Shown here one piece after another: positions 1-47,248 of a DNA stretch of 47,248 nucleotides (position 1 is the stretch's first letter; every line of letters begins with the position of its first letter). The notes beneath the pieces were generated by a model. That model had not been told where the DNA came from. It was given only the letters and a program-made list of their open reading frames with translations, and did no database searches. Position numbers and translations under genes: made by a program. This DNA is from Zetaproteobacteria bacterium CG_4_9_14_3_um_filter_49_83. Lineage in GTDB: Bacteria; Pseudomonadota; Zetaproteobacteria; Mariprofundales; Mariprofundaceae. The stretch spans positions 1 to 47,248 of the forward strand of contig PFXG01000070.1 of the NCBI GenBank assembly GCA_002791545.1, read 5' to 3'.

Positions 1-438
1 TATCTGATTGCCTTGAGCTGTGCGTCTGCATACCACTTGTTCTCTTGCCCGGTGAATGCTTTGAATATCCTGTTGTTCAATATTTTTAATGGGTACAAAA
101 CGCATGTTAGGTCGCTGCACTGCCTCGCATATTGCTTCGGCATCTGCCTCATCATTCTTATTACCTTTCACATATGGTTTCACAAACTGAGGGCTTATTA
201 AACGAACATCATGGCCCATATCTTCAAACTTGCGTGCCCAATAATGAGAGCCGCCACATGCTTCCATGGCAACCAGACATGTAGTCAATTGTGCCATAAA
301 TTCTATGAGTTTACTTCGGTTTAATCGTTTTCGAACAACAAATTCACCCTGAGCATCTACTCCATGAAGGTGAAAAACACCCTTCGCTAAATCAATACCA
401 ACTGTCGTAATCATTTTATTTCTGCTAATGTTTTTCAT
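1..438 (-). CDS. IS110-family transposase, N-terminal part (cut by window edge)
   Basis: The complement of the first 438 bases is open for 146 codons from an ATG preceded by AAGGAG, and runs off the left edge of the window. It encodes the RuvC-like DEDD domain of IS110 transposases: GIDLAKG near residues 14-20 (D16), AMEACGGSHYWAR near 57-69 (E59) and KNDEADAEAI near 94-103 (D96, D99). The C-terminal domain carrying the catalytic serine lies outside the window, so I cannot tell whether the element is intact. Family knowledge: these enzymes are guided by a bridge RNA made from the element's non-coding end and usually leave no target duplication. The gene points away from the DUF11 cluster, whose last gene stops 168 bp upstream of this start codon. 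Confidence 0.9.
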   Translation of the reverse strand, partial: MKNISRNKMITTVGIDLAKGVFHLHGVDAQGEFVVRKRLNRSKLIEFMAQLTTCLVAMEACGGSHYWARKFEDMGHDVRLISPQFVKPYVKGNKNDEADAEAICEAVQRPNMRFVPIKNIEQQDIQSIHRAREQVVCRRTAQGNQI

Positions 439-600
439 GGTTCGTTTCGCTCCTTGGTTAATAGTTGTCCTCACCGGACTCAACTATTATGGCACATTGT
501 GATGCCGTATGGGAGCGGAACGGACCATCCCATTAGTATACTCATTTCAAGCCAACCATCCTTGCACAACCCGAAAAGAATATACTATCCCCAATTTTCG
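439..600 (-). ncRNA. Candidate IS110 bridge-RNA region with strong hairpin
   Basis: This is the non-coding stretch just upstream of the IS110 transposase start. On the minus strand it holds a perfect 9-bp stem, TAATAGTTG with CAACTATTA (459-467 and 481-489), whose loop can also pair TCC with GGA, just before the ribosome binding site. In IS110-group elements the bridge RNA is transcribed from the end upstream of the transposase, so position and structure fit. I could not define the target- and donor-binding loops or the exact element end, so the boundaries given are those of the intergenic space. Confidence 0.35.
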
Positions 601-605
601 AAGGC

Positions 606-1751
606 CTATTTTATTTTCATCTTTAATAGCAGGCTGAACGATGGATTGCCTCCGGCACTTGCGCCGTTAAATACGCCGTTGGGGTTGATGCGAACCCCTG
701 TTACGTTGGCATCATATCCGGCTACATCCGGAATCGGCAGATAGGTGAAGGGTGCGACCCCGCCTGCTGTGCTGGAGTAGGTTACGGCGGTGCCATAGGT
801 GTAGGTCAGCCCGCAGACGGGAATGGCGCTGCAGGAGAATGTTACCGGTGGATTGCTGCATAGGGTTGAGACGCACAGACTCATATTGGCAGGAATCTGA
901 TCTGTAATCACGGTTGTATTGTTGTCGGCAACGCCATAGCCGCTGTTGGTTGCGGTCATGGTGTACAACATCTCTGATTCGGGTATGGCCTTGGGATTGA
1001 TGGTGGCGTTGACCGGATCGGAAAAGGCAGCCACCGATTTGGCAATGGTGAGGATCGGCGAGAGTGTCACGGCGTTGGTATCCAGCGTCACTGCACCATT
1101 AAGTGCCTGAACCCTTCCAGATACATTTGCACCGGTCGTCAGGGTAATGCTGGTGAATGCGAGGATATTTCCGGCAAAGCTCGTGGTGGTACCGAGTGTC
1201 GCCGAGCTGCCGACCTGCCAGAACACATTGCTATACTGAGCGCCATTAATCAAAACGACAGAGGCTCCGGCCCCGGTGATCAGTGTGCTGCCGATTTTGA
1301 AGACCCAGACGGCATTGGGGTTGCCTCCGGCATCAAGCGTGAGTAACCCGGTATTGGCCAGTGACGATGAATAGCAATAGACAGCCGGTGTGAGCGTTTG
1401 CGCTGCCAGATCTGTCACACCAAGGGGGCCGAAATCGCATGCCTGTGCTACGAGCGCATTGTATGCGGTGGTGGCGTCCGTCTGCGCCGTTGCCGCAGTG
1501 GCCGTTGCTGCGTGTATCGTGCCGCTGACACTGCCCGGAGGAAATCCGGTGATCGCTGCACCCGGCGAGTTACCCACATCTCCGGTAATGACGCTGGCAC
1601 CGGTATTGGTCACTGTCGTCGCACCGAGCACGGCGAAGCTGCCCGCAACGCCCAGTGGCGGCACGCTTCCCACGGCCATGGCACTGCCGCCCCAGTTGGT
1701 TAGTCCGGTCAGCAATATCGGCAGCAGCCATAGTCTGATGATTTTTCGCAT
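606..1751 (-). CDS. DUF3494 ice-binding-like protein with DUF11-like C-terminal part
   Basis: Secreted protein of about 381 residues. The chosen ATG is preceded by GGAGGGTGAAGCC; an in-frame ATG 22 codons upstream lacks a good site. A signal peptide (MRKIIRLWLLPILLTGL...) is followed by a typical DUF3494 fold: LGVAGSFAVLGATTVTNTG, SVITGDVGNSPG, a central VWVFKIGSTLITGAGASV and NVFWQVGSSATLGTTTSFAG. This is the beta-solenoid family that contains microbial ice-binding proteins but also many adhesion-like members. After the solenoid comes a DUF11-like segment (AKSVAAFSDPVNATINPKA, TMTATNSGYG). It is the last gene of the minus-strand DUF11 cluster, 62 bp after the giant barrel gene. Ice binding itself is not shown; adhesion is an equally fair guess. 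Confidence 0.85.
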   Translation of the reverse strand: MRKIIRLWLLPILLTGLTNWGGSAMAVGSVPPLGVAGSFAVLGATTVTNTGASVITGDVGNSPGAAITGFPPGSVSGTIHAATATAATAQTDATTAYNALVAQACDFGPLGVTDLAAQTLTPAVYCYSSSLANTGLLTLDAGGNPNAVWVFKIGSTLITGAGASVVLINGAQYSNVFWQVGSSATLGTTTSFAGNILAFTSITLTTGANVSGRVQALNGAVTLDTNAVTLSPILTIAKSVAAFSDPVNATINPKAIPESEMLYTMTATNSGYGVADNNTTVITDQIPANMSLCVSTLCSNPPVTFSCSAIPVCGLTYTYGTAVTYSSTAGGVAPFTYLPIPDVAGYDANVTGVRINPNGVFNGASAGGNPSFSLLLKMKIK

Positions 1752-1813
1752 GGCTTCACCCTCCGTGAAATGACGATTGGCAGCACCTGCTGTTGTTTCC
1801 ATGCTGATCCTGT

Positions 1814-4800
1814 TCATTGTTCATTATCCATCAGGCGATTCATTGCACTGCCCTTGTTCAAGCCGAAGGTATCCTGATCCACCTTCATGCGCAGGGTGAC
1901 AAACGGGCCACGGGCACGGTAGGCGGCGGCGGTGAAGTCGCGATCATTCAGGCCGCGCAGGTTGTAGCCCACCGACAGCCAGCTGTTTTCCAGCACGTTG
2001 TAGCCGATCGATGCGCCCAGGCTGTAGCTACGCACGCCGGAATTGAGTGAGCGCATCAACGAGCCGAATGTGCCCACGTCCCAATCCTGCGTTACATCGT
2101 AGCGAATTTCGGTGCCGATCAGGTCAGTATAACCTTTGTAGTCGGTGCCGTCGATGCTATCGCGCACATATTTCGCGCCGTATTGCAGCGCGATCTGGGT
2201 GTGGCGGTTCGGCATGTAGTTGGCGTTAAGATTATTCACCAGCTTTGCCCCGTTGATCGACAGGCCGGCAGCCTGACTGAATTGGGTGATGTAATCGGCA
2301 CGGTCGAACCATACCCACTGGCTGTCGTTCGGGCGGTGGGCATAGGAGAGGCGCAGATCGCTGCTGTTGCTGGTGGTGCCCGCACCGCTGGCATGGCGCA
2401 GGGTGACACCGGCGGCCATGGCGCGCCCTTCATCGAGGTTGCGCTGCATGCCCAGTTGCAAATTCCTTTGCTGATCGATACTGGCATTACGAAATTCAAC
2501 GCGTCCGTTGCCGCTCCACAGCTTGTCGTGGTAGGCCACGCCGAGTGCGGTGGCGGTATAATCGCCGGAGGTTGAGGGCAGGCCCGAGAGACCGCCGGAA
2601 CCGGAGGGCAACGGGGTGTTGAGGTTGAGCGGCGCGGCGTTGTTGCGCAGGGTCTGGCTGCGGTCGATGCTGAAATCGGCCTGCCATTGTGCGTTGACCT
2701 GCCAGCGTTGCACCAGGCCGAGATTGCTATATAAACGTTCGGCATCGTTGTTGATGCTGTTGCCGACTGAAGCCGACATTTCGCCGCCGCTCCAGGGTTG
2801 GGTTCGTAGCCCGGCGCGGGTGGTGTTGGCGGTGAGCTGCTGGCCGCGTGCAAATTCCTGTTCGGCGAACAGTTTGGTCAGTTCGGTCACTTTATAGTCG
2901 GCACCAAAAATCAGGCGATCCGGCATGGTGGCGCTGCCCGCCCTGCCATAGCCGACTTCGGCTGCGCCATGCAGGCCGAGTTTTTTGTCCGGCATGGTGT
3001 AGGCCGCTCCGGCGAGAAGCTGGTTGCTCTGTGTGTTGCCAGCAGCGTTCTGATCTTGCGCCGTGCGGGCGCCGTAATAGGCGTTGAGATCATCGCTTAA
3101 TTTTTGATCTACACGGCCTTCGATCAGGTTGTTGCTGGCGTTGGTGGTCAGATTCTCCTGTTTAAACGCCTGCCCTTGCAGTTGCAGACTGTCGGTAAGT
3201 TTCCGGCGGCCATCCACCCCCATTTTGCGCGTCGATCCTTCCGAGGCCGCCTGCTGCCCCATGCCAAAGCCGTCACCCTGCTGGCGCACATAGGCCCTGG
3301 TATCCCACTGATCTTCACGATGGGTAATTTCGCCCAGCCAGGCACTACCGCCGGAGGCGATACCGGCGCGATTGCCGTTGCTTCTGGCCGCTTCAGCACG
3401 CAATTTGGTCTTATCGTCGGCTTGATAGCTGGCATCCACGCCTCGCAGGTTGCCGGTCGCGCCCACGGTGCCCTCGTGTATCAGGGTTGCGCCGATCTCC
3501 GTTGCCTTGTCCGGCTTAAAGCTGCTGCGGCCGCCGAAGGTGGCTTTTTTGTCGGCGGGATCGGCCGATTCATATTCGACGACGATATAGGTCGGGTTGA
3601 AGTTGCCATCGCGGCTCATCATCGGTTGGTGGAAGGTCAGCGTGCCCAGCGCGTAGTCGATGTCGTAATCCAGATAACGGGTCAGATTTTGAGTGCTGAC
3701 GATGGTTTGCGACTGGAAGCGGTCGCGGCTTTCCACGCGGATTTTGTCGGAGTTGATCACCAGATTACCGCGTGAGAGTTTGTAGATGCCGGAAGTGCCG
3801 TTGCCGGGAATCTCATCCTTGACGTAGGCCTGAGCGGTGACGCTGGCAAACGCATTGTAGCCGACCTTCTCGCCTCGGTATTCGCTCTTCACGCCGTTCA
3901 CGGTGCGGCTGTAGCGGGATAGTTCGGTGACGCTCAGTCCGGTGTCGTAGTCGCCGAACATGGCATAGAACTGCTTGCGCTCCAGCTTGACGTACAAACG
4001 GCTGGCGGAAGCGGCATCGAAACGAGCCTGGGTGGCATCGGCGTAGAGCGTGTAGTATTGGGTGGGGTCAACGGCCTGTTTAAGCAACGGGTTGCCGGTT
4101 TGTTTGGTGGTGTCGTAGGCGGCAGTTAACAGGTAGTCGCCCCGGATGCTGCCCTTGGCGTAGAGCGCCAGTTTGTTGTCGTCGAACAGTTGCCTTTCAG
4201 TGTCGGCGGCCTGAAGTGCCTGCAAGTTGCCGGACAGGGTTTTATGGCCTGCAGTCCCTTCGGCAAAACCGACCAGAATCCAGTCGCGTTGCCCCGCTTG
4301 CAGCCAGGCGCGTACCTCCTGCGTGCGTTGGTCGTTGAATGGGAAATTCAGAATCGCTTCACCCGATTGCGTGGTCGGCTCCAGTTCGATCATCGCCAGC
4401 CCATCGCTGTTGATCTCAAAGCGCGGCTTGCCATTAATTCGTCCAGTCAGCGGTTCACCATCGATGGCCTCGCGGCGATCATAGGCACGATAGGGTTCAT
4501 TCAACTGGAATTCGCCGCTGATGCCGCGCCGTACCGGCACGCCGTTTTTATCGAGGAAGCGCACGGCAATCATCGGGCGAGTCTTGCCATCGGCAATCAA
4601 ATGTGATTGTTGCGGCATAAATTCGACATGATCCGGTGTCGCGGCGTAATAGATGCTACGCATCGTGCGGCTGATCTCCTGGCCTGCCGCATCGATAACC
4701 ACCAGTTGGACGCTATTGGCCCCCTCTTTTAACGGCACGGCGTTCCAGCTGCTGAGCGCGATACTGCGTGCCGCATTCATTTTCGCGCCATCGAAGAGCA

Positions 4801-7072
4801 AGGGGTTCACCGTTACACCGTTGACACTCAACACCAGTTTCTGTTGCGGATTGTGCTTCACCGCCACCTTCATCACCGGCAGGTTGGGATGGAAACTCTC
4901 CTGTGGATGCAGCCATTCGTTGCCGGGCAGCGCTGATGCCAGCCACGCTTCGTCGTAAGGCAGTTTTTCCAGCAAACGGGCCGGATCGTTATTTGGTGAT
5001 GTGGTAGCAGGCGGGGTGGCAGCAGCTTTAACGGGTACTTTGGTGGATGTTCTCTCGCTGGCACTTCTCTTTTGCACGTGGAAATCGGCGCGCCACAAAC
5101 TGCCGCCGCGCAGGTTGACGAATTGTGAATAGCTGCGTCCGGCAAAACGGCTGTTCTGCTCGCAGGCGAGCACTTCGTAATCCTCGGGCAGGGCATCCGG
5201 ATCGAGCTGCACCACATGGGTTCCGGGACGCAGATTGTCGATGTGCCAGCGGCCATTGCTGTCTGTTAACACATAGCTGCCGTCCTGCAACACCACGCGC
5301 GCATTGGCCACCCCTTTGGCATCGTTATCCACCTTGTCATCGCACGAACCGTCGATGACGCGGCCGATCAGAATGGCCTTGTTGCGATATAGATCTTCGC
5401 GCACCAGCACGCTGGCGCGGGCGGTGTTGGAGATAAAGAGACCGGTGGCAGCGGCGCTGTTTTCCGCCATGCCGGGGCGTGCGCCGGGGGTGACTTCCAG
5501 CACATAGCGCAGGGTGACCAGCGCGGCAGGTGCGATGTTCAGCGTGAAGGTGATCATGCTCGCATCCGGCGCAACCAGAGGATCGGCCGTGACCGCGCCA
5601 TTGAGCCGTGCCGAACCTTTCTGATAGCGGAAGCCGGGCGGCAGATGATCGGCAATCGATGCGCCGGTCAACGCCACAGCGGCGCTGTTATTGGTGATGC
5701 TCAGGCTATAGGGCACAAACTCGCCGGTGCCAACCACGGCTTTACCGGCGGTTTTCCGGATGGTGATCGCAAGCGAGCCGGGGTCTGCCGGAATATCCAA
5801 TCGCAATATCGTCCCCAACAATGCGAACACACCGCCATACGAAGCGCCCGGTGGCAGCCCCGGACTGCCGATGATGCTCGGCACAACCGCTGGCGTGCCG
5901 ACAGAAGCAGGCAGGTTCGCTGGCAGAACGGCCGAGGGGAAGGCGTATCCCTGCGGTGGTAACACGCTGAGTTTGTAGTTGCCTGCCGCCGCTTGCGGAA
6001 AGCGGAAACCGCCCGCCGTCATCGCAGCATCACAAATCGTCGCTGAGCCGCTGCTTACAGGCTGTGGTAACACAGTCACACCATCGTCGCAGAATACCAA
6101 AGTTGGCTGATTGGTTACCGCATCAATCAGGCTCACTGCTGCGCCGTTGACCGGAGCGCCGGACATAGAGTCGAAGACGATTCCGAGCGGATCGATCAGC
6201 GCACTGCTGTAGCTGATGATCGCTGCACCGCCGGGGGTACAACTGGGGTGACTGTAGCTGCCGGTGATGTTCTCGTTGTAGGCCGAGGTGGTGAGAATAC
6301 CATCATGGGGTGTTGGTACGGTGCCGAGCGCAGTAAATTGTGATGGTAGTACGCCCACGAACACCCCCGTGGAAGGACCGGTTTCGCTTAGTTGCAGCAC
6401 TTCGATGTCGCCGCCTTTGCTCGTGGACAGGGTCACCGACACCCGGTCGACAGCGGCGGTGGTATTCGCGTCTAAGCTCAGCACGCGGACAAATATCGGC
6501 TCATTGCGCGCGTAGGCGGCAATCGGCTTATTCGCCGCATCGTTCATCGGCGCGAGCAGCAGATTGGATGGCAGCGGCGTAGCTGCCGGGTTACCGGGCA
6601 GGGTTGGCTGAGCCAGCAGAATAAAAGGTCCGGCGAGCGCACCGCCCGGTGCATAACCGCCGGGCTGCACCATCTCGATTTGGCTGCCGGTGGGTGCCAG
6701 AGCTACATTTGCAGGCGGGATGTATTGCAACAGTTCAATTTTGAGGTTGACGTCGATACACGCGGCGGTGTTCACCGCCGCCGAGGCGTTTGCGGTTAAA
6801 TTGTTTGGGCCGACACTGCAGCTGGCGTTGGCGATGTTGGTGATCGTTGTATTTGCCGGGGTTGCCGCCCAGACGGCAGACGAGAGCAGGCAGAAGGCAG
6901 ATGCTAGCAGCCACTGGCTGAGTGCAGAGAGCGAAGATGTGTTATATCTGTCCCCGGATACGCCTTTTGCTGCGCACATGGAATGCGCAGGAAAAGACGG
7001 GCTGACCTTGCGGCCAGCCTGTCTAAACATCCCCGAGCTCAGGGATGGGCTGATTGTCAGGCAATCGAGCAC
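1814..7072 (-). CDS. Giant DUF11 / carboxypeptidase-regulatory-like outer-membrane barrel protein
   Basis: Up to 1752 residues. The first in-frame start is GTG with AAGGA upstream; ATG starts at codons 15 and 32 are alternatives because the hydrophobic signal (WLLASAFCLLSSAVWA) only begins near residue 54. Order of parts: a DUF11-like N-terminal segment; a Cna-B-like segment (SGAPVNGAAVSLIDA); a DUF11 domain (ITIRKTAGKAVVGTGEFVPY, ADHLPPGFRYQKGSARLNG); a second Cna-B/SdrD-like domain (GRVIDGSCDDKVDNDAKGVA, GSYVLTDSNGRWHIDNLRPG); a Thr/Pro-rich linker; an Ig-like region; then roughly half the protein as alternating amphipathic strands typical of an outer-membrane barrel (LYAKGSIRGDYLLTAAYD, GPFVTLRMKVDQDTF near the C-terminus). 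Probable role: an outer-membrane anchor or export partner for the neighbouring DUF11 proteins. That role is inference from context. Confidence 0.75.
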   Translation of the reverse strand: MLDCLTISPSLSSGMFRQAGRKVSPSFPAHSMCAAKGVSGDRYNTSSLSALSQWLLASAFCLLSSAVWAATPANTTITNIANASCSVGPNNLTANASAAVNTAACIDVNLKIELLQYIPPANVALAPTGSQIEMVQPGGYAPGGALAGPFILLAQPTLPGNPAATPLPSNLLLAPMNDAANKPIAAYARNEPIFVRVLSLDANTTAAVDRVSVTLSTSKGGDIEVLQLSETGPSTGVFVGVLPSQFTALGTVPTPHDGILTTSAYNENITGSYSHPSCTPGGAAIISYSSALIDPLGIVFDSMSGAPVNGAAVSLIDAVTNQPTLVFCDDGVTVLPQPVSSGSATICDAAMTAGGFRFPQAAAGNYKLSVLPPQGYAFPSAVLPANLPASVGTPAVVPSIIGSPGLPPGASYGGVFALLGTILRLDIPADPGSLAITIRKTAGKAVVGTGEFVPYSLSITNNSAAVALTGASIADHLPPGFRYQKGSARLNGAVTADPLVAPDASMITFTLNIAPAALVTLRYVLEVTPGARPGMAENSAAATGLFISNTARASVLVREDLYRNKAILIGRVIDGSCDDKVDNDAKGVANARVVLQDGSYVLTDSNGRWHIDNLRPGTHVVQLDPDALPEDYEVLACEQNSRFAGRSYSQFVNLRGGSLWRADFHVQKRSASERTSTKVPVKAAATPPATTSPNNDPARLLEKLPYDEAWLASALPGNEWLHPQESFHPNLPVMKVAVKHNPQQKLVLSVNGVTVNPLLFDGAKMNAARSIALSSWNAVPLKEGANSVQLVVIDAAGQEISRTMRSIYYAATPDHVEFMPQQSHLIADGKTRPMIAVRFLDKNGVPVRRGISGEFQLNEPYRAYDRREAIDGEPLTGRINGKPRFEINSDGLAMIELEPTTQSGEAILNFPFNDQRTQEVRAWLQAGQRDWILVGFAEGTAGHKTLSGNLQALQAADTERQLFDDNKLALYAKGSIRGDYLLTAAYDTTKQTGNPLLKQAVDPTQYYTLYADATQARFDAASASRLYVKLERKQFYAMFGDYDTGLSVTELSRYSRTVNGVKSEYRGEKVGYNAFASVTAQAYVKDEIPGNGTSGIYKLSRGNLVINSDKIRVESRDRFQSQTIVSTQNLTRYLDYDIDYALGTLTFHQPMMSRDGNFNPTYIVVEYESADPADKKATFGGRSSFKPDKATEIGATLIHEGTVGATGNLRGVDASYQADDKTKLRAEAARSNGNRAGIASGGSAWLGEITHREDQWDTRAYVRQQGDGFGMGQQAASEGSTRKMGVDGRRKLTDSLQLQGQAFKQENLTTNASNNLIEGRVDQKLSDDLNAYYGARTAQDQNAAGNTQSNQLLAGAAYTMPDKKLGLHGAAEVGYGRAGSATMPDRLIFGADYKVTELTKLFAEQEFARGQQLTANTTRAGLRTQPWSGGEMSASVGNSINNDAERLYSNLGLVQRWQVNAQWQADFSIDRSQTLRNNAAPLNLNTPLPSGSGGLSGLPSTSGDYTATALGVAYHDKLWSGNGRVEFRNASIDQQRNLQLGMQRNLDEGRAMAAGVTLRHASGAGTTSNSSDLRLSYAHRPNDSQWVWFDRADYITQFSQAAGLSINGAKLVNNLNANYMPNRHTQIALQYGAKYVRDSIDGTDYKGYTDLIGTEIRYDVTQDWDVGTFGSLMRSLNSGVRSYSLGASIGYNVLENSWLSVGYNLRGLNDRDFTAAAYRARGPFVTLRMKVDQDTFGLNKGSAMNRLMDNEQ

Positions 7073-7087
7073 GGTTTTTCCCGATCC

Positions 7088-8299
7088 TTACTGTACGAAC
7101 ACGTTGAAATAAACCGTGACGTAGTCGCCCGCAGCCAGCGATGGGTTGACAACACCGTACGATGTGCTGGCCAGGGTATTGTAAAGTATGGTCACCACCT
7201 GTCCGGCGGACGTTGCACCGGCTGTGGTTGCATCAGCTGCCACGCCGAGCACACCGGGGCCAACTCCGACACCCCTGACTGCACCGAATCCTGAGGCGGA
7301 AAGTGAATTCGCCACATTACCCGAAACGCAGTTAGCGGCTGGCAAGGCACCGCTATTGAGCGTTGGATCAATCAGCAGTGCAGCATTCAGGGTATCGCTC
7401 AATGATGTCAGCGTAGCAGGTCCCGCTCCGATGTTCGCCACCGTAATAGCATAACGCACCGCTGCTCCGGGGATCTGCTTCGGATTAACGTTGCCATTGG
7501 CCGGGTCGCAAATAGGCGTGACGGTCTTGGCGACCATCAATGTTCCCGAGACCACCTGATAGGTTGTTCGATCCGAATGATTGGCACTTAACACCAGATC
7601 ATCCGTTCCCGCGACAGTATCGGCAAACACCACATCGACACCTGCCGTGTTGGCAACGGTGTTGACCAGTGCCGCACCCTGCGCACCCACGCCACCACCT
7701 GCCAGTGCTGTTGCCAGCAGGTTGACGATAGAGATATCGGTGTTGACCTGTGTCACGGGAACCGTCGAGAGTACGGTCACGGTGACTGAGGCACCGGGCG
7801 CCAACTCATCGATGTATTGTAATTCACCCACATCGAGGATGCCGTTGGCATTGGTATCAACGAACGCGACCAGACCGGTTCCGTTAAAGTTGTCGGTGTT
7901 GGCACCCAATACGGTGCCGGTAATATTGTTCGCCAGCGCCAGTGAGAAATCCTGCACCGTATTACCCAGATTGGTTACAACAAACGTGCTGACTCCGCCA
8001 ACCTGGCCGGGTGTCATCGAGGTAACACCGCCGCCCACCACGGACAGATTCACTTTGTTATCGACTAAAAACGTTGTGGCTGTGCCGGGGCCAGCGGTAT
8101 TGCCAGCCAGTGAAGAGCCAATGTCGGTTTGTGCCACACCACCGACTGAGTAAGCTAACGTGGCACTGTTGGAGATCAGGGTGCCTGAAGCCGTGCCAAC
8201 CGCTTGCGCGCTTTGTGAGACAAGGCCCAGCAACGCCGCGCAGGACAACAGTGCAATGAGCTTGTGGGGGCTTCCCTTATTCGCATGATAATTTTTCAT
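7088..8299 (-). CDS. DUF11-type secreted repeat protein
   Basis: About 403 residues. The start chosen is the ATG preceded by AAAGGAGAATCAAA; the open frame extends 36 codons further upstream without a ribosome site. The N-terminal signal (LIALLSCAALLGLVSQSAQA) precedes a mature protein beginning VGTASGTLISNSATLAYSVG. Several beta-sandwich segments follow with the family signatures of surface DUF11 proteins (NLGNTVQDFSLALANN, LAPGASVTVTVLSTVPVTQ, NGNVNPKQIPGAAVRYAITV, ANIGAGPATLTSLSDTL). The phrase NPKQIPGA recurs as NPKAIPES in the DUF3494 protein, so the cluster members share domain stock. The ORF ends 16 bp before the start of the giant barrel gene, suggesting co-expression. Likely exported to the cell surface; no enzymatic motif seen. 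Confidence 0.8.
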   Translation of the reverse strand: MKNYHANKGSPHKLIALLSCAALLGLVSQSAQAVGTASGTLISNSATLAYSVGGVAQTDIGSSLAGNTAGPGTATTFLVDNKVNLSVVGGGVTSMTPGQVGGVSTFVVTNLGNTVQDFSLALANNITGTVLGANTDNFNGTGLVAFVDTNANGILDVGELQYIDELAPGASVTVTVLSTVPVTQVNTDISIVNLLATALAGGGVGAQGAALVNTVANTAGVDVVFADTVAGTDDLVLSANHSDRTTYQVVSGTLMVAKTVTPICDPANGNVNPKQIPGAAVRYAITVANIGAGPATLTSLSDTLNAALLIDPTLNSGALPAANCVSGNVANSLSASGFGAVRGVGVGPGVLGVAADATTAGATSAGQVVTILYNTLASTSYGVVNPSLAAGDYVTVYFNVFVQ

Positions 8300-8375
8300 T
8301 TTGATTCTCCTTTTTAATAAAGTGCTGATACAAATGACGACCTGTTGTAAAAAAATATCGGTCTGCTTGATATGT

Positions 8376-8498
8376 TCATCCGGGCCTTTCCCTGATCGGC
8401 GGGCCATGGCCGGAAAGCGGCAAAGGAATCCAGAGCGGATTGGTCATCGATTCGGGCATCAGAAAACGCCCTTGATTATTTGATAATGAAAGGTTCAT
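8376..8498 (-). CDS. Small 40-residue ORF between two DUF11 genes
   Basis: The 210-bp gap between the two flanking genes is largely filled by this open frame, which starts with ATG behind GCGAGGCTGACC and stops 77 bp before the next gene start. The product begins MNLSLSNNQGRFLMPES and ends in a Pro/Gly/Arg-rich tail (GHGPPIRERPG). It has no signal peptide, membrane segment or recognisable domain. The ribosome site and operon position argue for translation; lack of any homologue known to me argues for caution. It could be a leader peptide or chance. Confidence 0.35.
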   Translation of the reverse strand: MNLSLSNNQGRFLMPESMTNPLWIPLPLSGHGPPIRERPG

Positions 8499-8509
8499 GG
8501 TCAGCCTCG

Positions 8510-9007
8510 CTATTTGATTACTGCGCGGAAACCGACCTCGCCGGATTTCCCGGCGCTCAGTTGACCTTTGTAGGTCCAGCGGATATTGGTATATTCACTG
8601 GCTAATGCGGTGCGTTCCTGACCTTGCGCATCCCTGCGCTTCAAGGCTTCGGCATGGGCGAATTTCTTGCCGCCATCTGCCGAGAATTCGATGTCGGTCT
8701 CCTTGCCGAATGTACTGCCGCTCTTATATTCGGTGCCGGATGGAATCGGATTGTTGATGACGATATCGCTCGCCGTTTTGTCGCTGATGTTTTCGAACGT
8801 GTTGGTGAAAATCACCTCGGTGCCCGGAATGGCATTGTCGGGGGAGACGCGTTTGATTTGTTTTTTGCCATCCTTGCCAACTACGGTGACTTCGACTTCT
8901 GCCACACTTTTTACTTTGATAGCGCCATCCGCTGCCTGAACAGCCTGCGCATATCCACCCAGCAGGGTGAGCAGGATGGCGATGATCCATAAACGGGAAA
9001 TAGACAT
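8510..9007 (-). CDS. Small DUF11-family exported protein
   Basis: About 165 residues. The ATG used sits behind AAGGAGGACTCT; the frame also opens five codons earlier, but those codons are the ribosome site itself. A signal peptide (LWIIAILLTLLGGYAQAVQA) is followed by a single conserved-repeat domain with VEVTVVGKDGKKQIKRVSP, DNAIPGTEVIFTNTFENIS and NNPIPSGTEYKSGSTFGKE, which are classic features of the DUF11 'uncharacterised repeat' fold. The C-terminus (GKSGEVGFRAVIK) is a terminal beta strand very like that of the upstream gene (NVVITFRATIN). It lies 15 bp downstream of that gene and is probably cotranscribed. Likely a periplasmic or surface pilin-like subunit; function unknown. Confidence 0.8.
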   Translation of the reverse strand: MSISRLWIIAILLTLLGGYAQAVQAADGAIKVKSVAEVEVTVVGKDGKKQIKRVSPDNAIPGTEVIFTNTFENISDKTASDIVINNPIPSGTEYKSGSTFGKETDIEFSADGGKKFAHAEALKRRDAQGQERTALASEYTNIRWTYKGQLSAGKSGEVGFRAVIK

Positions 9008-9022
9008 AGAGTCCTCCTTCAA

Positions 9023-10120
9023 TCAGTTAATCGTTGCACGAAAAGTAATCACTACATTGGCCGGGGCAGCAACATTCCCCAGCGAAACAGAAACAGTTCG
9101 GGTGGCGCTGATGAGCTGCGCGTTATCGGCATCGGCCGCATCGGTTTTGACGATACCATCCACCACGATGCTACCCGGCACATAGGTGGTATCGGCAGGC
9201 AGCGGATCGACGATCACCAGATTGGTCGCAGTACCGGCGCCTGAAAGCGAAGCTACGATCTGATAAGTCAGTACAGCTCCCGGCATGACAAGCACGCCGC
9301 CTTGCAGATCGAGCACGCTGAGCACGGATTTATTCATCACAAAACCCACGCCGCTGGCGATGTAGCTGCCCGTCGTGCCCGCTTGTGCGCTTGAGCTGCC
9401 CACCACGGCGAAACCGCCACCCTGCCCCAACCCCGCCAGACTGGTGCCGGGTGGTGAACCTGCTGTACCGGGTGTTAGCGATGAAACAGTCAGCAACACA
9501 TTGCCGCCTGCATTAACGGGGAGATTGGATGGGGTATTGCTGATCAGATAAATGGTCAGGCTTGCATCTGGCGAGAGCGTGGGGTCGTTGCCGCCCGCTA
9601 TATACACCGTATCGGCATTCGCGCCGGTGGCCTGAAAACCTGCCAGCAGGCCACTCTCAACATAGATCGAGCCGATGCTGCCATCCAGCGGGGTGTAGTT
9701 TCCGGGCGGCGGAGCCGGATCGTTGGTGCGGGTCAGGCCGAATGACTCAGTGCCGTTGCCGCTATTGGTCAGCAAAAATGTCAGCACGTCATTGTTTCCC
9801 GGTGTACTTACCGCAACGGGCGCAGCATCCTGCCAGCTGAGAACAGGCTGGATAATCTCATCCACCAGAAACGAAACAATACTGCTGTTCACCGTCGACG
9901 GCGGGCCAGCGCCGATGACATAGGTTAAGGTCACCACATTGGAAATGCTGCTTCCGGCAGCCGTCCCGGCAGCCGTCCCGGCTGCCCGGCCGGATTGTGG
10001 GGCGAGCAGCAACAAGCCAATGCACAAGCCGAGCAGATATGTGCGGAAGTTGAATTTCGCGCGCTTATCACTCGCCACCGGGTTACTGTTATTTGAACAA
10101 CAAAGACTCATAAAATGCAT
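9023..10120 (-). CDS. DUF11-type secreted protein, first gene of the cluster
   Basis: About 365 residues from the ATG chosen here. A TTG three codons upstream and an ATG three codons downstream are also in frame, and none has a convincing ribosome site. A charged start is followed by a hydrophobic signal (YLLGLCIGLLLLAPQSGRA) and a short tandem repeat encoding AGTAAGTAAG. The mature protein has beta-sandwich blocks: SSISNVVTLTYVIGAG, NNDVLTFLLTNSGNGTESFG, PDASLTIYLISNTPSNLPV and a final DUF11 block (VMPGAVLTYQIVASLSGAG, DPLPADTTYVPGSIVVDG). The first and third large cluster genes share the opening logic 'GTAAGSSISN' / 'GTASGTLISN', consistent with paralogues. No catalytic motif. Confidence 0.8.
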   Translation of the reverse strand: MHFMSLCCSNNSNPVASDKRAKFNFRTYLLGLCIGLLLLAPQSGRAAGTAAGTAAGSSISNVVTLTYVIGAGPPSTVNSSIVSFLVDEIIQPVLSWQDAAPVAVSTPGNNDVLTFLLTNSGNGTESFGLTRTNDPAPPPGNYTPLDGSIGSIYVESGLLAGFQATGANADTVYIAGGNDPTLSPDASLTIYLISNTPSNLPVNAGGNVLLTVSSLTPGTAGSPPGTSLAGLGQGGGFAVVGSSSAQAGTTGSYIASGVGFVMNKSVLSVLDLQGGVLVMPGAVLTYQIVASLSGAGTATNLVIVDPLPADTTYVPGSIVVDGIVKTDAADADNAQLISATRTVSVSLGNVAAPANVVITFRATIN

Positions 10121-10413
10121 AACCGCCAACTAAAACAATGGTATCCGTTCATCTGCTCTCCCGACATTTATCCCGCAAGGCACCCCGCAAGGCAAAAGCG
10201 CGCAGTTTTTCGCTCTGGTCAAGAGCACTTTCAACACAACAGCTTAGAGCAGAAATAAATCCCGTCTGTGCGCAAGGAAACATAGGTACGGAAGCAAACG
10301 GGGTCGGATGGTTCTGTTGATGTATTTTTTTTACACAGCAGAGCCCTTCGGATGAAACATGGAAATCTCAGTTGGAGGTGTGTGCAGGGTGTAAGATATG
10401 GATTTTTTTCGTT
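10121..10413. promoter_or_regulatory. Intergenic region upstream of the DUF11 cluster
   Basis: No coding frame with a credible start was seen. This stretch must hold the promoter of the minus-strand DUF11 cluster, but I could not pick out a confident -35/-10 pair. It contains a short direct repeat (CCCGCAAGGCA twice near 10170-10195) and a 5-bp hairpin GCTCT/AGAGC near 10210-10230. The right part leads into the duplicated 57-bp leader. Confidence 0.4.
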
Positions 10414-10470
10414 TATCATTCACATTGATGATGACAGTTAGCTTCAGGAGGTTCATCTTTTCCGCCATGC
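10414..10470 (+). repeat. Duplicated 57-bp leader, copy 1
   Basis: This segment (from TATCATTCACATTGATG to TCTTTTCCGCCATGC) matches 12503-12559 without gaps and with about five mismatches; the last 20 or so bases are identical. In both copies the segment ends a short open frame with the codons for II-H-(I/V)-DDD-(S/R)-stop, and both are followed about 10 bases later by AAGGGGG and a start codon. This pattern suggests a shared cis-regulatory leader or a duplicated gene start. Confidence 0.75.
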
Positions 10471-10492
10471 ATAATCAGTAAGGGGGAACGTG

Positions 10493-10576
10493 ATGAGCGA
10501 GGCAAAGATTGAATCAGGTATGATACCCTCGGAATTGTGTCGTATGACGCTTCGCTTTAGCGACCTACATTTTTAG
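10493..10576 (+). pseudogene. Short 27-codon ORF behind leader copy 1, probably a broken gene start
   Basis: ATG follows AAGGGGGAACGTG, a good ribosome site in the same place as the start of the 389-residue gene behind leader copy 2. The frame (MSEAKIESGMIPSEL...) stops after 27 codons, with no domain. The equivalent position after copy 2 opens a long secreted protein, so this may be the remnant of a gene cut off by replacement of its downstream part with the AT-rich gene at 10614. A genuine short peptide is possible. Confidence 0.35.
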
Positions 10577-10613
10577 ACGACTTGGGGCCTAAGAAATGAT
10601 AAGGGCAGGCACA

Positions 10614-10940
10614 ATGCATATTGAATCATGGGTAGGGCGAGATTTATCAAAATATATTCCTGGACTCTATTGGCAAACGTATATTTCAGTAGATTTAGCG
10701 AAAGAACATTCCTTCGATCTTGCGAAAGCGTGTCAAATTGCTGAAGAAAGCACTGACTACGAAAAAGGAGTGCTATTACGCTTCTTTGAAGATCCATTAG
10801 ATTGGAACCAATATGCTGAAAAGCTGGATAACTTATGTTTAACAATGGATGGTGTTTTTTCAATCAAGGAGGTGCATAGCATTATTTCAAGTAGTATAAA
10901 TTATATTGAACTATGTTCCGTTCTACGTCAGTGGAAATAA
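10614..10940 (+). CDS. Hypothetical cytosolic protein
   Basis: About 108 residues. I chose the ATG that gives MHIESWVGRDLSKYIPGLYW; an ATG six codons upstream is also in frame and neither has a strong ribosome site (GGGCAGG lies before the chosen one). The protein is acidic, mostly helical by composition, with no signal peptide or membrane segment, and I do not recognise a family. Its codon use is visibly AT-richer than the DUF11 cluster to its left, which suggests recent acquisition. It sits alone between a broken gene start and a run of small membrane protein genes. It has the size of many antitoxin or immunity proteins, but nothing in the sequence proves that. Confidence 0.5.
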   Translation: MHIESWVGRDLSKYIPGLYWQTYISVDLAKEHSFDLAKACQIAEESTDYEKGVLLRFFEDPLDWNQYAEKLDNLCLTMDGVFSIKEVHSIISSSINYIELCSVLRQWK

Positions 10941-10962
10941 AGTGCCCCTAAATGAGTCAGCA

Positions 10963-11247
10963 ATGATACAAAAAACGCGTACGGGTTTGATGGCCGATCT
11001 TAAACAGCCTTGGCAGATGCACCTGAATGGTGGACTCTTTCTGTTGCTATTGTTGATGAGCGCCTGGCTGATTTTGATACAGATTCCATCGTGGCTGAAT
11101 GCTGCGTTGTTGCTGCTTGTGATCTGGACATCGGCCCGTTTTTACTACTATTTGTTCTATGTGATCCAAAAGTATATCGATCCATCCATACGCTTTGCAG
11201 GGGTGTTTGATGCGATCAAGTATCTGCTTGGCAGGAACAGAGGGTAA
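10963..11247 (+). CDS. Small two-helix membrane protein
   Basis: About 94 residues from the ATG used here (MIQKTRTGLMADLKQPW); the open frame begins 19 codons earlier but overlaps the preceding gene, and ATG at codon 10 of my version is also possible. Two adjacent membrane segments are clear: LFLLLLLMSAWLILIQI and LNAALLLLVIWTSARFYYYLFYV. The C-terminal tail is basic and cytosolic-looking (FDAIKYLLGRNRG). The stop codon overlaps the next gene start (TAATG), so it is translationally coupled to the YdjM-like gene and probably works at the same membrane. Family not recognised. Confidence 0.6.
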   Translation: MIQKTRTGLMADLKQPWQMHLNGGLFLLLLLMSAWLILIQIPSWLNAALLLLVIWTSARFYYYLFYVIQKYIDPSIRFAGVFDAIKYLLGRNRG

Positions 11248-11813
11248 TGCCCACCCTCTTTAGCCACCCGGTCGTCGCTATCGCCTTAAAGCCATGGTTT
11301 GATTCGATCAGAGGTTCAAAAACCGTCCTGTTTGTCGGTGTTCTCTTTACCATCCTGCCGGATATCGACATCATCGGATTTCGACTCGGCATCCCCTATA
11401 CGCACCTGTTTGGCCATCGTGGTTTTACCCACTCCATCTTCTTTGCACTGTTTAGCAGTGGCTGCATTGCCTGGCTAATGAGCAGGCGCTGTTCACTCAC
11501 CGTTTCGCCGATATGGCTGTTTCTTTTTCTCTGTATCGTCTCGCATGGACTGTTCGATGCGCTCACCAATGGCGGTCACGGCATTGCGTTTCTTTCCCCT
11601 TTCAGCAATGAACGATATTTTTTCCCTGTTCAGCCCATTGAGGTTTCAACGCTGAATATTCGACGCTTCTTCGAGGGGCAGGGTCTGGCAGTCATCATCA
11701 GTGAACTAAAATGGGTCTGGTTACCCGGAGTCGTTCTATTTCTCTGCGGTTATTTTTACCGGAAAAAAGTTCGCCAGCCAGAATCAGTTCATACTGAAAA
11801 ACGTAGCGGATGA
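11247..11813 (+). CDS. YdjM/YbcI-type membrane-bound metal-dependent hydrolase
   Basis: 188 residues. Start ATG overlaps the stop of the preceding gene. The core motif LPDIDIIGF followed by THLFGHRGFTHSIFFALF is the signature of the LexA-regulated YdjM family (DUF457, 'metal-dependent hydrolase' integral membrane proteins), with D, H and D as the presumed metal ligands; a second conserved segment is SHGLFDALTNGGHGIAFLSP. There are about four to five membrane segments (VLFVGVLFTILPDI, IFFALFSSGCIAWL, IWLFLFLCIVSHGLF, WLPGVVLFLCGYF). Length agrees with the family. The catalytic activity of the family is not well established. No LexA box was identified upstream. Confidence 0.85.
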   Translation: MPTLFSHPVVAIALKPWFDSIRGSKTVLFVGVLFTILPDIDIIGFRLGIPYTHLFGHRGFTHSIFFALFSSGCIAWLMSRRCSLTVSPIWLFLFLCIVSHGLFDALTNGGHGIAFLSPFSNERYFFPVQPIEVSTLNIRRFFEGQGLAVIISELKWVWLPGVVLFLCGYFYRKKVRQPESVHTEKRSG

Positions 11814-11821
11814 GGTGAAAT

Positions 11822-12208
11822 ATGTATTTTAGTTATGAGATGGAAGTAGCAGATAGCTTGAAGATGCTCTGCGCTTCACCCATTCCGATTATTGCCGCTG
11901 CATTGCTCTGGTTTGTCTGTTCACTGCCGCGTTATTCGGATCGGGTCATAGCCAAAATAGGTAAGGCCGCCGCTGTTGTGCTGTTAGCCCTGTTTTTGAT
12001 GAGCGTCTACAATATGATCAAATGTAAGACGCTTGAAGGCAAGGACTACAGGGTTTTCACTTTTACCCGTGAGGTGGAGTCACTTCTGGAACAGAAACAT
12101 TACCAACAGGCAGAGCTATTATTGCACCAATTTAATCAGCAGCAGTCGATAAAAAATATTCCTGTGCTCGCCAACAACCCTCGTGATCTATATAGCCAGC
12201 AAAAATGA
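11822..12208 (+). CDS. Hypothetical two-TM inner-membrane protein
   Basis: 128 residues, with ATG preceded by GAGGTGAAAT eight bases after the upstream gene ends, so probably one transcript with it. Two membrane helices: SPIPIIAAALLWFVCSLP and AAAVVLLALFLMSVYNMI. A soluble C-terminal half follows with charged helical stretches (VESLLEQKHYQQAELLLHQF), resembling a single TPR-like hairpin. No catalytic motif, and the family is not recognised. Confidence 0.6.
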   Translation: MYFSYEMEVADSLKMLCASPIPIIAAALLWFVCSLPRYSDRVIAKIGKAAAVVLLALFLMSVYNMIKCKTLEGKDYRVFTFTREVESLLEQKHYQQAELLLHQFNQQQSIKNIPVLANNPRDLYSQQK

Positions 12209-12239
12209 CCGCCGCATCGAGCCGTGCGATTAGGAATGG

Positions 12240-12434
12240 ATGATCATGGCCTTTTTTGATTTTGCCTATTTCCTATTTGGCGGCCTGGTGTATCTGAGTT
12301 CGCCAACATTCAGAGAGAAAAAGAGGCGTGAATGGAACTCTCGAAGCATGCTCTACAAAATGTATGAGATTGCTATGTGGGTATTTCTGCCTGCCGTGAC
12401 CTTGTTCATTGCAACAATGTTGTGCTTGTCATGA
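12240..12434 (+). CDS. Small hypothetical membrane protein
   Basis: 64 residues. AGGA precedes both the ATG chosen and a second ATG two codons later. Two hydrophobic segments (FFDFAYFLFGGLVYLSS and MWVFLPAVTLFIATMLCL) flank a very basic loop (REKKRREWNSR). It lies in the same direction as the small membrane genes before it. Function unknown. Confidence 0.5.
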   Translation: MIMAFFDFAYFLFGGLVYLSSPTFREKKRREWNSRSMLYKMYEIAMWVFLPAVTLFIATMLCLS

Positions 12435-12458
12435 AACCCTCATTTATCAGGAGCTGTG

Positions 12459-12530
12459 ATGATAAAACTACTGACCCGTTTCCTTACCTTACTTTTTTCA
12501 AATATCATTCATGTTGATGATGACAGGTAG
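12459..12530 (+). CDS. Possible 23-residue leader peptide ending in DDD
   Basis: ATG sits behind AGGAGCTGTG, a near-ideal ribosome site. The peptide begins MIKLLTRFLTLLFSNI and ends HVDDDR, with its last codons inside leader copy 2. The same terminal residues (IIHIDDDS) occur in frame in copy 1. It could be a translated leader controlling the gene at 12579, or the residue of an older gene. Confidence 0.3.
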   Translation: MIKLLTRFLTLLFSNIIHVDDDR

Positions 12531-12559
12531 CTTCGTGAGGTTCATCTTTTCCGCCATGC
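12503..12559 (+). repeat. Duplicated 57-bp leader, copy 2
   Basis: This is the partner of 10414-10470; the two align over their full length with no gaps. The segment ends 20 bases before the start of the 389-residue secreted protein, so here it acts as the 5' untranslated region of a complete gene. A GATGA...TCATC inverted pair lies within it, which may form a weak stem. Confidence 0.75.
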
Positions 12560-12578
12560 TTGATTTGCAAGGGGGCGG

Positions 12579-13748
12579 ATGATGAATATGAACAGTTTAT
12601 CGGCTGGTTTAACGGGTGGATTCCTGATACTGACAGTGATTTTTACGCTTAACACAGTGAGTGCGGCTGCCGCCACGGTGGAGCAGACAACCATGACCCA
12701 TCTGGATGCCATTCGTTCCATTTTACCCGGTCAGGAGAGTAAGGTCGTCAACGGCTACAACAAGCAGATGGATCAGGCCTGGAAATATTTCAAGGCACAC
12801 AAAAAGGCCGTACTACCGATTTTGCGTCAGGAATTAACGGAGGAGTTGGACAAGCGTGAGCCGAGCAATCTGTTTCTGCTTGATATCGGTTATTACCTCC
12901 GCCTGCAGGATAGTGCTGAAGATAAAGCTTTGGCCACCCGTGCGCTGTTCAAACTTGATCTGACATCCGACATCGTTGCAGAAAATCATCAACTATTGTT
13001 TATGCTGGCGCATGCGGTTGCTCCCGACAGGGACCCTGGAATGCTGCAACTTCTTGATGAAGCTTTTCTCAAAAAAAGTGTGACGATCTATATTCCACAG
13101 CATGCACTCAAGCTTAGCGAAACAATGGTCTGCGTGTTTCTTTATGGTGTCTATGGAGAGGAAGCCGAGACCCATCTTCGCTCGCTACTGACTGATCCGG
13201 CTCTCACCAACAAAGTGATCGAAATTCTCATCTGGATCGGCTCAAGCGATAGCCAGCAGGATATTAAATCGGTGATGTTGGCTCAACGTAACGATGAAAC
13301 ATTCAGTCGCGCAACCGCTTATATGATGACCGCTGGCGGGCCGGCTGGTCGTGCCACCATGCTGGAGATCAATTCGAGCGACCTGGATGCCGAATCGCAA
13401 CATTATTATCAGCGCATTCGACCTGATATTGAACTGGTTTCGTATTCATCGCTGAAAGCACAGTTGTCCGGGTTTCCGGGTGCTAAAAGCCTGAGCGACG
13501 CAATACTGAAAAAACGCCTGGCCGCCATGTATGAACACTATGGCAAAGACAGCAATACCAATCCTGAAGCAGTTCTGAATTCTACGATACCGGCATCAGA
13601 GTTAATCCAAACATTAAGCCGCATTCGGGCCAGAATGTTTTACCGCCTCTCCGATGAAGCCCTGGGGGATGTTGAGATCACCAATGCCATTATCAACACC
13701 CTCCATTTCAAACAGAAAAACAGTAAACCGGGTCAGCCCGGACGTTAA
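12579..13748 (+). CDS. Secreted helical-repeat protein (HEAT-like), function unknown
   Basis: 389 residues. The ATG follows AAGGGGGCGG closely, so the second ATG one codon later may be the real start. The signal peptide (GGFLILTVIFTLNTVSAAAA) predicts export to the periplasm. The mature part is almost wholly alpha-helical, with regularly spaced helices such as MDQAWKYFKAHKKAVLPILR, DKALATRALFKLDL and AETHLRSLLTDPALTNKVIE, which look like HEAT or armadillo-type repeats. No catalytic residues stand out. It is the gene behind leader copy 2 and is followed closely by a tiny signal-peptide-like ORF. I do not recognise a family. Confidence 0.6.
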   Translation: MMNMNSLSAGLTGGFLILTVIFTLNTVSAAAATVEQTTMTHLDAIRSILPGQESKVVNGYNKQMDQAWKYFKAHKKAVLPILRQELTEELDKREPSNLFLLDIGYYLRLQDSAEDKALATRALFKLDLTSDIVAENHQLLFMLAHAVAPDRDPGMLQLLDEAFLKKSVTIYIPQHALKLSETMVCVFLYGVYGEEAETHLRSLLTDPALTNKVIEILIWIGSSDSQQDIKSVMLAQRNDETFSRATAYMMTAGGPAGRATMLEINSSDLDAESQHYYQRIRPDIELVSYSSLKAQLSGFPGAKSLSDAILKKRLAAMYEHYGKDSNTNPEAVLNSTIPASELIQTLSRIRARMFYRLSDEALGDVEITNAIINTLHFKQKNSKPGQPGR

Positions 13749-13752
13749 CCCT

Positions 13753-13833
13753 ATGAAGATGATTAAATTAATGTTGCTATTGGTGTACCTGTTCAGTCGT
13801 TCATCGCTTTCATCTGATTCAGCAGGCATATAA
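13753..13833 (+). CDS. Tiny signal-peptide-like ORF
   Basis: 26 codons starting five bases after the previous stop. The product (MKMIKLMLLLVYLFSRSSLS...) is a basic start plus a hydrophobic run, like an export signal with nothing after it. No ribosome site is visible. It may be a truncated secreted protein or a chance frame. Confidence 0.2.
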   Translation: MKMIKLMLLLVYLFSRSSLSSDSAGI

Positions 13834-13835
13834 AG

Positions 13836-14372
13836 ATGGGTAAGCGCAGGAAACTTAAGCAACGATGTTATGTAGATCATCCAAGATATGGGAATGAACC
13901 GATAAAATCCGGTTTTAATTTCACCAAAGAGGAGATCGATCATTCGTTCTGGGGATATCAGTGGCTTAATTATTTTCCGTATACCGCTATTCCTGCCAAT
14001 ATAGAAAAGCAAAATTATTCAACCTACCCTCGCTCATTGTATGTGGATATTGAGGCAAGCTGTGAGGTATGCAATCGCCTGTTTATCTTTTTTGCCAAAG
14101 AACAGCAATATTGGTACGAAGAACTGGGATTCTATGTCGATGCATCCTGTAATCGCTGCACCGATTGCAGAAAAAATGACCAGAAAATTCGCTCTATGCA
14201 ACTTGAATATGAGCTTCTGAACGCAAATCCGAACAGATCGGAAAAGGACAATCGGCAGCTAAAGACTATAACCATGGAGCTCTATCAGCTTGGCTACATC
14301 AAACACGCAGACAAAATTAATCGGATAAAGCTGAATAAAGACTCCATACCGACAAAACCATGTCAGGAGTAA
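13836..14372 (+). CDS. Zinc-ribbon domain protein
   Basis: 178 residues. The middle of the protein carries CEVCNRLFIFFAKEQQYWYE, then CNRCTDCRKN: the four-cysteine layout and the FxFxxxEQ-x-WYE spacing of the 'probable zinc-ribbon domain' family, where the two CxxC pairs bind one zinc ion. The N-terminus is basic (MGKRRKLKQRCYVDHPRYG) and the C-terminus is a charged helix. No signal peptide, so cytosolic, possibly nucleic-acid binding. It begins just after a tiny ORF without a strong ribosome site. The family has no assigned biochemical role that I know of. Confidence 0.75.
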   Translation: MGKRRKLKQRCYVDHPRYGNEPIKSGFNFTKEEIDHSFWGYQWLNYFPYTAIPANIEKQNYSTYPRSLYVDIEASCEVCNRLFIFFAKEQQYWYEELGFYVDASCNRCTDCRKNDQKIRSMQLEYELLNANPNRSEKDNRQLKTITMELYQLGYIKHADKINRIKLNKDSIPTKPCQE

Positions 14373-14443
14373 AAACATTAATCGCAAATGATCGAAGCTT
14401 ATCTTCACTTTAACCAATCATAGCAGCTTAAGAGAGGCACGGA

Positions 14444-15490
14444 TTGAGCCAACAAAAAACAAAATCAACATGGTTGAAATGGATGAAACTCATCGCTGTC
14501 GCCAGCTTTATCACCAGTGGATTGTCACTACTCCCCCATGATCTGTGGATATTTGAATTATTTTCTCACTTTCACGTGCAATATCTCTTTATGGCATTGT
14601 TTTCAGCCATCTTTTTTCTATTTTTTAAACAGTACAACTGGAGCGTTTCCATGCTGCTACCCATCATTTTAAATACCGTTTTTATATTGCCATGGTATAT
14701 TGGAGGAGCAAACCAACATGATAATATTGTTGGTAAAATACGAGTTTTAGAAAGCAATGTTCAACGAGGAAATCAAGCCTGCAACAAGCTTCTTGCATTG
14801 ATCAAACAAGAAAAACCAGATGTCGTGGTACTTTTAGAGATTGATCAACAGTGGGCAAAGGCACTTAAAACATTAGATACGGCTTATCCGTACCAATATG
14901 TATTCCCTCAAAGTGACAATTTTGGCATCGCTTTATTCAGCCGATGGCCATTGGAAAACATTCAAAATCTGGAGCTTGGCAGGATGCCGATAGCCAGCAT
15001 CAAAGCAGATATGCGTTTAAACGATAGAACCATCACCATACTCGCCACGCATCCTGTTCCACCGATTAACAATGAATTTCACCAAGAACGAAATAAACAA
15101 CTTCAAGCCATCATCCTCCTGGCGCAACATCAACGCCAAAAACCATTGCTTGTTGTTGGTGATTTAAATACAAGCATGTGGTCAGACGATTATCAGCGGC
15201 TCATGCAAGACTCGGGTTTACATAATGCCAGAGAGGGTTTTGGTATTGTTCCGACATGGCCTGCCACTTTGCCCATGCTGATGATTCCTTTGGATCATCT
15301 TTTATTATCGCCACAGCTTAGCGCTTTAAGTATCCATAGTGCTGGCAACATTGCTTCGGATCATCTGCCATTGATTGTTGAATTGGCAGTACATGGCGAC
15401 AAAGCCCTTAAAAGTGACCAAAAGGTCAACCAGAAGGCTGTCCGGGAACAGGAACCGTCGCTTGAGGAAGCGGGATTGAGTCAGTCTTGA
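14444..15490 (+). CDS. Membrane-anchored endonuclease/exonuclease/phosphatase (EEP) family protein
   Basis: 348 residues with a TTG start behind AAGAGAGGCACGGA; no better ATG exists upstream. Three N-terminal membrane segments (KLIAVASFITSGLSLLP, LFMALFSAIFFLFF, LLPIILNTVFILPWYIG) tether a DNase I-like domain. Its motifs are all present: LESNVQRGN (Asn), DVVVLLEID (metal-binding Glu), VVGDLNTSMWSDDY (Asp and Asn) and the terminal SDHLPLIVEL (Asp/His). In this architecture the catalytic domain is probably periplasmic. Related proteins include nucleases and phosphoesterases, so substrate cannot be named. The C-terminal 30 residues are a polar tail without domain. Confidence 0.85.
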   Translation: MSQQKTKSTWLKWMKLIAVASFITSGLSLLPHDLWIFELFSHFHVQYLFMALFSAIFFLFFKQYNWSVSMLLPIILNTVFILPWYIGGANQHDNIVGKIRVLESNVQRGNQACNKLLALIKQEKPDVVVLLEIDQQWAKALKTLDTAYPYQYVFPQSDNFGIALFSRWPLENIQNLELGRMPIASIKADMRLNDRTITILATHPVPPINNEFHQERNKQLQAIILLAQHQRQKPLLVVGDLNTSMWSDDYQRLMQDSGLHNAREGFGIVPTWPATLPMLMIPLDHLLLSPQLSALSIHSAGNIASDHLPLIVELAVHGDKALKSDQKVNQKAVREQEPSLEEAGLSQS

Positions 15491-15659
15491 AAATACCATT
15501 CGGCTCAGAGTCCTTTAACGCCTGTGAGTGGGGCATTCCACATCCGGATAGGCCTGCTTTCAGGCCCAACACATCAGCAACCTTCTCGTGAACCCATCCC
15601 TTTCTAAGAAGCAACGGTCTGCCACAATATTCTCATCAGGATGATTTCAGGCTGTATTC

Positions 15660-15899
15660 TTAACTCGAGACCCAGCCAGCTGCCATCATCGCTTCAAGGG
15701 ATTCATACTCGACAAAAGTATGACTGTCTTTGAAGGGATGCATCCGGTACTGCACTTTTTCCATCTCAGCCTCAAAAATGAAGCCTGTACTCTTATCCAG
15801 ATTCTTAAAATGGACCTTACCGTTGCGTGCATGATACTTCTTCTCTTTAAACATTCTCACCGTACGGTTCAACTCATTTTCCGACCAGCCCTCACTCAT
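15660..15899 (-). CDS. Small conserved-looking hypothetical protein
   Basis: 79 residues, ATG preceded by AGGAGGCAGGT. Charged, no signal peptide or membrane helix; the sequence (MSEGWSENELNRTVRMF, KVHFKNLDKSTGFIF, HTFVEYESLEAMMAAGWV) looks like a compact alpha/beta domain. The strong ribosome site and amino-acid composition support a real gene. It is transcribed opposite to both neighbours. Family not recognised. Confidence 0.55.
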   Translation of the reverse strand: MSEGWSENELNRTVRMFKEKKYHARNGKVHFKNLDKSTGFIFEAEMEKVQYRMHPFKDSHTFVEYESLEAMMAAGWVSS

Positions 15900-16043
15900 A
15901 CCTGCCTCCTGAAATCATCAATGCTTCCCTGTGGTCCTGTGACCTTTTCCTTCCACTTTCGGACCAATAAAAAAGCTGGTGACAGTTTCTGTCGATCAGC
16001 TCAAAAAATCAATCATCTGCCTTGGAAGCAGGAGCCAGTCGGA

Positions 16044-16079
16044 GTTCAGGAAGTTCAGGAAGTTCAGGAAGTTCAGGAA
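16044..16079 (+). repeat. Tandem repeat, 4 x 9 bp (GTTCAGGAA)
   Basis: Four perfect copies of GTTCAGGAA in the non-coding stretch upstream of recQ. The unit is a multiple of three, but no gene with a plausible start covers it. A simple microsatellite, prone to copy-number change. Confidence 0.95.
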
Positions 16080-16123
16080 AAGTATTATTTCCACGTTCCA
16101 TGAAGTTTATTTGAATTTGCACG

Positions 16124-16144
16124 TGTAAATGTCAAGCTGACCCG
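16124..16144 (+). repeat. Dispersed motif TGTAAATGTCAAGCTGACCC
   Basis: The same motif, with small changes, recurs at 36312-36333 (plus strand) and 36967-36988 (minus strand). Such TGTAAATGTCAA...TGACCC tracts are common around REP-like palindromes linked to IS200-type REP transposases in proteobacteria (from general knowledge). No such transposase gene lies in the window. Confidence 0.7.
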
Positions 16145-16172
16145 TTTCTAAGCGCACACAAAGGAGCACCCC

Positions 16173-18095
16173 ATGCAACAGAACAACATTGATGAAACCT
16201 TACAGCGTTATTTCGGCTTTCGTGCGTTTAATCCGGGGCAGCGGGCGGTGATTGAGCAGTTGTTGGCGGGGCATTCGGCGTTGGCGATTTTTCCTACAGG
16301 GGGCGGTAAGTCACTCTGTTATCAGCTGCCAGCACTGCTGTTACCGGGGTTGACGCTGGTGGTATCGCCGTTGATTGCTTTGATGAAGGATCAGATCGAT
16401 GCGTTACAGCAGCGGGGCATTGCAGCGGCGCGGCTGGATTCGAGCCTGAGTGCGGATGAGTACCGGGAGGTGTTTAATCAGGCGCGGTCGGGTGCATTGA
16501 AGATGCTCTATGTGGCACCGGAGCGATTCAATAATGAACGGTTTCGCGCCACCATTGCCGGGTTGCCCATCGCCCTGCTGGCCATTGATGAGGCACACTG
16601 CATCTCGGAGTGGGGGCACAATTTTCGCCCCGACTATCTCAAGCTGCCGGAGTATGCGCAGAGTTTTGCTGCTGAACGGGTGCTGGCGCTGACGGCGACG
16701 GCCACCAGAGCGGTGGAGGATGATATCTGCCGTGCTTTTTCTATTCAGTCTGATTGCGCCATTCGTACCGGTTTCTACCGGCCCAATTTGACACTACTGA
16801 GTAGTGCGGTCAGTGCAGGCGAACGTGATGCTACGTTGTTGGCACGAATTCGATCTCGTGCATCGGGGCCGGTGATTGTCTACGTGACGCTGCAACGCAC
16901 GGCTGAAGAGGTAGCAGCGCGCCTGGCGGAAGCGGGCTTTTCGGCTCGTCCCTACCATGCAGGCATGAAAAATGAGCTGCGTGCCGAGACGCAGGAGTGG
17001 TTCATGCAGGCTGATGATGCGATTGTGGTCGCCACCATCGCCTTCGGCATGGGGGTGGATAAATCGAATATCCGCTACGTCTACCACTACAATCTGGCCA
17101 AATCGCTGGAGAACTATGCGCAGGAGATTGGCCGTGCAGGGCGCGATGGCGAACCCTCGATCTGTGAAATGCTGGTCTGTATGGATGATCTCAATGTGCT
17201 GGAGAATTTTATTTATGGCGATACGCCCACGCAGGCAGCGTTGCAGAGTCTGCTGGATGACCTCTTCTCGCAGGAGGAGGATTTTGATATCAGCCAGTAT
17301 GAGCTCTCCAATCAACACGATATCCGCCCGCTGGTGCTGCGCACGCTGCTGACCTATCTGGAGCTGGATGGCTATCTGGCGGGCGGCACCCCCTTTTATG
17401 CCAACTATCAATTCAAGCCGCTGCAAAGCTCGGCTGAAATCCTCGCCCGCTTTGATGAGGAGCGGCGAACGTTCCTGGGTAATCTTTTTCGACTGGCGCA
17501 AAAAGCGCGGACATGGTTCACGATTGATGTGCAGCAGGCGGCAGTGCAGCTCTCTACGCAGCGTGAGCGCATCATTCGGGCGCTCGATTATCTGGCGGAG
17601 CAGAATCTGCTGGAGGTGAAGGTCTCCGGCATCCGCAACCGTTACCGTCGCCTGAAGCGGCCCGATTCTAATGCTGCGCTGGCGGAGGCACTCTTTCAAC
17701 GCGCCTGCAAGCGTGAGGCGGCTGAAATCGCACGCCTGCAACAGGTGCTCGATTTTGCCAGCATGCAACGTTGCCAGGTGAATGGATTGGCGGCCCATTT
17801 TGATGATCAGCGAAGCGAACCCTGCGGCCACTGCACCTGGTGCCTCCACCAGCAAAGCGCCACCCTTGCAGAGCGTCACAGCCGGGAGATTGATTCGGAT
17901 ATCTGGAACCAGGCCATCGCACTACGCCGGGAAACGCCGCAGTTGCACGATCCTGTTGCCCTGGTTCGTTTCCTTTGCGGCATCAGCTCTCCGAAACTGA
18001 GCCAAAGCAAACTGGCCTACCATCCACTGTTCGGCTCAATGGTGGATGTTCCATTCAAGATGGTGCTGTCTCACGTCAGGCCTGAAGGCAAGTAA
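16173..18095 (+). CDS. recQ: RecQ-family ATP-dependent DNA helicase
   Basis: 640 residues, ATG preceded by AAAGGAGCACCCC. Helicase motifs in order: a Q-motif region FGFRAFNPGQRAVIEQLL, Walker A PTGGGKS (41-47), motif II DEAH (139-142) with the RecQ aromatic loop around SEWGHNFRPDY, and motifs V-VI (ATIAFGMGVDK, QEIGRAGRDGEPS). It lacks an HRDC domain. The zinc-binding cysteines (MQRCQ...CGHCTWC) lie at about residues 538-557, after a winged-helix-like segment, not near 380-403 as in E. coli RecQ. So it belongs to the RecQ branch with the C-terminal zinc motif rather than being a strict orthologue. It unwinds DNA in repair and recombination. Monocistronic by context. Confidence 0.9.
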   Translation: MQQNNIDETLQRYFGFRAFNPGQRAVIEQLLAGHSALAIFPTGGGKSLCYQLPALLLPGLTLVVSPLIALMKDQIDALQQRGIAAARLDSSLSADEYREVFNQARSGALKMLYVAPERFNNERFRATIAGLPIALLAIDEAHCISEWGHNFRPDYLKLPEYAQSFAAERVLALTATATRAVEDDICRAFSIQSDCAIRTGFYRPNLTLLSSAVSAGERDATLLARIRSRASGPVIVYVTLQRTAEEVAARLAEAGFSARPYHAGMKNELRAETQEWFMQADDAIVVATIAFGMGVDKSNIRYVYHYNLAKSLENYAQEIGRAGRDGEPSICEMLVCMDDLNVLENFIYGDTPTQAALQSLLDDLFSQEEDFDISQYELSNQHDIRPLVLRTLLTYLELDGYLAGGTPFYANYQFKPLQSSAEILARFDEERRTFLGNLFRLAQKARTWFTIDVQQAAVQLSTQRERIIRALDYLAEQNLLEVKVSGIRNRYRRLKRPDSNAALAEALFQRACKREAAEIARLQQVLDFASMQRCQVNGLAAHFDDQRSEPCGHCTWCLHQQSATLAERHSREIDSDIWNQAIALRRETPQLHDPVALVRFLCGISSPKLSQSKLAYHPLFGSMVDVPFKMVLSHVRPEGK

Positions 18096-18137
18096 ACATG
18101 AAGGAATTACCGGGTCATAACATGTAGAGCTTCTTTT

Positions 18138-18548
18138 TCATTCACGCAGCAAATAGGACAATACATCTGTTTGATGCGCGATGACCTTCCAGCCATCTGC
18201 CTCTTTGCGAAAAACAGTTGAAGAGCGAATGCCTACCGATTCAGCTTGACCATCCGGCTCATTTTCTCCTTTCTCTATGCAGGTAATCAGAGCCATATCG
18301 TTTCCCACGACAATATTTAACGCTGCTGGAGTGACGTGGCCACCCAGCTTCAAAGCACCGACATGATTCCACATCTCTTCGATCTTCTGCCAGCCCAACA
18401 GGTAGAGGCCATCCGGGCCCATATAACTGCTGTCATCAGCATGCGACCAGGCATTTTTCATCGCCTGTGTATCACCGCTAAATAGTACATTTAATGCCTC
18501 ATAAAAATATGAAACCGCCGCTGCAACATCCACTTCATTTGTTTTCAT
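18138..18548 (-). CDS. SnoaL/NTF2-like protein
   Basis: About 136 residues. The start used (MKTNEVDVAAAV) has ACAGGAGAAATTT in front; the open frame extends 23 codons upstream without a site. The layout FYEALNVLFSGDTQAMKNAW, SHADDSSYMGPDG, GWQKIEEMWNHVGALKLGG and STVFRKEADGWKVIAHQTDV is the cone-shaped SnoaL_3 / DUF4440-like fold seen in small-molecule isomerases and many stress-related proteins of unknown role. Cytosolic. It is 93 bp downstream of the DUF3857 gene on the same strand and may be cotranscribed. Confidence 0.8.
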   Translation of the reverse strand: MKTNEVDVAAAVSYFYEALNVLFSGDTQAMKNAWSHADDSSYMGPDGLYLLGWQKIEEMWNHVGALKLGGHVTPAALNIVVGNDMALITCIEKGENEPDGQAESVGIRSSTVFRKEADGWKVIAHQTDVLSYLLRE

Positions 18549-18641
18549 AAATTTCTCCTGTTCCGATTTAGCCCGGGGCGGGCTTTGTCTTCCTGCAACT
18601 GGAAACCACTGATTCAAGCCGCTTCCAGAGACGCGTTACCA

Positions 18642-20522
18642 TCACTTCATATGTTGATACACAAGCTGCATTTTTAAATTCTCAGAAATTTTCATCAGTG
18701 TCTTTCGTTGTGAATTAATCAGCTCTGCTGAACAAATATTTCCCGGAGTTCTATCATCGGCTTGCCTGACAACATTCAGCCTGTTGTTAGCCAACTCATA
18801 GGTAGCTTTATAGTGGATATAATTCTCTTCGATCTCAAAGTTGTCCGGCTTACCCAGTATCTTTACACCTTCAGGAAACTCATAGACCAAGCGCTCTATC
18901 GTGCTTCCATTCCCGCAAGCAACATCATAACCTTCAATCTCTTCATTCGAGTAATCCAGAATTGAATAAAGCGACATCGACGCATTCAGCAATGGTCCAA
19001 TATAAAATGCACCTACACCTCTGGGTGAAATAAACTCAGGCCGGTTAAATTCCACTGAATAACTGTATTCAGACAATAACGGCAGCGGATCGTCCTTTTG
19101 CATGGTCGCGGAACCAATTTTACTGCGTGAACTGAACACTGACTCCAACCATCTGTCTTGCTGCTCCTGAGTTACATGCCGCCAGCCCCTTCTGGCATCA
19201 ATGGCCGGGCGTCCCTTCAATGTTAGCCGGGCACTACCCACGACAGAACCATCGGGCTGAATTTTCATCGTTGAATCAATTTCCTGATAATCATCGCCAA
19301 ATTGTGTTGCCGGCGTTTTTTTCCCATCCACATGGTGATCCATTAAAATGACTGGTTTGTCGGACAGGGAAAGAGACAAGCGGTCAAAGGGCATGGAATC
19401 GTTGGTCGCATCAACAAACTTATCCCACTCCGGAATATAATTGATCACATGATCCACGGCTGCAACCGAAGGAATCTCAGGTAACACATAGCTATTGTCT
19501 GAATTGATGAGTGCCTGAGTACTTTCAATATTTACGGAAGTATAAAGTGCCTGCAACAAGGTTGCGTGATCTTTGCAATCTCCCATTCTGTTATCAAGAA
19601 TAAAGTCCGTATCATGCGGCACGACTGCCCCCACCCCGATACAATTACCGGCATAAGAAATATTTGTGGCAACCCAATCGTAAAGAAGACGAGCTTGCTG
19701 CTTTTTATTCTTTTCCTGCGAAACAATCTCGTGCGCCAGCTTTTCCACCCGCACTGTCGGAATGGCTTTTGGCATCGCTCTCTCTGCATAGGCTTTAGCT
19801 ATCTCGGCATAATCTTTGAAGGTTGAAAATGCGAAACCGGCTTCTTTGCTCTCATCCCAAACACCAAAATCATCACGCTTTATTTTTATCGGCCTGACAT
19901 TTTTATACGTTAAGGTGATAAGCTTTCGTCCTTTGTTTACACTCACCTTTTCCTTCATATCACGCACCTGATGTTTAAAGGTAAGAGCCTTCGGCAAGTC
20001 GAAATTTATTTTCACATCATCATAGGCATTCTGGCTCCAGAAATAGTGCGACACAGAGAAGTGATTGGGAAACATGGGTTCTTTTTCAGTACTTTTAAGT
20101 TTCATGTAAACAGAGTCATTTTTTTCCACATCAGGAAAAACAATGGTCACCCGCGTTCGATCAGAAAAAATCGGACCTCCATCACCATTCCCCTTATTGA
20201 CGGTGATTTGATAATTTCCCTTTGGCACACTGATTCGTTTGCCGCCGGCCTTGAGTGTATAGGCCTCCAGCACCTCTAACTCTTCTATGCTGGTGCTATG
20301 CGAAAAATGCTGTTCTTTAATGTCCATCGCCGAGCTTTCGGTCAATGCCTTCATCTGAATTTCAGTTATTCTTTCAACAGTAAAATCATCGTGGACGATA
20401 TAGCTCTCATGCAGCTTGGAATATCGTGTTTCGAGCTCAACATACTCAGTTTCATCAGCAAAAGAACTAACCGGAGCAAGCAACAATAAGCATGATAAAA
20501 TCATACAGGTCAAAGTTTTCAT
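18642..20522 (-). CDS. DUF3857 / transglutaminase-like exported protein
   Basis: 626 residues. A clear signal peptide (MKTLTCMILSCLLLLAPVSSFA) is followed by a DUF3857 domain (YIVHDDFTVERITEIQMKAL, LEAYTLKAGGKRISVPKGN) and then a transglutaminase-like core. The catalytic triad is visible: Cys in NRMGDCKDHATLL, His in AAVDHVINYIP, and Asp in WDKFVDATND. The C-terminal 200 residues form a beta-rich DUF3858-like region. Proteins with this layout are periplasmic and common in proteobacteria and Bacteroidetes; their protease or cross-linking activity is largely untested. The stop is followed after 93 bp by the SnoaL-like gene. Confidence 0.88.
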   Translation of the reverse strand: MKTLTCMILSCLLLLAPVSSFADETEYVELETRYSKLHESYIVHDDFTVERITEIQMKALTESSAMDIKEQHFSHSTSIEELEVLEAYTLKAGGKRISVPKGNYQITVNKGNGDGGPIFSDRTRVTIVFPDVEKNDSVYMKLKSTEKEPMFPNHFSVSHYFWSQNAYDDVKINFDLPKALTFKHQVRDMKEKVSVNKGRKLITLTYKNVRPIKIKRDDFGVWDESKEAGFAFSTFKDYAEIAKAYAERAMPKAIPTVRVEKLAHEIVSQEKNKKQQARLLYDWVATNISYAGNCIGVGAVVPHDTDFILDNRMGDCKDHATLLQALYTSVNIESTQALINSDNSYVLPEIPSVAAVDHVINYIPEWDKFVDATNDSMPFDRLSLSLSDKPVILMDHHVDGKKTPATQFGDDYQEIDSTMKIQPDGSVVGSARLTLKGRPAIDARRGWRHVTQEQQDRWLESVFSSRSKIGSATMQKDDPLPLLSEYSYSVEFNRPEFISPRGVGAFYIGPLLNASMSLYSILDYSNEEIEGYDVACGNGSTIERLVYEFPEGVKILGKPDNFEIEENYIHYKATYELANNRLNVVRQADDRTPGNICSAELINSQRKTLMKISENLKMQLVYQHMK

Positions 20523-20790
20523 TTCATATTCCCCTCTGAAATAGCGTCATTCGAGCGCATCACCTCGATGAATCGCATACGCTGCCATTCAGAAACCCCT
20601 ACCGCATCATCAAGGTGGATGAAAAGGGAAATTTTTTTTCGCCCCCTGTCCCCGCAACTTCCTATGAAGACACGCGTACGGGGAACATCATGCTCATTTA
20701 ATCAGTCCATTGTGAATTCTCCACTTCTGACTGTACCTCAACGCTTAAGCGGTTATATTCCCTCAACACACAACACTTGGAGTTACATAC

Positions 20791-21195
20791 ATGCGTTTAT
20801 TACACACAATGATTCGCGTTGGCGATTTGGACACATCCATTGATTTTTATACCCGCATCATGGGCATGAAACTTTTGCGCAAGAGCGAATACCCGGAAGG
20901 TAAGTTCACCCTGGCTTTTGTCGGTTATGGCGATGAACAGGATCATACTGTTATTGAGCTGACCTATAACTGGGATACAACAAGTTATGAGCCCGGCACG
21001 GGCTTTGGTCACATTGCCATTGCAGTGGATGATATTCATCAGGTGTGCAGCGATATTGATCAGGCTGGCGGCGTCATTACGCGCCAGCCCGGCCCGATGA
21101 AACATGGCCATACCATCATTGCCTTTGTTAAAGACCCTGATGGTTATGCCATCGAACTTATCGAAATGCAGCGTTCGGAAGCACACCATTCATAA
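20791..21195 (+). CDS. gloA: Lactoylglutathione lyase (glyoxalase I)
   Basis: 134 residues, ATG behind GGAGTTACATAC. It converts the hemithioacetal of methylglyoxal and glutathione to S-lactoylglutathione in the cytosol. All four metal ligands of the E. coli enzyme line up at the same numbers: H5, E56, H74 and E122. The signature blocks [19 protein letters not shown] and [11 protein letters not shown] are present, and the length matches the nickel-type family (about 135). It stands alone upstream of a zinc-ribbon membrane protein gene with a 12-bp gap, so the two may share a transcript. Confidence 0.95.
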
Positions 21196-21207
21196 GGTCA
21201 TCAAGCC

Positions 21208-21909
21208 ATGAACTGCCCTAAATGTGGACATCCGCAGGCTGATGGCGCTGTGGAATGCCAGAAGTGCGGCATTATTTTTGCCAAGTTTGAGCGCATCCAG
21301 AAAATCAGAGCAAAATCAGCTGAGCCAGACGAAGGCGGATTACTCTGGCAGATGAAAGATGCTGACAATTCTGCGGCTAAGATCGGGCGCGGCCTGTTGC
21401 TTCTGGTTCTGCTCTGGATGAGTTGGGGGCTCGTATTCTCGCCCATAGATTACTGGCTGGGCAATGCTGCATCACACAGCTTTTTGCATATCATCAACCT
21501 GCCCTTTCATGAATTCGGACATATTATGTTTCGTGCGTTCGGGCGCTTGATGGCCTCGCTTGGCGGCAGCCTCGGGCAATTGCTGATGCCGTTGATCTGT
21601 ATGGGCGTCTTCCTTGTGCAAACAAAAGATGCCTTTGCCGCAGCGGTGGCGCTGTGGTGGCTGGGTGAAAGCTTTTTGGATCTGGTGTCTTATATCCATG
21701 ATGCGAATGTTTTGACCATGCCATTGATGGGCGGCAATGAAGGTTCGAGCTCGCCCTACGGATTTCACGACTGGGAATTCATTCTCAGCGAAACAGGCTT
21801 GATTCATCAGGCGGCCAGCATTGCCAAAACAACACATCTGCTGGGCAGCATGCTCATGGTTCTGGCTCTACTGTGGATGCTGCTGCTATTGCTGCGCAAG
21901 ACGAAATAA
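21208..21909 (+). CDS. Zinc-ribbon plus HExxH multi-pass membrane protein (M50-like)
   Basis: 233 residues. The N-terminus is a zinc ribbon, MNCPKCGHPQADG followed by VECQKCGIIFAKFE (two CxxC pairs). After a polar linker come five or six membrane segments (LLLLVLLWMSWGLVFSP, LLMPLICMGVFLVQT, LGSMLMVLALLWMLLLLL). Between the first two lies INLPFHEFGHIMFRAFG, a full HExxH zinc-protease motif placed in or at the membrane as in M50 site-2 proteases; an aspartate in LGESFLDLVSYIHDAN could be the third ligand. The combination suggests an intramembrane metalloprotease with a zinc-ribbon sensor, but activity is inference. Confidence 0.7.
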   Translation: MNCPKCGHPQADGAVECQKCGIIFAKFERIQKIRAKSAEPDEGGLLWQMKDADNSAAKIGRGLLLLVLLWMSWGLVFSPIDYWLGNAASHSFLHIINLPFHEFGHIMFRAFGRLMASLGGSLGQLLMPLICMGVFLVQTKDAFAAAVALWWLGESFLDLVSYIHDANVLTMPLMGGNEGSSSPYGFHDWEFILSETGLIHQAASIAKTTHLLGSMLMVLALLWMLLLLLRKTK

Positions 21910-21932
21910 TTTTCATGGATAGAGGGGAATAA

Positions 21933-23042
21933 ATGAATATTCAGCGTCAGGATTTAGACGATGCCGCAGCACAGGGGCTGTTGCAGCACGCGCAGATTGA
22001 TCCTCTGTTCGAATTTCTAAAGCAAAGGCATTCAACCCCGGATATCGCAGAGAACCCGGACAAGGCGCGCTTTAGCGGCACGCATATTCTGTATTATCTT
22101 GGAGGCTTGCTGGCGATCTGTGCGGCATCGTTGTTTACCACGCTGGCTGTTGAGGCTTTGGGCATGTCGGCCCTGCTGGTGTTATCCCTGCTATATGCGG
22201 CTTGCGCTGTTGCCGCTGCAATCTGGTTTGAAAAACGCGGACTGGGCATCCCTGCCGGCATCTTTGCTACGCTGGCGGTGGCCTTAACACCACTGGTCAT
22301 CTTTGCATTGCAGCATGTGCTGGGGTTCTGGGCAGATGCCTGGAATGCGCAGCACTACCGTGATTATCACCGCTGGATTGACTGGCGCTGGCTGCTGATG
22401 GAGCTGTCCACCCTGCTCGTGGGTGTGCTGATGTTAAAACGCTTCCGCTATCCCTTTTTGCTGCTGCCCGTATCGATGACATTGTGGTATCTGGGTATGG
22501 ATATGGTGCCCGCGCTGATTCTGCATGCCGGCAACGATGTGAACTGGTTCAGCGAGGCGAGCTGGGAATTGCGCCAGCACATCTCTCTGGTGTTTGGCTT
22601 GATCATGCTGCTGGGCGCATTCTTCGTCGATTTAAGGTCGCGGCACAGCAAGGACTATGCATTCTGGTTGTATCTGTTCGGCCTGCTCACCTTTTGGGGT
22701 GCACTTTCATCCATGGGCTCCGGACAGCTTTCGGGAAAACTGCTTTATCTGGCGATCAATACCGGGCTGGTATGTATCGGGGCTGTGCTGGTGCGGCGCA
22801 CCTTTGCCGTGTTTGGTGGCTTAGGCATGATGCTGGTATTGGGTAATTTGTCGTGGACGGTTTTCAAAGACAGCTTCGCCTTTGTCGCCGTGCTGACACT
22901 GCTGGGCTTTGCCCTGATTGCACTGGGCATATGGTGGAGCAAGCATGAACAGACGATATCCACCAAACTGCGTAGCGCATTGCCTGAAGACCTGCGCGAA
23001 CTTCTAGAGGCCAGAGCCTCACACCAGGAGGCTGTCCGTTAA
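21933..23042 (+). CDS. DUF2157-like multi-pass membrane protein
   Basis: 369 residues, ATG behind AGAGGGGAATAA. A short soluble N-terminus (helical, QDLDDAAAQGLLQHAQIDPL) precedes about nine to ten membrane helices, for example YYLGGLLAICAASLFTTLAV, LLVLSLLYAACAVAAAIWF and LTLLGFALIALGIWWSK. The pattern of a helical cytosolic head followed by many short hydrophobic segments resembles DUF2157 proteins. The C-terminal tail is cytosolic and charged (RSALPEDLRELLEARASHQE). It is 23 bp after the zinc-ribbon protease-like gene, and its end overlaps the convergent yigZ-like gene by four bases. Function unknown. Confidence 0.65.
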   Translation: MNIQRQDLDDAAAQGLLQHAQIDPLFEFLKQRHSTPDIAENPDKARFSGTHILYYLGGLLAICAASLFTTLAVEALGMSALLVLSLLYAACAVAAAIWFEKRGLGIPAGIFATLAVALTPLVIFALQHVLGFWADAWNAQHYRDYHRWIDWRWLLMELSTLLVGVLMLKRFRYPFLLLPVSMTLWYLGMDMVPALILHAGNDVNWFSEASWELRQHISLVFGLIMLLGAFFVDLRSRHSKDYAFWLYLFGLLTFWGALSSMGSGQLSGKLLYLAINTGLVCIGAVLVRRTFAVFGGLGMMLVLGNLSWTVFKDSFAFVAVLTLLGFALIALGIWWSKHEQTISTKLRSALPEDLRELLEARASHQEAVR

Positions 23043-23647
23043 GGGAACGAAACCATTGCCGTACCATGGGAATGGTTGATGACAGCATCGATCAGCGCCT
23101 GCTCCCGGCCGCAAGGCAGCACGATAGTCAACACCACGTCGCTTTGATAATCGGCATCGACAATAGTCACAGCCATTTGCTCCAGCAGGCGACGCAGACC
23201 GCTTTCCAGCGCAAAGGGAAAACGGATGCTGCCTGCAAGCGTCGGCACACGTTCGGCCAGCACCAATACATCCACGCCCTGCTGCACGGCAGTGGAATAG
23301 GCGCGTACAAGGCCACCCGCCCCGAGTTTGATACCGCCGAAATAGCGACTGACCACCACTGCGATTTCACCGATGCCTTTATGTTGAAGCACATTCAGCA
23401 TCGGTTTTCCCGCCGTGCCCTGCGGTTCACCAGCATCCGATGAAGCTCGTTCGATGCTGCTCACCGGATGCCCGGCGATATAGGCCCAGCAATGATGGCG
23501 GGCATCCGGCTCACGTGCGCGGATGCTCTCGATAAAAGCCTGCGCCTCATCCCTGCTTGCCACCGGCGCGATATCACAAACAAAACGGCTGCGTTTAACC
23601 ACGGATTCGACCGTCACCGCTGCTGCCGGAATCGGATAGCGCTGCAT
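23039..23647 (-). CDS. yigZ: YigZ/IMPACT family protein
   Basis: 202 residues. The N-terminal IMPACT (UPF0029) domain is clear: VKRSRFVCDIAPVASRDEAQ, ARHHCWAYIAGHP, RASSDAGEPQGTAGKPML and the glycine-rich VVSRYFGGIKLGAGGLVRAY. A C-terminal DUF1949-like ACT/EF-G IV fold follows. The length is right for YigZ (about 205). The family is linked to translation regulation through resemblance to eukaryotic IMPACT, but no bacterial biochemical role is firm. Convergent overlap with the gene on the other strand. The start has no strong ribosome site but fits family alignments. Confidence 0.9.
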   Translation of the reverse strand: MQRYPIPAAAVTVESVVKRSRFVCDIAPVASRDEAQAFIESIRAREPDARHHCWAYIAGHPVSSIERASSDAGEPQGTAGKPMLNVLQHKGIGEIAVVVSRYFGGIKLGAGGLVRAYSTAVQQGVDVLVLAERVPTLAGSIRFPFALESGLRRLLEQMAVTIVDADYQSDVVLTIVLPCGREQALIDAVINHSHGTAMVSFP

Positions 23648-23672
23648 GCTCAGCAGGCCTATATCTGGCGTG

Positions 23673-24281
23673 TTACTGATTCAGATAACGGCTTGCCTCC
23701 AGATGTTCCGGATAGCGCAGCAATACGCGTTGATAAACGCTGGCGGCGCGGTCTTTTTTGCCTTGCCAGGCGTAGGCTCTGGCCAGATAGACCAGAATAG
23801 TGGCATCGCTGGGATAATAGGCGGTCATATCACTGGCATGTTTTTCCAGCTTTTCCCAGTTGCGCAATCCCTCTTCACAAGCCATCAGATCGATGTGGGC
23901 GGTGTAATTGAACGGAGAGTAAGCCATCACCTGCTCAATATAGGCACTGGCCTCTTTCCAGCGCTGTTGCGCCATCAGCGGCATGGCGATGCCAAGGCGC
24001 GCATCGAGTGAGCGAACGTTGCGCTCCAGTGCGCGCTTGTAGGCACGAATGGCATCATTCTGGTTGCCTTGCAGATAGTTGAGCCAGCCATAGCGGATCA
24101 GGGCGAACTCACTGTCTTCACCGCGATCCATGAAGGGAGCGATCACGGCGGCGGCTTTTTCATATTCGCCATTGGCTTCCAGCGCGTAGGACTGTGCCCA
24201 TTCGACGTTGTTATTGCTTGTGGCAAAGGCGCTCGGCATGCCAAAGATGCAGAGGGTCAGTAGTGCGATGATCTGTTTCAT
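23673..24281 (-). CDS. Exported TPR protein, last gene of the PqqD/ATP-grasp operon
   Basis: About 202 residues. The ATG used follows TAGGAGAATTCACC; the frame opens six codons earlier inside the ribosome site. A signal peptide (MKQIIALLTLCIFGMPSAFA) precedes four to five tetratricopeptide repeats: YALEANGEYEKAAAVIAPFM, YGWLNYLQGNQNDAIRAYKR, LGIAMPLMAQQRWKEASAYI and YLARAYAWQGKKDRAASVYQ. It lies 11 bp after the outer-membrane protein gene and is most likely a periplasmic scaffold working with that barrel. It could act like the TPR proteins of exopolysaccharide or peptide export systems; that comparison is inference. Confidence 0.8.
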   Translation of the reverse strand: MKQIIALLTLCIFGMPSAFATSNNNVEWAQSYALEANGEYEKAAAVIAPFMDRGEDSEFALIRYGWLNYLQGNQNDAIRAYKRALERNVRSLDARLGIAMPLMAQQRWKEASAYIEQVMAYSPFNYTAHIDLMACEEGLRNWEKLEKHASDMTAYYPSDATILVYLARAYAWQGKKDRAASVYQRVLLRYPEHLEASRYLNQ

Positions 24282-24292
24282 GGTGAATTCTC

Positions 24293-25195
24293 CTACCATT
24301 GGGTTGAAATATTGAGGTGAGCAAAACGGTTGTTGTAGCGGTTGTTGATCAGATTATTGGAGTAAGCTTCATTGCCTGCCATCAGCAACAGGGATGTGTC
24401 GGCGCTCAGTTTCCACTGCACGCCCAGTGAGGCGGAGCCGCGCTGCACATCGGTGAGATTATAGACCGTAGCCGCATCACCATCGACGGCATAAATGCGC
24501 TCTCCGGCCAGTCCGGCGACAATCAACTTCTCCGGCATCATCGCCGAGCCGGGGGTAAACCAGTGCATCCATTTGGCATCCAGTGCCGTAGTGCTGCTCT
24601 TGTTCTGTGCACGTGCAGCATTGCTTGGTTTGATCAGATAAGTGCGAGCCTGAATCCAGTCGGCACCATCGTTGAAGCCGAAACCGAGCGTCGGGGTAAA
24701 TTGCTGCACCTTCAGATTATTGCGATAAGTCGAGTAGGCATAACCAAGATCGAAATAGAAATTCTTGCCGTAATTGAGAAAAGAAAGCTGCGGTGCAAAC
24801 ACGCTGACGTTATCGGTATTACGGCTGAGATCGTTATTGCTGATGGCATGGGCATCCAGTCGCAGGGTAAGCGGGCCGGGCAGCGCGTCAAAATAGAGGT
24901 TGTAGTGGCCGCTGGCATAAGCTCCCTGCTGATTGATGTTGTTAGCACCGCCCTTGGCGCTAAGCACCGTGTAGTTACCGCCCAGTGCAAAACCGCCCTT
25001 CTCCAGATAATCAGCTCGCAGCACCAGCCCGCTGCTGATTAGGGAGCTGCGACTGACTGAACCGCTGTAGTTGCCGTAGGTGGTGGTCAGATCGGTACTC
25101 ACCAGCCAGTCGTTTTCGCTGGCGTGCAATTGTGGTTGCGCCGCTATCAGGGCGAGGGCTATCCCGCTGCTGACGATGTATAGATGTTTAAACAT
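24293..25195 (-). CDS. Outer-membrane beta-barrel protein of the PqqD/ATP-grasp operon
   Basis: About 300 residues. Start ATG behind AAAGGAGAAGAGC; an in-frame ATG seven codons upstream lies over the site. After a signal peptide (GIALALIAAQPQLHA) the protein alternates polar and aromatic residues (VLRADYLEKGGFALGGNYTV, YASGHYNLYFDALPGPLTLR, YFDLGYAYSTY) and ends in W (HLNISTQW), as outer-membrane barrels do. I count enough strands for a barrel of about twelve to fourteen. The family is not recognised. Position between the urea-transporter/M23 gene and the TPR gene suggests it is the outer-membrane outlet or receptor of the system. Confidence 0.75.
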   Translation of the reverse strand: MFKHLYIVSSGIALALIAAQPQLHASENDWLVSTDLTTTYGNYSGSVSRSSLISSGLVLRADYLEKGGFALGGNYTVLSAKGGANNINQQGAYASGHYNLYFDALPGPLTLRLDAHAISNNDLSRNTDNVSVFAPQLSFLNYGKNFYFDLGYAYSTYRNNLKVQQFTPTLGFGFNDGADWIQARTYLIKPSNAARAQNKSSTTALDAKWMHWFTPGSAMMPEKLIVAGLAGERIYAVDGDAATVYNLTDVQRGSASLGVQWKLSADTSLLLMAGNEAYSNNLINNRYNNRFAHLNISTQW

Positions 25196-25240
25196 GCTCT
25201 TCTCCTTTTCTCTCATGTAACACTTCTCCTGTGTGAAAAG

Positions 25241-27406
25241 TTAACTCTTTTGTTCTTTCCACGCCGGAATACCGGCATCGGCCTGTTGACCAATCTGTGA
25301 TAGCCGCGCTTCCAGTGACACTACATCGCTGCTCAGACGTAGCAAACGACAGCCAAGCCCCGGTTGAATGTGCACTTCGGTTGTCGCTGCAATCGGGCGA
25401 TTCAGCGGTAGTTTAACGACGTGAGCACCCTGCTGAAGCCAGTAATCCTCCTGCCAATGTCGTTGGTAGCTGCTGTCGATACCGCCGCCTAACGGTAGCA
25501 GCAGCATAGCGGTTAAGCGTTGCGGCCAGCGCATCGGCAGCAGCTTCATGTCCGGTTGATCGCACCACGCCAGCTCCCCTTCAGCGAAGGGGGTCAGCCC
25601 CAGTGCCAGCAGCCAGCAATCGAGAAACAGATCAGCCGGCCCTTCACGCTGATAGAAGGCGAGTAGATTTTCCTGCAACACAAAGGCGGCGCTGGCACCG
25701 CTATCACTTTGCAAACGCAGTTGCCCATCCAACGTTAATATCACGTGCAACGTTCGCTTGAATGAGAAGCCGTTGATGGTCACCTGATAGCTGAGCTGAC
25801 TGCCCACACCGAGCTTCAGACTATCGAGCAGTGTTGGTTCTACGCGTGGCAGCATCACCCAATCTCCCATTTCAGGACGGACAAACAGGGCGAAGCGGGC
25901 AGTATCGGACTGCGACAGTGATTGATGCAGTACCGTAGTCAGATGAAAGGGGTGGGTAGCGCCGCCCAGTGCTGCGCCCCACTGCACATGCAGATGCAGA
26001 TGCGGCTGCGGTGAACGGCCCGAACTGCCGCACTGGGCAATGATATGGCCCGGATAGATAGTGGCACCGATCTCCACCGCAACGCTTCCCTGCTTTAGAT
26101 GCGCCAGCAGCACGTAGAGGCCGTTGTACATGCGAATCAGCACATGGTTGCCCCAGTTGTTTACCATATCGACCTGACCGGGGGGATTATCCGGCAACGT
26201 ATCGAGCGTGCTGACCACAAACCCGGCCACGGGGGAGAGCACCGGCAGGCCGAAGCAGTAGAAATCTTCCAGACTGCCACCATTGGTACGATAACTTTTA
26301 TCCCCCTCGACGATATGAAAATCGAGCGCATGCTGCCAGGGCGGTTGATGAGTGTGGCGACCGTTGAAGCCCTGATAGATATGCCAGCGGCCATAAAAGG
26401 GGGGCAGCAGAGCGACGCTGCCGAACTCGCCATGGCGGGCGATGGCCAACCGCGCCTGTTCGGCGCTTTTCTCCGGTAGCATCGGTCTATCCAGCGTTAA
26501 TTGCAGGCCGCTGGAGATAGGGCGACGGTTCAGAGCCAGCAGAATGGTCAGGGTGGTGATCAGAAATGGCAACGCCATCACCGGCAGCCCATAAACGAGC
26601 ATGAAGGTTTCGGTGGCAGCAGTGACCAGCGCCGCCATCACCGATCCTGCCATCGCCAGCAGAAAGCTCTGTATGCCAGGCAGGGTAAACAACCCGCCAA
26701 TGGCCACCGCCACCAGCACAAAGTTGAAGCCGTTCCACGCCACCAGATCCTGATGCGGACTGCCGGAGAGAAAAGCGTAGGTGCTGAAGCCGCAGAGAAA
26801 ACCGGCGATGGCCAGCAGCGCGATATAGCGCGAACTGATCACAATGGCGATAAAGAGCAGCAGCCCCGCCACCGGATGCGGAATAAAATAGATCGAGCCC
26901 AGCGCGGTGAGAAATTGATCAACAAAGGGGGAGATCAATCCATCATTGGGTGCCAGCGGCAGCAGGTAGCGGCTGAGGGTGCCATAGCTGTGCGCCGCCA
27001 GTGTTACCGTCAATGCCACCACCACAAAGGGCAGGCTGAGCGCTGGCAGCTTGCCGAAGCGCCAGGTGATATCGGCCATCGCCACCGAGACAAACACCGC
27101 CAGCACCGCCCCCAGCATCACCAGCACCGCCAGATGCAGATCGAGCTGATAAAAGGCCCCCAGCGAGAGTCCGACCAGCAGACTGTTGTAGACGTAGAGA
27201 CCGCTGTCCCGGTTAGGGAAGTTGAGCAACCGGGCGGTAGCCATGGCGGTCACTGCGGCCAGCAGTCCCGCCCCTCCGGCATTGGGAAACCAGAAGGTGG
27301 CCAGCAGGCAGCAGCAGCCTACCCACGGGCTTTCGGCAAACAGAATAGCGCCGTAGGCGCGGCACAATCCGCTCAGACCGGCGATTAGCTTTTGGCCCGG
27401 TTGCAT
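25241..27406 (-). CDS. Urea-transporter-like membrane domain fused to M23 peptidase
   Basis: About 721 residues from the ATG behind AAGGGGTGATGTG. Residues 1 to about 300 form a UT-type membrane domain with some ten helices, including the family-like PNRDSGLYVYNSLLVGLSLG and the repeated half LVAWNGFNFVLVAVAIGGLF. About residues 340-490 are an M23 (LytM-like) zinc endopeptidase domain with its ligands in place: HALDFHI, YVLLAHLKQ, and the final PHLHLHVQ. The last 220 residues form a beta-rich domain I do not recognise (GSQLSYQVTINGFSFKRTLH, WCDQPDMKLLPMRW). The domain joins small-solute transport at the inner membrane to a peptidoglycan-hydrolase-type domain, presumably periplasmic. It starts 5 bp after the decarboxylase stop. 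Confidence 0.85.
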   Translation of the reverse strand: MQPGQKLIAGLSGLCRAYGAILFAESPWVGCCCLLATFWFPNAGGAGLLAAVTAMATARLLNFPNRDSGLYVYNSLLVGLSLGAFYQLDLHLAVLVMLGAVLAVFVSVAMADITWRFGKLPALSLPFVVVALTVTLAAHSYGTLSRYLLPLAPNDGLISPFVDQFLTALGSIYFIPHPVAGLLLFIAIVISSRYIALLAIAGFLCGFSTYAFLSGSPHQDLVAWNGFNFVLVAVAIGGLFTLPGIQSFLLAMAGSVMAALVTAATETFMLVYGLPVMALPFLITTLTILLALNRRPISSGLQLTLDRPMLPEKSAEQARLAIARHGEFGSVALLPPFYGRWHIYQGFNGRHTHQPPWQHALDFHIVEGDKSYRTNGGSLEDFYCFGLPVLSPVAGFVVSTLDTLPDNPPGQVDMVNNWGNHVLIRMYNGLYVLLAHLKQGSVAVEIGATIYPGHIIAQCGSSGRSPQPHLHLHVQWGAALGGATHPFHLTTVLHQSLSQSDTARFALFVRPEMGDWVMLPRVEPTLLDSLKLGVGSQLSYQVTINGFSFKRTLHVILTLDGQLRLQSDSGASAAFVLQENLLAFYQREGPADLFLDCWLLALGLTPFAEGELAWCDQPDMKLLPMRWPQRLTAMLLLPLGGGIDSSYQRHWQEDYWLQQGAHVVKLPLNRPIAATTEVHIQPGLGCRLLRLSSDVVSLEARLSQIGQQADAGIPAWKEQKS

Positions 27407-27410
27407 CACA

Positions 27411-28799
27411 TCACCCCTTCGATTTGACCGAGGTGAGGTGCGCCGGAATCGACTCCTGCGCAATCATCACATCCAGATTCTCCGCCTTTCTGACCACGGA
27501 GAGCTGTTGGTCAGCATGCACCATCACCACATTGGGGCGGTATTCGATGAACTGCATCCACTGGGTGTTGTTGTAGGCCCCGACAGGGCTGAAGATAAGC
27601 GAATCCCCCACATTGAGCGGCGGCAGCATCACCGATGTGCGCATCACGTCGATATTCATGCACAGCGGGCCATAGAGCACGGTATCCTCCGCTACCCCTT
27701 CGAGCAGACGGGTCGGCGTCACCTGATGGTTATACCAGAAGGCGGTAAAGAGCAGGTTGACCCCGGCATCGAGCACCAGCGAGCGCCGCCCGTCGAGCAT
27801 ATGTTTGTTGCCCACCACCGATGAAATCAGCACCTCCGCATCATCCACAACCGATCGTCCGCTCTCCATAATCAGCCGGGGGCGGGCGCGCCCCTTAAGA
27901 TCCCGTTCGCGGGTGGAATCGTTGAGTGCCGTGCAGATCGCCTCGGCATATTGATCGAAACTCGGCACCAGCTGCTCGGGCGGCAGATAGGAGCCCTGCA
28001 GGGCATTCATGGAGGCGAAACCACCGCCGATGTCGATGCTGTCGATGCGGCAGCCTGTCGCCAGCTCCGCCTGATCCATAAAGGCGCACATGATGCGCAC
28101 CTGCGCCGCGTAGGCGCGTGGATCGAGAATAAAGGTGCCCATGTGGCTGTGCAGGCCGCAGAGGTTGAGGTGGCTGCTCTGCCCCAGCAGACGGGCCGCA
28201 TCCATCGCCTTGCCCGATTCAATATTGAAGCCGAAACGGCTCCATGGCTCGGTGTAGCCGGTATCAAAGTTGAGCCGCATGGTCACATTGACCTGCTTGT
28301 TGGCGTCGCGGGCGATGCTCTCCAGCAGATAGAGCTCATCGAGATGATCCAGATGAATGCGCCCCCCCTCGGCCACCACCCGTTCCAAGATAGGGCGCTC
28401 CTTGTGCGGGCCGTTAAAGAGGATCTTCTCTGCTGGTACCCCCAGTTGGCGTGCCTTCTCATATTCAAAGGCAGAGACCACCTCGGCCCACGCCCCCTCC
28501 TGATGCAGCGTGTTGCAGACCGCGCCGAGATAATTGGTCTTGTAGGACCAGGCGTAGGTGACATTGCCGTAACGGGTCTCAAAGGCGCGCAGCAGTTTGC
28601 GCACATTGTCGCGCAGCCGCTGTTCGGAGATTACAAACAGCGGCGAGCCATATTTTGCCAGTAGTTCGGCGATGCTCACCCCCTCGAATTTATCCTGATA
28701 GTGGTAGCCATGCATGCTGCCGAACTTGTTCAGCGCCCCCATGCGGTGCGGCGTCAGGGAGGGTTTGCTCCACGATTTTTTGCTTGATTCACTCATCAT
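27411..28799 (-). CDS. PLP-dependent decarboxylase (diaminopimelate/ornithine decarboxylase family, fold III)
   Basis: 462 residues; start ATG overlaps the ATP-grasp stop, behind GGAGACGA. It has an alanine-racemase-like barrel with the PLP lysine K87 in YAWSYKTNY, the HSH motif at 217-219 (LHSHMGT), the phosphate loop IDIGGG near 255-260, ESGR (312-315), and the catalytic cysteine C380 in YGPLCMNID with a tyrosine at GAYN. These match LysA-type enzymes, but the specificity loop reads CMNID where LysA usually has C-E-S/T. It is longer at the N-terminus and sits with a ligase and PqqD-like protein, so the substrate may be a modified amino acid or a peptide-linked residue rather than diaminopimelate. 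Confidence 0.85.
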   Translation of the reverse strand: MMSESSKKSWSKPSLTPHRMGALNKFGSMHGYHYQDKFEGVSIAELLAKYGSPLFVISEQRLRDNVRKLLRAFETRYGNVTYAWSYKTNYLGAVCNTLHQEGAWAEVVSAFEYEKARQLGVPAEKILFNGPHKERPILERVVAEGGRIHLDHLDELYLLESIARDANKQVNVTMRLNFDTGYTEPWSRFGFNIESGKAMDAARLLGQSSHLNLCGLHSHMGTFILDPRAYAAQVRIMCAFMDQAELATGCRIDSIDIGGGFASMNALQGSYLPPEQLVPSFDQYAEAICTALNDSTRERDLKGRARPRLIMESGRSVVDDAEVLISSVVGNKHMLDGRRSLVLDAGVNLLFTAFWYNHQVTPTRLLEGVAEDTVLYGPLCMNIDVMRTSVMLPPLNVGDSLIFSPVGAYNNTQWMQFIEYRPNVVMVHADQQLSVVRKAENLDVMIAQESIPAHLTSVKSKG

Positions 28800-29890
28800 T
28801 CGTCTCCCACTTCACTTCCGTTTTCCGTATGGGCGTAGTGCCCGTTCATGGTCATCGCTTCAAAGGTGGCCAGATTTATGACCGTCTCCTGGGCATAGCG
28901 GATCATCATCATGCCCGTTGTTGCCTTGCTGAATTTCACTGGCCGCTCCATCACCAGATTGACCAGCGCGGCGGGCAGATTGGAGCCTGCCGCAGCTGCC
29001 AGATAGACCCAAGCGGGAAAACGGGGGTTGATCTCAATCAGCAGATACTGGCCGTTCTCCTCCTTGAGCATCTCCACCTCCAGTGGCCCGGCCCACTGCA
29101 ACGCCTCTACCAGCTTTAGTGCATCCTGTTGCAGCCGCTCATCCTCAATCGTTACGCAGGCCCACGCCTTGCCCTTATCGGTCACCGCCTGTTTGCGCAT
29201 CATCACCGAACCGAGCAATTTGCCCTTGCCATCACCAACGGCAGTCAGGTTCACCTCATGCCCCTGCACATATCGCTGCACCAGCACCGGATACCCCCAG
29301 CTGGCGGCGATGTTGCGAAAGGCGGCGGCTCCCTCATCGGCATTTTGTACGATGGTGGCATCGTAGAAGATGCCTTTGACCACCATCGGGTACTTCCAGC
29401 CATCTTCGTGGCAGGTGTAGAAGAACTGCATGTTGCTGATGTTTTTGGTTTCGGGGTAGCGAATACCGGCGCTGTGCGCCAGCTCGCCCAGTCGATCCTT
29501 GTTGCGATCCCGCAGCTGCGCCACATTGGGGATCAGCATACGAATGCCCATCGCCTCAAACTCCAACTGCAATCGGCTGAAGCTGAGCAGCTCCGCATCG
29601 AGGCAGGGAATGAGCAGATCAATCGACTCTTCGTCCTGAATAAAGTGCATGCGCTCCATCAGCGGCTTCTCGCCAGCCGAGGGGTAGGGCAGCAGGTAGC
29701 CGCTATCGCAGCACTCGTGCAGATAGAGTCCGGCATCGAGCACATCATAACCGAGGCCGATGATCCTGATGTCGTCGCCATAGGCCTCTTTCAGACAGCG
29801 TGCCACCGCCAACCCCGGGCCGGGATTATCCGGCTTGGCATTCATGCCAGTCACCGCAACAGTGAGCCGTTTCTTTTGCTGCCCACTCAT
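28796..29890 (-). CDS. ATP-grasp ligase
   Basis: 364 residues. The first 120 residues are a pre-ATP-grasp domain (LTVAVTGMNAKPDNPGPGLA, LLIPCLDAELLSF). ATP-binding lysine K172 is in PMVVKGIFYDA, the adenine/Mg region VLVQRYVQGHEVN follows, and the metal-binding EINPR motif is at 286-290 (E286, N288). It resembles carbamoyl-phosphate-synthase-like amino-acid ligases that form amide or ester bonds through an acyl phosphate. It overlaps the genes on both sides by four bases, so stoichiometric expression is expected. Substrates unknown; joining an amino acid or peptide bound by the PqqD-like partner is the simplest hypothesis. Confidence 0.88.
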   Translation of the reverse strand: MSGQQKKRLTVAVTGMNAKPDNPGPGLAVARCLKEAYGDDIRIIGLGYDVLDAGLYLHECCDSGYLLPYPSAGEKPLMERMHFIQDEESIDLLIPCLDAELLSFSRLQLEFEAMGIRMLIPNVAQLRDRNKDRLGELAHSAGIRYPETKNISNMQFFYTCHEDGWKYPMVVKGIFYDATIVQNADEGAAAFRNIAASWGYPVLVQRYVQGHEVNLTAVGDGKGKLLGSVMMRKQAVTDKGKAWACVTIEDERLQQDALKLVEALQWAGPLEVEMLKEENGQYLLIEINPRFPAWVYLAAAAGSNLPAALVNLVMERPVKFSKATTGMMMIRYAQETVINLATFEAMTMNGHYAHTENGSEVGDE

Positions 29891-30186
29891 GACAGAAACT
29901 TACGCAGTTGGCCGGAAAAGTCGGCGATATCGCGCTGCGCTACGGCTCGGGTGACTTCGAAATCACCTTCAATGGCATCAAGCAGGGCGTTGGCATTGCT
30001 GCTGTGCTGCAAAAAACGCAACACATAGAGTCCGACCGCGTTGGCCGAGAAGCTGCGACCGTTGACCGGATCAAAGACAAATCCGCTATCATTCAACGCC
30101 AACCGCCGCATAATCTCCGCTGATGGAAACATGTCGCTGATAATCTCACTATCCATGGCTGTATCGTTTTGCGTTAACTGGTTCAT
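29887..30186 (-). CDS. PqqD-like peptide-binding protein (RiPP recognition element fold)
   Basis: 99 residues from the ATG behind AAAGGAGCGCAGA; the frame reaches 14 codons further upstream. The sequence has the PqqD family order: a beta strand region RLALNDSGFVFDPVNGRSFS, then a helix with GLYVLRFLQ, then EGDFEVTRAVAQRDIADFSG ending in LRKFLS. PqqD-type domains bind leader peptides and present them to modifying enzymes. Here there is no radical SAM partner; the next genes are an ATP-grasp ligase and a decarboxylase. It is the first gene of the operon and lies 85 bp from the BaeR-box palindrome. No precursor peptide gene was found next to it. Confidence 0.8.
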   Translation of the reverse strand: MNQLTQNDTAMDSEIISDMFPSAEIMRRLALNDSGFVFDPVNGRSFSANAVGLYVLRFLQHSSNANALLDAIEGDFEVTRAVAQRDIADFSGQLRKFLS

Positions 30187-30271
30187 TCTGCGCTCCTTTG
30201 AAATCTGAATCGTTTTACTCAGGCTCATTTCGCTTTTCGTCCTACGAGCTGCAAACTGTAGAGCATCATTA

Positions 30272-30317
30272 TGGAGAAAGATTGGAGAGCCTTCTCCTAT
30301 TTTTCTCCATCATTGCA
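30272..30317. promoter_or_regulatory. BaeR-box palindrome between the PqqD operon and baeS
   Basis: Two 17-bp arms, TGGAGAAAGATTGGAGA (30272-30288) and TCTCCTATTTTTCTCCA (30293-30309), are inverted and match at 15 positions, with a four-base centre. The right arm extends into TTTTTCTCCATCATTGCA (30300-30317). From memory, the E. coli BaeR box is TTTTTCTCCATDATTGGC, matching at 15 of 18 positions. The left arm, read on the minus strand, matches a second box less well. The site lies between two divergent genes, one of them baeS, so autoregulation and control of the PqqD operon are both likely. Confidence 0.75.
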
Positions 30318-30391
30318 TGCTAGACACGGGTATTGATGATTGATTTGATCCCTTCACTCAACATAAGCATCATCACAGGAGGTTGCATGTC

Positions 30392-31846
30392 GTGTTTCGC
30401 CTGACCATTCAACGCAAGGTTTTTCTGGCTATGTCGCTGTTGGCGGCAGCGATTGTGCTGCTGTTGATCACGCTGACGATGTGGAATCTGGAGAAGGGAT
30501 TCTCCCGCTATGCGGCCGAAATGGAGCTGGGCAAACTCGAAGCACAGGTAGAAGCATTGCAGCATCATTATGCCGAAATGGGCAGTTGGGAGTTGTTGCG
30601 CAATAATGATGCGGCCTGGCGGACATTGACGCGCCAAGCCGGCTCCCGCTTAGCGCCAAAAATGAAACCGCCACCGCCGCCGCGTTTTGCGGCGAATCAT
30701 GTGCCACCTTTTCCGCCGCGAGCTCTCAAAGCGCAACAGCCACCCGCCGATCCGTTCGGTATTTTCCCCCGCCTGTCTCTTCTGGATAATCAGGGGCAAC
30801 TGATTATCGGCAGCGTCCCCTCAGTCAATGCGGTCTGGCGACCGCTGTACTTTAACGGCACAGAGATTGGCCGACTGCTGTTAACGCCGAATCACAATCC
30901 GGAAAGCAGCATCGCCGCCGCCTTCCTCTCCAGCCAGATGCGTAACCTCTGGCTCTCCGGCCTGGCCGGATTGCTGCTTTCGTTGCTGGTATCATGGTGG
31001 CTGTCGCGCCACTTTCTGGCACCGATTCGCGACCTGAACACGGGTGCCCACACCATTGCCAGAGGTGATTTCGCTTCGCGTATTCCGGTGCGCGGCGAGG
31101 ATGAGCTGGCTGAACTGGCTGAGGATTTCAATCAAATGGCCGAACGGCTCGAACGGATGGAGCTTGGGCGCAGTCGCTGGATTTCTGACACCTCGCACGA
31201 GCTGCGTACCCCGCTATCCGTCTTACGGGCGGAGATTGAGGCGATGCAGGATGGCGTGCGCCCGACCGATGGCGAAACACTGGCCCGCTTACACCGGCAG
31301 GTGTTGCAGCTGGGCAAGCTGGTGGATGATCTGCGTCAAACTCAACGTAGCGAAGTGGATGGACTGGCCTTTGATTTTAACGAAATGAATCTTTTATCGC
31401 TGCTGCATGAGGCATGTGATGGATTTCTCGAACGCTTTAACGGTGCCGGACTCTCGCTTGATCTGGCTGCGCTGCCTGAAACAGGTGAAGCCTGGCTGAT
31501 CGAGGCCGATGGTGATCGGCTGTTGCAGGTGTTTAATAATCTGATTGAAAATTCACTGCGCTATACGCAACGTGGCGGAACCTTGCAGCTTTCGGCATCC
31601 ATCAACGACGCTCAGTTCATACTTATCTTTGATGACACCCCACCTGCCCCGCCCGTCGATGCCCTGCCGCAGCTTTTTGACCGCTTTTTCCGTGTCGAAC
31701 AATCACGCAGCCGCAGCCTCGGCGGTTCGGGACTGGGGCTGGCCATCTGCCAACAGATTATCATCGCCCATGGTGGTAATATCGAGGCCGCAAACTCGCC
31801 GCTGGGCGGACTTCGAATTCGTATCATGCTGCCGCAACAGCAGTAA
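30392..31846 (+). CDS. baeS: BaeS envelope-stress sensor histidine kinase
   Basis: About 484 residues. I chose the GTG at 30392, nine bases after GGAGG; a TTG three codons upstream is also in frame. Layout: TM1 about 10-30; a periplasmic domain with WELLRNND as in E. coli BaeS and a proline-rich loop (MKPPPPPRF); TM2 about 187-207; HAMP to about 258; HisKA with phospho-accepting H269 (SDTSHELRTPLSVLRAEIEA); a long dimer helix; and an HATPase with GSGLGLAICQQII. Similarity to E. coli BaeS extends through the loop DDLRQTQRSEVDGLAF. Known role: senses envelope damage and drives efflux and periplasmic chaperone genes. It is followed by baeR 10 bp on. Confidence 0.9.
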   Translation: MFRLTIQRKVFLAMSLLAAAIVLLLITLTMWNLEKGFSRYAAEMELGKLEAQVEALQHHYAEMGSWELLRNNDAAWRTLTRQAGSRLAPKMKPPPPPRFAANHVPPFPPRALKAQQPPADPFGIFPRLSLLDNQGQLIIGSVPSVNAVWRPLYFNGTEIGRLLLTPNHNPESSIAAAFLSSQMRNLWLSGLAGLLLSLLVSWWLSRHFLAPIRDLNTGAHTIARGDFASRIPVRGEDELAELAEDFNQMAERLERMELGRSRWISDTSHELRTPLSVLRAEIEAMQDGVRPTDGETLARLHRQVLQLGKLVDDLRQTQRSEVDGLAFDFNEMNLLSLLHEACDGFLERFNGAGLSLDLAALPETGEAWLIEADGDRLLQVFNNLIENSLRYTQRGGTLQLSASINDAQFILIFDDTPPAPPVDALPQLFDRFFRVEQSRSRSLGGSGLGLAICQQIIIAHGGNIEAANSPLGGLRIRIMLPQQQ

Positions 31847-31856
31847 AAGGAGCACC

Positions 31857-32564
31857 ATGAACCTGCCCCCTGACCAGCATATTCTGATCGTTGAAGATGA
31901 ACCCGATCTGGCCAATATTTTGCACGCCTATCTGCTACGCGATGGTTTTACCGCCACGGTGATCGATAACGGTGCCGCAGCCTGGACAGCGATTCAAAAT
32001 ACCCCGCCCGATCTGGTGCTGCTGGATGTGATGCTACCGGAGATGGATGGTATAAGCCTGCTGCGTCAGCTGCGCAAAAGCTCCAACCTGCCGGTGATTC
32101 TGGCCACTGCCCGGGTGGATGAGCTTGATCGCCTGCTCGGCCTGGAGCTCGGTGCCGATGACTACGTCTGCAAACCCTACTCGCCACGTGAGGTGGTGGC
32201 TCGCGTCAAAGCCGTGCTGCGCCGCACCGGACAGGCTGACAAACCTGTATCATCACCGCCACTGATTGAAATTGATGAAGCGAACTGGCTCATCCGTTTG
32301 CAAGGCGAACGGCTCGATCTGACCCCCACCGAATTCCGCCTGCTGGCAACGCTGGCGCACCGGCCGGGACGTGTCTTCTCCCGCAGCCAGCTGCTGGATC
32401 GGATATGCGAAGATAATCTCGACATCAGCGAACGAGCCATCGACAGTCACCTGAAAAACCTGCGCAAGAAACTGCATCAACGCTTGCCGGGAAAAGAGTT
32501 AATTCGCACCGTCTACGGCATCGGCTTCGCCTTTGAGGCGGACCAGGAGCCTGTACGAGAATAG
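31857..32564 (+). CDS. baeR: BaeR response regulator (OmpR family)
   Basis: 235 residues from ATG behind AAAAGGAGCACC, though the open frame runs far upstream inside baeS. The receiver domain has VEDEPDL, the phosphorylated D57 (LLDVMLPEMDG) and K106 (CKPYSPREVVARVKAVLRR), the latter stretch nearly the same as in E. coli BaeR (RLLGLELGADDYVCKPYSP). The winged-helix output domain follows (LDLTPTEFRLLATLAHRPGR, ERAIDSHLKNLRKKL). Expected to bind BaeR boxes such as the palindrome upstream of baeS. Its stop codon lies inside a 31-bp repeat. Confidence 0.93.
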   Translation: MNLPPDQHILIVEDEPDLANILHAYLLRDGFTATVIDNGAAAWTAIQNTPPDLVLLDVMLPEMDGISLLRQLRKSSNLPVILATARVDELDRLLGLELGADDYVCKPYSPREVVARVKAVLRRTGQADKPVSSPPLIEIDEANWLIRLQGERLDLTPTEFRLLATLAHRPGRVFSRSQLLDRICEDNLDISERAIDSHLKNLRKKLHQRLPGKELIRTVYGIGFAFEADQEPVRE

Positions 32565-32740
32565 AAGAACCTGCTGCGGCAAAGCGGATATTGGCCATTT
32601 TCCCCGTTCATACTCGTTAAATGCAAGCAGCATTCGCCTCACATGAACGGAAAAACTGACTCAATTCCGCTTTCCCTCGCGACGGTTCCTATTCTCGTAC
32701 AGACTCCTGGGAGCTTGTACGAGAATGGAAGAACCTACTG
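32546..32740. repeat. Three copies of a 31-bp repeat spanning the baeR / anti-sigma gene ends
   Basis: Copy A is 32546-32576, copy B is 32710-32740 (28 of 31 bases match), and an inverted copy C covers about 32685-32707. The core TGTACGAGAAT occurs three times; C and B form an 11-bp perfect stem (ATTCTCGTACA with TGTACGAGAAT) around 14 bases. Copy A holds the stop codon of baeR, and copy B that of the anti-sigma gene on the other strand. No T-run follows either stem, so it may be a REP-type element and a transcription roadblock rather than an intrinsic terminator. Confidence 0.85.
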
Positions 32741-33580
32741 AGGTTCGACAAGATCTGCAGGCAGTTCATAATCGGGATATGCAGCCTTGAAGGCTACGAT
32801 CTCTTTCAACGCTTCAGCCTGTTTACCCTGCTCTAACAATGCCCTGATATTTTCAATCCATTGTTCTGGCTCAGACGCCACCTCGACTTCCTTCATCCTC
32901 TGCATTTCCTGCATGAGCTGCGGCTTTTTCACATCGGCCTTTTCATTTTGCTCTTTGGCTTTTGAGAAGCCTGAAAGCTCTCCATGCATTTCTTGCTCGC
33001 TCAAACCCTGAACCGCCGAAGGCACAGCCGCCGTCGGTACAGTTGATGCTGCTTCAGCATCTTTCTCCATCATGCGCGATTGGCCCATCGCCTCCTGCTT
33101 TTTCGCCGCTTCAGTTGCCTTATGTAATGGCGCTACCTTCATTTCATTCACCGGCGCCGCCCTGTCCATGACGGGTGCTGCCGGTTTCATTTCCAACCTT
33201 TTGACCGGTTCTTGCAGACGCAGTTCATCGTGCATCAACCCATCGCTTTTCGGAGCCGATCTCAGATCTGGAGCGGATTTCTGAACCGGAGAAGTTTGAA
33301 ATACAGGAACAGATTTTTCCATCGAAGCAGGCGCAACAATTTCCGGATGCTGTTGCTGCATCTGAATAACCAGCGATACCGTCAGCATGGCCACGCCAAC
33401 AGTGGCCAGCGGTGCCAGCCAGCTTATTTTGCACCATGGCTCAGCTTTCTCCACCGCTTTTCTGGCTTGACTCAACACCGCCGAATCCAGCCGCATCGCC
33501 GGTTCCTCGCGTGCAGACTGACGGTAGAGCTTCGACAGGCGCTCGTCGCGTAAATCGTGCTTCATTTCATCGGGACTCAT
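32735..33580 (-). CDS. Membrane-bound anti-sigma factor-like protein
   Basis: 281 residues. The start (MSPDEMKHDLRDERLSKLY) overlaps the stop of the sigma factor gene (ATGA), so the two are translationally coupled. The first 50 residues look like a cytosolic anti-sigma domain, though a standard HxxxCxxC zinc finger is absent. One membrane segment follows (LAPLATVGVAMLTVSLVIQM) and then a long Ala/Glu/Lys/Pro-rich periplasmic stretch ending in a short helical-repeat unit (WIENIRALLEQGKQAEALKE). Tethered single-pass anti-sigma proteins with a low-complexity tail match this. Its partner is probably the ECF sigma factor encoded just upstream. Confidence 0.75.
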   Translation of the reverse strand: MSPDEMKHDLRDERLSKLYRQSAREEPAMRLDSAVLSQARKAVEKAEPWCKISWLAPLATVGVAMLTVSLVIQMQQQHPEIVAPASMEKSVPVFQTSPVQKSAPDLRSAPKSDGLMHDELRLQEPVKRLEMKPAAPVMDRAAPVNEMKVAPLHKATEAAKKQEAMGQSRMMEKDAEAASTVPTAAVPSAVQGLSEQEMHGELSGFSKAKEQNEKADVKKPQLMQEMQRMKEVEVASEPEQWIENIRALLEQGKQAEALKEIVAFKAAYPDYELPADLVEPQ

Positions 33581-34155
33581 AACTCATCCCCCATGCACAG
33601 ACGAAGACGGCTGATGGCATAACGCATACGGCTTTTCACCGCTTCCTTGCCGCTGTCGATGCTTTCGGCAATCTCCTCGATTTTCATGCCTGCCTCCTCT
33701 CGCAGCAAAAACACCTGTCGTTGCAGGGCCGGGAGTTGTTCGAGACAGTGAAGTAATCGCTCGATCTGACGGTTGATGTCGGCCTTATGCTCGGGCTGTT
33801 CATGTACGGCTGAAACGGCGCAATCGCTTACTGAATCTTCATCCGCATCGGCCTCCTGCATGTATTGATGCCACTTGCCATGTTTGCGGTAATGGTCAGT
33901 GAGCCGATTGGTAGCGATTCGGTAAAGCCAGGTGCTGAATTTTGCCGACGGGTTGTAATCGCTGCGCGCCTTGATGATGCTGGCCCAGATCTCCTGAAAC
34001 AATTCCTCGGCATCAGCGCGGTTGGCGCATGATCGCAATAAGTACCGGTACAGCGGTCCCTTGTGACGCAGATACAGCTGCTCAAAAGCAGCTGCATCGC
34101 CTTTGCCGTAGTACAGCATCAGGTTTTCATCCGTCGTCTCATTGGGTCCCGTCAT
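33577..34155 (-). CDS. ECF-type RNA polymerase sigma factor
   Basis: 192 residues from the ATG giving MTGPNETTDENLMLYYGKG. The open frame goes 31 codons further upstream over the terminator region, and no good ribosome site was found for either. Region 2 is clear: FEQLYLRHKGPLYRYLLRSC, ELFQEIWASIIKARSDYNP and KFSTWLYRIATNRLTDHYRK. Region 4 has QLPALQRQVFLLREEAGMKI and EEIAESIDSGKEAVKSRM. There is no region 3, typical for extracytoplasmic-function sigma factors. Its stop overlaps the anti-sigma start by four bases. It lies downstream of the VWA lipoprotein gene with a terminator between them. Confidence 0.92.
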   Translation of the reverse strand: MTGPNETTDENLMLYYGKGDAAAFEQLYLRHKGPLYRYLLRSCANRADAEELFQEIWASIIKARSDYNPSAKFSTWLYRIATNRLTDHYRKHGKWHQYMQEADADEDSVSDCAVSAVHEQPEHKADINRQIERLLHCLEQLPALQRQVFLLREEAGMKIEEIAESIDSGKEAVKSRMRYAISRLRLCMGDEL

Positions 34156-34207
34156 GCGCTGCGAATGTAATCGTGACGATAGGAATTGCAAAGCATGTGC
34201 AGCAAAC

Positions 34208-34245
34208 AAGCGCCTTCCGCCCGCAAGGGGAAAGGCGCTTTTTGC
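34208..34245 (-). terminator. Intrinsic terminator after the VWA lipoprotein gene
   Basis: The stretch 34208-34240 forms a strong hairpin: a perfect 9-bp stem AAGCGCCTT with AAGGCGCTT, extended inside by CC/GG. On the minus strand it follows the stop codon of the VWA gene directly and is followed by TGTTTG; on the plus strand by TTTTTG. It separates the VWA gene from the sigma factor gene downstream. Confidence 0.75.
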
Positions 34246-34247
34246 CA

Positions 34248-36062
34248 TTACTCGATCACCAGCTCTTCACCGGCGGCGCGGATGCGGCGACTCTGCTCCG
34301 GATGACGCCTGGCAGCATAGTTTGTATCAAGCGCCTCTGCCGTCTTTACCAGCTGAATGAATTCGCCTCTGTAACCGTTGACATCATTACCGCGTGCTTT
34401 GGCGGCAAGCTTCAACAGATCGCCGTAACCGAAGTCGCCCGCATATTCGCCGCCGCGCAGCAAATCACCAAAGGCCGCTACGGCAGCCGAAAATATGAAA
34501 TTTTCTGTTGTATTGGCCAATGATGCTTTGATCATCTTTTTATGCAGCGGATATTCGATCAGGCTGCTTTTATCTGAGCTTGTCTGATCCTCCGGCTGCT
34601 TGTAGCGCAGACGCAACATGGCAATTTCATCGCTGTTGCTTCCGGTGCTTTTCTCGCTGGCATAACGCAGCGGATCAATCAGTCCTTTACCATCGGCCAG
34701 CGTAATCTCATACAATGCGGTGACGGTATGGCCTGCGCCGATCTCGCCCGCATCGATCTTATCATTGTTGAAATCTTCACGTTTTAGCATGCGGTTCTCG
34801 TAGCCGATCAGGCGATACTCCTTGACCACGGCCGGATTGAATTCAATCTGGATTTTCACATCTTTGGCGATGGTCATCAGCGTCGAGCCGATCTCATCGA
34901 CCAGCACCTTGCGCGCCTCATTGATGGTATCGATATAAGCGTAATTGCCGTTGCCTTTATCGGCCAGTTGCTCCATCAACTGATCGTTGTAATTGCCGCT
35001 GCCAAAACCAAGTGTCGTCAGCGAAATGCCTGTTTTGCGTTTGGCTTCGACCAGATCAGTCAGTGCTTCGAAGTTGACCGTACCAACATTGAAATCGCCA
35101 TCGGTCGCCAGAATAATGCGATTGATACCGCCTTGAATGAAGGCCTGCTCGGCCATGGCATAAGCCAACCGGATACCGGCTCCGCCATTGGTGGAACCAC
35201 CTGCCTGCAACTGATCCAGCGCGGCGGCAATGGTTGCGTGACGATTACCCGCTGTCGGCTCCAGCACCACGCCGGAGGCACCGGCATAAACCACGAGGGA
35301 GATGCGATCTTTAGCGGAAAGCTGGTGCGTCAGCATCTTCAACGAAGATTTCAACAGGCCGAGTTTATCGTCGCTCTGCATCGAGCCGGAGACATCGACC
35401 AGAAATACCAGATTGGAAGCGGGCAACTGCGAGCGATCCATCTCATAACCTTTAATGCCGATATGTAACAAACGGTTGTCGCTGTTCCACGGTGCAGGCG
35501 CCATTTCGGCGGTGACACGAAACGGCTGCTTGCGGCTGGATGGTGCCTGATAATCGTAGGAAAAGTAGTTGAGCATTTCCTCGATACGCACAGCATCCTG
35601 CGGTGGCAGTCGCCCTTCGTTAAGCATGCGCCGGACATTGGCATAAGCACCGGAATCAACATCGATACTGAACGTGGAAACGGGCGCTTCACTGGCGAGC
35701 TTCACCGGATTGTTGTCGTAATGGGCGTAGTTTTCTCTGTCCAGCGGCTCACTGGCAAAACGCACCATCGTCTGTTGCATCACCGATGCAGGCACGGCCT
35801 GCGGTTTCGCCACGATACGTCCTTTCGAAAGATAACCATCAGCCTCCATATGCCGCTCTTCCTTCGCTTCGCCGATCCGCGTCTGTTTTGCTTTAATGGC
35901 ATCTTTTTTATGTGCTTGCTCTGAGACCTGATTGCGTAAAGGTGTGGTGATCGTTGTTTCGTTTTCGCTGATCTGATTTTTCGAGGAATGATCTGTCGTA
36001 CATGCTGCAAACAGTGTGCAGTACAACAGGGATGTCCATATCAGTGCTCGGGTTGGGTTCAT
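34248..36062 (-). CDS. VWA-domain lipoprotein (YfbK-like, DUF3520)
   Basis: 604 residues, ATG behind AAAGGAGACACACC. The N-terminus is a lipoprotein signal with lipobox LFAAC (C21) and a polar tether. Then come a VWA-N-terminal helper region (STFSIDVDSGAYANVRRMLN, ...VRIEEMLNYFSYDY), a von Willebrand A domain with the metal-ion-dependent adhesion site DVSGSM at 223-228, GGSTNG and ILATDGDFNVG, and a C-terminal DUF3520 domain (FNPAVVKEYRLIGYENRMLK, DEIAMLRLRYKQPE). E. coli YfbK has the same layout. It probably acts in the periplasm on protein complexes. Such genes are often next to an ECF sigma factor, as here. Confidence 0.9.
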   Translation of the reverse strand: MNPTRALIWTSLLYCTLFAACTTDHSSKNQISENETTITTPLRNQVSEQAHKKDAIKAKQTRIGEAKEERHMEADGYLSKGRIVAKPQAVPASVMQQTMVRFASEPLDRENYAHYDNNPVKLASEAPVSTFSIDVDSGAYANVRRMLNEGRLPPQDAVRIEEMLNYFSYDYQAPSSRKQPFRVTAEMAPAPWNSDNRLLHIGIKGYEMDRSQLPASNLVFLVDVSGSMQSDDKLGLLKSSLKMLTHQLSAKDRISLVVYAGASGVVLEPTAGNRHATIAAALDQLQAGGSTNGGAGIRLAYAMAEQAFIQGGINRIILATDGDFNVGTVNFEALTDLVEAKRKTGISLTTLGFGSGNYNDQLMEQLADKGNGNYAYIDTINEARKVLVDEIGSTLMTIAKDVKIQIEFNPAVVKEYRLIGYENRMLKREDFNNDKIDAGEIGAGHTVTALYEITLADGKGLIDPLRYASEKSTGSNSDEIAMLRLRYKQPEDQTSSDKSSLIEYPLHKKMIKASLANTTENFIFSAAVAAFGDLLRGGEYAGDFGYGDLLKLAAKARGNDVNGYRGEFIQLVKTAEALDTNYAARRHPEQSRRIRAAGEELVIE

Positions 36063-36496
36063 GGTGTGTCTCCTTTGTGATGATTCTGGCCTTGGCCTGT
36101 ATCTATAAACGCCGGAGTTTCAAAAAGGGGTTATTATTTTTGCAAAGATTCAACCCAAAAGATTCATGGATGCTGTTGCACCACAAATTAGGATCTTAAC
36201 GGGTCGGGGATCTTAAGAGGCCAGAGCCCTTTTCCGTTCAAATCCGCGAAACAAGACCTGCCCCCTCCTTCCGTAATGGGTGACCCCGTTTTTAGAAATA
36301 GACAACGAATGTGTAAATGTCAAGACTGACCCGGTTTCCCCGCTGCCGGAGCGCCGCCAGGCGTTGCGGCACAAGGCTTTGCGGCTGTTTTCACCGCTTG
36401 TGAAGGCCGTTTTTTACAGGCAGGGTTGTGGATAAGCTGTGGAGCGCCAAATGCAGGGTGTAACATAGTGGAAAGTCTCATTGTTTCAGGGGTACT
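36063..36496. other. Intergenic region: VWA promoter area, coding remnant and CRISPR leader
   Basis: The left part must contain the promoter of the minus-strand VWA gene; no confident boxes were found. A dispersed REP-like motif lies at 36312-36333. From 36340 to 36435 there is an open stretch reading like a protein C-terminus (PLPERRQALRHKALRLFSPL...) ending in TAA, with no start, which may be a degraded gene. The 36436-36496 part is the likely CRISPR leader. One perfect DnaA-box sequence, TGTGGATAA, occurs at 36427-36435; a single copy can arise by chance. Confidence 0.5.
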
Positions 36497-36950
36497 GTCA
36501 CAGTGAGATCAGCCGTTCAGGCTGTTGAAACACAACGGATAATCCAGTTTAACCTGCACACATTTGTCACAGTGAGATCAGCCGTTCAGGCTGTTGAAAC
36601 GCTATAGTGTCCGGTTTCCCGTTTTTTCCGATTTGTCACAGTGAGATCAGCCGTTCAGGCTGTTGAAACAACCATGCTACCGCACAGGGTGGATAATATT
36701 TTGGTCACAGTGAGATCAGCCGTTCAGGCTGTTGAAACCTTTGTGGTTGCCAAGCTCACTACTTGCGCTGCGTCACAGTGAGATCAGCCGTTCAGGCTGT
36801 TGAAACACCACCGCGCTTGAACGCGGGAAAATTCGTTCTGGCTATGTCACAGTGAGATCAGCCGTTCAGGCTGTTGAAACCACCATACGGTGCCAGAATC
36901 CGTATAGGACACTGGGTCACAGTGAGATCAGCCGTTCAGGCTGTTGAGTC
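36497..36950 (+). CRISPR. CRISPR array, 7 repeats, 6 spacers, no cas genes in window
   Basis: The 35-bp repeat begins GTCACAGTGAGATCAGCC and ends GGCTGTTGAAAC, with a 5-bp stem CAGCC/GGCTG around a five-base loop. Repeats begin at 36497, 36566, 36635, 36704, 36772, 36846 and 36916. The first six are identical; the seventh loses its last four bases (GTTGAGTC instead of GTTGAAAC) and runs into a REP-like repeat. Spacers are 34, 34, 34, 33, 39 and 35 bp. The degenerate end at the right puts the leader on the left and transcription on the plus strand. The GTTGAAAC 3' end fits Cas6-processed type I or III repeats, but the subtype is not certain. Confidence 0.97.
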
Positions 36951-36988
36951 CGGGTCAGCTTGAGTCCGGGTCAGCTTTGACATTTACA
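36951..36988 (-). repeat. REP-like motif at the CRISPR end
   Basis: GTCCGGGTCAGCTTGA and then GTCCGGGTCAGCTTTGAC occur in tandem at the point where the last CRISPR repeat degenerates, followed by ATTTACACA. The second unit is the reverse complement of the motif at 16124 and 36312. Its arrival probably cut off the leader-distal end of the array. Confidence 0.7.
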
Positions 36989-37019
36989 CATTTGCTGGAT
37001 CAAATTCGTGATGTCCAGT

Positions 37020-37097
37020 CATCGGGGACAGGTCTATCATTGTGCCAACTTGAATTCACCAAATAATGATACAATGGTAGACTTGACCCCTCTTGCC
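37020..37097 (+). repeat. Palindromic GGGG...CCCC repeat, copy 1
   Basis: A 78-bp unit running from CATCGGGGACAGGTCTATC to TAGACTTGACCCCTCTTGCC, matching 45132-45209 with about seven mismatches and no gaps. The ends are inverted (GGGG...TCTATCATTGT and ACAAT..TAGACTTGACCCC), so the unit can fold into a long imperfect hairpin. It resembles a small non-autonomous element or REP-type palindrome. A 133-codon plus-strand frame starting at 37008 runs through it but is not convincing as a gene. Confidence 0.85.
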
Positions 37098-37116
37098 TTA
37101 ATAGCTGGCGCACGCA

Positions 37117-37314
37117 GTGTGGATGAGAGCATTCGGATATGGGGCGATAGTGTACTGCGCAGGATTGGTGGCTGGTTGTATGTCATGGATGCAACAACCA
37201 TGGGGCGCATTTTCAAAACAGCAACAGCAAAGCACGTGTATCAAATGGAGAGATTCAACCACGTACTGCGAGGCCGCGCCTGGAAGCGAGCCAGAACATT
37301 CACATCCAGGCTGA
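37117..37314 (+). CDS. Possible small lipoprotein
   Basis: 65 codons. MWMRAFGYGAIVYCAGLVAG is followed by a cysteine, giving a plausible short lipoprotein signal with lipobox VAGC, then a Gln/Ser-rich stretch and three cysteines in all. There is no clear ribosome site and the overlapping frame is also open, so this is a weak call. It is convergent to the topoisomerase gene. Confidence 0.3.
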   Translation: MWMRAFGYGAIVYCAGLVAGCMSWMQQPWGAFSKQQQQSTCIKWRDSTTYCEAAPGSEPEHSHPG

Positions 37315-37425
37315 TACGAGAGTCTATGTGGAATGATGTCCCCCACATCCCGGCATTCTCCCCATGTAGCTATTACATGGATACAATCCATCCATTTCGA
37401 TCAACTTAACCAAGCATGGTAAACT

Positions 37426-40400
37426 TTATATGATCAACATCCCGTTCACACATGCCTTTGGCAGCGGGCGGGCAGGGCGGCCACGTTCGATGATGTAGGT
37501 TTCTGCCTGTTCATCCGGCTCGAATGCTGTTGAGCGTTTTTCTGTGCCGACGCGGACGGCAGCACTGGTGTTCACCGGGGCTGCGTCACGCAGGAGCTTT
37601 ACGCCTTTTTTCATCGTTACGGCGGTTAGCCCTTTGCCTTTGGCGAGAAGCGGGAACTCATCCAATTTTACGATGCCCAGACAACCATCATCGGTGATGA
37701 ATGCGATGGCATCATGGCCCGGATCAATTTCACGGATACACAGTAGTTTGGAGCCGGTCGGGAAGTTGATGAACGCCTTGCCCTTCTTGTTGGCCGTGAG
37801 CATATCCTCGCCTTTCGCTCTGAAGGCATGGCCCAGAGTGGTGACGACCATATATTCGGCATCGGGGTTGATCATAAACAGGCGTGTGGGCGCTTCATCG
37901 ATACTGAAGATGAAGTTTTTGGAGATCGGTTCACCGTTGCCACGACCGCTGGGCAGATCGGCGGCCAGCATGTTAAAGGCACGCCCGGTACGACCAATCA
38001 GCACCACGCGGCTGGTGGTGTGGCCGGCAGCATGATCGAGGATGGTGTCGCCCTCTCTGAACTTCACATTCTCCACATCAATGTTGGAGCCGCGCATGCC
38101 CTTCAGCCAGCCCGCCTTGGAGAGCACGGCAGTGACCGGTTCACGCGCCACCAGCTGCTCTTTGCTCATGATGCGCGCTCTGGCGGCATCGGGATCTACC
38201 TCGGTTCTGCGTTCGTCACCAAAGGTTTTGCGTACATGTTGCAGTTCTTTTTTGATTTTCTTCCAGCGGTGGGTGTAGTCATCGATGGTTTGCCGCAACT
38301 CAACGGCTTCGGCACTGAGTTGATTATGTTCGCCCTGCAGCTTCATCTCTTCCAGTTTGCGCAGCTGCGACAGGCGGATGGCGAGAATGGCCACCACCTG
38401 TGGATCAGAGAGCGCATATTTTTTCATGATGATCGGCTTGGGCTCATCGTTTTCGAGAATAATTTCCACAATGTCCCTGATATTCGGGTAGGCCAGCAGC
38501 AGGCCATCGAGAATATGGAGGCGTTTCTCAATCTCGGCCAGGCGAACAGTTGAGCGGGCGGTCACAATCTGTTCACGATTATTCAGGAATGAGCGAATCA
38601 TCTGATCCAGCGCGAACAGCCGTGGTAAGCGGTAGCGGTCACCATTGGGCGCAAGCACCCAATCTTCCAGCGCATAGCTGGCATATTCGATGGTCACCTG
38701 CAGGTTGGTCACCGAAAAGAGGTGTAGCATGATGTCGTGGGGATCCAGCCCCTTCGACTTCGGATAGAGGATGATGCGAATATCCGTGCCTTCGGACTCA
38801 TCACGAATATCTTCCAGCATCGGCAGCCGCTTGCGCTCAGGCAGGGTCGGATCAGAGATGCACTGCCCCATCGAGATCAGCAGCGGCGACTTCTCGATGC
38901 CGTAGGGGATCTCGGTGATTACAATCTGCCATGCGCCCCGCTCCAGCTTCTCCACATGCCATTTGGAGCGCAGCAGCATTTTGCCGCGTCCGCTGGCGTA
39001 CATCTTCTCCAGATCATCATGGCTGCCCGCAATGATGCCGCCACCGGGGAAGTCGGGTGCGGTGATGTGCTTGCGCACCGAGGCGAAATCCTGTGGCGAC
39101 TCCGCCTCTCCGGTGCGGATGCGTTTATCAGCCAGCGCGATGCAGGCTCCCATCAGCTCGGTCAGGTTATGCGGTGGAATCTCCGATTTAAAGCCGACAC
39201 CCGGATTGCCGGTGGTACCGTTCATCAGCACACTGGGGAACGGGGCAGGCAGCAACAGTGGCTCGATATCTTCGTCATCATAGTTCGGCTGGTATTCGGA
39301 TATGCCCTCCTTCAGATCGGTGGAGAGCATCGCTTCGGCAATGGGGGTCAGCCTGGCTTCGGTGTAACGCATGGCGGCCGCACTATCACCATCGATGGAG
39401 CCCCAGTTTCCCTGCGGATGGATATAGGGATAACGCATCTTCCACGGCTGCGACATACGCACCATGGCATCGTAGACGCTGGAATCACCATGGGGATGGT
39501 ATTTACCGATCACATCACCGACCACGCGTGCGGCCTTCTTGGTCGGGCCATCCGAACGCAGCTTCAGCATCTCCATCGCATACAGAATGCGTCGATGCAC
39601 CGGCTTCAGCCCATCACGCACATCGGGAATGGCGCGTCCGCCGACCACCTGCAGGCCATAACCGCGATACATCTCGCGAAACACCGTCTCAAAGGGTGCG
39701 ACTTTGTTGTTGCCCGAATCGTAGCTGTTGGGCTGGCAGAGCTCTTTCACATCCTCGGTGACATCGCACGGTTCCTCGACAGGCTCAAGATGGACGGCAT
39801 CTTCAATCTCAACGCCCATTAACAGATTCTTGCGCTGATCGGCATCATCACCCATCAGCTTGGTCATCAGCGCATCCATACGCTTGTCGCTGCGCGGCAG
39901 CACCTTCACCAACACCCTGTTCTCCGCATCCATACAGGTTTCGGCCAGTTCCGGCGGATCCATCTCACCCAGACCTTTGTAGCGGGTGTAGCTGATCTTC
40001 TTCTTTTCAGCCAGGGCCATCGCCTTCAGGCCATCCAGCTCCTCCTGATCCTGGGCGTAATGCTTCTGTTTTCCGATGGTGACGCCATACAGCGGCGGCT
40101 GCACAATGTAGACGCAGCCGGCATCGATAAGCGGTTTCATCAGGCGATAGAAGAATGTGCCGAGCAGATTCTGGATGTGCAGGCCATCCACATCGGCATC
40201 GGTCATGATGATCACCTTGCCATAGCGGCGATTGGCAGGATCGCAGACATCGCCGACACCCGAGCCAACCGCAGTCACCAGATCCGCCACCGCCTCACTG
40301 GCAATGGCATCTTCTTGATTAATACCTTCGCAGTTAAGAATCTTACCTTTGATCGGTATCACCGCCTGCGTATCCCGATTGCACGCCTGCTTGGCTGAAC

Positions 40401-41694
40401 CGCCCGCCGAATCGCCCTCGACAATGTAGATCTCTGTGCCTTCGATACCATTGAAGCGGCAATCCTGCAGCTTGCCCGGCAGGGGGGTGCGTCCGGTATA
40501 ACTTTTGCGCTCAACCTTCTTCTTTTTGCCATTCTCCAGTGCTGTACGCGCCGAAGCACGATCTATCACCATCTTCACCCATGCATCCGAGAGTTCCACA
40601 TCACGGTGCAACAGCAGCGAAGCGGCATCATGAATCACGCCGCCGACAAACTTGGTCGCCTCCCGTGAGCCCAGCTTCTGTTTGGTCTGCCCTTCAAAAC
40701 TGATATCCTTAATGTAGACCGACAGCCCCATCTGGGAATTGGCCATCACATCGGAGGGGGCGATGCGTGTGTTTTTACCAAGGGTTTTCTTCAGTTCAGG
40801 ACGCAGATCAAGATATTCACGCACCGCTTTCAGCATGCCATCGGCAAAACCCTTCTCGTGGGTGCCGCCGCGTGGTGTTGGCACCGTATTGGCATAGGAG
40901 CGAATAAAACTATCGACAGGCTCATCAAATGCGGCAAAAAACCAGTGCACCTTCTCTACATCGCCAAGCGCGCCCGAAAACTCAAACACCGGCGAGTCGG
41001 CCATGTTGGCCTCCATATACTCCGCCAATCCACGTTTAAAACAGAACCGCTCCGCCTCCAGCCCGGGTGCCTTAAAGATCACCTCAAGTCCGGGAATCAG
41101 GATCGCTTTATCCATCGCCTGCTGGCGGATTTGCTGAACGCGAAACTTTGCCTGTTCATAGATCTCGGGATCAGGTGAAAAGCGGATCGATGTACCACGC
41201 GTGCGAGGGCCGCAATCGGCCACTCGACGTAGTTTTTCAATCACACGCCCTTTTTCCAGGCGCATAAACCATTCGCCACCATCGCGCTTCACCGTGGCCT
41301 CAAGGAAGCTTGAAAGCGCATTGGTCACCGTAACACCCACACCATGCAGGCCACCAGAGACCTGATAGCTATCATGATCGAATTTGCCGCCAGCCTTATC
41401 CTGGGTGAGCACCATTTCGACGCCGCTCATGCCGGATGCCTCATCGGTCTCCACAGGAATGCCGCGCCCGTTATCGCTAATGCAGATCACATGGTCGGAT
41501 TCAATCTCAACAGTGATTCTGGAACAAAAGCCACCAATCGCCTCATCACCACAGTTATCCAGCACCTCTTGGGCGATATGGTGGCAACCGATCTCCGAAC
41601 CGATATCGGTATACATCCGTGGCCGCAGCCGGATATGCTCAATACCATCCAGATTCTTTAGTGATTTAATTCCGTACTCTGACCCTGACCCCAT
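37426..41694 (-). CDS. Single-chain topoisomerase IV: ParE fused to ParC
   Basis: 1422 residues in one uninterrupted frame, ATG behind AGGGAGCCTTC. Residues 1 to about 640 are a full ParE: GHKL ATPase with EVLDNCGDE near 43-51 and GGLHGVG near 114-120, transducer, then Toprim with [10 protein letters not shown] (426-435) and DADVDGLHI (499-507). A linker of roughly 30 residues ([20 protein letters not shown]) leads into a full ParC: [20 protein letters not shown], the [20 protein letters not shown] loop, catalytic tyrosine Y777 in [14 protein letters not shown], coiled-coil, and a C-terminal domain with [10 protein letters not shown] as in ParC and no GyrA box. Separate E. coli subunits are about 630 and 752 residues, so nothing is lost. 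It decatenates daughter chromosomes. The layout recalls eukaryotic topoisomerase II. Confidence 0.95.
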   Translation of the reverse strand: [1422 protein letters not shown]

Positions 41695-42402
41695 GAAGGC
41701 TCCCTATCCTGGTGTGACCAATTTCCCTGTTATTTGCTATTTAAATAATTCCACATCGCACCTTGCCTTGCATGCCATGATTGTCACGCATGATAATCAA
41801 ACTCTGGCATCCGATTCAAATGCAATGCCGTTCACCGCGCTTTGAATGACGCCTGTGTAAGGTCATTTCGCGGATTCCTGGAATTCCTGGGGCAATACTT
41901 AATTCAAACTTCGGATCTCTCATTGCCCCCCCTTTTTTTTGCTGATCAAACATGTCGTAAAAGGTGCATCTTTTCAAAACAACTTCCATCAGCTGCGTTG
42001 ATGATAAATATAGCCAAACGATGAAGGGACAGGCTTGCAAAATAGATTTTATAGCTATTTTTTAAATTCAAGGCCTCTTTATCACTTTTCGGCCATCGCA
42101 AATACCCTGCTTGCCACTTTTCTGGGCGCTGACAATTTCGGCAAAAGCTTAACCCGAATTATTCATAAATTCTGTTGCGCCCTTACTTGCCCCTTTGTCC
42201 GCAATAAATCCTTCATCAGTTGCCCGTATCCACTGCTACGCACGCCTTCTTCAGCATTCGTTGCGAACAAACGTTCTGCGCAACCTTCACAACGATTCAT
42301 GAATAATCCGGGTTAATACTTGCATTTCTAAAATGGTTGAAGTCTCTGGTTTGCTAACCTACTCTGAAAATACACTACCTTGCTTTTTTGAAAGGGGTAA
42401 AT
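41695..42402. other. Intergenic region between the topoisomerase and sensor kinase genes
   Basis: No gene with a credible start is seen. The left end must hold the minus-strand topoisomerase promoter. A CCCCCC plus T-run occurs near 41924-41940 and a MITE-like element at 42149-42316. The right end (42388-42402) has AAAGGGGTAAAT, the ribosome site of the kinase gene. Confidence 0.6.
42149..42316. repeat. MITE-like element with 22-bp inverted ends
   Basis: The ends 42149-42170 and 42295-42316 are inverted copies matching at 20 of 22 positions (core TTAACCCGAATTATTCAT against TTAACCCGGATTATTCAT). The whole unit is 168 bp and holds no gene. Such short elements with inverted ends are moved in trans by a related transposase, which is not in the window. 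The direct flanks show no obvious target duplication. Confidence 0.7.
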
Positions 42403-42867
42403 ATGGATTCATGCAGGGAGGACTTGCTTAGGAAAGAACAAATTCACTGCCTGTATGAGGCTATTCCACTAACGGTCATTGCCACAATCATCAATGCAGT
42501 TATTTTGACTATTGTTGAGTGGCAGGTGGCGGATCATCGGTTATTACTTGTATGGTTGGTAAGTCTGGTGGTTGTATCATTGGCACGCGTTTTATTCTTT
42601 GTAGCTTTTCGCCGGGCTCAGGCCGAGGCAAGTCAGAACGCTTATTGGGAAAGATATTTTATCACTGGTTCAGTCGCAGCCGGAATTCTCTGGGGTAGCG
42701 TATCGTTTATTTCTATTCCTGAAGGCTCGGTCATTTATCAGGTTTTTGTTGTTTTTGTGATTAGCGGTATGTGCGCAGGAGCTGTAACGACGCTCTCCTA
42801 TCTGCTGCTTCCGGTTTTAAGTTTCCTTTTTTTTACACTGACCCACTTGCTGTCTGTCTGTTTATGA
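42403..42867 (+). CDS. N-terminal membrane part of a split hybrid sensor kinase
   Basis: About 154 residues, ATG behind AAAGGGGTAAAT. Five hydrophobic segments (IPLTVIATIINAVILTIVEW, LLLVWLVSLVVVSLARVLFF, YFITGSVAAGILWGSVSFIS, YQVFVVFVISGMCAGAVTT and LLPVLSFLFFTLTHLLSVCL) make a MASE-like membrane sensor. The frame stops at 42865 just after a run of eight T (42827-42834) and three CTGT units (42850-42861). The following helix and the whole kinase continue in the -1 frame. The stop TGA overlaps an ATG of the next frame (ATGA). Confidence 0.7.
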   Translation: MDSCREDLLRKEQIHCLYEAIPLTVIATIINAVILTIVEWQVADHRLLLVWLVSLVVVSLARVLFFVAFRRAQAEASQNAYWERYFITGSVAAGILWGSVSFISIPEGSVIYQVFVVFVISGMCAGAVTTLSYLLLPVLSFLFFTLTHLLSVCL

Positions 42868-44921
42868 TTGGCTCAGAAGTAAGCAATGCTTTCGGGCTTA
42901 TGGTACTTATTTTCTTAACGATGATCTCCTTCAGTGCGTTTCGGGCCTACCGGAATAATAAAAAGAATATTCAATTACGATTGTATAGTGAAAAGCAGAA
43001 ACGTGCTCTTGCAGAAGCAAACCTGTTGCAGAAAACAATCCTGGAGAACGCTCCTGTTGTCATCTGGCTGGTGGGTGTTGATGGCCATTTCCGATTTATA
43101 AACAGAACGTTTCGCGATGCTGTCGGCATAGCTGAAAGTGAGTTTCTCAACACAACGGATATCTCCGGCCTGTTGGGAGAAGAGGTGGCTGCGAATTTTC
43201 TAAGCTCGGATCAGCAGTGCCTTAACAGGGATGAACCCTATCTTTCGCATGAATTGATGAAGTTTGTTGATGGGGAACAGCACCGGATAGAAATCACCAG
43301 AGCCAAAGTTAAAAATGTTACAGGTGAGGTTATCGGCATTATCGGTATCGGTGTGGATATGACAAAACGGCATGAGACCGAAAACAAGCTGCGGAAATTA
43401 TTGCAGGTGATAGAGCAGGCGAGTGAGTCGGTCATGATTACGGATATTCATGGAACCATCGAATATGTGAACCCCGCCTTTACGACAATAACAGGCTATA
43501 AGCCCGAAGAGGTTCTGGGGGAAAATCCGAGAATTCTTAAAAGTGGAAATCAAACGACAGAGTATTATCAACGTCTTTGGGCAACGATATCCAGTGGCGA
43601 GAGCTGGAATAGCGCAGTGATTGATCGGAGAAAAGATGGCAGTCAGTACCCTGCACTCATGACGATCTCTCCCATATTGAATCATGATGGAAAGATTACC
43701 CACTATGTGGGAACACAGCAGGATATGTCTTCTCATGACATGCTTGAGGAGAAGCTTCGTCAGGCTCAGAAGATGGAAGCACTTGGCACACTGGTTGGTG
43801 GAATCGCCCATGATTTTAACAATATGCTGGCCGGTATTACCGGAAATATCTATCTGGCCAGGGAAAAGATTTACGATATGCCGGATGTGATCCGCATGCT
43901 GGATGCGGTGGATGGGTTAAGTTTCAGGGCAGCAAAAATGATCAAGCAGTTACTGGTCTTTGCCAGGAAGGACCGGATCTGCATGAAGCCTTTTGGGTTG
44001 GTAAGTTTTATCAAAGAGATTTCCAGAATTAGCGAAGCAACTATTCCTGAGAATATTTATTTTCATTGTGAGCTTTCCGATAAAGAGATGGTTGTGAAAG
44101 GAGATGCGACACAGCTCCAGCAGGTGTTGATGAATTTATTGAACAACGCACGGGACGCCGTATCGGGGGTGTCAGAGCCGGAAATTTACTTTAAAGCTGA
44201 TCGGTTTGCAGCTGACGAATCTTTTTTAGCGAAATTCCCGGAACTTGAAGGCGGTATATATGCCCACCTGCTGGTTCATGATAATGGCTGCGGCATCAGT
44301 GATCAGGATAAAGAGCATATCTTTGAACCATTTTTCACGACCAAAGAAGTTGGTCACGGCACAGGCCTGGGCCTCTCCATGGCTTATGGTGCGATCAATA
44401 GCCACCATGGTGTGATGGAAGTGGATAGTCTGCCTGGAAAAGAGACGACATTTCATATTTATCTGCCACTGATTGAAGAGCAAAATATTGCGGTGGAGCA
44501 TCACGATTTACATGTAGTTCAACCCGGTCATGGAGAGGTTATTCTGATCGTTGATGATAACAGTGATATACGAAATACCTGTAAAGATGTGCTGGAAAAC
44601 ATGGGTTACAGCGTCCTGTTGGCTTCAGATGGCCTTGAAGCAGTTGATTACTTTGCTTCAGGCGATAGTGACATCGCACTGATACTTATGGATGTCGTGA
44701 TGCCAAGATTGGGAGGAGTGAAGGCGTTTGCACGGATTGAAAAACTTTGCCCCGGTATTAAAGTGATATTTACAACCGGTTACGATAAGGATGAAACATT
44801 GAAGAATGAAATGCCCTCGGAAGGGAGCACGATTCTCACCAAACCGTATAGCATTGCGATACTTAGCCAGACTGTCAGAGATGCACTTGATTCGCAGGGT
44901 GATGATGCATTGGGCCAATAA
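42864..44921 (+). CDS. PAS-PAS hybrid sensor histidine kinase with receiver domain (continuation in another frame)
   Basis: From the ATG at 42864 (overlapping the upstream stop), about 685 residues; the same frame is open from 42771. A last membrane helix (NAFGLMVLIFLTMISFSAF) precedes two PAS domains (ILENAPVVIWLVGVDGHFRF; IEQASESVMITDIHGTIEYV, with NPAFTTITGYKPEEVLGEN), then HisKA with the histidine in GGIAHDFNNMLAGITG, an HATPase (NNARDAVSG, GHGTGLGLSMAYG) and a C-terminal receiver (VILIVDDNSDI, LILMDVVMPRLGG, TKPYSI). No separate response regulator is next to it, so phosphotransfer is probably internal or to a distant partner. Either a frameshifted single gene or two coupled genes. Confidence 0.85.
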   Translation: MIGSEVSNAFGLMVLIFLTMISFSAFRAYRNNKKNIQLRLYSEKQKRALAEANLLQKTILENAPVVIWLVGVDGHFRFINRTFRDAVGIAESEFLNTTDISGLLGEEVAANFLSSDQQCLNRDEPYLSHELMKFVDGEQHRIEITRAKVKNVTGEVIGIIGIGVDMTKRHETENKLRKLLQVIEQASESVMITDIHGTIEYVNPAFTTITGYKPEEVLGENPRILKSGNQTTEYYQRLWATISSGESWNSAVIDRRKDGSQYPALMTISPILNHDGKITHYVGTQQDMSSHDMLEEKLRQAQKMEALGTLVGGIAHDFNNMLAGITGNIYLAREKIYDMPDVIRMLDAVDGLSFRAAKMIKQLLVFARKDRICMKPFGLVSFIKEISRISEATIPENIYFHCELSDKEMVVKGDATQLQQVLMNLLNNARDAVSGVSEPEIYFKADRFAADESFLAKFPELEGGIYAHLLVHDNGCGISDQDKEHIFEPFFTTKEVGHGTGLGLSMAYGAINSHHGVMEVDSLPGKETTFHIYLPLIEEQNIAVEHHDLHVVQPGHGEVILIVDDNSDIRNTCKDVLENMGYSVLLASDGLEAVDYFASGDSDIALILMDVVMPRLGGVKAFARIEKLCPGIKVIFTTGYDKDETLKNEMPSEGSTILTKPYSIAILSQTVRDALDSQGDDALGQ

Positions 44922-45481
44922 GCAATAAGCTGAATCGTTCAAAATAACGCCGGAAGTCGCCGGAGCTCGTTTCGCGGATTAACCCTCTCCTGACACCTTT
45001 TGTAATGCTGTGGGATGTTTATTATTTTCAATGATTAGAAGATTTGAAATTCGCAAATACAGCCCCCTAATGTCTTTCAGATTATGTGGCAAACTAAGCC
45101 CCCCTATATCTAAACAGCCATGCAATATAGCCATCGGGGTCTGATCTATCATTGTACCAACTTGAATTCACCAAATAATGATACAATAATAGACTTGACC
45201 CCTCTTACCCATTTCCATAAGCTTGGCGGGGACAGGGGCCGATACGAGGCCGCTATTGTGATGAGGCAGGAAATGTGCAGCGAATTCCATCGGGGCCAGA
45301 GGCAAACGCCTCAACAAAAAGGCCGGATATATGTATGCAACTATCCTTTGAAACCGAACTCATTCATCCTTGCAATACGGGACGGACCATATATGTCCCC
45401 GGAATTACGAATTCTGTATTGTGAAAATCAATATGTTTTTCTTGAAATAACCTGTCTCAGCCTAGATGATTCGAAAATAAT
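44922..45481. other. Intergenic region with palindromic repeat copy 2
   Basis: No believable gene: the only long frame (45120-45485, plus) is built on the repeat and has no domain. The 78-bp palindromic unit lies at 45132-45209. The rest is AT-rich with several C-rich tracts (AGCCCCCTAATG near 45063, AAGCCCCCCTA near 45098), which may be relics of insertion elements. The promoter of the following operon should be near 45440-45470, where TTGAAATAACC is seen, but I could not fix a -10 box. Confidence 0.6.
45132..45209 (+). repeat. Palindromic GGGG...CCCC repeat, copy 2
   Basis: Second copy of the unit at 37020-37097, same orientation. Here the inverted halves are better matched: GGGGTC at one end with GACCCC at the other, and TCTATCATTGTA with TACAATAATAGA (11 of 12). 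It lies about 270 bp upstream of the TIGR04255 operon. Confidence 0.85.
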
Positions 45482-46213
45482 ATGAACTACATTAAACCGA
45501 CAATAATTGAAGCCCTTTGCGAATTTCGTTTTGCGAGTTCTGAAGATTGGGACTCGACCATTTATGGCGAACTTTGGAACCTTATAAAAGATAAATATCC
45601 AAAGAAGGAAGAGCGTAAGCAAATGTCTTTGGGCTTTCAGATTGGTCCAAATGGTCAGCAAGGGTCAAGCGAGATAAGTGAAAGTGCTCATATGTTGTTT
45701 AAGTCAAGTGATGACAAATCATTGGTTCAACTGCAATCCAATTTGTTAACCGTAAATGTATTATGCCCTTATTCTGGATGGGACAGCTTTAAACCAAAGA
45801 TTAATAGTGCATTTGATAAGTTTTCATCCTTAGGAGACTTCCGACTGCAGAGAATCGGGCTAAGGTATATCAATCGTTTGCCTAAAGTCGATGAAAACAG
45901 AGATTATAGCAAGTGGCTATCGCAGTCTCCGTATGTTTCAGAAGTTGTACTGAAATGCAAAGAAGGTCAAGGAGTCAACTCAAGAGTTTCTGTCCCAGTA
46001 GATGGCAATAGAATTTCAGTGACTGTGTCTACGGAGTTGCCGAATGGAGGGGACTTATTTGTAGATATTGATTCATCATGTGATTCTTTTTCCACCTCTG
46101 AAACAAGCGATGTGGGTGAGTTATTAGAAAGTTTGCACTACAATTTGATCGAAGCTTATGAATCACTGATTACGGGTGATCTGCGAGATGAGATGGGGGT
46201 GAAGGATGTTTGA
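45482..46213 (+). CDS. TIGR04255-family protein
   Basis: 243 residues. The N-terminal block MNYIKPTIIEALCEFRFASS and the central RLQRIGLRYINRLP are the hallmarks of the sporadically distributed TIGR04255 family, whose function is unknown. The protein is cytosolic, with a beta-rich C-terminal half (NGGDLFVDIDSSCDSFSTSE). Its codon use is AT-richer than neighbouring core genes, in keeping with horizontal transfer. The last eight bases overlap the next gene. No strong ribosome site precedes the ATG, but the start gives the expected family N-terminus. Confidence 0.82.
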   Translation: MNYIKPTIIEALCEFRFASSEDWDSTIYGELWNLIKDKYPKKEERKQMSLGFQIGPNGQQGSSEISESAHMLFKSSDDKSLVQLQSNLLTVNVLCPYSGWDSFKPKINSAFDKFSSLGDFRLQRIGLRYINRLPKVDENRDYSKWLSQSPYVSEVVLKCKEGQGVNSRVSVPVDGNRISVTVSTELPNGGDLFVDIDSSCDSFSTSETSDVGELLESLHYNLIEAYESLITGDLRDEMGVKDV

Positions 46214-46571
46214 TTACGCAGTAAGTTCTGGTGGAGCAGTTAGCTTGCCTATTAGAAATGAACCGAGCAAGCAAACTGAACCTTTCAAGGCTATTGCAAA
46301 GGCCTCTATGGCATTGGCCTGTTCTGCCACTATGTTTATGCCAACACTGTCATCAGCAGCAGTTACTAAAAGGGCTCAAGAGGCCTCTTTCTCTGACTAT
46401 GCAATCGTCTCAGAAATTGAAGATGGAACTCGACTAGTGTTTATTTCGGAGCCCACTATTATTGCTGAGGAATCAGCAACTGGATTAGATATTTTGTTCC
46501 CCGGCGCACGAAGCTCAAATGAATATGAGCAACAGCTAGTTGCCGAGCTAATTAACGAATTTTTTGAGTAA
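46206..46571 (+). CDS. Hypothetical protein with one hydrophobic segment
   Basis: 121 residues. It overlaps the TIGR04255 gene by eight bases and the next gene by one (TAATG), so all three are translated together. A polar N-terminus of about 30 residues (VSLPIRNEPSKQTEPFKAIA) precedes a hydrophobic stretch (SMALACSATMFMPTLSSAAV), which may be a membrane anchor or internal signal. The rest is soluble and acidic and ends in ELINEFFE. Family not recognised. Confidence 0.55.
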   Translation: MFDYAVSSGGAVSLPIRNEPSKQTEPFKAIAKASMALACSATMFMPTLSSAAVTKRAQEASFSDYAIVSEIEDGTRLVFISEPTIIAEESATGLDILFPGARSSNEYEQQLVAELINEFFE

Positions 46572-47149
46572 TGCCGTTTGCCGAATTATATCGGAGCCTG
46601 TTTCCCTCAATCTCTGAGGGAGTTTTTAAAGAACTCAGGCGATACTTGACAGAAAACCCTAAACTTGAAAAATGGTTATACGCTCCAACGACCTTTGAGC
46701 ATTTGGCTCAAGGTGATATTGTCAAAGCTCTTCCAGCCTGTTTTATTGATGCTTCGGGAAATGTGAAAAAGGCAAAAGCACCAGTGCCGGCAATTTTGTT
46801 AAGCAACACTTGTGATATGAGTGTTGATGCTGGTTATCCGAGAAAACCACAATACACCATCGTGCCGTTATTCCCATTCGTCGAAGAAAATTATGATGCT
46901 GAGAAAGTTCGAGACATCAAAGTGAACACCTTGACCGATATTCTTTATTTGCCAAATATTCCATCTTTGGATGGGGACTATATTGCGCAATTGGATACTG
47001 CTTGCTCTGTTTCTTCCGAATATATTCACAGTGTTATTGTTACACTCAGTCGCTCTAGCCTTTCTCAGAAAGGATACTATTACTTTATGGCGAAACTATC
47101 CCTACACCTAACAAGGCCAGAAAATGAGGTTGAAAGGCTTATGGCATAG
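46571..47149 (+). CDS. Hypothetical protein with SNTCDMS motif
   Basis: 192 residues. Its ATG overlaps the preceding stop. The most distinctive part is PVPAILLSNTCDMSVD, a buried strand followed by a cysteine-aspartate turn; similar 'LS(Q/N)TCD' motifs occur in uncharacterised proteins of phage and accessory regions (from memory, not checked). The remainder (TIVPLFPFVEENYD, LYLPNIPSLDGDYIAQLDTA) looks like an alpha/beta domain. No signal peptide. It completes a three-gene operon. Confidence 0.55.
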   Translation: MPFAELYRSLFPSISEGVFKELRRYLTENPKLEKWLYAPTTFEHLAQGDIVKALPACFIDASGNVKKAKAPVPAILLSNTCDMSVDAGYPRKPQYTIVPLFPFVEENYDAEKVRDIKVNTLTDILYLPNIPSLDGDYIAQLDTACSVSSEYIHSVIVTLSRSSLSQKGYYYFMAKLSLHLTRPENEVERLMA

Positions 47150-47248
47150 TCTATTTATCTTGTTGGACGAAGCCGCTATCGCGGAGAAAAAGAATTCACG
47201 CACTCAAATATCCTCCCTCTCGCCAAATCATCTAAAATGTAACTCATC

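Follow-up and report, generated by a model that had tools for sequence, protein, structure and literature searches.

The window (the whole stretch of DNA analysed, 47,248 nucleotides) carries near its first end a compact cluster of five genes on the minus strand. A preliminary description had reported here five open reading frames in one direction with mostly short gaps, and all five were recovered at the same place and in the same direction. Read along the minus strand, they encode DufA, a secreted subunit of 368 amino acids (9023-10129); DufB, a secreted protein of 170 amino acids (8510-9022); DufC, a secreted subunit of 439 amino acids (7088-8407); a giant barrel protein of 1752 amino acids with an N-terminal hairpin, an Ig-like arm and a C-terminal barrel (1814-7072); and a DUF3494 ice-binding-like protein of 403 amino acids (606-1817), referred to below as the cargo. 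The names DufA, DufB and DufC are labels coined in this analysis. The intergenic gaps are 0 nt (DufA/DufB), 102 nt (DufB/DufC) and 15 nt (DufC/barrel), and the cargo gene overlaps the barrel stop by 4 nt.

Matches to the DUF11 model TIGR01451 (DUF11 proteins are described by PF01345/TIGR01451) exceeded the cut-off in DufA (E 7e-9), DufB (E 5e-9) and the barrel protein (E 7e-8). In DufC taken alone, the DUF11 match was below the cut-off; the DufC family profile aligned with DufA as a full-length paralogue (hhalign E 1e-61), and the third of the secreted DUF11 proteins announced in the preliminary description was assigned through this comparison. DufA consists of an N-terminal hairpin, an Ig-like middle domain and a C-terminal DUF11 domain; DufB is a single DUF11 domain of the cargo-tail type. 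The DUF11, Cna-B-like and barrel parts claimed for the 1752-residue protein were likewise located: a complete internal DUF11 domain at 5405-5767, a CarboxypepD_reg/SdrD_B (Cna-B-like) domain detected by Pfam at 5078-5350, and a conserved outer-membrane barrel part, recognised from predicted strands, at 1868-4297 (all on the minus strand). The cargo contains a full DUF3494 domain at 1065-1631, minus strand (PF11999, 204 bits, E 2e-60), followed by a C-terminal tail of the DUF11 type at 609-1058, minus strand. The tail had been described as DUF11-like, and profile-profile comparisons showed its homology with DufB (E 4e-14) and with the final part of DufC (E 5e-20). Large cargo proteins from other loci share their C-terminal 150 residues with the DUF3494 protein as one family (A4). 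For the terminal domains of cargo and subunits, Pfam returned DUF11 or nothing, and no T9SS sorting domain (type A or B CTD) was matched. Searches of the DufA and tail profiles against the PDB revealed no related structure; Foldseek matches of DufA were generic Ig matches (integrins, a Saf pilin complex, staphylococcal adhesins) and were rejected as a guide to its identity. DUF11 domains are widespread in bacteria and archaea, and we know of no job assigned to them.

The way in which the DUF11 domains of this cluster begin and end follows a pattern. In a complete DUF11 domain, such as the internal one of the barrel protein, which served as reference, the final element is a hairpin. DufA, DufB, DufC and the cargo each have a C-terminal DUF11 domain that breaks off before this last hairpin, with the match stopping at or before position 99 of 126 (one exception, at 116); in DufA, the domain (9026-9283, minus strand, residues 283-366 of 368) ends at Pfam position 83 of 114. 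A hairpin with the motif 'AGTxAGTxIxNxATxxY' is present at the mature N-terminus of DufA (GTAAGTAAGSSISNVVTLTY..., 9854-9979, directly after the signal peptide), DufC (GTASGTLISNSATLAY..., 8060-8197) and the barrel protein (ATPANTTITNIANAS..., 6761-6865), all on the minus strand. An HMM fitted on the N-termini of DufA/C and barrel proteins and applied at a threshold of E<0.01 matched 56/70 barrel proteins and 96/109 DufA/C proteins, 0/53 DufB proteins, 0/3 DUF3494 proteins, 2/21 giants and 0/386 other ORFs. In held-out loci, which had been left out of model building, the corresponding numbers were 14/18 for barrels, 30/35 for DufA/C, 1/21 for DufB, 3/11 for giants and 0/278 for others. By hairpin pattern, then, the barrel is of the donor type only, DufA and DufC are both donor and acceptor, and DufB and the cargo are acceptors only. 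Some barrels, and giants that replace DufA/DufC, depart from this rule.

In several large cargo proteins the two halves occur joined. In the one at locus L093, the match to the end of the DufA model runs straight on into a match to the model's N-terminal hairpin, 'IVFDVTIAAGTPAGTTIDNLATVT' (470/468, i-E 2.8e-4); the same junction was found in the large cargo of L084 (i-E 0.0044) and, weakly, in that of L071 (589/588, i-E 1.3). Because these junctions show the halves in one chain, the subunits look like tandem DUF11 repeats in which each cut falls one hairpin too soon. When the short hairpin profile was compared directly with the complete DUF11 domain of the barrel by hhalign, the result was not significant, in part because a loose regular expression had picked wrong segments, and the identification of the hairpin as the missing half of DUF11 therefore rests on pattern, position and junctions. 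Searching internal regions with the N-terminal hairpin HMM yielded a single match at E<0.1, which was unrelated, besides a few weak matches; a hairpin HMM derived from the barrel-internal DUF11 domains showed weak enrichment at N-termini. A longer regular expression with fixed SN spacing proved too rigid, and for this reason we relied on the HMM counts and the DufA-model junctions. An AlphaFold model of the DufA monomer (pLDDT 92.8) placed the N-terminal hairpin confidently inside the monomer; judging from this model, it is possible that the hairpin closes its own monomer or packs on the middle domain.

About 32 long antiparallel strands are predicted over residues 1160-1729 of the barrel protein, with shorter strands before them. 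Modelling of residues 560-1752 by AlphaFold with 76 relatives gave a pLDDT of 74.7 and a pTM of 0.62. No Pfam barrel model exceeded its cut-off against the barrel protein and its relatives, and Usher (PF00577) and SprA_N gave no match in the same set. The barrel sequence profile produced a chance match only against the PDB, which was discarded, and no solved structure is related to it by sequence. Foldseek returned giant barrels, Deinococcus SlpA, T9SS SprA and LptD, all at TM-scores of 0.23 or less; the best ordered outer-membrane fold match was Deinococcus SlpA/SDBC (8ae1). Since long strands are predicted, no sequence relative was found among solved structures and TM-scores stay at or below 0.23, the protein is, as modelled, a very large outer-membrane barrel that is left here without an assigned family. 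In many relatives an OmpA domain separates the N-terminal arm from the barrel, and in others OmpA is encoded by a gene of its own behind the barrel; the window's barrel has neither. Directly behind the DUF3494 gene, at positions 1-483 on the minus strand, lies the start of a transposase, of the IS110 type by inspection, which is cut by the contig end. As the contig ends 606 bp beyond the operon, within this transposase, an OmpA gene may have been lost or may lie at a distance. Barrel proteins of this kind are annotated merely as 'DUF11 domain-containing', 'OmpA family' or 'TonB-dependent receptor'. In 18 other genomes, the matches were confined to the N-terminal half of the barrel part; these proteins (1100-1750 aa, annotated as TonB-dependent receptor or OmpA family) look like a sister barrel family. 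One such sister barrel, in Eleftheria terrae (L145), adjoins a 2648-aa SdrD B-like protein.

The search for conserved neighbourhoods of the giant barrel that the preliminary description had called for was carried out on relatives. A scan with one genome per species identified, among the matches listed, more than 580 barrel relatives, distributed over Beta-, Gamma- and Zetaproteobacteria, former Deltaproteobacteria (Desulfobacterota) and Nitrospirota. Within the window's family, the barrel is present in 24/74 genomes, and where the contig is long enough the genes upstream of it are mostly DUF11 genes of about 160, 400 and 390 aa. Fifty-six barrels had an intact 5' end and no less than 3.5 kb of sequence upstream; of these 56, at least one adjacent same-strand DUF11 gene was found in 55, at least two in 53 and at least three in 48. 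The same arrangement recurred in the held-out loci. With an adjacent DUF11 gene in 55 of 56 cases, the clustering goes well beyond what chance would give, and barrels standing alone without DUF11 partners, which that description had named as speaking against its proposal, are not the pattern found. It is repeated as well on an Acinetobacter haemolyticus plasmid, with DUF11 genes, a 2008-aa barrel, an OmpA protein and a 978-aa DUF11 protein.

The operon has no chaperone gene as a constant member; a PapD-like chaperone was not recognised among the window's operon genes, the neighbourhood genes of relatives having been read in part. Two further genes were considered as core components and rejected, because each is limited to one clade. 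One, of about 295 aa with cyclic-nucleotide-binding domains, lies directly behind the barrel in a single zetaproteobacterial clade (L029, L033-L037, L039, L041) and is a possible regulator. The other encodes a PpiC/SurA-type periplasmic isomerase and lies upstream of DufA in a Gallionella locus (L062, 2938-3726); genes of the same size occupy the same place in L053, L056, L057 and L069.

The cargo position is variable. Most operons contain, instead of the DUF3494 protein, one large adhesin-like protein of 600-2900 aa, which follows the barrel in betaproteobacteria and precedes the trio in Geobacter-like groups. A tailed DUF3494 protein is encoded at the operon only in the window, in L050 and, on the opposite strand, in L048, three close neighbours in the barrel tree. 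Stand-alone DUF3494 proteins of the window's genome and class are lipoprotein-like and have no tail; within 7684-12165 of L127 (contig C62), the second DUF3494 gene of the window's genome encodes such a protein of 554 aa, with a gene for an OmpA-like lipoprotein further on. The DUF3494 gene beside the barrel of L079 was rejected as cargo, since its product is tailless; its position there is probably due to chance. Judged by this distribution, DUF3494 is an optional, clade-specific cargo and not a component around which the system is built. The earlier assignment of the DUF3494 protein as tip or adhesin is compatible with its tail and with the absence of a donor hairpin; the central place given to it does not hold, as it is optional within one clade.

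The tail is also found on cargo proteins encoded away from the operon, and its presence follows that of the barrel. In 60 genomes of the window's order and class, tail matches occurred in 16/18 genomes with a barrel and in 0/42 without one; some of the weak matches are the operon's own subunits, while the strong full-length ones are usually on other contigs. Across the phylum (397 genomes), the tail was present in 19/27 genomes with a full-length barrel and in 0/370 without (Fisher p ~2e-26, relatedness ignored, with a tail profile built partly from proteins beside barrels). The second tailed protein of the window's genome, on contig C13, has GEVED and laminin-G domains. In the corresponding locus (L046, 4689-8686; C13 ~109.7-113.7 kb), these domains and the cargo tail are distributed over two overlapping ORFs of 833 and 499 aa, which may be the pieces of a single cargo protein broken by a frameshift. 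Contig C30 of the same genome (L045, L128) carries a DUF11 giant, at least 2994 aa long, in which two DUF11 domains in tandem match strongly; no barrel is nearby. Together, the conserved operons and the genome-level co-occurrence of barrel and cargo tail strongly support the earlier suggestion of a dedicated system composed of the barrel and DUF11 subunits. On comparative sequence evidence, the barrel, three small secreted DUF11 proteins and an exchangeable tailed cargo make up one conserved unit. The tail also offers a sequence handle with which the putatively exported proteins of any barrel-bearing genome can be listed.

The reading that we prefer, with a probability of roughly 0.45, is that the operon encodes an outer-membrane assembly and display system, in which DUF11 subunits would polymerise into a hairpin-complemented chain, the barrel would serve as base, exit and anchor, and the cargo would be displayed at the tip, on the cell surface. 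The barrel on the one hand and the cargo and DufB on the other have unpaired halves of opposite kind; therefore, if the domain is to be complete, pairing has to take place between molecules for these proteins at least. The N-terminal hairpin of one subunit may complete the truncated C-terminal DUF11 domain of the next, joining subunits head to tail. The simplest chain would begin at the barrel (donor) as its base, continue through DufC/DufA (both) and terminate at DufB or the cargo (acceptor) as the distal end. The N-terminal arm of the barrel would lie in the periplasm, given that the OmpA domain found between arm and barrel in relatives is known to bind peptidoglycan. With the arm so placed, the chain would leave through the barrel tip first and would be held by the barrel's own hairpin, so that the barrel would serve first as the exit and in the end as the anchor, while the tip adhesin, with putative ice binding, would be the DUF3494 protein.

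A fuller version, which we advance tentatively and regard as the less probable outcome, is that this is a new Gram-negative outer-membrane machine, in which circularly permuted DUF11 subunits join by two-strand hairpin complementation and are threaded through the barrel, whose strands number more than 30 and which acts as last donor and as anchor, with any tailed cargo at the tip. If true, a very common surface domain without a known role would gain a function. The donor/acceptor grammar can be counted, and together with the conserved barrel it yields a testable proposal for DUF11 export and display in Proteobacteria, reaching from iron oxidisers and Geobacter relatives to the Acinetobacter haemolyticus plasmid.

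The tail data also fit T9SS-like export without polymerisation, in which the barrel would be a translocon that recognises the DUF11-type cargo tail, and DufA, DufB and DufC an accessory shuttle or cap. As in T9SS (SprA, CTD cargo), a giant barrel is accompanied by cargo whose genes may lie at any place in the genome and which shares a C-terminal beta-sandwich tail, here tied to the presence of the barrel; in T9SS, the substrates likewise have a C-terminal domain of the beta-sandwich type, and they use a 36-strand barrel with a PPIase partner (PMC10994853). SprA is among the giant-barrel matches of Foldseek, and a PpiC-type gene precedes some copies of the operon in Gallionella. We nevertheless consider this alternative unlikely: it leaves unexplained why DufA, DufC and even the barrel have donor-type hairpins, the barrel is related in sequence to no solved structure and matches SprA with a TM-score of ~0.2 only, and SprA_N had no match in the window's own genome, in a search whose positive control was likewise silent. 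The comparison with T9SS differs further in the host, a zetaproteobacterium and not a member of the Bacteroidota.

A static arrangement, with the barrel as a wall-tethered anchor like Deinococcus SlpA and the DUF11 proteins as a coat exported by other routes, would agree with the SlpA/SDBC fold match, with the fused or adjacent OmpA domain, and with the discussion of DUF11 proteins as archaeal S-layer or aggregation proteins (PMC10787695). In SlpA/SDBC, similarly, an N-terminal domain connects a very large barrel, formed by a single chain, to the wall, although here OmpA takes the place of SLH, no sequence match is seen, and DUF11 partners and tailed cargo are added. The barrel is, however, bigger than an anchor requires, and neither the usually single acceptor-only cargo per operon nor the donor/acceptor asymmetry is expected in a lattice, which makes a scaffold of this kind quite improbable. 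Finally, DUF11 is common and each protein alone resembles an ordinary adhesin part, yet an unconnected group of surface proteins with widespread Ig-like domains as their sole shared feature, forming no joint machine, is contradicted by the arrangement kept in 55/56 relatives across phyla and in held-out loci, and by the co-occurrence of tail and barrel (19/27 vs 0/370), and we give it hardly any credence.

By homology the proposed assembly and display system appears to be new, and its working principle resembles those of chaperone-usher pili and T9SS. A search of open-access journal papers found no description of the barrel/DUF11 system; the nearest published statements concern DUF11 in archaeal aggregation (PMC10787695) and DUF3494-DUF11 architectures in sea-ice Flavobacteriales (PMC9957290). 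Like chaperone-usher pili, the system combines an outer-membrane barrel and secreted Ig-like subunits in one operon, its subunits would be completed by the N-terminal segment of a neighbour, and its proposed tip adhesin is acceptor-only. Unlike them, it has a two-strand donor hairpin and the DUF11 fold, and its anchor would be the barrel's own N-terminus; the usher family (PF00577) had no match in the window's own genome, while an E. coli control was positive. Head-to-tail strand complementation without a dedicated chaperone is described for TasA fibres, archaeal bundling pili and cannulae, as cited in PMC11952670. The joining proposed here would be of the same kind, whereas those proteins are not DUF11 proteins and have no outer-membrane barrel. 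In ice adhesins of Marinomonas and Shewanella, Ig-like domains hold the ice-binding domain off the cell (PMC9957290); there the Ig stalk is part of the same chain, while here the stalk would consist of separate subunits and ice binding is putative.

The barrel tree bears on the origin of the window's copy. The window's barrel falls inside a Gallionellaceae clade, being 74% identical to the nearest row, and relatives from its own class branch elsewhere. The G+C content of the operon is 52-62%, compared to 43-48% in the immediate neighbours; values of 55-60% occur elsewhere in the window too. The operon has likely moved horizontally between iron oxidisers, and the window's copy was probably acquired by the zetaproteobacterium from Gallionella-like iron oxidisers. 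Elsewhere in the window, at 37426-41694 on the minus strand, ParE and ParC of topoisomerase IV are fused in one 1422-aa ORF, in which GyrB-type domains are followed by topoisomerase IV subunit A.
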